Shown: positions 1 to 64,000 of the stretch, one piece after another | How positions within the stretch are numbered: position 1 is the first letter of the stretch | Layout: every line of letters begins with the position of its first letter | Assembly: GCA_030272155.1 (NCBI GenBank) | Contig: CP126198.1 | Location: 2,480,001-2,544,000 of the forward strand | Direction of reading: 5' to 3' | Origin: Tetradesmus obliquus | Lineage: Eukaryota > Chlorophyta > Chlorophyceae > Sphaeropleales > Scenedesmaceae | DNA length: 64,000 nt | The notes under the pieces: model-generated | The model's input: the letters and a program-made list of their open reading frames with translations, nothing else | The model's database searches: none | Told to the model about the DNA's origin: nothing | Program-made: the position numbers and the translations under genes

Positions 1-358
1 AAACAGGCCGGCTGACACAGCTATGATGGTGTACCTATGTGAGCCAACTGGCTTGGGGTGCTCAAACAGGCGGGATGACACATATCCTCCGCCGCCCAGA
101 CCCAACATAAGGCCAGTCACGCGGCAACCCAGGCAGTCGCCTGACACAGCCGGCTGCTCCTGTTGCTGCTGCTGCGAGACCACAGCTGATGCTGCTGTTG
201 CTCCTGCTGCTGCCGGCGTTGCAGGAACGGGCGCCAGCTCATGCTGCGCTGAGCTGGGCTGCTGCTGCTGCTGCGGCACAGCTGCTTGCAGGATGCGCTG
301 GAGCATGCTACAGCCCCAGCAGTCCTGCTGCTGCTGCTGCTGCTGCTGCTGGGGTGCC
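1..358. other. non-coding 3' flank of the TMA7-like gene
   Basis: CTG/CAG-rich sequence downstream of the TMA7-like stop codon. It holds several short CTG runs (around 244-275 and 327-350). The open frames on both strands are poly-Cys, poly-Ser or poly-Ala shadows of these triplets. No gene or RNA is recognised. Confidence 0.5.
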
Positions 359-1252
359 TCACTTCTTTCCGGACTTCTTGAGTCCTGCTCCACCAACGGA
401 GCCAGCCTTGGCCTTTTCCTTGAGAGCCTTGAGGGCCTTCTCCTCCTGCAGCAGGACGTGATACAGTTTGTCCAGAGCAAACATTGTTATGACCACCGCA
501 AGTGTTGCTGGCATCCGAAGAAGCTGCATGCACTGGCACTGCTGCATGGTTTTGTCCAGGTGGCCGGGTGCAGTGCAGCTGCTTGCAGGAGAGGCTGCTG
601 CAAGCAGGCCAGGCGCACGATGCACTGGCAGCATCAGCAGCAGCGCTGGCTGCTGCGCATGTAGTGTACTGGCGTGACATGATAGCCAACCAGCACAGGT
701 ACTGCTAGGGTAGCCTCCCTTGCAGGCCAGCAGGCCAGCAGGCACATCATGCAAAGATTGGAGCGTAGTGCCTGCAACCTGCTGCTGCGATATACAACAC
801 TGGCTCACCTCCTTCTTCTTTGCCAGATGAGCAAGGTCCTCCTCGTCGTACTGCATTGCATGGAATGATAGAAATAATCAAGTGCATGTCCTGTAGAAGC
901 CTGCTGTGTGGTTGCAGTCCAAGTGGTGCGGCTGGGAGCGGCTGACTGTTGCAACGTGTGCTGCCCTTGCAAACACTTGCCGGCTGGAAGCCCACTGCTG
1001 GTATGAGACAGCTGCAGCAGTTTAAAATACATCTAGTGCCTCCATGCATCAACCTGTCAATCATGGAGCAGCCAACAATGCTGCTGCTGCTGCTGCAAGT
1101 GTCAGCCCACCTCCTTGGGGCCCTTCTTTGGCGCCTTCAGGGGCTTAGCCTTGCCAGCCTGCGTACAAGATATAATGATCGTGTAAGTCAACCCCATTAA
1201 CTGCCGTGAGCTGCAAGACCTGCCGGAGAAAGCGGACCTCTTTGCCGACCAT
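359..1252 (-). CDS. TMA7: TMA7-like translation-machinery-associated protein (4 exons)
   Basis: Small, highly basic ribosome-associated protein of about 69 residues; family members are about 64. Exons on the minus strand are 1252-1220, 1158-1111, 850-809 and 445-359, all joined in phase 0. Exon 2 carries the family signature AGKAKPLKAPKKGPKE. Exon 3 carries DEEDLAHLAKKKE and exon 4 ends in GGAGLKKSGKK, the conserved TMA7 C-terminus. Donors are GTCTTG (weak), GTGGGC and GTGAGC; acceptors are ACGCAG, AATGCAG and CTGCAG. The first exon (beginning MVGKE) is the least certain: it gives an in-phase join and the expected Gln before AGK, but its donor is poor and its sequence is not conserved. The family is linked to cytoplasmic translation in yeast. 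The gene is divergent from the VMA12-like gene, with about 330 bp between the two starts. Confidence 0.85.
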
Positions 1253-1581
1253 GGTTGCTGGACCTGCCTGCAAATAATCACAGAGTGCGAAAGCTTGAGT
1301 TGCAGCAAACAGGAGCTGCTCACTGAGCCGGGAGAAACAGTACACACGCAAGGTATGTCAAAACTGTTCAACTCAACTCGCATGACAACTCTGCTCGCAC
1401 TCTGTTTAAGGCGTCGATCCTTCCTTATGCATGTTGCTTTTGCACATCAGTTTGCACAGAAAGTGCCTACATCTCTTGCATGCTCGTTCTGCTCGCAACA
1501 ACCCCAGCCTGATGCTGCAGTGCTTTGTCCTGCTGCTCTGATCTCCCTGTCAACATCACTGGTGACCAGGACTCCCACAAC
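1253..1581. promoter_or_regulatory. shared divergent promoter region of TMA7 and VMA12
   Basis: This 329-bp gap separates the two predicted ATGs, so it must hold both 5' UTRs and both core promoters. No TATA box is obvious. The assignment rests on gene arrangement only. Confidence 0.4.
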
Positions 1582-3543
1582 ATGGGACACAAGAAAGCAG
1601 ATGCAGAAACTGAAAACAGCAACGAGCAGCAGCTGGGCCGGTTTGGCTTCAGCAGCACGCCTCAAATACGTGCACTGCTGTCAGAGGCGGTGCAGCATCC
1701 ACAGGCCTCACAGGTAGGGCCACAGCCACTGCCATCCGCCTGTTATACTGCGTTGTCTACGTCATTTATTCACATGCATGCTTGCTTGATACCGGTCCTG
1801 CAAGCATGTGTGCCAGTGCTGGTCAACTGCTGTGTTGCACTTGCAGGAGCTGAGGGCCCTGTGCCAGCAACACCTGGATGCAGATGCTGTGCCTTGGAAG
1901 GTGGTCCAGCGTGTCTGCAGTGAGCTGAGGTGCGGGCATGCAGCAGCTGTCCTTCGAAAGCGTGTAGCCATGGCTGGACCTTGCGATGCCAACATGCGCA
2001 TCGCGCCAACAGCTGGAGCATGCGATCAGCACACACAGCAGCAGAGCTCTGCAGGCGTTGCGGGCAAACATCCCTATGAGATATCTTGCAGTGAAGCAAC
2101 AGCATATAGCCACATGCTATCGTAGACATGACACATTTGCCTGCGCTGGCTGCAAGTGGCATGCTCATGGCGGTTGTCGGCCGTTGCAACTGAGCAATGC
2201 GCACTCAAACCGCAAAGCTTGACGTGCGCCTCCTGCCGCACACTGTGTTGCGCTGCCTGCAGGCAGCCTGCCTCTGACCAGGACAGCAGCAGCAGCAGCG
2301 TTGTGCAGCAGCCCGCGCCAGTCACCTGCCAGGGTGCAAAGCTGGTGCTGCCCAGCCCCCCAGCCCGCCAGCGCAGCAAGCAGCTGCAGGAGCACCTGGC
2401 AAAACTGCAGGACAAGGTGCGGATAGATACATCGACAGTTGTGATACAGGGAACAGCGCACCAAGCAGTTGGCGGGCGATCCAGACATTGTGTCAACAGT
2501 TGCTGCTAGTTCCAGGGCGGTCGACCTTCGACTGTCTCTGGCTGCAGCATGTGATGGCGTTGGCGTTATGGTGTACAGCGCTGGTTGGCACTGGTCTTTG
2601 CGTGCTCAGGGGGTGCGAATCAACAGCAGAGGGCATATCAGCTGTCATTGGCATCTGCTTCAAGGGGTCTTAAAATACGGCGTCTGCAATTGTATCGGCG
2701 CCCACCTCTGCAGTCTTCAGATGGACCGACTATTGGGAAGCTTCACAAGCGCTGCTGCTGTTGTGCTGCTGCTGCACTGCTGCTGCTGCACTGCTGCTGC
2801 TGCTGCTGCTGCACTGCTGCCCTGCAGGTCGACCAGCAGCGCTACGCAGAAATGGTGGCAGATGTTGCGCAGCAGGAGCAGAAGGCAGCAGCAGCAGCGC
2901 AGGACCCTTTCTTCCCCACCACAAAGCTGCAGATGTCATTTGGGCTTCATGTGCTGGCCACCATGGGTGCTTTCAGCGTGCTGGGGTACTATGCAGGGCG
3001 GTTGCTGCTGAACAGCAACACGTGGGTGAGTGGGCATGCACCGTGCAGTTGTTGAGGGCCGCGAATTTGGTGGAACTACAACGCAGCTGCTTGAGTTAGT
3101 GGGCACGTCAGGTGTCTGCAGCGGCTCAATTTGAAGCCCCAGCGTGTGAGTTGCGTTCAACCAGCACCCTGCCTGTGTGTTGCTTGCGTTAGTGCTGGGA
3201 CTCGTGTTGAACAGATGTGTTAACGTCTGCTGCTACTCTGCTGCTGCTGCTGCCGCTGCCGCTGCTGCAGGCTGGTGTGCTTGGCGCGTTGGGGCTTGCT
3301 GCTGGGCTGCTGCTTGAGACAGCGCTGCTCATCATCCGCACCAACATGCCGGTGCCACTGGACCAGACGTATGCACACCTGCTGGACAAGAAATGGGATA
3401 CGTGGCAGGACAAGCAAGGGCAGCAGGATGCAGCAGGCGGCAGCAGTAGCAGCAGGCCGGCAGGTGCCGGCAAGGCGCAGCAGAGGAAGCGAGGGGGAAG
3501 GAGTAGCCGGCCAGAGCATGCTGGGCATTCGAAGAAGGAGTGA
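1582..3543 (+). CDS. VMA12: VMA12/TMEM199-like V-ATPase assembly factor (5 exons)
   Basis: ER membrane factor expected to help assemble the V0 sector of the vacuolar H+-ATPase. Exons are 1582-1713, 1847-1929, 2263-2416, 2828-3025 and 3271-3543. Phases match at every junction, giving 279 residues. The family signature spans exons 3-4: KQLQEHLAKLQDK joins VDQQRYAEMVADV, the charged helix before the membrane part. Two hydrophobic segments follow: one around SFGLHVLATMGAFSVLGYYAG in exon 4, and one around GVLGALGLAAGLLLETALLI at the start of exon 5. This is the usual two-helix C-terminal topology. The tail is basic and Ser/Gly-rich (KRGGRSSRPEHAGHSKKE). A TGTAA poly(A) motif lies 21 nt past the stop. 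The start ATG opens MGHKKADAETENSN. Family assignment is by motif; function is inferred from the family. Confidence 0.85.
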
Positions 3544-3563
3544 TGGCATGAGCTGCATGCTGC

Positions 3564-3568
3564 TGTAA
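3564..3568 (+). terminator. TGTAA polyadenylation motif of the VMA12-like gene
   Basis: TGTAA is the usual poly(A) signal of chlorophyte nuclear genes. Here it sits just after the stop codon, which supports both the gene end and the algal assignment. Confidence 0.5.
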
Positions 3569-4141
3569 TGTTTAGGTATGTTTGAATTCGGCTGCATAGC
3601 TGGGGTTGAAGCGGCTTTGTCAGTTTCCGCTTCTTATGCCGTGCATACATGCTGTTGTTTGGATGGCCCATCGGGTGCTTCGCACGGGGTTCCTTGGCAT
3701 AGCACACTGGGATGGCAAGGTCGCTCCTGCAACAGCGCATCAGCCAGTCTTGTACAGTTCAACCTACCAGGGAGCTATTGGTTGGCTGTTGAGTGGCCAT
3801 AGCCATATGCATGTGTGCATGCGCATTGGGCCAGTGGGCATATGCATATACATTGGTTCTTTGCAGTCTGGGGCAGCAACAGTATAAAGGGTTACAGCAA
3901 CAGTAGTAGCGTCAAGTTACATGTGAACAGGGCGCATGGCTGTCACTGACTCAGTCAGACTGATGGCATTGGACCATGCAGGTGCCACAAGCACCAACGT
4001 CGATCGCTGCGGTCGCGTCAGCAGCGAAGTGTAGCAAGCAGAGCTACGACCTGGCCATGTAGGCAGGCACACAGCGTGCCAAGCTCCAAATCTACGGATC
4101 GCAGTGCACGTGCACCAGTGTGACGACCAGCCTGGCAGGGC
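3569..4141. other. intergenic region
   Basis: No gene recognised. There are only short open frames without motifs, and a small palindrome (CTGACTCAGTCAG) near 3948. Confidence 0.4.
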
Positions 4142-4864
4142 CAGCTGGGTATGGTACAAACGTAGCATCTGCATTTTGCAACAAATCAACACAGCTTGCA
4201 AGCAGACAGCCATGCTGGCATAGCAACCTGCTGTATGTGGCAGGCACAGTAAGGCACAGCTGCCAGTGCTGCTGCTTTGGTTTGCTTGCATCCCAACTGC
4301 ACAGCAGGGCCCCCACCTGCCAGCAGCAGCAGCTTCAAACTGCTAGTAATTTTGAGCTCCAGAATTCGCCTTGATCACACAAGAAGGATGTTTGCAGGAA
4401 ACTGTGTAGAATACTAGTCCTCAACAAACTCTGTGCAGCCACACTAGCTGCACGCGCGCAGCAGCTGCCGGTGGGCCTGAAGCGGTGTTGCGCAGTATGT
4501 CACAGATATGACAGTTGAAACTGTATGTGCAGCGCACAGCGCCAAGCAGCAGAGCGCAACAGCAGCGGCAGGGCACTTGGCACACCAGAACTGCAGTGCC
4601 TGATCAGCCAGCAAGGGAAGCCCAGAAGTATTACATTACACATCAAAACATGTTGCAGGCAGCAGCACCCACAGCAACACTCTACAGCGCAAGTTAACAT
4701 ATGTAACAGTCGAGTCGGGGCACTTCAGGGCAACGTGTTTTTAGCTCTTTTCTTGCAGTACACTGTGCCACTGCTAACAGCTCAAATTGATTTAGATTCG
4801 TCGTTGAAAGCTTGACATTTATATGTAGGCCACTTGTTCGCTACGTTTGTACCATGCCCAGCTG
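4142..4864 (+). mobile_element. 723-bp TIR element, copy 1 (MITE-like)
   Basis: The left end CAGCTGGGTATGGTACAAAC is the inverse of the right end over 25 bp, with one mismatch at position 9 (T against C). The interior carries only short ORFs (up to 96 codons) and no transposase motif, so it would be non-autonomous. The copy at 8424-9146 appears identical, offset by exactly 4282 bp. Confidence 0.75.
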
Positions 4865-4972
4865 AGACCGGTCAAACTCCATGATGCCGCAGGCTGTTGT
4901 TTGACCTGACCAGTTACTTCTGTTCACACTGCTGCTAGAAGCACAGCTAACATATCCATACGTTTTGGATTC

Positions 4973-7176
4973 ATGCCTGCAGGGGGGCTGTCCATGGTGC
5001 GCAAGCACCCTTCAGGATGGAAGAGCAACCGCAGCACCACGGCCATGAGGGTGGCGGCGGTGGTGTGTGTGATAATGGCTTTGACCACAGCTGACGAAAA
5101 GTTTACGCCCGCATATTATTACATAGAGCAGTACCCTGACTACGCCAAGGAGGTACACGGGGACCTGAACCGGTTCTGCAAACTTCATCACAAGAACTTC
5201 ACAGCAAACGGCACAGTGGCTACACCCAAGCATGGCGGCAGGCCCTCAAATGTCCCACATGCTGTCGCCTTCCATGCCAGCACAATATTCAAGGCTGGCA
5301 AGGTGGTAAAGGCCTACCCATCGGCAGATTCAAAGAGAAAGGTTGATGTGCACGTGTGGTGGACTTCAATCGAAGTCGCATGTCAGGAAAATGACACACT
5401 GCGCCAGCTGTGCACTGACTACAACATCACACCCAAGAGACTGCTGAAGTACATGAAATGGGCTGACCCCGACCTGGTGCGCAGGAGAATAGATGTGAAG
5501 CTGGACTTGACAAAGATACAGAAACAAAGGCGAAAGGCAGCAGCTGCGGCGCTGTGGCAGAAGTACCAAAGTGACCCCGACATGCTGCAGCGCATATATT
5601 TCGTTGATGAGTGCAAATTCTGGATGTCAGACCTGGCAGGCGGCTCCGTCAAGGTCTATTGTGATGCACACGATGAAAACGTGCATGCTGTGCTGCCATG
5701 CAAATGGATGCGCAAGGGCAAGGACGCAGAGCCGGTCAAGTTGCACTTTGTCTGCGCCGTCAACGCTGTGCACGGGCCCGTCTACTGCAAGTTTGTCACC
5801 GGCACAACAGACAACAAGGACCATGCTGGCAACCTCAATGTACCGTACATGGTGAGTGTGCGCTGCTACTGCGCAGGCGCCTGCCATCGAAAGACATGCC
5901 AGCCCTGCTGTACTGTGTAGTAACAGTCCCGCAGTGCTTTTTTTAGTGCTGTAGTGAAGCTGCAGCGCTGCCCGTCCTCTGCTGTGAACATAACAGCAGA
6001 GTAACTTGGTGACAGTACAATGACACCACCTGCAGCAGCAAGCTGGAAACCAATGTGCAAGGATTGGTGCATGTCACATCCGCGCGTGCTCACGCGCAGC
6101 ACACTGCCCCCTGGCTGCAGCCAGTTGTCATATGCTGCAGCGCAGAACTCAAAGTCGCGCTCCAGCACCTGCTGCCTGCTGCTGCTGTAATAACCCTTGT
6201 CATGACATGAGCCATCAGCTTGAATCAGCATGTTGTGCTGTGCATGGAGGAAATTAATCCGCCCATCCCACCAGTCCACTGCTACCTGAGCACACATACT
6301 GCTGCTGATGCCTAACCAATACAGCATGCACACCAGCTGCTCCTCGCTTGTGTGCATGTAGCCCATGCATGTGCCAACCATATCAGCCAGCACACATGCA
6401 CACATCTTGCACTGAAGCGCTGCTGCTGTGGCGACTGCACGCGGCGCGCAGAACTTGAAGTGCTGCACACCTGGCAAGCAGCCAGTCAAGCCCCAGAACA
6501 ATCTCTGCCCCCTCATAGACTTGGTGATGTATCTGACCTTGTCTGCACTGAGCCTGATGTAGAAGCGTCCCATCGCATCCATCCACACCGCTGCGTTGCG
6601 CTCCTGCGCTGCTAACAAGGCTGCGCGCTGCCAATCCGGCAATTCTTGCACCTGCAGTTGAAGGACAAACCAACCCAGCAGGCCAAGAGCATGACTCAGC
6701 TGGAGTTTGTTCACTGCATGATGGAGATCAAAGACATAGCCAACCAACAGCAGGCGCAGCGCGGCACTACGCCGCTGTACATCTTTGACAACCCAAGTGT
6801 TCACCTGGGGAAGGATGGCCTACAGATGTTGGTTGCAGGTGGCATCAATGAAGATCAACTGCTGCACATTGCACCCTACTCCCCAGATTTCAACAAGCCC
6901 ATTGAACATGCATTTGGCAGCCTCAAAGCAGCCTTCCGCAACTACTTGTATAACAGCTGCCAGCTGGGTGGTGCTGATGTGAAGCCGCGAGACCTGCAGC
7001 ACGGCCTGTACAACACCTTTATGAAGATCACAGCTGCATCTGTCATGGCTGATGTATTGAAGCTGCCAGATTTGTGGAACATGGTGCGCAGCCGCAAGAG
7101 GAGTCTTTGTGTGTGCCGAGACGGGAAGCAGCGCCGCGGCACTGCTGGCGACTACCCCAGGAAAGACCAGCGCTGA
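4973..7176 (+). CDS. Tc1/mariner-like DDE transposase, one intron
   Basis: Exons 4973-5851 and 6658-7176 join in phase 0 (donor GTGAGT, acceptor CTGCAG) to give 465 residues. The N-terminal part resembles a helix-turn-helix region (GGRPSNVPHAV, then PKRLLKYMKW). The catalytic core is readable: first Asp in YFVDECKFWM, second Asp in LYIFDNPSVH, and the typical PYSPDFNKPIEHAFGSLK segment bearing the third acidic residue, with 38 residues between the second Asp and that Glu. The motifs fit the DDE_3/IS630-Tc1-mariner superfamily and all three acidic residues are present, so the enzyme may be active. The upstream Met choice is uncertain; MRVAAVVCV at 5045 is an alternative. A TGTAA motif lies at 7584-7588. 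The gene sits between the two identical 723-bp TIR elements, which it might mobilise. Its 806-bp intron is almost wholly occupied by an antisense ORF. Confidence 0.85.
5866..6582 (-). CDS. antisense PD-(D/E)XK-nuclease-like ORF inside the transposase intron
   Basis: A minus-strand frame stays open across virtually the whole transposase intron and runs to 6804 in the second transposase exon. Inside the intron the first Met (MDAMGRF) lies at 6582, giving 238 residues. The C-terminal half has the layout of Vsr/DUF559-type nucleases: EEQLVCMLYWLG (helix with Glu), GRINFLHAQHNMLIQADGSCH (two strands ending in xDG..H), then RDFEFCAAAYDNWL and SVLRVS. In relatives the strands usually read DF...IE(V/I)DG; here they read NF...IQADG, so two usual acidic positions are Asn and Gln. 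The protein may be inactive or a divergent family. Expression is unknown. A separate mobile insertion that became an intron, or a homing-endonuclease-like passenger, are possible readings. Assignment is by pattern only. Confidence 0.5.
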   Translation of the reverse strand: MDAMGRFYIRLSADKVRYITKSMRGQRLFWGLTGCLPGVQHFKFCAPRAVATAAALQCKMCACVLADMVGTCMGYMHTSEEQLVCMLYWLGISSSMCAQVAVDWWDGRINFLHAQHNMLIQADGSCHDKGYYSSSRQQVLERDFEFCAAAYDNWLQPGGSVLRVSTRGCDMHQSLHIGFQLAAAGGVIVLSPSYSAVMFTAEDGQRCSFTTALKKALRDCYYTVQQGWHVFRWQAPAQ

Positions 7177-8423
7177 GTCTGCTGTTGTGCTGCTGCATGG
7201 CATGTAGGGATTGTGGCTGTCAGCTGCATGCAAGATGGCTGGCCAGCAGTGCACAGGGTGTCACTCAGAGAGCCCTTGAGCTCACCTGTTTGAGGGCACC
7301 TGCGCTTGTCGCCGTCCTGCATGTTCGCACCGCCCGGGGCTTGGGAGGTGCTGGCACCATGCTGCTGTAGGGTGGTTACTTCCTGGTGTTCACCTGAGAG
7401 CGAGTGTGGGAACAAAATGGCATGTTCAGAAGCTTATTGTATGAGTAAACTACATGTGGATGTTGTGCTTTGGTGCTCAGACTTGTCAGGAGCGGTTCCT
7501 GCTTCAAACGACTGCTGCAAGGCAGCAAGGCACTTGGTGGCCATTTCACATACAGGCATTTGCAGTCATGCTGAATTGCCGAATGTAATGGTAAAATTCC
7601 TGTCATAATTCAACTACGCTCGAAGCTCTTGAACATGGCTCCTGCTGCTGTCACTCGCGTTGGTTGTGACGACTGTTGGCCTGCCAAGCGATATGCACGG
7701 AGCCTGCAAGAAACCTTGCGGTCGATTAACTTTTAAATTTGATGATTGATTTAAGCATGGCTTGAGCCGAAATAAACTGCGATATGGTGAAGAACTTCAA
7801 GACGGAAAGGTGCCCTGAAACAAGCCTGCTCCGAGCCACACAGCTGCCACGCTGCCAACTTATCATCGTCGACACATTATGCAACGTACCTTTGGTTAAA
7901 GCAGAAAACCAATCCTGACGGGCCCTCGCAAGCCCACGTTGCAGGTGAGCCTGACGGGTCAACACGGATGTCCAGAGCACTGCAGCTCGATCGCGCTGCT
8001 GCAGCACCTGCATACAATTTGTTTTGAACATTGAACGACGTTAAACACAGCGCAGTGCTGAAAGGCTTCGCCAAAAAATTAGGTGGCAGCAGTGAGGCAC
8101 CTGCTGGCACATGCTGCTGCTGTCACGCCCACCAACAACTGCAGTTGAAAAACACATGCCACCGTGATTCACAGCACACATAGCTGTAACGTTTCCTGTT
8201 GTCTGCTGCTGCTGCTGCTCCTGCCCAGGCAGATATCATATATTGCAAACAGTGCTACTGCCGCAGTAAAATCAGCTGCATACCCAGCAGCAGCAGGAGC
8301 ACATCAGCCATAGCATAAAAAGGTAGGTGTGCACTTCAGGCACCAAGTCCAGGAACAGCAACAGAAGGGATGCAGTGCAGGCTAAGAACTGCTGCAGCAA
8401 AGGCTGGCATGCAATCACAGTCT
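7177..8423. other. non-coding part of the transposon region
   Basis: Downstream of the transposase stop. It contains a TGTAA motif at 7584-7588 and a locally AT-richer stretch (about 7570-7910), then a CTG run near 8203-8220. No second transposon gene is seen. Confidence 0.45.
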
Positions 8424-9146
8424 CAGCTGGGTATGGTACAAACGTAGCATCTGCATTTTGCAACAAATCAACACAGCTTGCAAGCAGACAGCCATGCTGG
8501 CATAGCAACCTGCTGTATGTGGCAGGCACAGTAAGGCACAGCTGCCAGTGCTGCTGCTTTGGTTTGCTTGCATCCCAACTGCACAGCAGGGCCCCCACCT
8601 GCCAGCAGCAGCAGCTTCAAACTGCTAGTAATTTTGAGCTCCAGAATTCGCCTTGATCACACAAGAAGGATGTTTGCAGGAAACTGTGTAGAATACTAGT
8701 CCTCAACAAACTCTGTGCAGCCACACTAGCTGCACGCGCGCAGCAGCTGCCGGTGGGCCTGAAGCGGTGTTGCGCAGTATGTCACAGATATGACAGTTGA
8801 AACTGTATGTGCAGCGCACAGCGCCAAGCAGCAGAGCGCAACAGCAGCGGCAGGGCACTTGGCACACCAGAACTGCAGTGCCTGATCAGCCAGCAAGGGA
8901 AGCCCAGAAGTATTACATTACACATCAAAACATGTTGCAGGCAGCAGCACCCACAGCAACACTCTACAGCGCAAGTTAACATATGTAACAGTCGAGTCGG
9001 GGCACTTCAGGGCAACGTGTTTTTAGCTCTTTTCTTGCAGTACACTGTGCCACTGCTAACAGCTCAAATTGATTTAGATTCGTCGTTGAAAGCTTGACAT
9101 TTATATGTAGGCCACTTGTTCGCTACGTTTGTACCATGCCCAGCTG
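8424..9146 (+). mobile_element. 723-bp TIR element, copy 2 (MITE-like)
   Basis: Same length, orientation and, as far as read, identical sequence as 4142-4864, including the 25-bp inverted ends. Flanks are CACAGTCT on the left and GGCACTTG on the right, with no evident target duplication. Confidence 0.75.
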
Positions 9147-9487
9147 GGCACTTGCACACACTGACAGCCGATCACTCCGCGAGATAAGGGCTGTGACGTA
9201 GTTTGCAAGTTTTGGTCACGTCACACTCAACTCACACACTCGTAGAGTTACGCATTCACGATGATCGTCTCGCCTCCTTCCGAGACCAAGGTGACCATGT
9301 GCACAACATTCTACGACGATGCACCACGGTCAGTGCTGCCTCAAGTGCCTGGATTTCGCGAATCAGGGTTAAAGAGTGATTCCATGGACTCAATATCTCC
9401 CGAAAAAGGTTGAGCGGCCCATGTGCCGGGAGTGACAGTGTGAGGGTCCAAAATACGGATGAGTGACGTACGAGTTCACCACAAGGC

Positions 9488-9494
9488 TATAAAA
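9488..9494 (+). promoter_or_regulatory. TATA box of the Hog-domain gene
   Basis: TATAAAA lies 177 bp before the start codon at 9671, with an apparent 5' UTR rich in CAACC between. Several TGACGT/GACGTA elements lie just upstream (9195-9475). Position and sequence fit a core promoter. Confidence 0.55.
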
Positions 9495-9670
9495 GCTCCG
9501 ATATGTTTACAAACCAGCATCTTACTCACACAACAGAATCTTGTTGACAAACCAGCAACGCAACCCTCGCAAGCGATATCTTTGCTGACCTTCAACCAGC
9601 CTTCGGTGTTGAACCACTGAACACCAGGGCCTACGTGTGACACAATCTTCGGCTACCTGAGTTCGTTAAT

Positions 9671-12657
9671 ATGCTAAAGTTCAATCACATTGGCTTGATT
9701 CTTCTTTGTAGCTGCCTGTGCGCAGTGTCTGTCGCAGGTGAGACTAGTCGTCTTTTGTTGAACCCACCCGGCATACGGTGCTGGCCTGCGCGTAGCTTGT
9801 TCGCGATCGCTTTGACACCAACCCAATCATCAAACCAGCTTGCAGCACAGCAGCAGCTGAATCCGATCTCTGCTACACAAACGATCCAATGCTGCTGGTG
9901 AACAGCAGCAGTGCAGTGCTGAACTGGTCGTGCATCCTCTGTGCCCATCCACTCAACCTGTTCCCGGCACTGCTGTTTCGCAGGAGATGACCTGCTGTCC
10001 ATGCCCAACCCCTGCAGCCAGTGGGCTGCTGGCTCTGCACACCAAAACGTGGACGGGCTGTACGCAGTGCCCTCCCCAGGCTGCCTGCAGTATGTGTCCT
10101 GCAAGCAGGGCACCCCTGATGGCCCGGTGATGAGCTGCGCACCCGGCCAGATGTTCAGCCTCGCAAAGCAGGCCTGCGTGTCTGAGACTACTGGATACTG
10201 CATGTATGATGCCGTAGCAGCAGCATCTGGCGCGTCCGGCTACATCAACCAGAACAGCAGCACCCCGCAGCTGGGCAACCGCAAACTGATGCAGCCAGCG
10301 CAGAACGCCACGCCTGCTTACCTGGACCCCAGCAACTGGTACATGTGGACAAAGTATGAGCCGTTTGACGTGAACCGCGTGTCCAAGTGGATGAACATCA
10401 CGCCAGAGTTCCCGCTCAGTGCTGTGCAGTACTACAAGGTCTCATCTGCTTGCTACCCTCAAGAGCTGTGTTTGGGCTCCCCCAAATACAAGAGTGGCTA
10501 CTATGGCACACAGCTGGTCTCAGCCACCACAACCTTCTACGAGTGCGAGCAGGGCAAAATCTGGGATGGCAAGAGCAGCTGCGTTCCAGGTGGGTGGATG
10601 ATGGGTGGATGATGAGCACTGCAGTACGTCACCAAACATGACATCACACTAGTGCGCTGTGCTACACTGCATTGGGTGCTTAGCACATGACAATGACGCG
10701 CACTCACCAAAACAACAGGAAGCAAGTGCTTATACATGCATGCAGCTGCTGCATCTCAAATGCGTGGTGCTGCTCTGTTTCACTGCCGCCAACCCCTGCC
10801 TTGCGTTTCGACCCCGCCACACAGGTGCTTCGCCATACACTGGCACCGACACCTCCGCCTATGTCGACGTGCCCGGCCTCGTCAGCAGCGGAGACAAGCA
10901 GAAAGCCCTGCCCTGCAGCAGCATGGACGGCGTGGTGCGCGCCGCCCTGATCGCCAACCCGCAGGCAACATTTGCCCTGAGGGACAGCGGCAACTCTTCT
11001 GTGAAGCCTACCTTTTTCACCGTGAAGAACGCTGATGCAGTGGTGGCATCAGAGGAAGTGCAGGTGGGTGGCTGCTGTGTGTGATACTTGAGCATTGTGT
11101 GCGCTTCACCCATCCTCTGCTTGCACATCCAAAGACGGCGACAGCGTGGTTGGCCATGTTGCACTTGAAGTACACTTGAGCAAATCAGGGCAGTAGTGCT
11201 GATGCTGTGCCTGCCTTGCTGTCCTGCAGGAAATCGTGATGGAGTACTTTGACACCCGGGTGTACGAGCTGTCCAACGCCACTGTGTTCAACTGGACACA
11301 AGACAGAACCCACTCCACCCGCAAGACCATGAGCAAGCAGACTCGGCTCATTCAGCGCCCCAATGGAGTGTCAACGCTGGTGAGGCAGGTCAGCGCTGAC
11401 GGCCTGTGCTGGTTTGGCATCGCCACCAACAGCAGCGATGCCCCCAAGACACCAGATGAGGCGGCAAAGGCAGTAGCGATAGACGCAGCAGCCAATGCGA
11501 CTGCAATGCTGCCGACCGGCTCTGGCACAGCTCTAGCCCTGGCAGATGGTGAAGAGTATGATTACACAACGGTCCTGGAAGTAGGGGCAGCTACTGCTGG
11601 AGGTCTTGCAGCTGTTGGCATCGTTGCACTGTGTGTTGCAGGATCCGCAGCGCCCATTGTTGGAAGCTTGGTGCCGATTGCCATAGGCACAGCCGCTGCG
11701 CTTGTTGGCATGGGCAGCGTGGCAGCCGTAACAGTTGTCGCCTTTGCTATTGCAGCGGGAGCGATCATCCTCGGCGCTGTCTTGGTCATCGGTGTTGCGG
11801 CTGCCATCACTGCATTGATCGATGGTGCCTGCTTCCCAGCTGCTGCGACTGCATACCTTGCACTGTCTGCTGGTGTCACTGGCGGCATTGGCACCAAGCG
11901 CATGGATCAGCTGATGCTTGGCGACAGCCTGATGACCATGCATGCACTGAATGGCTCAGCCACAGCCTCGCCTGTGTACTTATTTGGGCATAAAGATGCA
12001 GCCACATACGGCAGCTTTGTGCAGCTGCAGCTGCAGAGTGGGCAGACTGTGCAGCTGACACGCGCACACTTCTTGCCAACCTTTGCTGGTGCATATGCCA
12101 CTGCATCCTATGAGCTGCCAGCTGCATGCAACACTACAACTAACAGCTGCCCCAGCAGCAGCAATGACAGCTACCGTATGCTGAGCCAGGTTGGTGCTGC
12201 CTATGAGGGCATGCCTTGTGTGCCCTCTGGCTATGTTGCTGCTCCTGCTGCTGCTGCTGATGGTGTTGCTGCATCATCATCTGCACCCCCATCCATGAAA
12301 ATGAAGCGTGCTGGTGATGTGGATGTCGACAGTGACCTGTTGTGTGCATTTGACAACTCCACAGGCACCTTTGCACTGTCCCGTGTGCTGTCAAAGGAGA
12401 CTGTGCTGCTGCAGGGCCTGTATGCGCCTTTCACGATGACAGGTGACCTGGTTGTGAATGGTGTGCTTGTGTCTGCGCACAGCGACTGGTACCTTGACCG
12501 CGTGATGCCTCAGTCCCATGTGCACCGCCTGCCAGCCATCTATCAGGCCACCATGGCTCCAGCCAGGCTGGCGTACCGCCTGGGGGGTGCACCGCTCATG
12601 GAGTTCCTTGACAGCAAGCTGCACCTCGTGGAGCTGGCCTCAGCAGTCAGCCTGTAG
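9671..12657 (+). CDS. secreted protein with C-terminal hedgehog-type Hint (Hog) domain (4 exons)
   Basis: Exons 9671-9737, 9984-10589, 10825-11063 and 11230-12657 join with matching phases (1, 1, 0) to give 779 residues. Residues 1-22 form a signal peptide (MLKFNHIGLILLCSC...). Next comes a Cys-rich part resembling a peritrophin-A chitin-binding module (GLYAVPSPGCLQYVSC, CAPGQMFSLAKQAC). A long Ala/Gly/Val hydrophobic stretch at about residues 420-500 may be membrane-embedded. The Hint domain opens at Cys505 in DGACFPA, the position of the self-splicing Cys in Hedgehog (GGCFPG). It continues with KRMDQLMLGDSL, the T-x-x-H motif LTRAHFL (His about 584), and the Hog signature GLYAPFTMTGDLVVNGVLVSAHS. 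In Hedgehog this domain cleaves itself by a thioester route; both key residues are present, so autoprocessing is plausible. The N-terminal partner is unrelated to the Hedgehog signal. Confidence 0.85.
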
Positions 12658-14075
12658 GCGGGCTGCTGCGATGAATGCTGTGCTTGTTATGTGATTATAA
12701 ACGCACTGGATGGTTTTCGCATCATGTGTATATAATGTACATGTATATGCGGTGTAGCCAACCAGAATGATCTTACCCCTCTGGCGACAGAAATAAATGC
12801 GCTGATTGGCGTATATCACGTATGTTGTCTTGTGCGCACGTGGCCAGCTGCAGCAGTGTAGCCAGCACAGCAATTGTGCGCTGCCATGATGCAGTGTTTG
12901 TGGGGCATGACTTGTGACTAGTTGGTGCGCTAGCCTGACTGCTGCGCTGTGCCATTGCTGTTTGGGAATTGTGAAATTAAACGACCGTGCTGCCGTGATG
13001 CAGTGTTTGTGGGGCATGGCTTGTGACTAGTTGACGCGCTTGCCTGACTGCTGTGCTGTGCAAATTGTCAGACATGAATATAGTTCTTGAAATTATCGAA
13101 AGACCAGTGCTGCTGCAACATAGCAGCTGGATCTATCTGCATCATAATGCTGCAAGTTGTCATGGTGGCTGCATTCTCATGGTGGCTGTGATTTTGAAAC
13201 TGCAGCAGCAGTCGCTGCTTGAATTGGTGACATGATCATAAACAATGATACAAGGCAGTGTGAACAGGCTGGTGTTGGCATATCACATGCAAGTTGCACA
13301 ATGCTGCAGAAGCACTGTGTTACAATTGTGCCCTGCAGTGCAGTACGTGTATGCTGCTGTGCAGTACGTGCGCCCTGCTGTGCAGTACGTGTGCTGCTGT
13401 GAGAGGCATTCAAATTTATAGTGCTATGTTTGGTTGGCGATGGTGGGCTGTTGCATCTCACTGCCTTGATAACATATCTGGGTATTCTGCACACAGCAAT
13501 GCTGCTGGTATCTAGAATGATTGGGGGTGATGAACGTGGTATGCAAACCTAGTGATGGTGCCCTGTTTGGCAGAACTGCGCTGTTGTTGTGCTGTCATGC
13601 TGTGCATCTGCTGTGCTGTTGCGTGCGAGGTGCATTGAATTTCAGTGCATGGCACAGTCAGTTATCTTGACCTGTTGCTCAGCAACAGCTAAAGCCAAAG
13701 GTCGATGATTTGCTCAAGACAGTGTGTACAGAGTTGATGGTAACACACTTGATTTTACAGCACACCGACACATCATGCTCACTCACATGTCTACAAGGGT
13801 ACAATCACTGAACACACTGCGCAATTGCATTTGCTGTCAGGCTGGACATTTCAACCATGGACAGAACCGCTATGTGACAGTCAGCCACACAGTGCACGGT
13901 GCTGCGCGTCACCCCAGTGCAACGTGTGCAGAGTCACACAGTGCAAGCACGTGCTACAGCATTACATTCACAGCTAACTAGTACAGCTTATCCAGCCTGT
14001 GCATGAACAACCATACGGCAGCAAGAACGGCCGCTCATCAAGCAAGGCTGAACATGCCGTAGGTATTAGCTATGG
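12658..14075. other. intergenic region with short tandem repeats
   Basis: No gene recognised. Contains a degenerate direct duplication of about 75 bp (about 12877-12952 and 12986-13062, about 109 bp apart) and a triplicated GTGCAGTACGTG motif (about 13331-13400). The ORFs here are short and lack motifs. Confidence 0.4.
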
Positions 14076-17000
14076 CTAGTACAGCTTATCCAGCAAGCCG
14101 CCAGGCCCTCTCTGCCTGCCAGCAGCAGCGGCCTGCTGCTGCTGCCGCCGCAGCTTGCGCGCCTGCTCAACTGTCAGCGGCTTCTTCACTGCAGCAATCG
14201 TGGCATCCAGCAGTGGACCGCGCCGCATCAAATGCCCAGCTGGCACTGCTGCTGCTGCTGCTGCTGCCTCAGCTGATCCTGCAGATGACACCTGCTGCTG
14301 TTGCTGCTGCTGCTGCTGGATGCTCATAGGTGTGGGTGATGCAGTGGCAGATCTAGCTGGCATAACAGGTGGCAGCAGCACCTGCATCTCTACCACCCCA
14401 CTGCCAGCAGCACCGCCACCACTGCTGCTGCTGCTGCTGCCACCGCCTTGTCTGACACCAACACCAACACTGCTGCCAGCTGCAGTGCTGCTGCCGGCCC
14501 TGGCATGTGCCTCAATGTCAGGCTTTAGCGATTCATACAGCGCCCGCTGCTGCTGACTCGCCCTGATCACCCCAGCACCCAAGTGGTCCAGATGCGTGTA
14601 ATCATGCCCGTCTTGCTGCTGCCGCTGCTGCTGCTGCCGCTTTGAGCGCTGCCCGTCATTCTCGCGTCCCTCGGCTACAGGACTCAGCACACCAGCTGCC
14701 GATCCATTGCTGCTGCCCGGCTGCTGTTTGCGGCTCCGCATGACTGCCTGCAGGCGCTCCTGCATGCTGCCACTGCGCTGCACACTGCGCCCGCCGCTGC
14801 TGCTGCCGTGGACTTCAGCTGCACCTGTGCCTCCCCTCTGCCCTGCTTGGCCTGCAGAGCTAGCGCCGATCTTCCGCTTGGTTCTGGGCTTTCCACGGCC
14901 GCTGTCATCGCCGCTGCTGTCGTCACTGCTCGTGCCAGCTGCCAAGCCGCTGCTGCTGCTAGCTGTGCCATCATCATCATCACTACCAGCAGCAGCTGCC
15001 CCGTGCTTCTTTCTGCTGCTGCTCCCCTTGCTGCTTGCCACACCTCTGTATGCCCTGCTGGCTGTTGGCTTGCCTGTCCTGCGCGCTGCTGCTGCCTGCT
15101 TGCTGCTGGTGGCCGCTGCATCTGCCTCTGCATTTGCTGCATTACAATGCTGCAGCAGCTCCTGAGGCTCAGCAGGCAGCTTGATGAGCTTGTGCTTGAT
15201 GTGCTGCGCATTGCGCGCGGCTACCAGCGTGCGGGGGTGGCTGGGGCCGAGCGCGCCAGAGAACACCTGCAGCAACAGCAGCAGCAGCAGCAGCAGCAGC
15301 AACGGCAGCAGCAGCACCAGCAATGCTGAGGCCATGAGAACAAACCCAAACACACAGCGCAACGCACATGCTTGCAGCAGCAGTGTGAAGCCTACTCCTC
15401 AAGCCTACTTCTCACAACATCCCGGCTGCAGCTGTACACAGCTTGCTGCACTCAGCATCTGCTGCACACCCTTCTTCCTACCAACCATGCCCCGCAAACA
15501 TTTTGCCCCACAAACTTTTTGTTTGCGGGTGCGCGGCCTCCGCCCGTTGCAGCAAGGCAGTGTGGCGAGCATACACGGGTGGGGTGGAGTGAAGCCCAGC
15601 TGCCTGCACTGCAACAGCGGCAGGTGGCACATGCCACACCTACACACACGCACCTGCTGTGCCGCCTCCACCAGCTGCAGCCCCCTGCTGCTCTTGCCCA
15701 GGCAGTCCAGCACCACGCCCAGGTTGTGGCCCGCTGCTGCCGTGTCGGGGTGGCCGGGGCCCAGGGGGGCGCACTCGCAGCGGATGACGTACGAGCGCAC
15801 ACAGTGCTCGAATGTGGCCTGCGGTGGAAGGGGTGGGTGACAATGGGGTGGGATCCATATGATATTGTTGGTGCAACTAGGCGGCTCGAGGCGTGCAGAT
15901 GCAGCATAGGGCTGTGAGTGGTAGCTTGGTGGTGGGTACCGACCTGCTGAAAAGTTTGGTGTGGGTTTGATGCAGGGCGTGCAGCACACCTGCAGCTGCA
16001 TTGCTGCAGGCATTACCATTGCACATCGTACAGCCCAACTGCAATTTCCCCACAAACACAGCACCGCAAAAATAACAGCTCATAACAGGCACACAGCACA
16101 TCTACTCACCTGCAGGTCGTCGCAGTGGTACAGCGCCACGCCAGCAGCAGCGTGCCACAGCGCCACGTCAGCGCCACATACAACTCAAACAAACTATATA
16201 TATGTGACCAGTCTTTGTCATTGAACGACATACCCTCTGCAGCCAAATAAATCACCTGCAGGTCGTCGCAGTGGTATAGTGCCACGCCAGCAGCAGCGTG
16301 CCACAGCGCCACGTCAGCGCCACACGTTTCAAAAAAATAACGCTCAACGACACTCCCGCCACAGCATCGATCACCTGCAGGTCTTGGACAGTGGTACAAC
16401 GCCATGTCAGCACCACACACATCAGAAACAACACAGCAAAGACACACCTGCCACAGCACATCTAGTCACCTGCAGGTCGTTGCAGTGGTACAGCGCCAAG
16501 CCGGCAGCAGCATGCCACAGCGCCACGTCAGCGCCACATAAAACTTCAACAACATTAGAGGGGCACAATCCTCTTTTTCAGCGACACACCCGCCGCAGAA
16601 CAACTAATCACCTGCAGGTCATCACAGTGGTACAGTGCCACGCCAGCAGCAGCGTGCCACAGCGCCACATCAGCACCAGCCTCATGCAGCTCCCCCAGCA
16701 CGCCCCGGCAGCTGTCCAGCACTGCCCAGGCTGCCTCATCCCGGCCGCCAGTCAGCAGGCAGCTGGCGACAGCAGCGGAGAGGTACAGCACCGCCGCAGG
16801 CGGCAGCAGGCCTGCACAGGAGGGCCGGGCAGGTGGCAAAAGGGATGGGATGAGCAGTGCAGCAACAGAGCAATGAAGTGGCGAGAGGCACTCGCTGCAT
16901 AGCACTGGCGGCAGCGGAGAGGTAAAGCACCGCTGCAGGTGGCAGCAGGCATGCACAGGAGGAAGGTGCGGGCAGTGTGCGGCAGCATAGGGGATGATCA

Positions 17001-20000
17001 AGAGCTACACCATAGGATGAGCATTGCGGGAATCATCTGCACTTTTCCTAAGAGTCCAAGGTTTCTGGACACCCAGCACCACTGCTTGCAACAGCTAACC
17101 ACCATGCTGCAAGGTACAAGCTCACAAGCGTGCCTCTGCACTTCCACGTCTTTCTGCTGCTGCTGCTGCTGCTCTGCCAGGGCCTCCCTCAACGCTTCCT
17201 CAGGCAGACCATACAGTGCCGCCGCATTGTCACCTGGCGCGCCCAGCACACCCTCCAACAACCCAGCCTTATGCGCAAACGCGATGCAGATGATACTACC
17301 ATCGCAACTCACCAGTGTCCTCGGCATCCTCCAAGCTCTCCTGCTGCTGTGCAGCCAAATGGTCTCGCCAGGCCTCCTCAGCCAGGCCGTACAGTGCCAC
17401 TGCATCATCCACCTGGCGCGCCCAGCGCCACCACAACAACCCAAATCCTCTGCTCACAAAAGACATGGATTCCATATTCATTGCAACTCACCAGTGTCAT
17501 CCGCATCCCCAAGCTCTTCTGCTGCTGCTGCCACTGCTGCTGATGCTGCTGTGCAACTAATTGGTCTGGCCCTCCTCAGCCAGGCCGTACAGCGCCACTG
17601 CATCGTCCACCTGGCGCGCCCAGCGCCACTCCTAAACCCAATCCCCTGGTCACAAGAGGCACATATCCCATCACTGTAACAACTCACCAGCGTCCTCGGC
17701 ATCCTCCAAGCTCTCCTGCTGCTGCTGTGCGGCCAGATGGTCTCGCCACGCTTCCTCAGCCAGGCCGAACAGTGCCACTGCATCGTCCACCTTGCATGCC
17801 CAGCGGCACACCTCAACCCAGTCCTTCTCTTACAAAAGGGCACAGATCCATAGATGTGACAACTCACCAGTGTCCTCGGCATCCTCCAAGCTCTCCTGCT
17901 GCTGCTGTGCGGCCAGATGGTCTCGCCAGGCTTCCTCAGCCAGGCCGAACAGTGCCACTGCATCGTCCACCTTGCATACCCAGCGGCAAACCTCAACCCA
18001 GTCCTTCTCTTACAAAAGGGCACAGATCCATAGATGTTACAACTCACCAGCGTCCTCGGTGTCCGCCCAGCTCTCCTGCTGCTGCTGCTGCTGTGCAGCC
18101 AAGTGGTCGCGCCAGGCCTCCTCAGCCAGGCCGTACAGTGCCACTGCATCGTCCTCCTGGCGCGCCCAGCGCAATCATACAACCCAATCCCCTGGTCACA
18201 AGAGGCACGGATCCCACAACTGTAACAACTCACCAACGTCCTCCGCATCCTCCCAGCTCTCCTGCTGCTGCTGTGCGGCCAGATGGTTCCGCCAGGCTGC
18301 CTCGGCCAGGCCGAACAGCGCCACCGCATTGTCCACCTGGCGCCCACAGCACATCCTCCGAAAAGCCAAGCCCCTGCGCAAACGTAATGCAGATGATACT
18401 ACTATCGCAACTCACCAGTGTCCTCAGTGTCCTCCAAGCTGTCCTGCTGCTGATGATGATGCTGTGCAGCCAAGTGGTTTCGCCATGCCTCCTCAGCCAG
18501 GCTATACAGCGCCACTGCATCGTCCACCTGGCGCGCCCAGTGGCACCCCCAACCTTGATCCTCTGCGTACAAACAGATCCCATAGCTACAACAACTCACC
18601 AGCGTTCTCCGCATCCTCCAAGCTCTCCTGCTGCTGTTGTGCGGCCAGATGGTCTCGCCAAGCCTCCTCAGCCAGGCCGTACAGTGCCACTGCATCGTCC
18701 ACCTGACGAGCCTGCTGCGCCGCCTGGGCAGCAGCCAGCAGCGGGCGCACCTCGGCAGGGCAGCAGCCAGGCGGCAGCACAGCCTCCTGCAGCAGCAGCG
18801 ACAGCAGCAGCAGCGGCAGATGGGGAGATGGTGGTTTGCAGCCAAGTTCAAAGTGGCGCAGTCGCTGCACTGCATGCAGCTGAAGCAACTGCCACCACGG
18901 GTGCTTTACACCGTCAAGCGTGCGCTGACCAGAGGCCGGGATGTGCAGCTGCTGCACAATACCAACCAAGTGCGGCTGTGGCTGTTCTGCTGCTTCAAGG
19001 CACTGGCAGCCTGCTGCTGGCGGCTTGCATGCAGCGCAAAGTGCAGTAACGCCGTCAAGCAACCTACCTGCAGCATAACTGGCATGTAGGTAAGGGACGA
19101 CAGGTGGTCGTGCGCCCTGCTCTCAGCAGCTGGGTCAAACTGCAGCGACCACCACTCCTTGTAGGGGTCAGCAGACAGCTGCTGCAGCATGCGCCCTGCA
19201 GGTACAGATTCACAGCAACAACGTGCAGCCACGCTCACACACATATAATGTTGCAGCGATAGGCAAGGAGATGCACGTCAGAATGATGGCATCACTGTTG
19301 GCTGTGTGTTGCAGGGTACCTGCTGGTTGGCGTACACAGCTGTGTTGCACTATCACCGACGAGACAGACATCACAACTTAAACAGCGCAGCCATCACCAT
19401 CAACCACAACTGTATCCTCTGTATACATCTAGCACCAATCATGATCAGTCAACTGCACACTGTCTTTCTCTGCACTCACGCTTGAAACTGCCGGCCTTCT
19501 GGCTTGCCTCACTTCCTCCTCCCCCTGCCGCTGCCCCAGCCGCGGCACCGCCCCCTCCCGCCAGCAGCTGCTGCTGCCCAGGCAGTGGCGGCAGCCCCAA
19601 GTGACTCAGAAATGCCACCACCTGCTGCTCAGGCTGCTTCAGCGGGCTCGCCTGCAGCCGCCGCGCCGCAAAGACGGCCAGGCCGCACATGGCCAGCGCT
19701 TGGGTGAAGCCAGGGCTGTCCAGGCCAGAGAACACACACGCCTGCATGATGCAGATGTGAAGAATGCAACAATGGTTTGATACAGCAGCATTGAAAAGGC
19801 GAGGCCGCACATGGCCAGCGCTTGGGTAAAGTTTTGGCTGTCGAGGCCAGAAAATACGCGCGCCTGCAGCGAAATGCAGCAGCACAAATGTCCACAGGGA
19901 ATCAACATGGCAGCCTGAAGAACATCCACAAAGCCTGCCGCTCCTACACACAAAACCAAACCATCACAGCGCACCTGGTCTTGCTACTGCTGTATGAGCC

Positions 20001-20206
20001 GCCGCAGCACCTCTTGCACGTCAGCAGGCTCCAGCAGCAACCAGCATGCAGCCACACATGCAAATCCACAAAGGCAGAGTCACAGCGCACCTGGTCCTGC
20101 TGCTGCGCTATCAGCCGCCGCAGCACCTCCTGCACGTCAGCAGGCTCCAGCAGCTGCGGGATGGCACCACGCCCCTGCAGGAACTCCAGGAAACCCGACA
20201 GACACA

Positions 20207-20262
<56 letters not shown>

Positions 20263-21319
20263 GTCTGGCTCTGCTGTCGCGCCGATGTGCTGCGGGCCAA
20301 GACTGCGCTGTTGAAGAGCTGCTGCAGCTGCGGCTGCCAGGCCGTGAGCAGCGCCACGACGCCAGGTGTGGCCAGGCTGCCTTGGTAAGCATCATACCTG
20401 CAGTGTGCAAGGCATTGCACATTGTCAGGATTGCATGCAATACTTGGACCTTAGTCAAGAGTCTTGTGACTGCAAACAGTGCAATGTGTGCCTGCTGCAC
20501 TCTGTACAGCACCTGCATGTACACACCATAGTGCAGGGAATGCATAGACACCCCAGCCCCGCTGCTTACAAGCGCCATGCGTGCAGTAACTATCGCCCAG
20601 CTACGCACCTGCTGCGTTTGCGGTCCGCCAGGGGCTGGATGTGCCGCTCAATCAGCAGCTTCCATGCCCGCGCAGCATTTGCAATGCGGGGGAAGCACTG
20701 CCGGCTCAGCAGCACCAGCGCAGCCTGGAACTGCGCCAGCGCCAACACATCGGCGCCGCACACTGCTGCTGCTGCTGCTGCTGCTGCTGGTGGTGGTGGT
20801 GGTGCGTCGCCTGAGGCTGCTGCTGACGTGTCGCTGCTAGATGACGTGGCAGTTGTGCTGCGGCTTTCAGGATAGCTGCTGCTGCTGCTGCTGCTGCTGG
20901 CACAGGTGTCAGCTTGACCCGAAGCACTGCTGTTTTGGCTAGCACAGCTGTCCGGGTGACTGCACGCATCTGAACTGCTGGAGGGTGTGGCAGCTGCGGA
21001 GGCATTAGCAGCAGCCGCTGCAGCTGCCAGGTGCGCTCCCTGCTTCCACTGCTGCTGCTGCTGCTGCCAGCGCTGCAACGCCGCAGCCTCTGCATCACAT
21101 GCATTGCTGCGCGCTGTCAGCTGCTGGTCCGTATATATTGACAAGGCACTGTATGAAGTGCCACTGGTGCCAGGCCTGCTGCCGTCTGCATATTCAACAG
21201 CAACAGCAGCAGCAGGGCTCCCTTCTGCAGTTGCCACCTGCCCATCCTGCTGCAACTCCTGCAACTCCTCAGTGACGAGGCCTTGTAGCTGCTGCGGATG
21301 CGCCGGCAGCAGCAAGCTT

Positions 21320-21353
<34 letters not shown>

Positions 21354-24300
21354 TGCGTGATGGTTCTGCATCAGCAGCAAGTTCTTGCACGCAGTTGGGT
21401 GTACTAGCTGCTGCTGGTGCAGCAGCAGCTGCTTCAGAGACTGATGCTGAGGTTGAGGTAGCAAGCCGCTCCAGCAGCGTATGCGTCACACAGCGCATGA
21501 ACGTCGACTGCCGCTGCTCAGGGCCCAAGGGGGCCCTGCCTGCAGCAGTGCCCTCTGCTGCAGCTGCTGCAGCTGTTGCATCTAGGCCTGCAGCCGACGT
21601 CTGGTGAGCACTTGCTGCTGCTGCTGCTGCTGCTGCTGCAGGTGTGTTTGCGCCATTCTGCTTGCTGCTGCTGCCATCTGCAGCGGTCGAGCTGCCATCC
21701 AGCACGCGTTGGAACAGCGCGGCGGCATCAGCTGCGGTCACTTCGCTGTAGCGACAAAACAGCAGTATGGCATCAACATGCATGCATGCCATGAATGTAC
21801 GTAGCTGCGCTGCTACTTGCTGGACTGCTGCAGAACACAAGCACAGTCGCTCTCCATCTGTTATTGACAGCAAAACACTTGAGAGAGGTCACATCAGCAC
21901 CATGTGCTGCTGCAGCAGCGCACACTTGCCCCACCAGCGCACAAGCTGTCTGCGCCAGCACATGCCGGGCCTTTCATGCAGTCCGCACCCTTCCCTTCCG
22001 TCCGCAGGCTCACCTGTCACCGATGATGCGGCAGTCCCTCAGCAGCTGCAGGAAGCCCTCCCGGTGCAGCCCAAGGCAGGAGCTGCCAATCTTCATGCTG
22101 CTGTACACGCTGTACACACGCGCCACCGGGCCCTCCACCCTGCTGCTGCTCTTGGCACTGTCTTTGCTGCTGCTGTCTTTGCTGCTGCCGGCTGCTGCTG
22201 CAGATCCAGGCCCTGCTGCTGCTGCTGCTGCTGTGCCAGGGGATGCGCTAGAGCCGGCTGCTATGGCTTTCCAGGGGGTAAGCTGCGTGGCCCGCCACTT
22301 CTTGATTCGCTCGAGCACCACGTTGGCATGGTCCTGCGTAGCAAGTGCACAGCAAATCCAGGTCGTTTCTTTGCGCTGCCGCTGCACACGCGCTTGGTGA
22401 CGCAGCAGTGCAAGCCAGCTGATGACCCATTGCAGAAGCAGCGGCACGTTCTGCGCCCCTGAAGAACATACAGCTCAGCTCACTAAACTGAAACACGAGT
22501 TGATTTTGTACCCTGATGCAAGCCGCTCACCTGCGTCTCCTCATACATGGTCTGCTGCCGCAGCTGCTTCACCTCCGGCTCCAGCAGCGCAGTGCACAGC
22601 CTCATTAAGAGCAATGCACAAGTGTAAGTGAACCCAAAGCTGCTGCACCCAGCCACCGCACCTGCATCTCCTCATCAATAGCCAGAGGCCGCAGCCGTCT
22701 TCAACAGCACAGCGGCGCGTGCAGCCTATCGAAGCCTTTCCTTGCTGCCACAACAGCTGCTATTGACAACACACGCAGTGATGCCAACTGCAGACCCAGC
22801 TCAAAGGTAAGCCAAGCCAGACCTATTGATGCAGGCTGCAAACAACAACAACTGCAAGCACCGCACCTGCATCTCCTCGTCCATGGTCAGCTGCCGCAGC
22901 TGCTTCACCTCCGGCTCCAGCAGCGCAGTCGCCCGCGCTGCCATCATGCACAGCAGCACCTCCACAAACTGCGGATAACTGATCCCGTGGCTCAACAAGT
23001 CCACAGGCACACCGGCCCTGCAGCGGCCCCCAGGGCCCGCACTGCCGCCAGCTGCTGCACCAAACCCTGCTGCAGCTGTGTTGCTCTGCTGGTGTTGCCC
23101 CATGTGGAGAGATGCCGCAGAGAGCTTGGCGGTGGCGGCGGCTGCGGTGCTGTTTGTGATGCAGCTGCTGGGCTCGTCGCTGCTGCTGTACACGTAGCCA
23201 TTGCTCCAGCTGCAAAATAGACTGCTGCCGCTGCTGCTGCTGACGTTAGCAGGAGAGGCATCGCCAGATGCTGGTTGAGCCTCAGCTGCACCAGCACCCA
23301 AGCACACATCAGCACTGCTGCTGCTGCTGCTGCTGTTGCCTGGCAGCTGCACCAGGTTACACCAGCCGGGTGTCACCAGGTGGCTGCCTAGCAACTCCAC
23401 CAGCACAAACACAGTCCACGTGTCCTGCAGAGAGATAGGCAGGTGCATGTAAATTGCAAAAAAAAGGACACTGCCGCAGGCCATGACACACAGATGCGCG
23501 TGCTTTGGCGTACACGCCCTGGTACGACAACAGCAGAGTTTGCGCTTGCAACCAAAATGGCAGATCGCAGATGCCGGCAGTGCCCTGCGCAGTCCGCTGC
23601 CATGGCCTGCGCATATCACAATCAGGATTCATTGCAGCTGCCACCACACGCCTCTGGCCTGGCCACTCACCTGCATCACCAGGTCCATCTGCTCAGCCAT
23701 GCGCGCATCTGCCTCGGCAGCCTGCTGCTGCGCCTTGAGCAGCTCCTGCTGCTGCTGGTACGTCACCTGCAGGCAGCACACAGGCACAGACACAAGATTG
23801 TGGACCTCAGCTGTGCCGCAAAGTGCAACGGGGTGCTGCAGTTTTTGCTAGCGCAGCTATGTGGATGCCATGCACGACCTCACAGCCGTGCGGCAGCCAC
23901 AGAAACATCCCTATGCTGCTGCGGCCCGCCAGCAGCACTCATATGGACAACAGCATCTCCAGTGCCACAGCGTGTTGCAGCAAGCGAGTATTTAGCTTGA
24001 TTGTCAGCAGGTCCCGGTGAATGCGCATCTTCACCAGTGGCTCAGTGCTTGCTCACCTTCCCGCCTTGCTGCTTCCCTGGTTGTTGCTGCTGCTGCCGCT
24101 GGCTCTTCAGCAGCTCCTGCCACGCACCATCCCCATGCTGATGCGCAGCAGCAGCAGCATTGCCGCTGCCACCAGCTGCCCCTGCCTTACCCACGATATG
24201 TGTGTGCGGCGAGGGCAGCTGCAGTGCCAGCTTAGTTGTGCCTGCACCCCTGTAGTGCTTGGCTGCTGTGTTTGCCAGTTCGTGCGTGTCGCTGTCGATG

Positions 24301-26333
24301 ACAATGCTGGGTGCTTTTGCACGCACTGGCACGAGCTCTGCGGCATCCAGCACAGCAGCATCGATCAGGCCGCCCTCAGCCCTGCAGCAGTGACAAGTGC
24401 ACACACACATAGCAGCGTCAGTAAGCACTACATGACGAACGACAGGTAAGAAGTAGAAAAATGGATGAGGTCAGGATGCAGCAGCAGCAGCAGTGAAAGC
24501 TTGCGCACGCAGCACCACAGCAGCAGCACTGCTCAGCAGGTCCCAGCACTAATCCATCCAGCTGCTGCTTGCACAACAGCCATGACAAATATCACAGTCA
24601 ATAGTCATGCTCCTCAAGCTCATCAGCACCACTCACATGACTACCTCTGCGCCTGGCGCCCTGCCAGCCAGCGCACTGCTGCCGCTGCCAGCACCCCCAC
24701 CGACTGTCATCTGGCTGCTGCTGCGTGACAGAGCCCGCTGAAAATTCACTGCCTTGGCAGCACCCTGTGGCCTAGCTGAAGCTGTTTCGCTGGAGGTTGG
24801 TGTTGCAACATGCTCCCCTGAGACCCGCCTGCTCTGGGCACCCAACAGAGGGGCACTGCGGTGTCGCATGCTGCTTATGCTGGGAGTCCAGCCGCCAGAT
24901 GCTACTGCTGATGCTGACTGTATAGCAGTACTGGTGGTGTTTGCAGCTGCAGACTCCCCTTGCCACAAGCTGCGCATGCTTCTTGCCTCACTTATGCCAC
25001 CAGCTATATCAGCAGCGGTGTCCAAGCTGGCTTGCTGTGGCAGCTGCGGCAGGCTCCTGGCTAATGGGCTTCCTAGCCTGCCGCTTGCAGGCCTTGCAAA
25101 CACCCTGTCATACCCTGATCCTGCTGCTGCTGCTGCTGCTGCTGTGCAGCTCTGCTGGTCATCTGAGCAGCCATCCAGCGACACCTCACGCAGCTGCTGC
25201 TGCTGCTGCTGCTGTGGCAGCTGCGGCAGTGTGCAGCCGTCCAGGGAGGAGGAGGTGCTGCTGCTTTCCTGCAAGGTGGCCAGCCTGCTGACGTGGCCAG
25301 GCATGCTGCCCCTCAAGGCTGACCTGGCCAGACGCAACAGCGGAACAACAGCACATTCGAAAGATGGCAGTAAGTACAACTACACCAGTAGCAATACAGC
25401 ATGCCAGCTGCAGTGCAAGCAGCACGAGAGATAGTGGAAATGCTGACCAGCACAGGCAAGCTCGTCACTGCAGTGCCAGCTGCAGCAAGCAAGGCACATC
25501 TACACCTAATCCCTATGATTCGTGGACTGCAACATAGATCATCACAGCAGGCCAATGGACACGTATGCACACAGCACACATCCCGCTTTCAACACTGCTG
25601 TGCCCAACTACTGCCCTAAGCACAGCAAAACCCATCCCCTACCTGTGCCTCAACCCGCCAGCACCAGGCATCCTGCCAGTGGCGTAATCCCTGCCATGAC
25701 CCGAAGCCAGCTTAGCGCGCAGGCTGGGCATCACAGGCAGGCCCCTGCTGCTCAGCTTCACGCGCTGCTCCTCCCCAAGCCGCCGCTGCTGCGTGATGTA
25801 CTTGTCAAACAGCCGCGGCAGCAGCTTTGCTGCCCGCAGGAACGCCGCCACCTTGTACAGCGGCAGATGGAACGTCCGGCTGCTGCAGCTGCTGGCGTTA
25901 TTGCTGCTGCTGCTGTTGGGGATGCCGCTGCTGCTGTTGCCGGGTATCTGCAGTGGGGCTAGCCCTGTGCTGTGTGACACCTGCCCACTGCCCTTCACCC
26001 TGCTGCTCTGTGTGCTTGCTTGATACCCATGGCTGCCTGTACAAGGACTTCCAAGCCCCTGCTGCTGCCCAGGCCGGCTATTTTGACCAAGCTGCTGCTG
26101 ATGCTGCTTGACATCTTGCTGAGACCTGAACCCTGCAGCGTGTTTCAGCCCCAGCCGGATGTCTCCATGGTTCATGCTCAGGTCTTGCGGGTTGCCGCTG
26201 CTGCCAGCTAGGTGCACATAGATGCCATGCAGCATCTGTGAGGTGGCTGGGCACTCAAGTGCTTGCAGGAGCTCTGGCTGCAGCACTTGCCGCAGCAACC
26301 AGGGCGGCCCTTTGTCTGACTTGCGGAACTGCA

Positions 26334-26367
<34 letters not shown>

Positions 26368-29300
26368 CAACATCAATGCCATGTTTCAGAGCAATTCAAT
26401 TCACTGACAGAGCATCACCACAGCAAGTGCATGTGCAGAGCATCACGGCATCAAGTACATCAGCATCTTTGGGCTGCAATACAACCTGCAGGTTTGCATT
26501 CTGCAGCTGTGCAAATGCGCTACTGCTGCATACCTGCAGCACTGCGATGTGCCAGCCAGCCAGGAAGCGCAGCAGCAGCTCTGGCTGGCTGCGGTAGCAG
26601 GGGTGCCGCTCCTTCATGATCTGTTGCAGCAGACAGCAGCACACAATACACAGGCAGCAATGTCCGTCCTACAGGTGGAGCAGTTGCTGTCCGTATGCAT
26701 GAGAACCTGCAGCAGAACCCTGGTTAACCTGCATGACACACAAGCAGCAGCAGGTTGCAGCCACTCCATCAAACGAAAGCCTGCACAACCAATCCATTGG
26801 AACACCAACGCTGCTTGTGACTTGCTTCAAAACCTCCAACCGCCACAGTCACTCGACCAGCAGCAACTTGCTGCAGCAAACAGCTGCAGCAACTTGCGAG
26901 GTGTGACACCTCGCTGAGGCAATGTCTCCCATCAATGCGGCACAGACACTTACCAGCAACAGCAGCTCCAGCACTTCTGCAGCCTCCAGCGAGTCAACAT
27001 TCAGCACCCTGCTAGCTGCACTGCCTGGAGGCACCCCTGCTGCAAACCTGCCGCTGCCTGGCCTGCTGCAGCTGCCTGCCTGACTGGCTGCAGCAGCCGC
27101 AGTAGCAGCTGCAGCAGCCACCGGCACGCCTGGCCTGACGACATGCACCACCCGGATCGTGTCGCTGCTGCTACTGATGCCAGCATGTGCAGCTGCAGTG
27201 CCGCCATCCGCATCTGCAGCAGTACTGCTCACTATTCCTGCCTGCTGCTGCTGGTGCTCAGCAGAGGTGGCTGCTTCTCCTTTGCTGCACCCACCACCAG
27301 CAGCATCGCCGCTAGCCGCAATTGCTGCTGCACTATCGGCAGCAGCCCCAGCCTTGCCTGCCGGCCCCAGCCTGCCCCGCTTGCGATGCAGCATCAGCTC
27401 GAAGCAGCGCACCACATCCAAGTGCTCTGTGATGTTGTCAACCAGCCCAACCTCACGGCACAGCAGCAGCACACCATGCAGCCCAAGCTCATCGGGGCCT
27501 GCAGGGCCACCTGCAGAGCCATCTGCTGCTGCTGCTCCCCACCACGCCGAGCTAGCACCTCCCCACACTGACGCTGCATAGCCGCCATTTGCAACAGATC
27601 GGGCGTAGCCGCCTCCAGCAACAGATGCTGCATAGCCGGCGGCTTTTGCTGCTCCGCGGGCTGACGCGCCGCTGCTGCTGTTGCTGGGCTTGGTGTTTGG
27701 CGCATCGCCCCCGGCAGCATCCACTGCAGCAGCTGCGCCTGCATCAGCTTGCAGGAATGACACGCCAGCTGCAGGGTTGTGCTTCAGTGCTGCTGCTGTG
27801 TCGAGCTCTGTTGGCTCCTTTTGTACCCCTGCTGCTGCTGCACCTGCGCCTGCAGAGGCTGCTCTAGCTGCTAGAGCAGCTTTGATAGTGTTGCTGGTGC
27901 TGCTCATGGCATATGACACAGGGCTGGTGCCAACCGCCACGCCAACAATGGACTTGGGTGCCCTGAAACGACTCTTCTTGGTAACACCGCTTGGTGCTAT
28001 GCTGCCTTCAAGCTCTGCGACATCTGCTGCGCCACCGACAACGGACTGACACTGAGCTGCTTGCTGCTGCTGCTGCTGCTGCTGCTGTTGCAGGAAGGCC
28101 TGCAAGCTGAAGCGCGAGAGGTATGTGTGGATGTATGCTTGCAGGACTGCCAGCACTGCATCCCTCACCTCAGCTGCAACACAAAGCAGCAATGACACAA
28201 GCAACGGCTGTCAAGTATAAGAACAGGCCAAGGGACGGGTAACCTAGGGGCCAAGCATCCAGTTGCAGGCAGGTGGCCCCAGCATCAGACAGTAGATGCC
28301 ATCTGCTGGTGTGCACAGCTGTGAGGTGCGGGAAGCTGCTGTGCTACTGCACCCTCTGCTGCTGCTTGCATTGCTGCTGTGCGATACTGCATGTGCTGCC
28401 GCAATGCCTGCTGTTTTCCACTGCCATCTATATCCACCACTCACCAACTGTTGGTGTGTAATGTGTGGGCTGGGCTGCTGCAGCCTGCTGGTACTCGTGA
28501 GCAGTGTGAGTTGTATCTGGCACAACGTCGATGCTCAAGTTGTGCCGTCCCGCTGCATCTATGTTGCTTTGCTGCGTTAGCGCTGCCGCTGTCTTGCTTG
28601 TGGCTGTACAGGGTAGAACCAGCAGCAATTGGACATGGCTGTCTTGAATCACACGCAACTGCACTGACACAGCATTACTGCTGCTGCTGCTGCTGCTGCA
28701 AGTGCTGACACACGCCGCTGATGTAGCAGAACATGACACACAGTTGGTAGCAGCTGCAGCAGCACCAGCTGCGTCATTTGTCTCAGCAACCTCAGCTGCT
28801 TCGCACAGTAGCAGTGCGGCGGCCCTTGCTGTTGACTCTGATGCTGATGCAGCAGCAGTGGCAGTTTGCAAGGTTGCTGCAGCTGTCCCTGCTCCTACTG
28901 CTGCTGCTGCTCCTTGCTTCGTTGTACCAACGTAGGAAGGCAAAGCATCCTTGTTGCTCAATTGCCCAGGTGGTGTTACTGCTTGTGGTGAGCACAGCCT
29001 TGCACCAGCGGAGCTCTGCTGCAGCTGCAGTGCTGCTGGTGCCTTTCCTGCAGCTGGCTGCTGCAGGAGTTCCTGCTGCTGGTTCTGCTGCAGCTGTTTC
29101 GGTGGCGCGCTGCCTTTTGGCAGCTGCACCTTGCCTTGCAGCACCTGCCAGATGTTCATGCCATTCAGCTCCAGAGGCAGGTGAAGAGACGGGCCTGGCA
29201 GCAGCAACACAGAACGAGCAGCAAACTTGACTTATGACTACTACTTGCTCGCACCACCTCCTGCAGCTTCTGCGAGCACATGCTCAGTCACGCACCTGGC

Positions 29301-29530
29301 TTCATATGGCGCATGCGGTCCATGATTGCTTTTGCATCATGTATGGCCACCATGTAAGCCAGCATCTGGCTGCCATACATCTTGCCAAGCAAGCTCCATG
29401 CTCCTGCAGCTTGACCTGCTGGCTGGCCGCTGCTGCTGCCTGGTGCAGGCTGCTGATGCCCGCCAGACATGGAGCCTCGCTGCGAGCCTGCTGCAGCAGA
29501 CATCGCCAGCCCTGCCACAGTTGCTGGCAT
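14076..29530 (-). CDS. giant multi-exon protein with EF-hand/p25-alpha-like helical modules and TPR-like C-terminus
   Basis: Sixteen exons chain with matching phase: 29530-29296, 29194-28445, 28173-26954, 26620-26534, 26328-25643, 25323-24637, 24381-24057, 23766-23671, 23424-22867, 22333-22014, 21745-20609, 20397-20091, 19741-19480, 19195-19068, 18786-18600 and 18562-18416. The 180-bp unit array follows, then a TPR exon at about 16813-16612, then 15818-15654 and 15266-14076. Product is roughly 2,900-3,100 residues. Recurring helical modules include GVLLLCREVGLVDNITEHLD, EGFLQLLRDCRIIGDR joined to SEVTAADAAALFQRVL, and ISYPQFVEVLLCMM, which resemble degenerate EF-hand or p25-alpha units. The C-terminus is kinesin-light-chain-like TPR (GPGHPDTAAAGHNLGVVLDC, LGPSHPRTLVAARN). 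Long Ser/Ala/Gln linkers include a 19-Gln tract. Role unknown; a scaffold or microtubule/cilia-related protein is only a guess. The start ATG and the splicing of the array are uncertain. Confidence 0.65.
16106..16545 (-). repeat. ladder of duplicated exon 3' ends plus donor (TPR gene)
   Basis: The end of the TPR exon (GADVALWHAAAGVALYHCDD, then CTGCAG and a GT donor; genuine copy ending near 16612) recurs at about 16481-16540, 16260-16320 and 16110-16170. A more diverged partial copy lies at about 16372-16412. Each copy keeps a GTGA-type donor. They lie within what must be an intron before exon 15818-15654. Confidence 0.7.
16880..16950 (-). repeat. duplicated exon 5' end (TPR gene)
   Basis: A copy of the start of the TPR exon (LLPPAAVLYLSAA) occurs just upstream of the genuine exon start near 16813 and diverges after the first 15 or so codons. 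Confidence 0.55.
17100..18790 (-). repeat. tandem array of about 180-bp exon-intron units
   Basis: About nine units, marked by AACTCACCA (donor on the minus strand) at about 17305, 17486, 17682, 17862, 18042, 18228, 18409 and 18593. Each encodes a variant of VDDAVALYGLAEEAW followed by HLAAQQQQESLEDAEDTG, an amphipathic TPR-like helix pair. Where phase is kept, introns are only 37-42 nt. The units at 18600-18786 and 18416-18562, and those around 17871-18010 and 17691-17830, keep frame. The one near 18351 changes frame. Those near 18170 and 17640 carry TGA or TAG in the expected frame. Some units are therefore probably skipped or dead. Confidence 0.75.
19800..19865 (-). repeat. duplicated exon 5' end of exon 19741-19480
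   Basis: VFSGLDSQNFTQALAMCGLA after an acceptor CTGCAG repeats the genuine exon start VFSGLDSPGFTQALAMCGLA, 122 bp upstream. It has no donor of its own. Confidence 0.65.
19974..20043 (-). repeat. duplicated exon 3' end with in-frame stop (exon 20397-20091)
   Basis: Copies LLEPADVQEVLRRLI and the following donor GTGCGC, but has TAG in the reading frame where the genuine exon has Gln. This makes it a dead exon copy. Confidence 0.65.
20208..20261 (-). repeat. (CAG)18 coding tract, poly-Gln
   Basis: An uninterrupted CTG run on the plus strand encodes most of a 19-Gln tract inside exon 20397-20091 of the large gene. Confidence 0.9.
22540..22700 (-). repeat. two extra copies of the 3' end of exon 23424-22867
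   Basis: The genuine end reads LLEPEVKQLRQLTMDEEMQ followed by GTGCGG. Diverged copies with their own donors (GTGAGC and GTGCGG) lie at about 22541-22600 and 22662-22700, both inside the downstream intron. Confidence 0.65.
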
Positions 29531-30320
29531 GCTGCGTTGCTGTGGGCTATCGACGCATGCTGAGGAAATCGCAGCTGTTGTGCCACAGTACAGAACAACA
29601 GTAAGCCATGCTCAACACACAGATGGCTGCACGAGCGTCACGCTCTGTGCAAATAGAGTAACTTCATAAAATTGGTATAGTAATAGCAAATCACATCCCT
29701 CTTGTTTGCATAATTTATGTTTGGTCTCGCTGTGTATCGGTCTAGCAGACCCATCGAACTCAAACCCGCGGCTGCGGCATGACTCAAAGTTTTGAAATGC
29801 TACATAAACTTATGCAAGCACCTCGTCGCATGGGCATCCCCGCACAATGCTGCTGCGCTGGTCAAACCCTAGTTGATACTATAGGAGATGGGTAGGTGGC
29901 TTGCAGTGTAATGCACTGCACTGCAGGGCACACAACGGGGGCTGATGCAAGGCACGAGCTTCGTTCACGGAAGTGCAGTGACAGCAAAGCAACAGCTAAA
30001 TCAGGTGCTTGTGCAGCAGGTTGCAACTTTGTCCTTCAAAGAATTCTGGTGGCATGTCACCGTCATGCTGTGCGCTCTTTGAGATAGATCTTATGTTGTG
30101 TTGTGTGGCCATAATGGCATGCGCTCTTTGAGTCGCATGTATTGTCTTCAACGCATCCCCCACATGATGCATTGCAAGGAGCGTTCTTGAGCAGAGAATG
30201 CCTGGCTGGCAGCGTAAATGTGTCACTGAGCTGCTGGCCCAGGCCTGTACAACACAGATCTGCTCTGGTATACTATATCGCTGAGCGGCAGCCGCTGCCG
30301 CAGGCAGCTGGTTGCGCCAT
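29531..30320. other. intergenic region 5' of the large gene
   Basis: Probable promoter/5' UTR of the minus-strand gene. The stretch 29640-29900 is less CTG-rich than its surroundings. No gene or RNA recognised. Confidence 0.35.
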
Positions 30321-30323
30321 ACG

Positions 30324-30325
<2 letters not shown>

Positions 30326-30415
<90 letters not shown>
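30326..30415 (+). repeat. uninterrupted (CTG)30 array
   Basis: Thirty perfect CTG units between annotated genes; the longest pure triplet run in the window. Frames through it are poly-Ala, poly-Cys or poly-Leu (plus strand) and poly-Gln (minus strand) without a supporting gene. Confidence 0.95.
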
Positions 30416-30418
<3 letters not shown>

Positions 30419-30873
30419 GTGCAGTGAAGAGATTCCACAGTACTGCAGGACCTGCATACTCTGAGGTGATGTTGATGATGCAGCTGCAGCAGGACTGCCG
30501 CAGTTTGTAGCGCTGTCTGCTCTGCTGCCGCTGCAATGGTGATGTTCAATACATTGAGTGTTGCCTTTGAAACGCTTTTCAATGTTGAAAAATACGAATC
30601 TTATAGTTGGCAGCTGCAGCAGGTCTGTTTTCACAGAAGAATGTGCACAGGTAAGGGTGTAAGGGTAACGGTGTAAGCACATTTCACAATTCACATATTT
30701 GTTTCACTTTTTAGCACAGGTGCGGTCACAGTTGAGGCTGGCACAGTTGAGCGTCCGCGTGGCGCTTCAAGGGGATTGCAGAGCTCGGGGGGCGTACAAA
30801 GTATGTAACTTAGAACACTTGACTTGCTTGCAAAAGAATTTGGGCCGGCCGGGTGGTGGGCGGTCCCCTTCAA

Positions 30874-30953
30874 GGGGGCGTAACCGTTGAAAGGTTGGGC
30901 AGCGGGTCGGGAGGGTTACGCCCCCCTAGGGTTACGCCCCCCCCCCCCCCCCC
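30874..30953. repeat. GC-rich inverted repeat with C17 homopolymer
   Basis: GGGGGCGTAACC at 30874-30885 is the inverse of GGTTACGCCCCC at 30914-30925, which is repeated directly at 30930-30941 and runs into 17 consecutive C (30937-30953). This could form alternative hairpins or a G-quadruplex on the opposite strand. Confidence 0.7.
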
Positions 30954-31679
30954 TTAAGGCCGTAGAGCCATCGTGCCCTGTAAATGCCGTTTGATGCGAT
31001 AGTCTGGTGAAGTCAAACTAATGAGCATATATGTATGCTTTTGCTCAGACCTACTTTGTCGCACTGTGCTGACCTTGCAATTCTGCCAGGCCCGCGAACG
31101 CAAGGATACCACGGTGCGTTGCCTGGTCCGTGCAGCACGTGAGATACTAGCTCAGTTCAGGCTCGTTGAAGCAATTATAACTGCCTTTCGTGTCATCATC
31201 GCAGCACTGTCCGGCCTGATCAAAGAACATAGTGCGCTGGATATTCCAGGCAGGAACTGCACTCTGCTCGCATATGTGCAATTCAGTCGAGGGCTCAGTA
31301 CAGCATCACATGATGTCAGCGCATGGATCAATGCATGCCAGCATGTGGCCACCAGCACGAGTGGTGCTGACTCAGCAGCTGACACAGCCCCTAAGAGCAG
31401 CACCAGCAGTCACATGTCACACACACGCAATCGCAATGCAGCAGCACAGTGCCCATCTGTGCAAGCACGCCCATATGGATGCATCACTTCCAAACAATGC
31501 TGCTAAAACCATCCACGGTGGCAGTACTACAGAGAGTCTTTACTTGACAATACTGTACTCCTGCGCTGCTGCGCCTGTCAACGGGGTCTTCACTACACTT
31601 TGCCTGCCCTTGCTGTTCTGCACTTCCAGCCTGCACCGCCCAGCAAAGTGCCCTCACCGCTCCAGCTTCATCAGCCTCA
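30954..31679. other. region upstream of the tandem-repeat secreted protein gene
   Basis: A plus-strand ORF at 31021-31506 (161 codons, first half with a helical look, FRLVEAIITAFRVIIAALSG) has no recognised family and no clear promoter. It is not called as a gene. The region probably includes the promoter and 5' UTR of the gene at 31680. Confidence 0.35.
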
Positions 31680-33549
31680 ATGGCACGAGCCATTGTGCTG
31701 GTGACGGTGCTGCTGGCCTGGCTGCTCGCATGCTGCAACTGTCCAGGTGAGGAGGACCATGCGGCAGCAGTGTCATACACACGGCTAGATAGCGCTGTGA
31801 GGTTTGCAGCATCAACCTGTACTCTAGCACCAGGCTGGCGTATGTCCAAGTATACCGCCAGCAGTATCCGCCCTAAGCAGTGCTCAACAGCATCTCAGAT
31901 GATTGTAGTGCAATCATGTGCTGCTGCAGTTGTACTACTCCACCCTGACGTTGTGCGCTGCCCCTTCCCCTGCCCCACTGCTGCCTGCAGCTGCTGCCAC
32001 CCGCACGCCAGGCACCATCCATGCCCGTGATGGCCCTGCTGCTGCTGTGCAGCTGGCTGCCGGCAGGGCCCTGCAGGGCGACGCACCCGACCCCCGGCGC
32101 AGCGGCAGCATCAGCACGTCATGTCAGTTCAAGACGGACAACTGGCGCATTCACCTGCATGATCCGAGCGCCAGCACCGACCTGAGTGACCCGGTTGATG
32201 GCTGGCTGGAAAGCCATTCTTCAAGCACATCAGGCCCTGGCGGGTATTGCTCGACTATCATCGACTCCAACAATGGACTCCTCGGTGATCGGCAGTGGAC
32301 GTTTGCGGCTGTACGGGGCCCCTACTTAAACAGCACTGGCCAGGCCATCGGAAGATGGTACTGTAATTACGTTGGCGGCAATCCCCTATGGCAGCAGCCA
32401 GGAGACGCGACTGCGCCCAACATTGGTGTGAAAATGACGGGCAACGCGATCGCCCTGTCAGAGCCCATCACCCTGACCTGCATCGCCTGGGCCGGGTACG
32501 ACCCCGACGATCCCACACAGCGCTTGCCGTGCGGCCCTGGGCGGCTGGTGCCTGGCGGGAAGGTGCAGTGCGCTGCAAAAAACTCGCCAGGTCCTCCCTC
32601 TGACAACTGGAGCAAGTGCCAGCTCACTAACAGCACCAGCAGAACCAGTACTGACACAAAAGGTGGTGCGTGCCTTGCAGACGAGGCGGCCAGCACAACC
32701 ATGATGGTGGTGAACTGCGGCCAGCGTTATGAACTAATTGCCACCGATCTGCTCAAGTATTCTACGACGATTGCATATAAAAAAAAGCCTGGCACTGCTG
32801 CTGCTGTGCGGCTGGCTGCCGGCAGGGCTGCGCAGCGCGACATGCCTCCCCACCCGCGCAGCGCCAGCAGCAGCACTCCATGCCAGCTCAAATACGACCA
32901 ATGGACAGTCAACCTGTACAACCCCGGCGCCAGCTCCGACTCAACCGACCCAAGCTCTGTGCTGTCGGTTCTTGGCAACATGCTCGGCGGCTCTACCAGT
33001 GCTTCAGGGCCTGGGGGATCTTGCATAGTCGACAATGTCAGGCATCGCGAGTGGAGTCAGGCGGGTGTGTCAGGCACCTACCTAAACAGCTCAGGCCAGG
33101 CCATTGGAACCTGGGAGTGCAGTTACACCGGGGGCATTGCCCTGTGGGATCCGCCAGCTACCGCGCCCGCGCCTACCATTGATGTGAAGATCACTGCGAA
33201 TGCGATCACCCTGGCAAGCTCCATCACATTCAGCTGCACCGTCTCGGCCTCGTCGCCTGATAACACAGAGCCCCTGCCATGTACTGCGCAACTGGTGCCT
33301 GGCGGCAGAATGCAGTGCGCTGCCTCGCCTGGGCCTGCCACTAACTACTGGCAAAAGTGCCATATTTATGACAGCACCAATTGTCCGGTCACCTGCAAGA
33401 ACACCTTTGACGTAAAAATGGGTGGGTGCCTTGCAGACGAGGCGGCCAGCACGGCCATGATGGTGGTGCAGTGTGGCCAGCGTTATGAGCTGGCCGCGAC
33501 ATATTTCAGCACGAACACAGCAACGTATGGGTACAAGAAAGGCCCTTAG
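31680..33549 (+). CDS. secreted protein of two tandem ~250-residue Cys-rich repeats (2 exons)
   Basis: Exon 31680-31746 encodes a signal peptide (MARAIVLVTVLLAWLLACC). It joins in phase 1 (donor GTGAGG, acceptor CTGCAG) to exon 31991-33549, giving 541 residues. The mature part is two homologous units, about residues 38-287 and 288-541. Both units carry AAAV(Q/R)LAAGRA, a Gly-Pro-Gly-Gly-x-Cys segment, PYLNS(T/S)GQAIG or TYLNSSGQAIG, L(V)PGGxxQCAA, and the closing GACLADEAAST or GGCLADEAAST with MMVV(N/Q)CGQRYEL. Cysteine spacing is conserved between units, suggesting disulfide-bonded extracellular domains. There are several N-x-S/T sites. The family is not recognised. It is likely extracellular or wall-associated. 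The phase-compatible acceptor at 31991 was chosen over CAG at 31929, which would break the frame. Confidence 0.7.
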
Positions 33550-33805
33550 ACAAGTCGCGCCAGGCAGTGGTACGCTGCACCCTGCCTGCCTTCCTGCCTC
33601 AAACTCTGCGGGGATGGAGATCCTCGTTAGCCAGGGGGGTGGGGGTGTCCTTGTCTTCAGGGAGAAAGACCTCTGGGCACGTGTGCAGGATGACACATGC
33701 ATGTGTGTTGAGCGTGTTGTGGCAGCTGGCATGTCCGAGTACGCCAGCGTAAACTCATGCCAGCCACTCATGATGAGCCCTGAGCTGTTGCGGGCGGGGC
33801 CTAGG
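33550..33805. other. intergenic, 3' flank of the secreted-repeat gene
   Basis: Nothing recognised. Confidence 0.3.
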
Positions 33806-34079
33806 CAGTTTCATCGCACCCATGCTCATCCCTTTCCCTTCTTGAAGGCGATTCAATGGCATGCAAGCTTGGCTGGCGATGCAACGTGCCTGTCTGTCTG
33901 CCAGAGCCTCTGTCTTATGGCATACGCGGCTGCAGCTGTTGCGGGGCTGCTGCGGCAACAGGCTGCTCCCGATTGCATCGCATCCCGTTTGGCTCAGCTG
34001 TTGGCGGCCTGTTACTCGGCCAGTCAAGCTTGCGTGGCTCAAAAAGGCAAAGGGTTGAACATGGGTGCGATGAAACTGC
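33806..34079. mobile_element. foldback/MITE-like inverted-repeat element
   Basis: AGTTTCATCGCACCCATG near 33808 and its inverse CATGGGTGCGATGAAACT near 34060 begin imperfect inverted arms. These extend through CCCTTTCCCTT/AAGGCAAAGGG and GCAAGCTTGGCTGGC/GGCCAGTCAAGCTTGC, about 80 bp each side. The interior is about 110 bp. No coding content and no clear target-site duplication. Confidence 0.6.
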
Positions 34080-36605
34080 GGCAGCATGTGATCTAAGAAC
34101 ACAGTGCTGTCATGATGGTTGTGAGCACGTGATGCATCCATCTGCCTGGTGTGCTTCTGCTGGTTGCTGTGGCAGTGCTGCACCCGGCGCTGCAGTTGTG
34201 CACGATGAGGTGGGGGCCGCAGGGGCCCCAGGAGCACTGCCTGCTGCTTTTGTTGCTGACGCTCAGAGGCAACCATGCTTTTCTGTCATGATACTTCAAG
34301 CATCAAGTTGTTGCCAGCACACTATATCCTCGACGAAATACATGATGCGCAGGCATGAGCTGTTGTCAGCGGCTGATTGATTTACAGCTGGTGTTGAAAA
34401 GTGTCAAAAGGCAGCCGGCTGCGAGTTGTGGCAGCGTGCGAGGTGAAGCTCTTGCATCCAGCAATGTCTTGCCAACAAAGCTGCAGTTTGGGTTCTTTGG
34501 CGGATTTCATGGTGCAAGCGCAACGCCTAAGCCCTAAAACAAAGGCGGGTGTGCCACAGTGTAATCTCGTTCTTACAAATCAGCATACGTATGTTACACA
34601 TCTGTACAGTTCCCACACCACCCCTCGCCAAGGCGCTTCATTATGCGCATGTTTCAGGCAGTAACACTGTTGCACCCCACGCACCTCCAAACAACTGGCA
34701 AACCACTCAATATGTGGCCGTTGCAGGCCGACAAGCACATCTGACCTACAACCAATAACACACAGGCACCGCTGTTGCTCTGCTGCTACCTATCTGCCCG
34801 CTTTCTCCTGTGCATACACCCACTCACAGCCAAGACACTCTACTCACACACACTCTTTTTGAATCCAGAAACCTAGAAACCCGAGGCAGGGGATAATGTC
34901 AGTGTTATATCCTCTTCAACTGCTATACAGCACATGTGTCAGCATGGTGCAATGAGGGATGCTTGTGCCGCTGGACAGTGCAGCTGCTGCTGGTTGCAGC
35001 AGCACGGCTGCCACAGTCACACACTTGCTGTATCTGCAGCAGCACGCCTTTTAAGCTGGGCAACACAGATTCCTGCAGCTCCATCCGGCTGAACCTCCCA
35101 GCCCAGCAAAGCCCCAGAGGTCTAAGCAGGAGCCGCCGAACGCAGCATGCAGGTAATACAGGACACATGCTGTCACGTTGCGCAAGAAAGTTTTGGTTGT
35201 TCTCCTGGACGTGGTTTGGCGCGTCGCCATGCTTCTACTAGTGAGAGCAGCAGCACAGCGTCAGCAGGCTGCTGCAGCGCGCTGAAAGCTGCAGCGCGGC
35301 AAATGCACATGCACAAGACCTCGCTGCACCATATCATTTGAAACTGCTAGTCGTAACTGCTAGCCCGGCACAGCAGCGGGTCTGCATTGACCTAATGCTG
35401 TTCAATATGCAGCAGCCAGCAGTTAAAGCCCTGCGGTTAGATCCTTTGCGCTGCGCCTTATGTACATGCGCAGAAGGCACATCTAGAATAGCACACTACC
35501 CGGGGCAGCTGCCCGGTGTTTGACGATTGATACTGCAATGCTGGCGCATGCAGTGCATTGCAGTGGTGCCATGCAGGACGCATGAAGCACTTGCACCAGC
35601 ACCGACCATTGAGTCAAAGTCAAAGATGAGTAGCCAGCCGTTAGCAAGTCGCACTGCACCACACATTTTGCAAATGAGTACAGGTGTGCTACGGCCAGTG
35701 TTTGAACAGCTGCTGCTGTGCAGGTGTCTGTGCAAACCACCTGTGCTATCAAGCAGAGCATGCATCACATGTGCACGGGTTGTACTGTGCATCAACCAAC
35801 CGCTGCGGTGCATTAAACAACCGCAGACCCGCAGTTCTCAGAATAGTCTGTCAGGCGAAGCTGCTGCTGTGGCAGCACACACATGTCAACCGCTGTACTG
35901 TGCTGCATAAACCAACCGCAGCTGTGCAGTTCTGAACAAAGTGTGCCAAACTGCGCCGCACGCAGCCGCTGCTGTGCATATAAGCTGTGCGCAGGCAGCG
36001 AAGCAAGAGCCAACTGCACACCGCTGCGCCAATGATCACACATCGACATCATCACATCAGAGCATTTTGTGTGTCATTACAACACGAGGGATCAGACACC
36101 AGACAGCCGTGCGCCTACTGCGCAGTCACACAGAGTGGAGCCACACCTTGCAAGTTGCAAGGCAGACATCATTGCTACAAGAACCTTGGTGTCACCTGCA
36201 GGATGCTGAACGGCAGCACCCGAGTGCAATGACCAACAGACAGAACAAACCCAGTAACAGCATGATCATGTAGGCAACGGCATCACGAGTGCACTTGCTG
36301 CTGCTGTGCTGCAGCTGCCAGGCGATAACGACCCTAGGCTCAGCACTTGGCCATTGCAAGGGTCTCATCACACACTGATCACACACAACATGCATGAATA
36401 GCGCTTCTTCCAAATCAAAGTGCAGCTCCTGCTCCACATGCACGTGTCAACCAAACCGTCCTGAACAAGCCTGTCACCTCTGCTGCCATGCAGCAGCCTG
36501 ACGCCACACAAGCTGTGTCATGCTTCTGGATGGCAGCTGGCAGAGCATCACTGGCTGCTGCAAGCTGCAGCAGCCTTTGGATCGAAGCTACGCAGCTGCC
36601 ATGCA
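34080..36605. other. long intergenic stretch
   Basis: No gene recognised in 2.5 kb. Open frames on both strands are short, overlap each other and have no motifs. CTG content is lower than elsewhere. Confidence 0.35.
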
Positions 36606-37330
36606 GCAGCAGAACCATGTGTGTGGCAGCCGCAGCCAAGCAGCCGCAGCCCCAACACCTGTCCTTGCACAATATTCAAACAGCTGCCACGCCGCGGCCA
36701 AGCAGCCGCAGCCAAGCAGCCGCAGCCAAGCAGCTGCAGCCAGGCCGCCGCAGCCAAACAGCCGCAGCCAAGCAGCCTACAGCCGGCCAGCCTGCAGCAG
36801 CCTGACCATGAGTGCCGCTGCCCCAGCCGGGCAGCCGCAGCCCCAACACCTGTCCTTGCACAATATTCGACAGCTGCCACGCCGCGGCCAAGCAGCCGCA
36901 GCCAAGCAGCTGCAGCCAGGCTGTTGCAGCCAAGCAGCCGCAGCCAAGCAGTCACAGCCAAGCAGCCGCAGCCAAGCAGCCTACAGCCGGCTAGCCTGCA
37001 GCAGCCTGACCATGAGTGCCGCTGCCCCAGCCGGGCAGCCGCAGCCCCAACACCTGTCCTGACGCTACTTTCGACAGCTGCCACGCCGCGGCCAAGCAGC
37101 CGCAGCCAAGCAGCTGCAGCAAGGCTGCCGCAGCCAAGCAGCCGCAGCCAAGCAGCCGCAGCCAAGCAGCAGTCTGCAGCCGGCCAGCCTGCAGTGTGCA
37201 GCAGCCAGGCAGCCGCAGCCCCAACAACTGTGCCTGCAATATTTCCATACAGCCGCAACGCCGCAGCCAAGCAGTCGCAACCAAGCAGCCACAGCCAGGC
37301 CGCCACAGCTCCAACACATCTCCTGCACCG
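36606..37330. repeat. nested minisatellite (14-bp units in ~190-bp higher-order units)
   Basis: Runs of the 14-mer GCCGCAGCCAAGCA are embedded in about four higher-order units marked by CCCCAACACCTGTCC (about 36651, 36841, 37042) and CCCCAACAACTGTGC (about 37220). Spacing is about 178-201 bp. Frames are open on both strands only because of the repeat. The array lies downstream of the expansin-like gene. Confidence 0.8.
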
Positions 37331-37465
37331 GGTAATCACGCAGCTGCCACGCAGCTTCCTGCCTTGGCTGGCGGGCGCGCTCCACACATCATAAGGCTAC
37401 TTGTCCCAGTTGGCTTTGCGCGCGAATCCAACCCTTCGCGCGGCTTCAGCTTCTGCACCACCCCA

Positions 37466-38681
37466 TCACACAGCTGCGACGCCGCGCAGCTTCCTGCCTT
37501 GGCTTGCGGGCGCGCTCCACACATTGTATGGCCGCTTGTCCCAACTGGCCTTCCAGCCCCTGGGCGCGGCGCGCTCGCCAGTGCTGCGCTTGCCGAATGG
37601 GTTCTTTGCGCGCTTCACGGGGCGGTAGGTGCAGGGCACGTCGCGCCACTCGATGGCGATCACGCCGTACTTGGTGTCAGCGAGCTTCTCGAATGACCAC
37701 AGGCTCATGTCCCTGCAGATTAAACAGGAGACAGATGCAGACGTGTGAGTGTCACTCACTGAGTGACGTACTTAGTGTCAGCCAGCTTCTGAACTGCTGC
37801 TGCTGCTGCTGCTGTCACGTCCTACTGCCAGCTCCACAAGCGGCACACAACACTGCAAACCCCGCTGCCCCTGTTGCTGCTGCTACTGCTGCTGCTGCTG
37901 CTGCTAGTTTCCGCTATGCTGCCTTACAAGCCACTCACAGGTGGTACATGTCGCCGCAGCAACAACGCTGGTTGCTGCTACTACTGCTGCTGCTGCTGCA
38001 GCTGCTGCTAATCTCCACTATGCTGCCTTACAAGCCACTCACAGGTGGTACATGTCGCCGCAGCACCAACGCTGGTGCTGCTACTACTGCTGCTGCTGCT
38101 GCTACTAACTCTTGGTGTGCTGCCTTGCCAGCCACTCACAGGTGGTACATGTCGCCGCAGCACCAGCGCTTGTTGGAGTAGTAGTTGCCCGGGTAGATGC
38201 ATGGGCAGGTGTCAGTGATGGTCACCACCAGGCTGGCTGCGGGGTCGTAGCAGATGGTCTCACGCTCCAGCTTCTGGCCGTAGCCGTCCTTGAACCACAT
38301 CTCCTTGCAGCGCACTTCTTTGCACATGCTGCAGGCAATGAAAGTCAGGTGCACAGTGCAGGCAGCAGGTGTTAGAGTAGGCAGTTTCAGGTGCAGAGGT
38401 GCTGGCTGGACGGTCGTGGCAACGCACACAGACATGGGCGTGCCGTAATCTCAAGACGCTAGGCGCTAGTAGTGCGCACCAGATGACAATTAGATGTAGC
38501 TATTCAGCAGCTGCGAAGGTGGCGCAAGTACTTGTGCCACACCTGGTTGCAACGTGCATTTGCTGGGTGCTGGCTGCAGGCAGCTGTGCTGGGCCTGCTG
38601 CCGCTACCACGAGTGCTGTTGCTGCTGCTCAACACTGCTGATGTAATGCTGCTCTGGTTGCGGTTGCTGTAGCTGTAGCTG

Positions 38682-38714
<33 letters not shown>

Positions 38715-39376
38715 GGCTCACCCGCAGGAGTTCTTCCAGTCCCTGTTTGAGTCTGATGCAGCTGCAACATCCCAGCCTGCACAGCAGCACCCCATAAAAA
38801 CACAGTGATTCCTCCTTGCATAGCAAAATTACACATGCAGCTACAACCAAAACACATCAATGTCACATTCTACAGCTTGGTACCGCTTGCTGAGCTTGTG
38901 GCGCAACAGCACAGAAGTATGCATGCAATGAGTCACCAGCAAGTAGTGACAGCAGCAGCTACAGCAATGTACAGCTATGCTAGCTGCAGGCAGCAATTGC
39001 TCACCAGTTCCTGCATTCTCATCCAGGTAGCCATAGCCACAGGATCCTGTGTGGATAGACCTGCACATGCAGCAGTGCACAGCAAGGTCTGACTGGTGCA
39101 AGCCCCGGGTGATACTGGCTGCCGGGCTGTGGCAACCCTCGATCGGATAATAAAGTCATTCGAAGCATTATTATGCGGCATTTGAACATCGCACAGGGCA
39201 AGCGATTGCCGGGGACGACCGGAAATGTGTGCTGCTTACCACCCGTCCTTGCCGTAGAACGTTGCACGCCCCAGCTTCCATGGTTCCTCCTTTGCTTTCT
39301 GTGCGTCTGCTAGTTGGCATGCCCAGAGCGCCAGCAGCCCCAGCAGCAGAACAGATGCTCCCGACTGACGATGCAT
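37466..39376 (-). CDS. expansin-like single-domain (DPBB) secreted wall protein (5 exons)
   Basis: Exons 39376-39240, 39060-39005, 38776-38722, 38328-38140 and 37712-37466 join with matching phases (2, 1, 2, 2) to give 227 residues. A signal peptide (GASVLLLGLLALWACQLADA) is followed by an expansin domain-1 fold: LGRATFYGKDGW, GSCGYGYLDENAGTGWDVAA, SCGMCKEVRCKEMW, VVTITDTCPC, NKRWCCGDMYHLDMSLWSFEKLA (HLD in place of the plant HFD motif) and YGVIAIEWRDVPC. The fold is that of a wall-loosening six-stranded double-psi barrel. The second expansin domain (CBM63-like) is missing; instead there is a basic tail (VKRAKNPFGKRSTG). Wall association is likely, and cell-wall remodelling is inferred from the family. 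The genuine end of exon 4 is followed, inside the intron, by two more copies of the same exon end and donor. Confidence 0.85.
37916..38160 (-). repeat. triplicated exon 3' end plus donor (expansin-like gene)
   Basis: The sequence around the exon-4 donor (coding GDMYHL, then GTGAGT) occurs three times about 100 bp apart, at about 37937, 38038 and 38140. Copies are separated by CTG runs. Only the copy at 38140 continues into exon 4. Confidence 0.8.
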
Positions 39377-40532
39377 TTTGAGCCAACTGCTATCTGGTAG
39401 CGCCCAAGTACGCTACCAACTACGACGATGACACAAAGAAAACTACTGCGCGTGCTGGGCAGGAAAGCTGCACAAAGTAGTGTCGATCCGGGGCGGTGTA
39501 ACCTGCGTGCGCAGCAATCCAAGTGGGAAGCGGAAAACACTTGCACAAGCAGCTGATGTGTAGATTAGGTGCGTTGGAGCCTGCAGATGACTGCCGGACC
39601 GGAACACATGAGGAACTTGAGGGGCAATCGTCAGTAATGCCTCTAACACAGCTGCTGCCTAATGCCGGTGACGAAGCCATTTGAACCTCTGATAACTACG
39701 ACAAAAGTCTGAAGAGCACCCATTTTGTGCTGCATGCCGTGATCGAGGCCTCTGCATCAGCCAGTGCCTGATGCTTTACAAGCAAATGCGACCGCTAATG
39801 AGGCCACGCCCCGCGACCCTCAGTAGATTTTAATCATCGTATATCACTAGTTTACTCGGTGGTATGAAATGGGATGGGTGGCTGGGGTCCGTGACAGCGG
39901 CAGCAGATGCCCAACGTGCTGCCCCCCAGGCTGCCGGCGCTCCTCCCAGCGCCTAGTGACAAGCATGTGAGCGGTAGGCATATGCAGCTGGGACCGCCTA
40001 AGGGTTTACCTAGCACTAGTGGAGTAGATCTGCAGGGTCTGCAGCATGTGCAGCACTGCAGGGGATGCAATTCGCACGCACCTGCAGCAGTTGTGCGGTA
40101 CAGGCACCTGCAGCAAGCCGCCACCTCCTGCAACAACCTCCCATGGCTGTTGGCGAAATCACCAGCATACTGTGGGACCAGCTTGCTTAGCAGTGCCTAT
40201 GTAACTGCATAGTTTCAGGCGATTGCTGGTCAAAGTGGTTACAGAGCAAGCCTGGCGCAGCAAGCAGTGACTTCCAGCAACGCAAACGGCAGATGCACAC
40301 CACGCGCAAGCACAGCACAGTAACTGTGTCATTGATAGCTAACAGCTTGCTGTGCTGTCTCACCGGCACGCTGCTGCAGGCCACATACACACCGTCTACA
40401 CACACCATACCCAAGGACGTATCATACGTGTGCTTGGATGCTGGCGACGTGCAGTGCTGTTGACCAACCCAACATTATCTACTAGTAGTTGCGCTGCTGC
40501 TGCTGCTGCTGTCAGAGGTGCTGCTGCTGCTA
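39377..40532. other. intergenic region
   Basis: No gene recognised between the expansin-like and GT61 genes. It holds the promoter of the former and the 3' flank of the latter. Confidence 0.4.
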
Positions 40533-41782
40533 CTACTGCTGCTGCAGCGCCTCTGCTGCTTCCAGCTCCTGCTCATCCTGCTGCTCCACATGCTCCTGCT
40601 CCTGCACAGCAAGCTCATCAGCATCATAAGGTCCGGGTGACGCTTCTGGCGCAGCAGGATCACTCTTGACCTCCTGCTTGACATCTTGCGTCTTCTCCTG
40701 CTCTCCCGCTTGCTGCTGCTGCTGCTGTGCTGGGGGTGGAGGCGGTACTGGGGATGGGGATGGCTGCTGCTGCTGCTGCTGCTGCTTGGCTTCAGCTTTG
40801 GTTGCTGCTACACGGTCCTTCAGCTCCTGCTGCTGCTGCTGTGACGGTTGTACAGTGCCGTGCTGCTTGTGGTACTCCTCGGCTGGCTGCAGTGTGTCTG
40901 TGATGTGTGTCTCGCCCTTGCTGGCCAGCTGTTTGTACTTCTGGGGGTCCTCTGCAGCCCACACAATGCGCCTGCATGCATGCAGCCAGCAGAGCAGCAG
41001 CGCAACAGTTTCAGTTGAATGGACCGGAATGCTTACATGTAACACGCAAACTCCATGTCTACATCCTCTCCATCACCAGGAATGCCGTCTCTGCCGGGTG
41101 CCTTTCAATGTGGGGAGATAGGAGACAGAGGGATTACACGGTGTGTTCATGCGGCATACCCCACCACAGACACCTGGATGAATAGGAAGCTGCAAGCAGC
41201 TCAGTTCACATTGTGGGCATGAACTTTGCTGTGCAATTGCTTTGCAGGCCTTGGTCAGCAAGTTTGGACAGGGCTGCTTGCCGCGCCCTGTACAGCCACA
41301 GCTGTCATCTCCGCTGCTGCGGACCCTCTCAGACATCACTTGTCATTTTCAAACACAAGTTTGACCGAAGTTGACCTGGTTTGACCGGAGCTGTCATGTT
41401 TGACCCACCTGAGCATGACCTCCAGTGCCGCCGGCTCTATGCGTGTGTGCCTGTCCCTTGCATGGCAGCAGCCGCCTCCCTCTACTTCCCACTTTCCTGG
41501 CTTCGAGTTGCTGGGTTTGACTGTATCTATGCCAAACCAGAAGATGCCATCGCTGTTGTCTGCGTGCTGCTCCTCGCCTGCCAAGGGTCCCTTGAAGTAG
41601 GTGTCCGGCCAGCCCTGCAGCAAACACACCTCAGCGCGCGAGGGGCAGCTGTTTAGATGTAGCATGCCCCAACACCCCACACCAGCGCAAGGCACAGCTG
41701 ATAAGATCTAGAATGCCCCAACGCGCCAACACGCTGCCTTTGCCGCTGCCACTGCAAACGGCACCCGGGCCGCCGCCGCTGC

Positions 41783-41814
<32 letters not shown>

Positions 41815-42340
41815 TTGCTGCTTCTGCTGCTGCAGCCGCAATGTAGTTGCAGGCTACAAGCCTTGGGGAACAACTCAAACTGCTGCGGTTGATGCAAAGG
41901 GATCCAATGGCACCGCAATTAGTCCCACGAAACATCCAATTACCAAAACGCACTCACCCCAGTGAACTCAAAAGGCCGCACTTCCACCAGCGCCTTGTCA
42001 GCAGGCATGTACAGTGCGCTGAAGAGCTGTGCGCCGCTGCTGCATGATGCAACTCGGCAACAAGCGAGGACCAACGCTGCAGTGATTGGCGTGGTTCAGC
42101 AATTTATAACCATAAAAAGCCCCTTGACACACGCACACACACCAGATACTCACCCCAGTGAACTCGAAAGGCCGCACTTCCACCAGCGCCTTATGCGCAG
42201 GCATGTACAGCGCGTTGAATAGCTGCGCGCCATGCAGCCCCACCACCACATCTGTCTCATCAAGCAGCGCCACGTCAGACAGCAAACCCCGAGGGTCTAG
42301 TTCAGGATCATGCGGCAAGCCTGCTGCTGCTGCTAGGCGA

Positions 42341-42389
<49 letters not shown>

Positions 42390-45300
42390 GAAGGGTTGTA
42401 GCAGAGTAGTGGCCATTTGGCTGATGGTGCTGGGCCGGGTTTTGCCGGCTGTTGCCAGCTGCAGACACATCGGCAGCAGCTGCTGCTGTGGCTGCTGCTG
42501 CTGCTGCCGATGGAGGTGTCACGTTGTTTGCTGCCGTTGTGCTCAACAGGTTGCGTGTGCCTGAATGCCCTGTCAGGAATCCCAGCACTCTCCCACTGAG
42601 CTCCAGCAATTGCTCTTGCACGCGGGAAAGCGCCTTTGGTTTACCTGCGCTGCTGTCGCTGCCGCTGCTGCTGTCGCTCCCTTGCTGCTCTGAAGACATT
42701 GTTGTCGCAGGTTGCGTTGCTGCTGCTGCTGTGCCTGCAGAGCTTGAAGCAGCGATGCTTCCTGCTGCTGCTGCTGATGATGATGTTGCTGCTGTGCCTG
42801 CTGAGCTTGCAGCAGAGCTGCTTTCTGCTGCTGCTGCTGCTGCTGCAGCTGCTGCTGGTTTCCCAGCTGGCTGTGCATCCAAGCCTCCATGGCGCCCAAA
42901 CTCATGCGCAATGCACACTGTGTGCGTGTACTTTGCACTCGGCTGCTTGTCAGGCATTTGCGGCTTCCAGGCATTGCACCAATCTAGCAGCTCCTGCAAG
43001 AGGCATTCCAGCAGCAAAAGACATTGCGTAGTGTCACACGCAAGGAGACCTGGAAGAAGCCGCAATTTGTCAGCAGCTGCTTCTGTGCTGCAACATTGCA
43101 TGAGCTGGTGGAGCTGTGCACGGTCCTGCTCAAGAGCGCTCACTGCAGGCAGCGCGGCAGGTTGGACACACGCATATCCTTTTAGCGACGTCTTGATGCT
43201 GTTCTCTGCCAGCTACACTGGTGTACACTGGGCCTTACATCGGGTGCCCTTCAGACCCACCTGCAGATTTAATATGCTGCGCACTGTCGGGTCCGCCCTC
43301 ACAGCAATCACCACGCGCAGCGCTCCCGCCTGCCGCATGCCTTCGTGCTGCTGCTGCAGCTTTTTGTACTGCGCGCCATACTGCTGCTCCCAAAACTGCC
43401 GCACAAACTGTGCGCTGCTCCAGATTGGCCTTGCCCCACTGCTTGGAAAGCCCTGGGGGTCCTGCAGGCTGCATACTGTGAGGGACTCAAAGCAGCGCCC
43501 GTACACAGTGACCGGCGGCTGCGCCGTCAGCGTGTGCTGCTGCTGCTGCTGCTGCTGCAAATTGCGCCGCCTTTGGCGGGAGCTCCACTCAGCACCTGCT
43601 GTGCTCACGCTGCTTGGCGTTAGCCTGCTGGTTGTATGGCTCTCGCTGCTGTTTGCAAGCCTCCTGCCTAGGCCTGACCTGCTTGTACCGTGCTGATTGC
43701 CATGCTGTGTTTGATAGGTGTAAGAGTGAGCCAGCTCATCTGCTGTCAGGTATGCAATGGACCTGCTGGATGCTGCTGACAGGGTCATGATGGGGTGCTT
43801 GGAGAAGGGCTGCAGCAGCAGCTTCTGCCACGCCTGCAGGGCAGCAATGCAGCGGCGATGTATCAGGTGCATTACAGCCGTTGAGTAGCACAGTGGATGC
43901 TGCAGACAGGGTCATGATGGGGTGCGTCGAGAAGGGCTGCAGCAGCAGCTTCTGCCACGCCTGCAGGACAGCACAGCATCAATGCACCAGGCACATCACA
44001 GCCATTGATCGCCACAGTGCAACGGCTGTGCTTGTCACAACATCGGCATTCATGAGCCGCCATTTAAGGCAGGGAGCTGCTGCTTGTGTGCCGACCATTC
44101 ACAGCCGCACACAACACAGCCACAAGAAAATGTTTTTTCTCAGTTCTGCTAAGCAGCTTTAAACACTACAGCACAGCCCCACCTGCAGTCGCTGCCCGCC
44201 AGTTGCGACCACAATGGTGTAGTCTGTGTCCCACGCCCCGTCTGGTGAGTGCAGGGCATTTAGCAGTGTGGGCATGGTACGGACCCAGAAGTCTCCAAAC
44301 ATGAACAGATGGTTCAGGTACAAAACCACGGGCCGTGCACAGTTGCTAAAGCTGATGGGTTGCTGCAGGTCGGGCGCCTCTTCATGGCTGTTGCCTGGCC
44401 TGAAGATCATCTCGGGGTACTGCAGCATGTTACAAAATGTGTTATAACACAGCAAGATATGTTGCATGTTTGGGGTTGCTGAGCGGACCGTCATATGGCT
44501 TGGTCAAGTATGTAATGCACGTGGGATGGCACCAGAGTGATGATGTGACTTGTAGCTGCAGATGCTGGCAAAGCAGAGGTCAACTGGATTTGCAGCTGCC
44601 ACCGCAGCTGCCACCGCAGCTAGCCACCGCAGCTAGCCACCGCAGCTAGCCAGCGCAGCTGGTTTGCTGCGTGTCACGCGCATGCTTTGGTAACAGTATC
44701 CACTGCTGCCGTGTCTGGACGCTGAGCTCCAGCCGCCGCACCTGCATGATGCCGATGACGTCTCCAAAATCCCTGAAGTCCAAGTGGTTGTTGCCCAGCC
44801 TCAGGGCTTTCAGTGGGGCCTTGCCGCCTTGCTGCGGATGGTGGGCGCTGCCAAACACAACAAAGCTGCCCTGATCATAGCAGGCCTGCCTGAATGGGGC
44901 ACACCTGCGATGATGACTCAGCGAGCAGCCACATAGAGTGCAGTGTGCAGATGCACAGGAAGTAGGTAAGGCAGTGATGGCACAGCAAGTGGATGCAACC
45001 ACACATGACGTGCAGCGCGCAGATGCAGCGAAGGTTAGGCGAGACAGTAGGCCGTGGCTCTAAAGTAGCGTGGAGTAGCTAAATCAGACAAGACATTAGC
45101 AGTGAATGTTGTTGAGGATGATTTCTGCAATTGCTGCTGCTGCTGCTGCTGCCGCTGCTGCTCTTGTGACTGTTCCCTGATATCTCCTGGTGACAGCGCT
45201 GCTCAAAGCACACCCCTCTGTTATCCGCTTTGCAAGCGGGAGCAGCAACCAACAACCAAAGCTGTTACATCGTATGTGTGCTGGTTGTGAGGCCCTGTAG

Positions 45301-45619
45301 ACTGCTGCACTGCTGCTCACTTGTGTCCCCAAGCCTTGGCAAACTTCTGCTGCACCTCCCCTGCAGACGGCTGTGCAGCAGCGTCGCATGTTGCGTGGCT
45401 GGCCTTATAAGCTCGTTTGATGTAAGGCTTGCTGCGTAGCCACGTGCTTTTGCTGCTGCTGCTGCTGGGCTGTGAGTGTTTGCCATACAGCAGCAGTAGA
45501 CCTAGGACGAACAGCCAGATGCCGAGTAAGCCGACCAGCCACGGCCTGTGGCTCCACCAAGCACGTAACGAGTTTGTATGAGGCGAGCCATGGCCAGAAA
45601 TCCTCCGCCCTGCAACCAT
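40533..45619 (-). CDS. GT61/DUF563-family glycosyltransferase, type II membrane protein (7 exons)
   Basis: Exons 45619-45321, 44904-44742, 44419-44183, 43833-43261, 42993-42154, 41614-41409 and 40971-40533 join with matching phases to give 918 residues. An N-terminal signal anchor (PWLVGLLGIWLFVLGLLLLYG) predicts Golgi-type topology. Family motifs: RPVVLYLNHLFMFGDFWVRT in exon 3; RSILNLQ joined to ELLDWCNAW and YTHTVCIAHEFG across exons 4-5; and the DUF563 hallmark LLDETDVVVGLHGAQLFNAL with ALVEVRPFEFTG at the end of exon 5. Exon 6 has WPDTYFKGPLAGEEQ. The catalytic part is interrupted by long Ala/Ser/Gln insertions. The C-terminus is a Gln/Pro/Glu-rich tail. The family transfers sugars such as xylose, arabinose or GlcNAc in plants and animals; the substrate here cannot be told. 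Exon-end and exon-start copies lie in introns 4 and 6. Confidence 0.85.
41958..42060 (-). repeat. decoy copy of the 3' end of GT61 exon 5
   Basis: GAQLFSALYMPADKALVEVR with following GTGAGT donor and a preceding CATGCAG acceptor repeats the end of exon 5. As an exon (42039-41958) it would be 82 nt and would shift frame into a stop, so it looks like a non-functional or poison copy. Confidence 0.65.
43880..43980 (-). repeat. decoy copy of the 5' end of GT61 exon 4
   Basis: The block around the exon-4 acceptor (about 43785-43850) is repeated about 125 bp upstream on the minus strand, including the CCTGCAG acceptor and the AWQKLLLQPFS coding start. Confidence 0.65.
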
Positions 45620-46009
45620 CTAGCAAGACTCCAAGCTACGAGCCCGTTGCCCTGCTACATTGTTGAGCCATATGCCTTGCGTGACAGTAGAGTTGGAAAG
45701 TACAAGTTTATGAGGCAGTATTGACTGTAGTGATCAGTGTACAGCACGGCCACGCAACAGCGAGTGACTGTGTAGAGGTGACACCGTGACAGCTTGCCGA
45801 AAGATCGTAGAAATCAGAAACGACGTTCCAAAATATTGTATAAAACATCCGTGTGTGAGGCGTGCCGTTCGGTCCTGGATGTGCAAATGTCATATCAAGG
45901 TGATTGGTGTGATCTCCTGTCAGAGACAGGTGGCGACCCGGAAGGTCACGAGCCTTGGCTGATGCTTTGATGAACGCCCTTCATACACGAACGTGTAACA
46001 CACAATGCA

Positions 46010-46456
46010 TCATGTGGCATTCAGGCTAGTGAGGGGGGCCTTTATGGCCTGGCCCTGCATCAGCCACACTGCAAGCATGCCAATGCACAGTGTCCTGTTG
46101 AACAGGGTCCCACCTGTGCCACTCATTGCTAAACAAGCAACACCATTGCCTAACACAGCTGGAGTCACGAAATATTCATATTCACGCAGCTTTGATTCCT
46201 GCAGTGGTGTGCCCACACCAGGCTGCCCAAACAGGATGAATGCCTGGCATAAGCATGTTGCAACCCACGTGACACTGCACGCAGCACGCCTAGCCTGATC
46301 GCGTGCTTGAAAACCTTGCAAAACATCAGTTGAAACCGTCATTGGTAGCAACAAACACCTGCGTACACTGCGCATGATCAGGCAGCTTGTTACGCGACAA
46401 GGGTTTCGCAACACTTGATGCTTGCCTTTTGTAGACAAGTCTGATGGCACATACAT
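46010..46456 (-). CDS. possible small membrane protein, unrecognised
   Basis: A single open frame of 148 codons with Met start. It has two hydrophobic stretches (AACSVTWVATCLCQAFILFG and TLCIGMLAVWLMQGQ) and moderate composition, unlike the CTG-shadow frames around it. No family is recognised and no TATA or intron support is seen. It stands alone between the GT61 and kinase genes. It may be a chance ORF. Confidence 0.3.
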   Translation of the reverse strand: MYVPSDLSTKGKHQVLRNPCRVTSCLIMRSVRRCLLLPMTVSTDVLQGFQARDQARRAACSVTWVATCLCQAFILFGQPGVGTPLQESKLREYEYFVTPAVLGNGVACLAMSGTGGTLFNRTLCIGMLAVWLMQGQAIKAPLTSLNAT

Positions 46457-47108
46457 CGCTGTAGTTGCTGTGAAAGCAAGCAGGTCACAGGCTAGCGATA
46501 ATCTACAGCCTGAGCCTACTCACCAGCGCACTTCTCTTCAAGCCATACTTGATCGGAGCAGCCAAACTATGTAGCAGCCTTCTCTAGTTCGTTCGAGGGC
46601 TGTCATTTTATGCACCAGTGCACATAGGCTGTGAGCTCCCGGCGACGCGGCAGCAGCAGCAGAAAGACATCGTGAAGCTGCAGTGAGTGCTGGCCTAGTG
46701 AGTTTATAGGACCTTATGAAACAGGCATCACATCTCTGTCCGTACAGCCGCTTGCTAGACGTTCAGCATCCGTGCTTGGGCGCATGTCAGCAAAACAGCA
46801 GCAGCATCCATACAGCACTGCTGCAGAGCCAGCTGCTACGCAGCAGCAGGCCATGCAGAGCCATTGAAAACCATCAACGTACACATGTATATCAATACGA
46901 AACTGCTGTGGAGATTCCATCATGGCACCTTGGCAGGCCTGCTTGTTCTTGTGCAGTGATCCTGCTGCCAGCTGTCGTTAGAGGCCCCTTTCCTTGCCTC
47001 AGACTCTTACTTAAGACTGTGACATATCATGCCACCTGTTAAGCTCTCTGTTACTTTTTTTACAAGCTCCTGCTGTCCCTTTTCGGCTGCCTTTTTGCTG
47101 CGCTGCAG

Positions 47109-47215
47109 TGCCTCGCGTGGACATCTGGGATGTGCCTGATGCAGACAAGGCGCAGCAGCCGCTGTGGTGCGGCTACAGGCGCGGCCTGACAGACAAGTAC
47201 GAACTTGACAGGTGC

Positions 47216-47261
<46 letters not shown>

Positions 47262-48224
47262 CTGAGTAGTGAGGGAGGCAGCAGCAGGAGAGCAGGCACA
47301 GCACTGTAGGAGCAAGGCTTTGCTGGTGTCTGGGGCTGCGGCTGCGAGAAGACAGGCACACTGCATTGGCGCTTGGTACAGCCACATCCGTAGCTGCTGT
47401 ATAAGAGCCCTGCAAGAAAGCAGCTGTTACTCTTAGGCTGGGCTGCAGCTCTGCAACCGCTGCTAACAGCAGCACATGCTTACCTTCGTGCTTACACCGT
47501 AATCTTCAAGCAACTGCTGGGCATAAGCTTCACGCCATTGTCTGCTGCTGTACTGGGCACCCGTCCTTCTGCTGTCAGCTGGCGCACATACTAGCACACC
47601 TGGTCAGGCCCCATCAACGCCATACAGCACGATCACATGCCATTGCTTTCAAACATTCTGGCATGCACGCTTGAACCATCCAACTCAACACAAAAAGTTG
47701 CGTCAGGCGATCGTCTTATCTTACAAACCATGTGTGCGTGCAGGCAGCTGGGCGAGGGCGGGTTTGGCAGCGTGCGCGTGGTGCGCAGCAAAAACACACC
47801 GGCCTTGATTGCACATGGCATCATTTGGTTCATCTGATACAGTATCAAATGCATGTGTGCACTTGCAGGCCCCTGGGCGAGGGCGGGTTTGGCAGCGTGC
47901 GCGTGGTGCGCAGTAAGGCCAGCGGCGCTGAGCGGGCCTGCAAGAGCATCGCCAAGCGCCTGGACGTGCCCGGCCTGCCGCCCATCAAGCAGCAGCAGCA
48001 CCTGGAGAACATCCAGCGGGAGGTGCTGATCCTGCGCAAGCTGCGCGGCACTCTGAACGTGGTGCACCTGGAGGTGAGCTAGCCACTTTGACTGTAGAAA
48101 CAAAAGTCTACATACCGTAAACCTGAACCTCTAGCAGCAAGGTGAGAATCCTGAACCTAAACCTTGCAAGCCACTCGGTAGGAAAACTGCGAGGCGTGCC
48201 TATGTCAATGCTAGAAGCACATCA

Positions 48225-48264
<40 letters not shown>

Positions 48265-51200
48265 CCTGGAGAACATCCAGCGCGAGGTGCTCATCCTGCG
48301 CAAGCTGCGTGGCACGCTCAACGTGGTGCACCTGGAGGTGAGGCAGCCGCCCGGCTGTTCATGAAAACTTGCAAACCATCATGCTGAACCCTTAGCAGCA
48401 AGGTGAGAGCCCTGAACATAACGCTTGCAAGGCATCCAATAGGTGTTGAACCAGCGCGAGGTGTCGATTATGCGCAAGCTGCGTGGCACGCTGAACGTGG
48501 TGCACCTGGAGGTGAGGCGGCCGCAGGTTCCAGCATCTTCTGAATCCTTGCAATATGCCAGCCCCGAACCTGTGACTTCACACACTGAACCGGAGCATTG
48601 TTGCTCATGCTGCGCAAGCTGCGGGGGACGCTCAACGTGGTGCACCTGGAGGTGAGGGGGTGCTCAAATTCTAGAAAAGCCAGCAATGAACCGTACACGG
48701 CAGATTTATGGTTTTGAGCGCTGAACCCTGCTGCTGCTGCATGCCGCCGCGCGCCGTGTACAAGGACGAGAGCCTCGTGCACATTGTGATGGAGTCCTGC
48801 ATGATCAACAAGCGCTGTGCATTACGTTGGGACAGCAGTTGACAACATGACACTGCTCACGACGGTCGCTACCTGTTACTGCGTGTTGCTGCTGCATCTG
48901 CTGCATGCTGGCGCAGGCCGTGTATGAGGATGAGAGCCATGTGCACATCTTGATGGAGTTCTGCAGGGGCGGCGAGCTCTTCCACCGCATGGGCAAGCGC
49001 CACTACAGCGAGCGCACCGTGAGTGGGCCTTTTGGCATTGTTATTTTTCATTTTGACTTGCTGAATGACAGCTTGTCTGTAGCTGGCGCTTGGTGCAGTT
49101 GGGCGGGCTCTTCCACCGCATGGGCAAGCGCCACTACAGCGAGCGCACCGTGAGTGGGTTTTTTGGCGTTGTTATTTTTCATTTTGACTTGCTGAATGAC
49201 AGCTTGTCTGTAGCTGGCGCTTGGTGCAGTTGGGCGAGCTCTGCCACCGCATGGGCAAGCGCCACCACAGCGAGCGCACCGTGAGCAGCCGGCTCTGCAG
49301 CTGCTCAACAACAGAGCTTGTTTAAACAATTGATGACAGCTATCTGCCTCTGCCTTTTGTAGCGGTCGTTTGGTGCAATCGACAGTTGCGTGCAGTTGCC
49401 TGGATTGTACGGCTATGCTTGCTCAGCATCATCTGAGTGGCTGCTGCTGCCGAAGTTGACCAGCCGGCCTGTGCGGTGCGGCAGTGACATGGCCTGCAGA
49501 CTCTTTGCTCAGCTAGTGCTGCTTGATGGCTGCTGCTGCTGCTGCCGCAGGTCGCCAGCTACATGCGTGCGGCGCTGCAGCTGCGTAACCTGCAGATGCC
49601 TTGATCTCTCCCCTGTGACTGCTGCTGCTGCTGCTGCTGCTGCTGCAGGTTGCCAGCTACATGCGTGCGGTGCTGCGCACGCTGGCTCAGTGCCACCACC
49701 ACCGCATACTGCACAGGGACATCAAGCCGGGCAACTTCATGCTGCTGACAGAGGCAGAGGATGCACCACTCAAGGCAATAGGTGAGCGGGAGGATAAGCG
49801 GGCTTCTAAACCACATGCAGCAGCAGGACTACTGCTTAGTGCGTGTGCAAGTGACATCAAGCGGGCAAAGTTTCGTGCTGCTGACAGAGGCAGAGGATGC
49901 AGCACTCAAAGCCATAGGGGAGCGAGTGATAGGGCGCACGCGGCATTGGCATGCAGGCTCTGGCTTTGAACAGCGCATCCTCTGCCTCCGTAAGCAGCAT
50001 GATTGTGCCCGGCTTCATGTCCCTTGCACGTGCTGTCAGCAGTGCTGCTGTCGGCATGGTGCCTGCCAGGCGTGCAGCTGCTGACTTTCTGACCTGCTTT
50101 GTAATCCTTCCAAGGTGTTTTGATGTTGTTGCTGCTGCTGCTGCTCGTTCTGTTGCCACATCTGTGCTGCAGACTTTGGGCTTGCGGTGTTTTTTGACCC
50201 TGACAAGCTGCCGCTGACTGACCTTGGGCTAGAAGGCACGCCCTGGTACATGTCGCCTGAGGTATGATCACCGCCGGTATCTGCTTTTGCGTTCTGCTTG
50301 CTGCGTTGATTAATGGTGCCTGCACAGCACTGTACTGTCAAGGGTTCGCCCTGGTAGATGTCACCTGAGGTGGGGCCAGGTTTCTTGCAGCTGCTGGAGA
50401 ATTTGGTTCCTGTTACTCTTTCTGCTTTCATGTGACAGTTAGCACATGTCGCCACCTGAGAGATCAAAACAACTCTGGCAGTGCTGCTTTGCTTGAGCTG
50501 CGTTCGCCTGCACAACTTCCCTGCGCTCACTACAAGCGGTTTCCTGCAATCAACAACAGCCGTATCATCAGATGAGCTCTAATGGCGTATGGCTGACCGC
50601 TGGCATGCATGCACGCCCAGCACTTGCAGCAGCCGCTGCACACTGTGCAAGTCAGCTGTCCTGAGCCTCTGTGTGTGGCTTCACTGCCACTGCTGCTGCT
50701 GCTGCTGCCTGCGCAGGTACTGTCTTCAGCAGTGGAGCCAGCCAGTGATGTGTGGGCTGCAGGAGTCATGGCCTACCAGCTGCTGTCGGGGCGCTTCCCA
50801 TTTGATGACTGGCAGCATCCTGATGCGCCTGCACTGTCGCTGGTGGGTGGCAAGCATGGCATGCAGCTGCCGCAGTGGTTGTTTGCCAGCTGTCAGCATT
50901 TGAAGTCAAAGTAACATGTTATCATGACTGGCAGCATCCTAATGCACCTGCGCTGTCGCTGGCGGGTGGCAAGCATGGCATATAGCTGCCGCAGTCGCAG
51001 TTGTTGTTTGCCAGCTGTCAGAGTTCTAATTTAAATGCCTCAAACAACACGGAGCTGGGTGTGCACACGATGCAACTCCTGCGTCTACTCTGCCTGTCAT
51101 GCGGTGCACATAGTCAACTCTTGCCCAGGCACTTCTACCTATCTTGTCTGTGACATCTGCTTGCATGCGCAGAAACAGAGACAGTGCCTGCTTTGGTTTA

Positions 51201-51627
51201 TGCTGCTGCTCCCGTTGTTTTGTCCCCTGCCCCCGCCTTCTTGTCACACCAGGTGTGGCGCAGCATCATCGGGGAGCAGCCCAGCTTCAGCCGCAGCGGC
51301 TGGCAGGACATCAGCGAGCCTGCCAAGGACTTCTGCAGGAGCCTGCTCAACAAGTGAGTGCAAAAAAGCGTACACCCTGCTACTAGCCAGGCCACCAGCA
51401 TGTCAAAGGAGCCAAATTGCCAATTCAAAGAGTGAAGATGCACTTCTCTACTGCGGCCAGCCACACGCAGAAGTAACATGATCATGTTGCTGCTGTTGCT
51501 GCTGCCCTGCAGGGACCCCAGGCAGCGGCCGTCAGCACGTGAGGCGCTGCGCCACCCCTGGCTGCAGAAGGGCAATGCACGCCAGCGCGGGCAGGGCACA
51601 CAGCTCACACAGGTGTGTGCAACACAG

Positions 51628-51659
<32 letters not shown>

Positions 51660-51795
51660 ATGTTAGCGGGACAGACGCTAGTGCTGCAGCTGGAGTATGT
51701 TTGTAAACGGGTGCTTTTGAAGCGTGCTGCATCACAGCTAGTGCTAGCAAGCGGCACGGTACACAGCTCACACAGGTGCGTGCACAATATTTAGG

Positions 51796-51869
<74 letters not shown>

Positions 51870-53197
51870 GTTGTGTTAGGCATACAGGCGCCAGTGCTAC
51901 TTCTGATGTGAGCGAGCAGCCGGGTGCTTCTGCTGCTTGCAGCATCACAGCTAGAGCTTGTTTATATTGACCAGCGGTCAGCCAACAGCCACGCCCTTTC
52001 ACAAAAAACAAATCGCAGAGCACGTACCTTACTTGCTGAGCTCCGACTGAGACACTGCTTGCCGCTCTCTTTAATCCTCTCCCCTGCCGCTGGTGCTGCT
52101 GCTTGTCTGCCACAGGTGGTGCAGCGTCTGCAGCGGCACAACCAGCAGAACGTGTTCAAGAAGACAGTGCTCGACATGATGGCGAATGAGCTGCTGTCCC
52201 GCCACATGGCTCGCATGAAAGAGGCAGAGGAGGAGGCAGCAGCAGCAGAGCTCGATCAGCAGCAGCAGCAGCAGCAGCAGGACACCATCGCAGCAGCAGA
52301 TGCGGCGGCTGCAGAAGCAGCAGCAGCATCAGATGCTGCCAGCTTGCAGGACTTTCAAGCTGCAGCTGCTGCTGAAGCCCCAGCAGCAGCACACCTGCTG
52401 GGTCACTCAAAATCGATCACTGTCGCAGCGCTCGCTCGCTCACACCCCTCACCACGCACTTCCTTAGAAGCAGAGCGGTCGCTGTCTGGGCACTTGCAGC
52501 TGTCTCCCGAGTTCCTTCGAGCAGTGTCCTGCGGACCTCAGCAGCAGCAGCAGCAGTCCCCAGGCGGCAGCGTAGCAGTGCCGCATTACTTTGAGGGCAG
52601 CGTGCATCGGCAGCAGCAGCTGCTGCGGCTGGTGCCTCCGCCAAAGCGCACACACAGCTCCCGAGATCTGTGGTCTAGTGAGGCAGTAGCGCAGAAGGCC
52701 CCGCGCATTGAAGACCTGACATCCAGCTGGCAGCAAACTTCAACCCTAAACCCTCCTGCAGCAGCAGGAGTGGCAGATGCTCCTGGTAGTGCTGGAAGTG
52801 CGCTGGCAGGTGCAGCAGCAGCAGCAGCAGCAGGGCCTAGCAACTCCCAAGCAGCTGCTGCACAGGCAGCTGGCAGTCGGCTGCTGGCAGCAGCAGCAGC
52901 AGCGCGGCTTGAAGGCACCTGGCACGGCCCTCCATCTGCTGGGCTTGATCGCAGCGTCTCTGGTAGGGTTTATGGTGCGGCTGGTGGCGGGGTTCAGGGC
53001 TCAGAGGGCAGCTTCCATGGCGCAGGGAGTTTTCTAGAAGGCAGCATGCACCGGAGAGGGATTGGCAGCTTGAGGGGTGCTGTTTCGGCGCTGGAGGCGC
53101 TTCGGAGAGCCCGTGAGAGGAAGAGCCATGCTGATCTAGGGGTGTTGGCTGCTGGCAGTGATGCAGATGATACAGGAGGCGATGCGCCGGATGCTTC

Positions 53198-53229
<32 letters not shown>

Positions 53230-53284
53230 CACTTGGCGGTGCCAGGTCGCCTGCTGGAGGTGGCGGGAGTGCGGCTGTCACCCC

Positions 53285-53329
<45 letters not shown>

Positions 53330-54035
53330 GCGCACTTCTGTGGATGCTGCTGAGGGCAGTTACAGGGGCCCCATCAAGGACCCGTCATCAGCGAGCTTGT
53401 GGGATCTTCAATTCATGGCTAACAGAATGGCAATGGAGGGCAGTGCACACGGCAACGCATACGCGCACAAGTGAGTTGCGGGGTGTATAGCAGTTGTGTA
53501 GTGTAGTGTAGCAGGATGTGAGTGTGCAAGCATAGTGTGCTGTTGAATTGCAGACAGGGTGTCCTGCGGCACGCGGTGATGATGCGCAGATGCACCCATA
53601 TGTGAAAATTGCAAGTCTGTGGGACCTGCAATTCATGGCCAACAGGATGGCAATGGAGGGCAGTGCACACGGCAACGCATACAGGCACAAATGAGCCGTG
53701 CGTCATGCAGCGTCGTTGCATGTAGTGAAGCACATCAGTGTGTCAGATCAGTGTGTAAGAGCAAGCACCGTATGCTGTTGTTTTGCAGGGTGTCCAACGG
53801 TATGTGCAAAGCGTTGGCATGGCTGATCTTCAGGCGCTGCAGGTCTGTCTGATGCTGTAGCTTGCGGGGCGCTCTGCCCATGGTGACAGCACACCCGCTG
53901 TTGAGGAAAATGACGCCATGTGCCTAAACTACCACTGTATGTGCCGTGCAGGTTGCTGCGCGCTGCCAGCACGCATGCGGGCCGCAACGCCGGCCCAGCA
54001 GCCATGTTTGAAGCCGCTGCTGCTCTTGCACAGTC

Positions 54036-54071
<36 letters not shown>

Positions 54072-54615
54072 AGCCTCGCCTCTGCCTGCAGAGCAGCAGC
54101 AGCAAGCCGTTGACCAGGCCTCTACACCTCCAGCAGCAGCAGCAGGGTTTGCAGCAGCTTCCGGATCTGCTGCATCTTCTGAGCAGGACTTCCTGCAGCA
54201 CCACTATCATCACAACCGGCTAGAAGGCACATGGCACGGCCCCGGAAGTGCTGCTTTTGCAGATGCAGATGCCTTTATGGAGCGCATTGCAGCATTGGAC
54301 AAGTCATGGGCAGGTCCGCAAACTGCTGCTGCTGCTGCTGCCTGGCCTGATGCAGCAGTAGCGCAGCGCATTGCAAGTTTAGACCGCTCCTGGCATGGCA
54401 ATACGAGCCAGCTTCGCAGCAAGTCTGCTGCTGCTGCTGCTGGGGTCAAGCGGGACGCAGTGCAGCTAGCGGAGCGGCAGGAGTTCCTGAGGTTCCTGGA
54501 TGCAGCAAAAAAGACGCGTCAGGAGCAGCGGAAAGTGGCGAGGTTAGTGCTGGAGGGATCGACGCATGGCGGATGGCCAGGGGCCCGGCCTGCAGGGATG
54601 AAGCCCACTGACTTT

Positions 54616-54671
<56 letters not shown>

Positions 54672-55127
54672 GAGTGCAGCTCCTGGTAATGCTGATGTGG
54701 AAGGGATGAGTACGGATGAGGAGGAGGAGGAAGAGGAGGGTGATGGGGTTAGCAGTAAGGGCTGCAGCATGCATGGATCGGTTGAGTGGGAGGAGTCCGG
54801 CAGCAAGGGCAGCACACCTGGCAGCAGCAGCAGGGGCGGCACTGCTGCTGCTGCTGCTGGTGCTGCGGCTCCCGAATCCTCCAGCAGCGGCAGCAGCAGC
54901 GGGAAGAAGCGTGTGAACTTCCTTGGGAAGTTCAAGAAGAGTGTAAAGAGCTTGCTGGCACCCAGCAGCAGCAGCAGGGATGCAGCAGCAGCAGATCCAG
55001 CCGGCGGCGGCAGCAGCAGCAGTGGCAGCAAAGCAGCTGGCGGTTTGAAGTATGTTAGCAGCTTGGAGAAGCTTGCTAGGGACAGCTTGCTGCCTGGTCC
55101 TGAGGATGAGACAGAGGACGCTGGAAA

Positions 55128-55163
<36 letters not shown>

Positions 55164-55384
55164 GCGCGGCGGCGGCTCTGGCAGTCCAGTGGCTGGAGAA
55201 CAGCCAGATGCAGCAGCAGCAGCAGCAGCAGCAGCAGAGAAGGGTGGTGGTAAGAAGTCAAACCTGGCGGAGCAGATCCTTGAGCTGCAGAGTCCCGGGT
55301 GGCAGGCTAGCTTAGAAAGCCGCAGGAGGGGCCAGGGTGCATATGCAGCACTCATGGCGGCAACAAGCATGGCCACTGATGGAC

Positions 55385-55415
<31 letters not shown>

Positions 55416-55787
55416 GCCAGAGGTTGCTAAGGCGGATGCAGCAGTGTCACCTGTAGCTTTGCAGCAGCAGGGCGATGGGGTTGTTGTGGCTGGGGGCAGT
55501 GGCGGCGGCTACACTGCTGCTGCTGCACCACCACCTGCTGCTGCTGCTGCTGCTGTGCCTGGGGCGCCAGGTATCAGTGCAGTGAAGCCGCTGTGGGCAG
55601 CACAGAAGGAGCAGCAGCAGAAACAGCAGCAGCAGGTACAGCAGCAAGTGGCTGCTGCCCAGCAGCCTCCAGCAAGCATGCAGCAGCAGCAGCAGCAACA
55701 TGCAAGTATGCCTTTGACAGCTTTACAAGAGTCCAGTCAGGGACAGCAACAGACAGGGGAGGTCCTTTCATTGCCGCAGCCGCCAGC

Positions 55788-55821
<34 letters not shown>

Positions 55822-55907
55822 GCTGCTTCCCTGCTGCCCTTACCAGGCGCTGCACTTGTCTCCAAACCAGCCCCAAAGCCCTCAGTGCTGCCGCAACCAG
55901 CTCCCAT

Positions 55908-55942
<35 letters not shown>

Positions 55943-58332
55943 CAGCCTGGCAGCAGCAGCAGTCGCTGCTGGTGCAGCCGGCTCCAAAGCAGCAGCAGTG
56001 GCTGCCACCGCAGCACCATAACTTCCTGGTACAACCTAAACCACCGCTGCCTCAGGTACCTGAGGAGCCAGAGCAGCAGCAGCAGCAGCAGCAGCCGGCG
56101 GCGGCTGTTCCTAGCTGGCGGCAGGCACAGCTGCAGCAGCCGGTCGCTGCTGCTGCTCCCAGCTGGCGGCAGCAGCAGCAGCAGAGCATGCTGCCGCAGC
56201 CTGGCGGGTCATCCTTCAGACCTCCAGCTGCTGCTGATCTGCTGCCTAAACCTGGCGGCAGCTCCTTCAAACCTGGCGCACCCGCTGCTGCTAAAGCGCA
56301 GGCTGATGCCGGTTTGTACCCTAAACCCCAGGCGGCAGCGCCTTGGCTGGCGCCTTCCCCTGCAAGTGCAGCAGCAGCAGCAGCAGCAGCAGCTGCTGCT
56401 GCTGTGCCAGCACCCAAGGTAGCTGCGGGGGGTGTGGTAACGACTGCATCTGGTCCAACAGCAGCAGCTCCTGCAGCAACAGTTAGCTCTCAGCCTGCAG
56501 CCCAACCGCAGCAGCAGCAGCAGCCGCAGGCCAGCAAGCCAGCAGCACCTGACATGGCAGCGGCTGTTGCTGCTGCTGACGCTGCTGTTGCTGCTGCCGG
56601 CTGGGAGCCAGGCCTACCCCTGCCCATGCTCGAGGAAGTAGAGCAGCTGTTAGATCTGCTCGAATGTGACGGCAGCAGCGAGTTACTAACGGTGGAGCAG
56701 CTGCAGCACGGCCTGGCCAGCTTGGGCTATGCCCTAGAACCCAGCGAGGTTTTAGAGCTGGCCAAGGGTTTAGGGTATGGGGTTGAAGGGCTGGAGGGCG
56801 TGCCTGTTAGCCAGTTTGCTGCCAGCCAGCTGGATTGGGAAGATCTGCAGGTGGGTGGTGCAGGAGGCATTGAGGGTTCAGGGCTGGGTTTAGGTCTTGC
56901 GGTTTGCTGGGTCTGTCGGGTGTGCATTGCTTGTTACTCTGTCCCCGCCTTTGCGTTGGGGAGGTGCAATGTGGTCACTTGGGTGAAAGCACGCCATGCA
57001 TGCGCGCTAGCCCCGCACCTCATGCCAGTGCATGCTGAAGCGGCATGCTGCTGCAGCAGCATCAACTTCTCTAACCATGCCAAACACAAGGAGCAACCAC
57101 ACCAACACACTGCATGGCATGCATATGACCATCTTGCCCTTGCACCCTCAGTTCTTTGCTAGTGACAACTGCTGCTTGCAGGTGAACCACGTGGACGAGT
57201 GGCTGAGCTGCCTGCGTGCCACGTTTGCTGCCATGGACGCGGATGGCGATGGGCGCCTGAAGCCGGCGGAGATTCTGGAGGCGCTGAAAGCCAAGCTGCC
57301 GGAGGCAGAGGTGCGCAGAATGTTATCTTGTTGTTGTCATTTGTTATTACTTGTTATACAACAAAAAAATATATTTGTGGTGAACAAGGGGTACCATGGT
57401 GCGCTGATGCCGCCTGAAGCCCGCGGAGATCCTGGAGGCGCTGAAAGCCAAGCTGCCGGAGGAGGAGGTGCGCATATTGTTTTCTGTTGTTTTCATTTGT
57501 TATTACTTGTTATATAACAAAAATTGTAGTTGTGGTGAAGGTTGAACAAGGGGTACCATGGTGCGCTCAGGCCGTCTGAAGCTCCTGAGATCCTGGAGGC
57601 GTTGAAAGCCAAGCTGCCAGAGGCGGAGGTGGGAGATTCAAATACCCCAACATACTCCTATCTTGAACAGCAGCTTGTGTCTGGAATGAGCATGACTGCC
57701 AGACAGGATTCAGACATCTTTGCACTTACATAACTCTGCCAGCCAACACCCACATGCGTTGAATCTATGTTGTGTGTCTCAGCTTCTGCTTTCTTTGCTT
57801 TCCTGTCAGCTGAACGCTTTGCTGTCTCTGCACTGCAACACGCTGCTGCCTACTGGCCGCAGGTCAATGCTGCCATTGAGGATGTGCTGCTGGCAGCGCT
57901 GACGTCTCTTGAGGTTAAAAAAACATGCTTCTGTTGACCACCACTCTGCTGCAGGTCAACGCTGCCGAGTTGCCAACGCAGGTGTCATGCGCTTCTCGAC
58001 TGTACTGCTGCTTGCTTTGCCTCCTTGCTAGCTCCAACAGCTGCTGCCTTTGCACCCAAAAAACTAATTCATTCCTGGCGCCTGCCTGGCTGTCACACAC
58101 CTGGCGGCAGGTCAACGCTGCCATTGAGGATGTGCTGCTGGAGGCAGCAGCAGACGAAGATGAGGGCCTGGACTTCGCTGCCTTCAAGATGCTGGCATCT
58201 GCACTGCCGGCAACAGACAACCGGCCCTCACTAGACCAGTACGATGCACGCCTGGCAGTTGGGGCTGCTGGGGACAGCATGCACAGCGGGGACTCTGCAT
58301 TGGCGGCGCTTGCACCAGTGCCTGAGAGCTAG
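47109..58332 (+). CDS. CDPK-like calcium-dependent protein kinase with giant low-complexity linker (12+ exons)
   Basis: Exons 47109-47211, 47869-48073, 48917-49018, 49649-49781, 50173-50261, 50717-50842, 51253-51353, 51513-51612, 52116-53470, 53952-56850, 57182-57310 and 58111-58332 join in phase to at least 1,853 residues. The first exon starts mid-codon (..TG), so an upstream start exon is missing or the ATG is split. Kinase motifs are complete: LGEGGFGSV, ERACKSI (Lys about 60), HRDIKPGNF, DFGLAVFF, GTPWYMSPE, DVWAAGVMAYQLLSGRFPF and RQRPSAREALRHPW. A CDPK-type junction helix follows (VVQRLQRHNQQNVFKKTVLD). Then come about 1,400 residues of Gln/Ala/Ser-rich linker with repeated LEGTWHGP and GSxHG motifs. 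The C-terminus has EF-hand-like units, of which AAMDADGDGRLKPAEILEAL has a canonical 12-residue calcium loop. Predicted to be an active, calcium-regulated Ser/Thr kinase. Confidence 0.85.
47217..47258 (+). repeat. (CAG)14 directly after the first mapped donor of the kinase
   Basis: A pure CAG run begins at the sixth base of the intron after the exon ending at 47211. Confidence 0.85.
47744..47790 (+). repeat. decoy copy of the start of kinase exon 2
   Basis: Acceptor CAG plus QLGEGGFGSVRVVRSK duplicates the glycine-loop exon start found at 47869. Both copies are phase-compatible with the upstream exon, but only the second continues into the VAIK-like segment. Confidence 0.75.
48218..48651 (+). 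repeat. three decoy copies of the end of kinase exon 2
   Basis: Copies ending LRKLRGTLNVVHLE followed by GTGAGG terminate at 48337, 48511 and 48651, downstream of the genuine end at 48073. The copies become progressively shorter with distance. Confidence 0.75.
48917..49281 (+). repeat. 131-bp tandem triplication spanning the exon-3 donor
   Basis: The exon end FHRMGKRHYSERT with GTGAG donor occurs at 49018, 49149 and 49280, exactly 131 bp apart, together with the following intron text. Only the first copy is preceded by the rest of the exon. A partial, diverged copy of the exon start also lies upstream at about 48763-48800. Confidence 0.85.
49721..50030. repeat. direct and inverted copies of the HRD exon segment
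   Basis: The genuine segment (DIKPGNFMLLTEAEDA, about 49720-49770) has a degenerate direct copy at about 49853-49916. It also has an inverted copy at about 49960-50030, which reads DMKPGTIMLLTEAEDA on the minus strand. Sense and inverted copies could pair in the pre-mRNA. Confidence 0.75.
50341..50370 (+). repeat. decoy copy of the end of kinase exon 5
   Basis: Repeats the GTPWYMSPE coding end followed by a GTGGGG donor, but with TAG in place of the TAC codon. The genuine end is at 50261. Confidence 0.6.
50925..51015 (+). repeat. decoy copy of the end of kinase exon 6
   Basis: DWQHPNAPALSL and the following intron text repeat 50807-50895 about 121 bp downstream; the donor is changed to GCGGGT. 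Confidence 0.7.
51797..51868 (+). repeat. (CAG)24 in kinase intron 8
   Basis: A pure CAG run inside the intron between exons ending 51612 and starting 52116. A shorter CAG run lies at about 51626-51660. Confidence 0.9.
53620..53694 (+). repeat. decoy copy of the end of kinase exon 9
   Basis: LWDLQFMANRMAMEGSAHGN repeats the genuine exon end (53398-53470), 223 bp downstream. The donor-proximal base differs, giving a stop (AAATGA). Confidence 0.75.
57412..57629 (+). repeat. two decoy copies of the end of the EF-hand exon
   Basis: PAEILEALKAKLPEAE plus donor (genuine end 57310) recurs at about 57417-57468 (donor GTGCGC) and 57570-57629 (donor GTGGGA). Both are separated by AT-rich text with TTGTTATTACTTGTTAT. 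Confidence 0.75.
57855..57980 (+). repeat. decoy copies of the start of the last kinase exon
   Basis: CAG acceptor plus GTCAATGCTGCCATTGAGG at about 57862 and a more diverged copy at about 57955 precede the genuine exon start at 58111 (VNAAIEDVLLEA). Confidence 0.7.
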
Positions 58333-58715
58333 CCAGTTGACTGTGAGACAAGGTAACTGTATAAAGAATTTCAGGGAAGCCAATACATCCTGCAATAACT
58401 GCATGCAGCTAGGTAAGCTGTTGCGGGATGGTCCGCATGCTAGTCAGTTTGTCAGGCTGTGGTGGTGGATCCTATTTTGGGGCGTGCAATGTTGTGACCT
58501 GCAACAGCCGATGTGCCGGCAGATCCGCGTGGAGCTCAGCATGCACGGCGGCGACTCTGCACTGGCAGTGCTGCTGGCAACCTGTGCCTGAGAGCTAGGC
58601 AGCTGGCTGTGGCCACAGCCACAGTGGCCATGGCCTACAAGGGCGCGGGGCGCAGCTAGGCTTGCTGTTTTGCAGGGTGGTCCGCATGTTCGTCGGTTTG
58701 TCCGGGCTGGGTGCC
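58255..58715 (+). repeat. tandem duplication of the kinase 3' end and 3' UTR
   Basis: The segment encoding SMHSGDSALA and the stop region (about 58265-58340), plus following text including GGATGGTCCGCATG (about 58427), recurs at about 58535-58610 and 58670-58710. The offset is about 250-275 bp. Confidence 0.7.
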
Positions 58716-60803
58716 GATATCTTTGCATTACATTACATTACATGCTCCACTCAACGAGGAGTGGGAACCCCAGTCAGGAGCCAACGAGAGGCTCATAGGG
58801 GGGAGGGGTTTGCTTACCGCGTGCAGTCTTGTGACCCGCAAATCTTTCTGCGGCTCGCTGGGCTAGTCCCTGGGGTCGGGCAGTCCTGGAAGTGTGTTAC
58901 AAAGTATTCATGGTGGCATGGGCCGTTGCAGACATGTGAGTATCTATTATGTGGCATTGTGCTGTTGCAAAAATGTGTTCACCTGCAGATCTCTGTACCC
59001 GTCTCACGTGCTTTTGCAAGCAAGGGGGTTGTGGGGGCAGTGGCCCATGTCATGCATTAGTCTGATGGCTGCAAGGGTTAAGGGTGCAAGCGTAAGAATG
59101 CTTGTTACAGTTGGTGTCAAGCAAAGGATTACGAGTCCTGAGGACCACGTTGGATGAGTAACTGCGCATGTCAAGCAAAGCCGGGCGCCGCTGGACGGTC
59201 CGCGTGATGTCCGATGCTGCACTGGCATGTGCTCCTGGCGGACCTGCTGTAATGTCTGCAACTCTTGATACTGCTCGCCGCGCTTGCGCTTAAGCAAAAC
59301 ATTGCCATGCACACTGCATGTGGCCAGCATGTAACTAACCTTCATTGAATTCAGCCAGCTATAACAGGGCTCTTTCAAAGACTAGAGTCTAGTGTCACTG
59401 CATCAGACGCAAGCCCGCAGGGGAAATTACGATCGGCAATGCTCAAGTCATGGAAGTGAGGAGTTGTTAGACGACGGAAGTTTTATTACGTTGCTTTGGC
59501 AATCCCGGCACGGCGTGAGACCAAGTGACACCAACACCAAGTCCAACCCAGCTACACAAGCACAACCGCCAACTTCACCTATCACCCCTGTGCTGCAAGG
59601 GGGCGTGGGGAGTCATCATTGTTTTGATTTTTATACACTTAACCACGTAGTCTGAGGCGTAGTCTTCATTTTTGGACGTCGAGGGTTTTCCGAGGGTTTT
59701 CCGGAAACCCAGGAAACCCCTCAGACACAGATGCCCCCCGGAAAAAAACAGTGATCCTTCAGAATGAGGTGAAACCATTTTTGGTCTCCTCAGCCCCGAA
59801 TTGGGTGGCCAACCAGCATCTGCCAGCAAAAGTTACCACGTTGCAGCGGCAAGAGTGTGCTTGCCAGCAACGCAGTCGTTTGTTGGATTTAACAACATTC
59901 ATTTTGTTTGTCTATGTGCTTGCGAGCTCACACCGCAGGGCTGCCTGCATGGAGCCAAAATGTGAAGCACCGTCACTAGTGACATGGGCACAACCACAAC
60001 ACACACAATATTTAATTCAAGTTTGAATTGCCGTCCAATCCTTTTTGTCCGGAAATGCCGTGCCTTCAGGCAGCGCTGGCGCAACGTGATAGACACCGAA
60101 GGGCGCGATGGGCGTTCGAGGGCCGCACACCCAGAACTTTACACATCAATTACCTCTGTGGTGGCTTTGCTGCTGACACGCACCAAGGACTGCGCTGCAG
60201 TTTCAGGTGCTCTCCTTGCCCAACGATAGACCAAACCTCACCACACGTGTACATAAGGCTTTGCAACTATGCGTTGCAGCGAGAGAGTTTCTGCTTGAAG
60301 CAGTCTGCCACGCGACAACGAGACAGTGCGACCCACTGTTGCGCGCAACCTGTAAAGAGCATTCGATAGCTAAAACAAGAGCCATGAAGCAAAATTGCTA
60401 TGGTCAATCATACGCAGGTGAACTCGTTGCCAAGCACTTCATCATGAACCTCACACCCTGCAGCGCCTCTTCGAGGCAGAGTCTGCACAGCCCAAGCTGC
60501 CACCAGCAGCCTATAGGTTTGTGCGTTGGCTAAAGCGCGGCCAACCACCAGCGTTCAAGATGCCACACATGCCTTTTGTGGTCCAAAAGTCTGACAGATA
60601 GATAGAGGGGTCCGCCCTGTGTGTGTCCTGCTGGGCAAGCTTGCACTGTCACTTCACGTCGCCAGTATGAACCAGTTGGCTTGCGTGCCATGCATCTGTA
60701 GTGACATACTACATGCCGACAGCAACAGAGGCAGGCAATCCCCTAACCCAAAAAGCAGCAGTCGCAGAGACGTCTACTGAGACTATGACAAACTATGCTG
60801 CTG
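58716..60803. other. intergenic region between kinase and SET gene
   Basis: Lower CTG density than elsewhere. Contains an (ATTAC)n microsatellite near 58726-58742, an inverted repeat at 59650-59726, and frame-broken coding-like text at 60030-60570. No intact gene recognised. Confidence 0.4.
59650..59726. repeat. palindromic inverted repeat
   Basis: GAGGGTTTTCCGAGGGTTTT (59681-59700) faces GGAAACCCAGGAAACCCCTC (59703-59722). Outer GTCTGAGG (59650) and CCTCAGAC (59719) add a further arm. A strong hairpin is possible. Confidence 0.65.
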
Positions 60804-61413
60804 CTATCTGGAGGCCATCACCTGCAGGAGCATGTTACACACGCTGACTCACCCCTCTTGTAGGCTTGCAACTGCCAGCTACAGCACCGCTACCAGCACC
60901 AGCACCAGCCAACACAGACAGCGCACGCTGGCACAGCTGCAGGCACCTTGTCAAGCTACGCTTGTAGCACACACGCCACGCAACAGCAAGCTCAGCACAC
61001 TCGGCCTCCTGCTGCTGCCGGTCCCCTGTCACTGCTGCCTGCTGCGCTGCAGCCGGCGGCTCTGCACAACCTGCTGCTGCTGCTGCTGCTGCCTGCTGCG
61101 CCGCAGCCAGTTGCTCTCCCCTACCTGCTGCTGCTGCCTGATCCAGGACGCCTCCCTCACCGACACAGCTGCCACAACTATTAGCTTGTAACGATTCATC
61201 CGTTGCTGCTGCTGCAGCCTGTGGTGCCATGCTAAGCTTGCACAGCAGCCCTTCATCTTCACCTAATGTTGTTTCCAGTCCAGCCAGCTGCATGCTGCAT
61301 GCTGCTTCCAAGCTGGCCAGTGCAATGCGCTCGCTGCAGGCTGAGATAGGCTCGCCGCAGAGAGCAAGGTGGGAGGTGGACTTGAGCTCAGCAGGAGTGG
61401 CAGCAGCCAGCCT

Positions 61414-61445
<32 letters not shown>

Positions 61446-61949
61446 CAAACAAAGCAGCACATGCGCAGCTTGCGGCTGCTCAAAGGCTCTGTTTGCTTGC
61501 ATGTCAACTTACAACCCCTCTCGAGTTGTAGTGTTAAAGCCTCTGCAGGTAGAGGGCATGCAGCCCAGGAACGATGTGCTGCACGCTTGGTGGCACCAAG
61601 CAGCTGTGTAAATGCCGCGTCGCAGAATGCCTCCTGAATAGCCTCGCCTGAGCGCCTGCAGCAGCTGCCACGATGGCTGCCCCGATACATGCACATAGCA
61701 ATCTGCAGCCGCCACTTCTAATATGGCTCCCTGCCCTGGCTTCTGCTGCTGCCGCCGCCACTGCCGCTCGCCCTGCTGCTGCTGCTGCGCCTGCTGCAGG
61801 GCCTGCTGCAGCAGCTGCAGCGGCAGCAGTGCTGTCTCGTGGGGGTTGTCATGCAGCAGGAAGCCATACAACTCCAGGAGGTCCAGGTTGGGGTGCCTGC
61901 CGTAGCACAGGAAGACTTGGTCACCAGGGGCATAGCTGCAGTACATCAA

Positions 61950-61986
<37 letters not shown>

Positions 61987-62202
61987 GGTAGCGGTGGCAG
62001 CATCAGTTTACACAACAATTAATTGGAGGCAGAAGAAGTGGGTTCTCAGTTCTGTGGATCAAGCCTTGAGCTGTTGCTTGTAGTCACGAGGAGTGCATAG
62101 GTGATTGTTTGATCATGGCAGCAGGAAGCCATACAAATCCAGGAGGTCCAGGTTGGGGTGCCTGCCGTAGCACAGGAAGACCTGCTCACCACGGGCATAG
62201 CT

Positions 62203-62259
<57 letters not shown>

Positions 62260-62815
62260 ACACAGCAGTGAAGCACAGGCAACATGTGTGTTTGGGTAGG
62301 TGTAGATGCTGGCAGCAACGCATCAGACCTCCAGAGCATGTAAAAGGACAAAATTTCACAAAGCCAGGATCCCGAAGGACGGTGGTAATGCACAGCTGCG
62401 CACCACAAGCAATGCTAGGCCAGAAGACCCCCGCCCAAGTCTCCTGCATGTGCCAGCGTGCTGCATTGCTACACAGCTCAAATAGAAAGTTCTGGCTTTT
62501 CTGGCATCCCTGCGAACTCTGTGTGCAAAGCTAACAAAACATGTACATCATGCCTTTTCGCTGGGCGCACAATGCACACGCGCACCTGCGCCGCGCCACA
62601 ACCTTGTACGCGCCAGCAGCTGCATCAAAGTGCCCGTCACCACACAGCGCAGCATCACCAGCGTCACCAGCAGCATCACCAACTGCACCCCCGTCAGCTG
62701 CAGCGCCACCAGCGTCACCAGCAGCATCTGCTGCGTCACCACCGCCAGCTGCAGCAGCTGCTCCACTTGCACCAGCTGCAGCTGCAGCGGCTGCACCACT
62801 TTCACCAGCTGCACC

Positions 62816-62851
<36 letters not shown>

Positions 62852-63174
62852 AGTATTGCCAGAAGCAACACCAGCCTCTACGGCATCAGCTGCGCCACAA
62901 CCTGCAGCAGTTGCTCCTGCATCAGCAGCAGCATCAGCAGCATCACCACTGTTGCTAGCAGCACCAACTGCATACAGCACACCGCCCGCTGCAGTAGGTT
63001 GTATGGCTGCATCACCAGCGGCCTCATCACTGCAGCCCTCTGACCGGTTAGCTACGGCTGTTCCTGCTGCTGCAGAGCTGCAGCTGCAACTGCAGACGGC
63101 TGCACTGCCGTTGCAGCAGGCAGCGTCTGCATGCTGCCTCCTCTCAGCTTGCTGCTGGTGTAGCACTCCAGACA

Positions 63175-63209
<35 letters not shown>

Positions 63210-63510
63210 ATCTCCTGTTCCTTTGCTTCTACACATCTTGGTGATACATGCTGCTGCTGAAGCCGGTGCTGCTGCTGCTGCTGGCCCTGCTGCTGCTGCT
63301 GCTGCTGCTGGTGGTTTGCTACCAGCTGCTGTGCAGCCGCAACCACGTCAGGCGTGTATGGGGCCGGCGGCGGAGCGTAGTTGTGCAGGTCACCCAGCGG
63401 AGTGAGGCAGCCGCAGGGGGGGTCATCTGGGTGATACATGGTGCGTGATAACACACAGGATGCAGCCCAGCAGTAGGCTGGCCAGCTGCACCACTTCCTG
63501 GCTAGGCCTG
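60804..63510 (-). CDS. SET-domain (Rubisco LSMT/SETD-like) methyltransferase, 3' part
   Basis: Mapped exons 63507-62586, 61935-61513, 61411-60853 and a tiny tentative last exon 60821-60804 (VMASR, stop) join with matching phases. The 5' part lies at or beyond the right edge. The SET signature crosses the first join: WAASCVLSRTMYHPDDPP, CGCLTPLGDLHNYAPPPAPY, then after a long Gln/Ala insertion VARR joins SYAPGDQVFLCYGRHPNLDL and LELYGFLLHDNPHE. The last large exon has LALCGEPISACSERIALASL and AWRVCYKRSLTRCL, as in the Rubis-subs-bind domain of this family. Expected to be a protein-lysine methyltransferase; the target is unknown. About 300 residues of low-complexity sequence inside the SET core is unusual. 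If the 60853 donor is not used, the stop would be at 60835. Exon 61935-61513 is partly weak in its C-terminal half. Confidence 0.8.
62105..62215 (-). repeat. decoy copy of the start of SET exon 61935
   Basis: CTGCAG plus YARGEQVFLCYGRHPNLDL and YGFLL repeats the genuine exon start about 265 bp upstream, then hits a stop. A CAG run (about 62211-62256) lies directly before it. Confidence 0.75.
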
Positions 63511-63589
63511 TGGCAGCAGCAGTGCAGCGCAGCAGAGCAGGCGACAGGAGAGTTGAGCCGGAGCATCGCGCGTACATCAGCGTGTATGG

Positions 63590-63870
63590 TGCCGGCGGTG
63601 GTGGAGCATAGAAAGTTGTGCAGGTCACCCAGCGGGGTGAGGCAACCGCAGGGGGGTCATCTGGGTGGTACATGGTGCGCGACAACACACAGGATGCAGC
63701 CCAACACCAAGCTGGCCAGCTGCACCACTTCTTGGCAAGGCCTGCAGGCAGAAGTCAGCAAAGTCACCACTGGGAATCATCAGCATTGAATATTGTGAAT
63801 TATAACACAAAGGATGCAGCCCAACAGTAGGCTAGCCAGCTGCACCACTTCCTGGCCAGGCCTGCAACGG
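63590..63870 (-). repeat. two decoy copies of the start of SET exon 63507
   Basis: Copies starting at acceptors near 63745 and 63857 repeat the block encoding the SRTMYHPDD region. The 63590-63745 copy carries a one-base deletion after DDPP that shifts frame. The 63800-63857 copy diverges after about 60 bp. Confidence 0.75.
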
Positions 63871-64000
63871 CAGCAGTGCAGTAGAGCAGGCGACAGGCAG
63901 GCAGAGTTGTGGGAGGTGGCATGCAAAAACGGCTGGCAACCCAGCATCAAACAGCAGCAAGTGAAGCAACAGCAGCACCGGCTCTTCAAGCATCCTCCTA
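63871..64000. other. window edge, probably intron or 5' part of the SET gene
   Basis: No exon could be identified. The SET gene's start codon is not in the mapped part. Confidence 0.3.

Follow-up and report, generated by a model that had tools for sequence, protein, structure and literature searches.

An 806-bp intron in a transposase gene of the green alga Tetradesmus obliquus is probably a fixed component of a DNA transposon with a composite-like design, and the long open frame on its complementary strand is probably no longer kept as a gene by selection in the sampled copies. The composite-like element, which is of Tc1/mariner type, is a more solid and more interesting result than the antisense frame. 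The window analysed is a stretch of 64,000 nucleotides (C8:2480001-2544000) from a genome of 17 contigs and 104.66 Mb. It contains the following features, in window coordinates.

4139..4141, no strand: left target-site duplication GGC (right copy at 9147-9149)
4142..4864, plus strand: left 723-bp terminal direct repeat (M), with inverted ends at 4142-4166 and 4840-4864, CAGCTGGGTATGG...CCATGCCCAGCTG
4865..8423, plus strand: core (I), 3,559 bp, between both direct repeats
4973..5851, plus strand: transposase exon 1, in-frame ATG at 4973 or 4994; dN/dS about 0.50
5852..6657, plus strand: predicted intron, 806 bp, GTGAGT...CACCTGCAG
5866..6819, minus strand: antisense open frame, 317 codons from stop to stop
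6157..6258, minus strand: DUF559-like stretch, INF here and IDF in most variants, followed by QADGSCH; subthreshold Pfam match on two other copies
6658..7176, plus strand: transposase exon 2, with the second D (IFDNPSVH) and E (SPDFNKPIE); PF13358 match below cut-off; dN/dS about 0.48
8424..9146, plus strand: right-hand terminal direct repeat (M), 723 bp, with the same sequence as the left one

The transposase, its intron, and the element around them

Splicing of the transposase intron is predicted, and the segment at 5852-6657 is considered a real intron because three ORFs from this genome, each uninterrupted at that point, are colinear with the predicted spliced protein on both sides of the junction. 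This homology is the best evidence for the intron (blastp E-values of 3e-6, 6e-6, and 0.008, against a database of those three ORF sequences only). Residues 256-383 of the spliced transposase align to the ORF at locus L039, the L042 and L040 ORFs align similarly, and all three exceed the PF13358 cut-off. The sole Pfam match of the transposase is PF13358 (DDE_3), found by exon 2 alone with an E-value of 5e-5, under its cut-off, and by the spliced protein with an E-value of 5.7e-5, so the score is not raised by splicing. The motif YFVDECKFW in exon 1 probably holds the first catalytic D, going by its position in the family.

The intron boundary bases are invariant in 31 aligned rows, comprising the window, four longer stretches (L044-L047), 20 chosen variants (L048-L067), and six search loci, some of which share one array. 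No indels lie inside the intron in these rows. Substitution events in the same rows number 56 over the 806 nt of the intron, and 40 over 857 nt and 29 over 519 nt of the exon stretches counted. A search of the algal genome with a 34-mer representing the intronless junction gave no match within three mismatches. An earlier note had placed an 806-bp intron between two transposase exons at 5852-6657, and both the invariant borders and the colinear spliced alignment uphold this placement.

Four other places in the genome hold Tc1/mariner-type transposases over the PF13358 cut-off: L039 (C6:5907559), L040 and L041 (C17:1097277 and 1106553), and L042 (C6:1613270). L039 also has a frame that resembles a LINE-type endonuclease by eye. 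L040 and L041, 9.3 kb apart, have equal scores and the same listed ORFs.

The transposase lies in a core flanked by two M repeats that are 100% identical. Each M has its own 25-bp inverted ends (96% complementary), and the element termini read CAG...CTG. Three of the three monomer insertions read on both flanks have 3-bp target duplications (GGC, AAT, and AAC). By hand count, copies occur on at least 12 of the 17 contigs. Some are solitary, and others form tandem arrays whose period is either about 4,282 (I plus M) or about 3,562 (I plus 3). The longest array among the matches listed has 27 units (C5:1,160,657-1,267,673, also a hand count). All nine units sampled from the C5 array are identical over 3,200 bp, and 10 sampled units of a C17 array fall into two forms with two differences.

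The left border of the core was read 35 times. It is M in 27 readings and another core in eight, which represent seven different junctions. At these core-core junctions the separators are CAG (four), CTG (two), and CAGTG (one), all of which are terminal bases of M, and all three kinds are present within one C5 array. For mariner elements, the transposase is reported to cleave one of the strands at a point two or three bases in from the element end (PMC2642840), and CAG, CTG, and CAGTG scars are what would be expected if M were excised by a transposase cutting in this way. The transposase may cut at the ends of M, which would enable it to move either the whole M-I-M unit or just M. Once an element has inserted, the arrays would grow by recombination between its direct repeats.

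Several other arrangements accompany these copies. Lone inverted cores or 723-bp repeats interrupt otherwise uniform arrays at C3:7.158-7.213M, C5:4.690M, C16:212.8k, C5:1704669, and C5:1712513, which suggests inversion or re-insertion at inverted ends. In a C16 array, a 5,558-bp stretch with virus-like frames (L072:1807-7364) sits between two M repeats (one read), and copies at 894290, 904848, and 915406 on C16 are spaced 10,558 bp apart. Pfam matches in the L072 stretch identify a C2H2 zinc-finger protein and an AAA_33 kinase-like protein; a further frame, with no Pfam match, looks like an adenain-type protease by eye. A diverged piece of this stretch occurs again at C16:950000. Elsewhere in the window, outside the transposon, tandem or near-tandem repeats of about 75-96% identity lie at 17115-18724, 36602-37309, and 48971-49285.

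The open frame on the complementary strand

The intron was said in the earlier note to be open on the minus strand except at its start, and this is so: a stop lies at 5866-5868, and the strand is open from there through the rest of the intron. The frame was also said to fill the intron exactly. This does not hold, since the frame spans 5866-6819 and continues 162 nt into exon 2. Within the intron, the frame has its first ATG at 6582, at a distance of 75 nt from the acceptor end, and a start there would give a protein of 238 amino acids. When the intron is shuffled with its dinucleotides preserved, only six of 5,000 shuffles have 263 or more open codons in at least one frame. The same openness is reached by 96 of 632 overlapping 806-bp segments of the window, coding ones included, and the window has 21 stop-to-stop frames of at least 260 codons, counting this one. 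Period-3 base composition is weak in the intron (P=0.029), compared with P=0.001 for each exon, P=0.63 for the 3' tail of the core, and P=0.90 for the 723-bp repeat. By codon-usage score, two other frames of the intron rank above the antisense frame.

The C-terminal half of the antisense protein was described in the earlier note as having the layout of DUF559-type nucleases, a description that survives in part and suits most variants slightly better than the window copy. The [IV]DF ... xxDGxxH register of DUF559 (PF04480) is present in IDF variants, and DUF559 is the sole Pfam match of the two such variants scanned (E-values of 0.051 and 0.069; 0.017 for the C-terminal half of one of them alone). 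The scores of 13.5-15.4 bits are below the curated gathering cut-off of 20.6, and the window copy, which has INF, gives no DUF559 match. Among nine controls of the C-terminal half (one reversed and eight shuffled), two match other families with E-values of 0.037 and 0.043. The position of the window's N is D in 20 of 23 distinct variants and N in the other three. An acidic residue is expected before xDG in DUF559; in all 23 variants this residue is Q. The catalytic pair is incomplete: D is found in 20 of the 23 variants, and E in none of them.

The Pfam match uses the very motif that had been named from the sequence and so provides no independent support. A loose expression of this motif finds the antisense site and two unrelated sites in the six frames of the window. 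Four host loci with a DGxQHF pattern were considered as relatives and set aside: they contain the motif by construction, and L070, the only one scanned, encodes a RAP-domain protein. Neither the window form nor the IDF form of the antisense protein has a usable match in NCBIfam, PHROGs, PADLOC, PDB, phage records, IMG/VR, or GTDB contigs, and no relatives of the frame were found in the collections searched; the one PDB match has an E-value of 2.3. Transposase exon 2 also has no matches in IMG/VR. AlphaFold2 run without an alignment is uninformative here: the antisense protein has a pLDDT of 38.7, and exon 1 of the transposase, which served by itself as a partial control, has 34.3. On balance, the earlier note observed most of this correctly, and the nuclease likeness it named is a fair but weak lead.

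Selection was compared on both strands in the 31 aligned rows, with each distinct change at a site counted once. Exon 1 has 17 synonymous and 23 other changes (dN/dS about 0.50, P=0.026) and exon 2 has 13 and 16 (dN/dS about 0.48, P=0.038), giving 30 and 39 for the transposase overall (dN/dS about 0.5). The antisense frame within the intron has 10 synonymous and 46 other changes (dN/dS about 1.69, P=0.96). Fisher tests of transposase versus antisense give P=0.0035 (30/39 versus 10/46) and 0.0009. Thus, in the same copies, purifying selection acts on the transposase strand and not on the antisense strand. The idea that the antisense frame is a kept module fails here, with a dN/dS of about 1.7, not below 1, while that of the transposase is about 0.5.

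Three rows have frame-breaking indels or a deletion. When they are removed, the P value for exon 1 becomes 0.055 and the antisense counts become 5 synonymous and 38 other (ratio 2.75). The synonymous changes are then fewer than expected (5/43, two-sided P=0.025), a shortfall that neutrality alone does not predict. Stops occur in three of 23 distinct antisense variants and are absent from the remaining 20. Two lie at codon 257 of 263 and one is in L066, a copy whose exon 2 breaks off. With two stop events observed versus 2.98 expected, there is no deficit of stops. In the C16:260k array, the single unit read has a frame shift near codon 240 of the antisense frame.

The selection test covers one subfamily. 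A 39-mer from the transposase core finds 268 places in the genome with up to three mismatches, and a 39-mer from the antisense motif finds only 163 under the same limit. Because transposase and intron queries give 268-281 first-look candidates, we infer that the remaining 106 or so places are complete copies in which the antisense-motif region has diverged. This shortfall fits an intron under less constraint than the exon. As these roughly 106 copies are unplaced and lie outside the alignment, the test is restricted to the sampled subfamily, and any constraint confined to them would escape it. The matches listed for short peptide queries aimed at them seem, from their positions and their number, to belong to the sampled subfamily; 41 probes (L075 and 40 others) missed them; and a pattern from the C14 variant gave 20 matches, all identical to that variant. 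Two newly located and read copies, L073 and L074, both belong to the sampled subfamily.

If the frame is not maintained, as preferred here, it may be a long frame that arose by chance where stops are scarce, or else the decaying remnant of coding sequence, captured or formerly on the complementary strand, that once resembled DUF559. A chance origin in stop-poor, CTG/CAG-rich sequence without any coding history has close to an even chance of being correct. It accounts for the absence of selection, for the equal openness of 96 of the 632 window segments (coding ones included), and for the scrambled sequences that reach Pfam E-values of the same order; the rarity of such a frame among dinucleotide shuffles (6 of 5,000) and the period-3 signal (P=0.029) count against it. 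A captured or fossil coding fragment of DUF559 kind, derived from a host gene or a former transposon gene, is a tentative second possibility. Its period-3 signal would be a residue of coding, being weak in the intron and absent from the core 3' tail and from M, and it would also fit the length of the open frame, the DUF559 register, and the neutral pattern of change. However, no source gene was found: the matches listed from the alga's own genome are near-identical copies of the element, which neither exclude nor show a host source. For the preferred reading as a whole, difficulties include that the frame is longer than in most shuffles, that its composition has a weak period of three, and that the intact rows have fewer synonymous changes than expected.

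Known systems, alternative readings, and significance

The closest known parallel is KolobokP, a group of composite-like DNA transposons from seven animal phyla (Kojima and Bao 2022, PMC9587614). The earlier note had missed this parallel. In KolobokP elements, as described in that paper, long terminal direct repeats, each bounded by inverted ends, enclose an internal region that encodes a transposase, and multimers occur. Excision of the repeat alone leaves internal-internal junctions, and most families encode a His-Me nuclease on the complementary strand, which is proposed to induce unequal crossover. KolobokP is described there as unlike any other DNA transposon in its long terminal direct repeats, and a literature search gave, among the matches listed, no second DNA transposon of this kind.

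The algal element is likewise framed by long terminal direct repeats that have inverted ends, and its interior encodes a DDE transposase. It also shares the tandem multimers with a common repeat and the junctions between internal regions after repeat loss. Target duplications are short in both (3-5 bp in KolobokP and 3 bp here), and both have a frame on the opposite strand, a nuclease in KolobokP and only nuclease-like in the alga (PMC9587614). The two also differ. The Kolobok transposase has C/DxxH between the second D and the E, whereas the algal one is Tc1/mariner-like with DQLLH, a DxxxH by eye. KolobokP ends are 5'-RR...YY-3' and these are CAG...CTG; KolobokP scars lose flanking bases and these keep 3-5 element bases; and KolobokP hosts are animals, not a green alga. 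Arrays of up to 27 units, among the matches listed, are a further difference from KolobokP, as is an antisense frame that lies inside a transposase intron, is weakly DUF559-like, and is unselected in the copies read (PMC9587614). Searches with Pfam, NCBIfam, and other profiles found no His-Me finger nuclease on the complementary strand, and no nuclease family passes its cut-off. To judge by its sequence, the element has the KolobokP architecture yet is no member of KolobokP: it combines a Tc1/mariner-like transposase with CAG...CTG ends and with scars that retain element bases, and the searches revealed no His-Me nuclease.

Tc1/mariner elements have TA as their target-site duplication. Since the duplications here (GGC, AAT, and AAC) are not TA, this is not a canonical Tc1/mariner element, and it further differs from the IS630/Tc1/mariner group (PF13358) in its composite ends and in its own Pfam score, which is under the curated cut-off. 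The DDE core, the SPDxN-PIE block, and colinearity with same-genome members over the cut-off are shared with the group. The short excision scars are also mariner-like, being compatible with the offset of 2-3 bases given for mariner (PMC2642840).

Could the antisense frame be a working nuclease of PD-(D/E)XK type, expressed from the complementary strand, whose cuts within or close to the 723-bp repeat lead to unequal exchange, and hence to tandem arrays, as proposed for the KolobokP His-Me nuclease? This is unlikely, even though KolobokP elements of the same architecture do carry a complementary-strand nuclease (PMC9587614), a parallel that counts against the preferred reading. Complementary-strand position and multimers both match KolobokP, DUF559 is the sole Pfam match of the two IDF variants scanned, no stop interrupts the frame in 20 of 23 distinct variants, and the arrays of up to 27 units among the matches listed are near-identical where sampled. 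On the other hand, purifying selection is absent from the frame, the DUF559 match is subthreshold with two of nine scrambled controls close behind, Q replaces the acidic residue in 23 of 23 variants and N replaces D in three, no homologue was found in the collections searched, and the one unit read of the C16:260k array is frame-shifted near codon 240. The structure prediction is uninformative on this point (pLDDT 38.7, against 34.3 for the exon 1 partial control). The broader proposal, a second and independent lineage of composite-like, multimer-forming transposons of Tc1/mariner type in a green alga, in which an intron-nested complementary-strand DUF559-like nuclease promotes tandem amplification, is just as unlikely.

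The intron resembles introners (PMC9860276) in being a repeated sequence that is a spliceosomal intron; it differs in that, in copies with aligned surroundings, it occurs in its own transposase only, with no spread into host genes seen. An introner-like or homing module spreading into many genes is very improbable: the three related ORFs compared have no intron at the corresponding position, but the intron matches scored are full-length copies (the best 40 of 269 and the best 150 of 281 candidates), all 31 rows with aligned surroundings lie in this transposase, no intron-free junction of this transposase exists within three mismatches, and no independent movement was seen. Much the same evidence, together with a dN/dS that is not below 1, goes against the suggestion of the earlier note that a second selfish module had inserted in the intron.

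For the preferred reading, in which the intron is a fixed part of the transposon and its antisense frame is not maintained, one lesson is caution: in CTG-rich genomes, a long open antisense frame or a motif look-alike should be tested for selection. The different M scars within one array make cut-and-paste movement of the repeat directly testable. The element would also bear on whether multimers need a nuclease, as its candidate nuclease frame is unconstrained in the copies read and yet its arrays reach 27 units among the matches listed. If the same design is indeed found here with an unrelated transposase, composite-like architecture would have arisen repeatedly.
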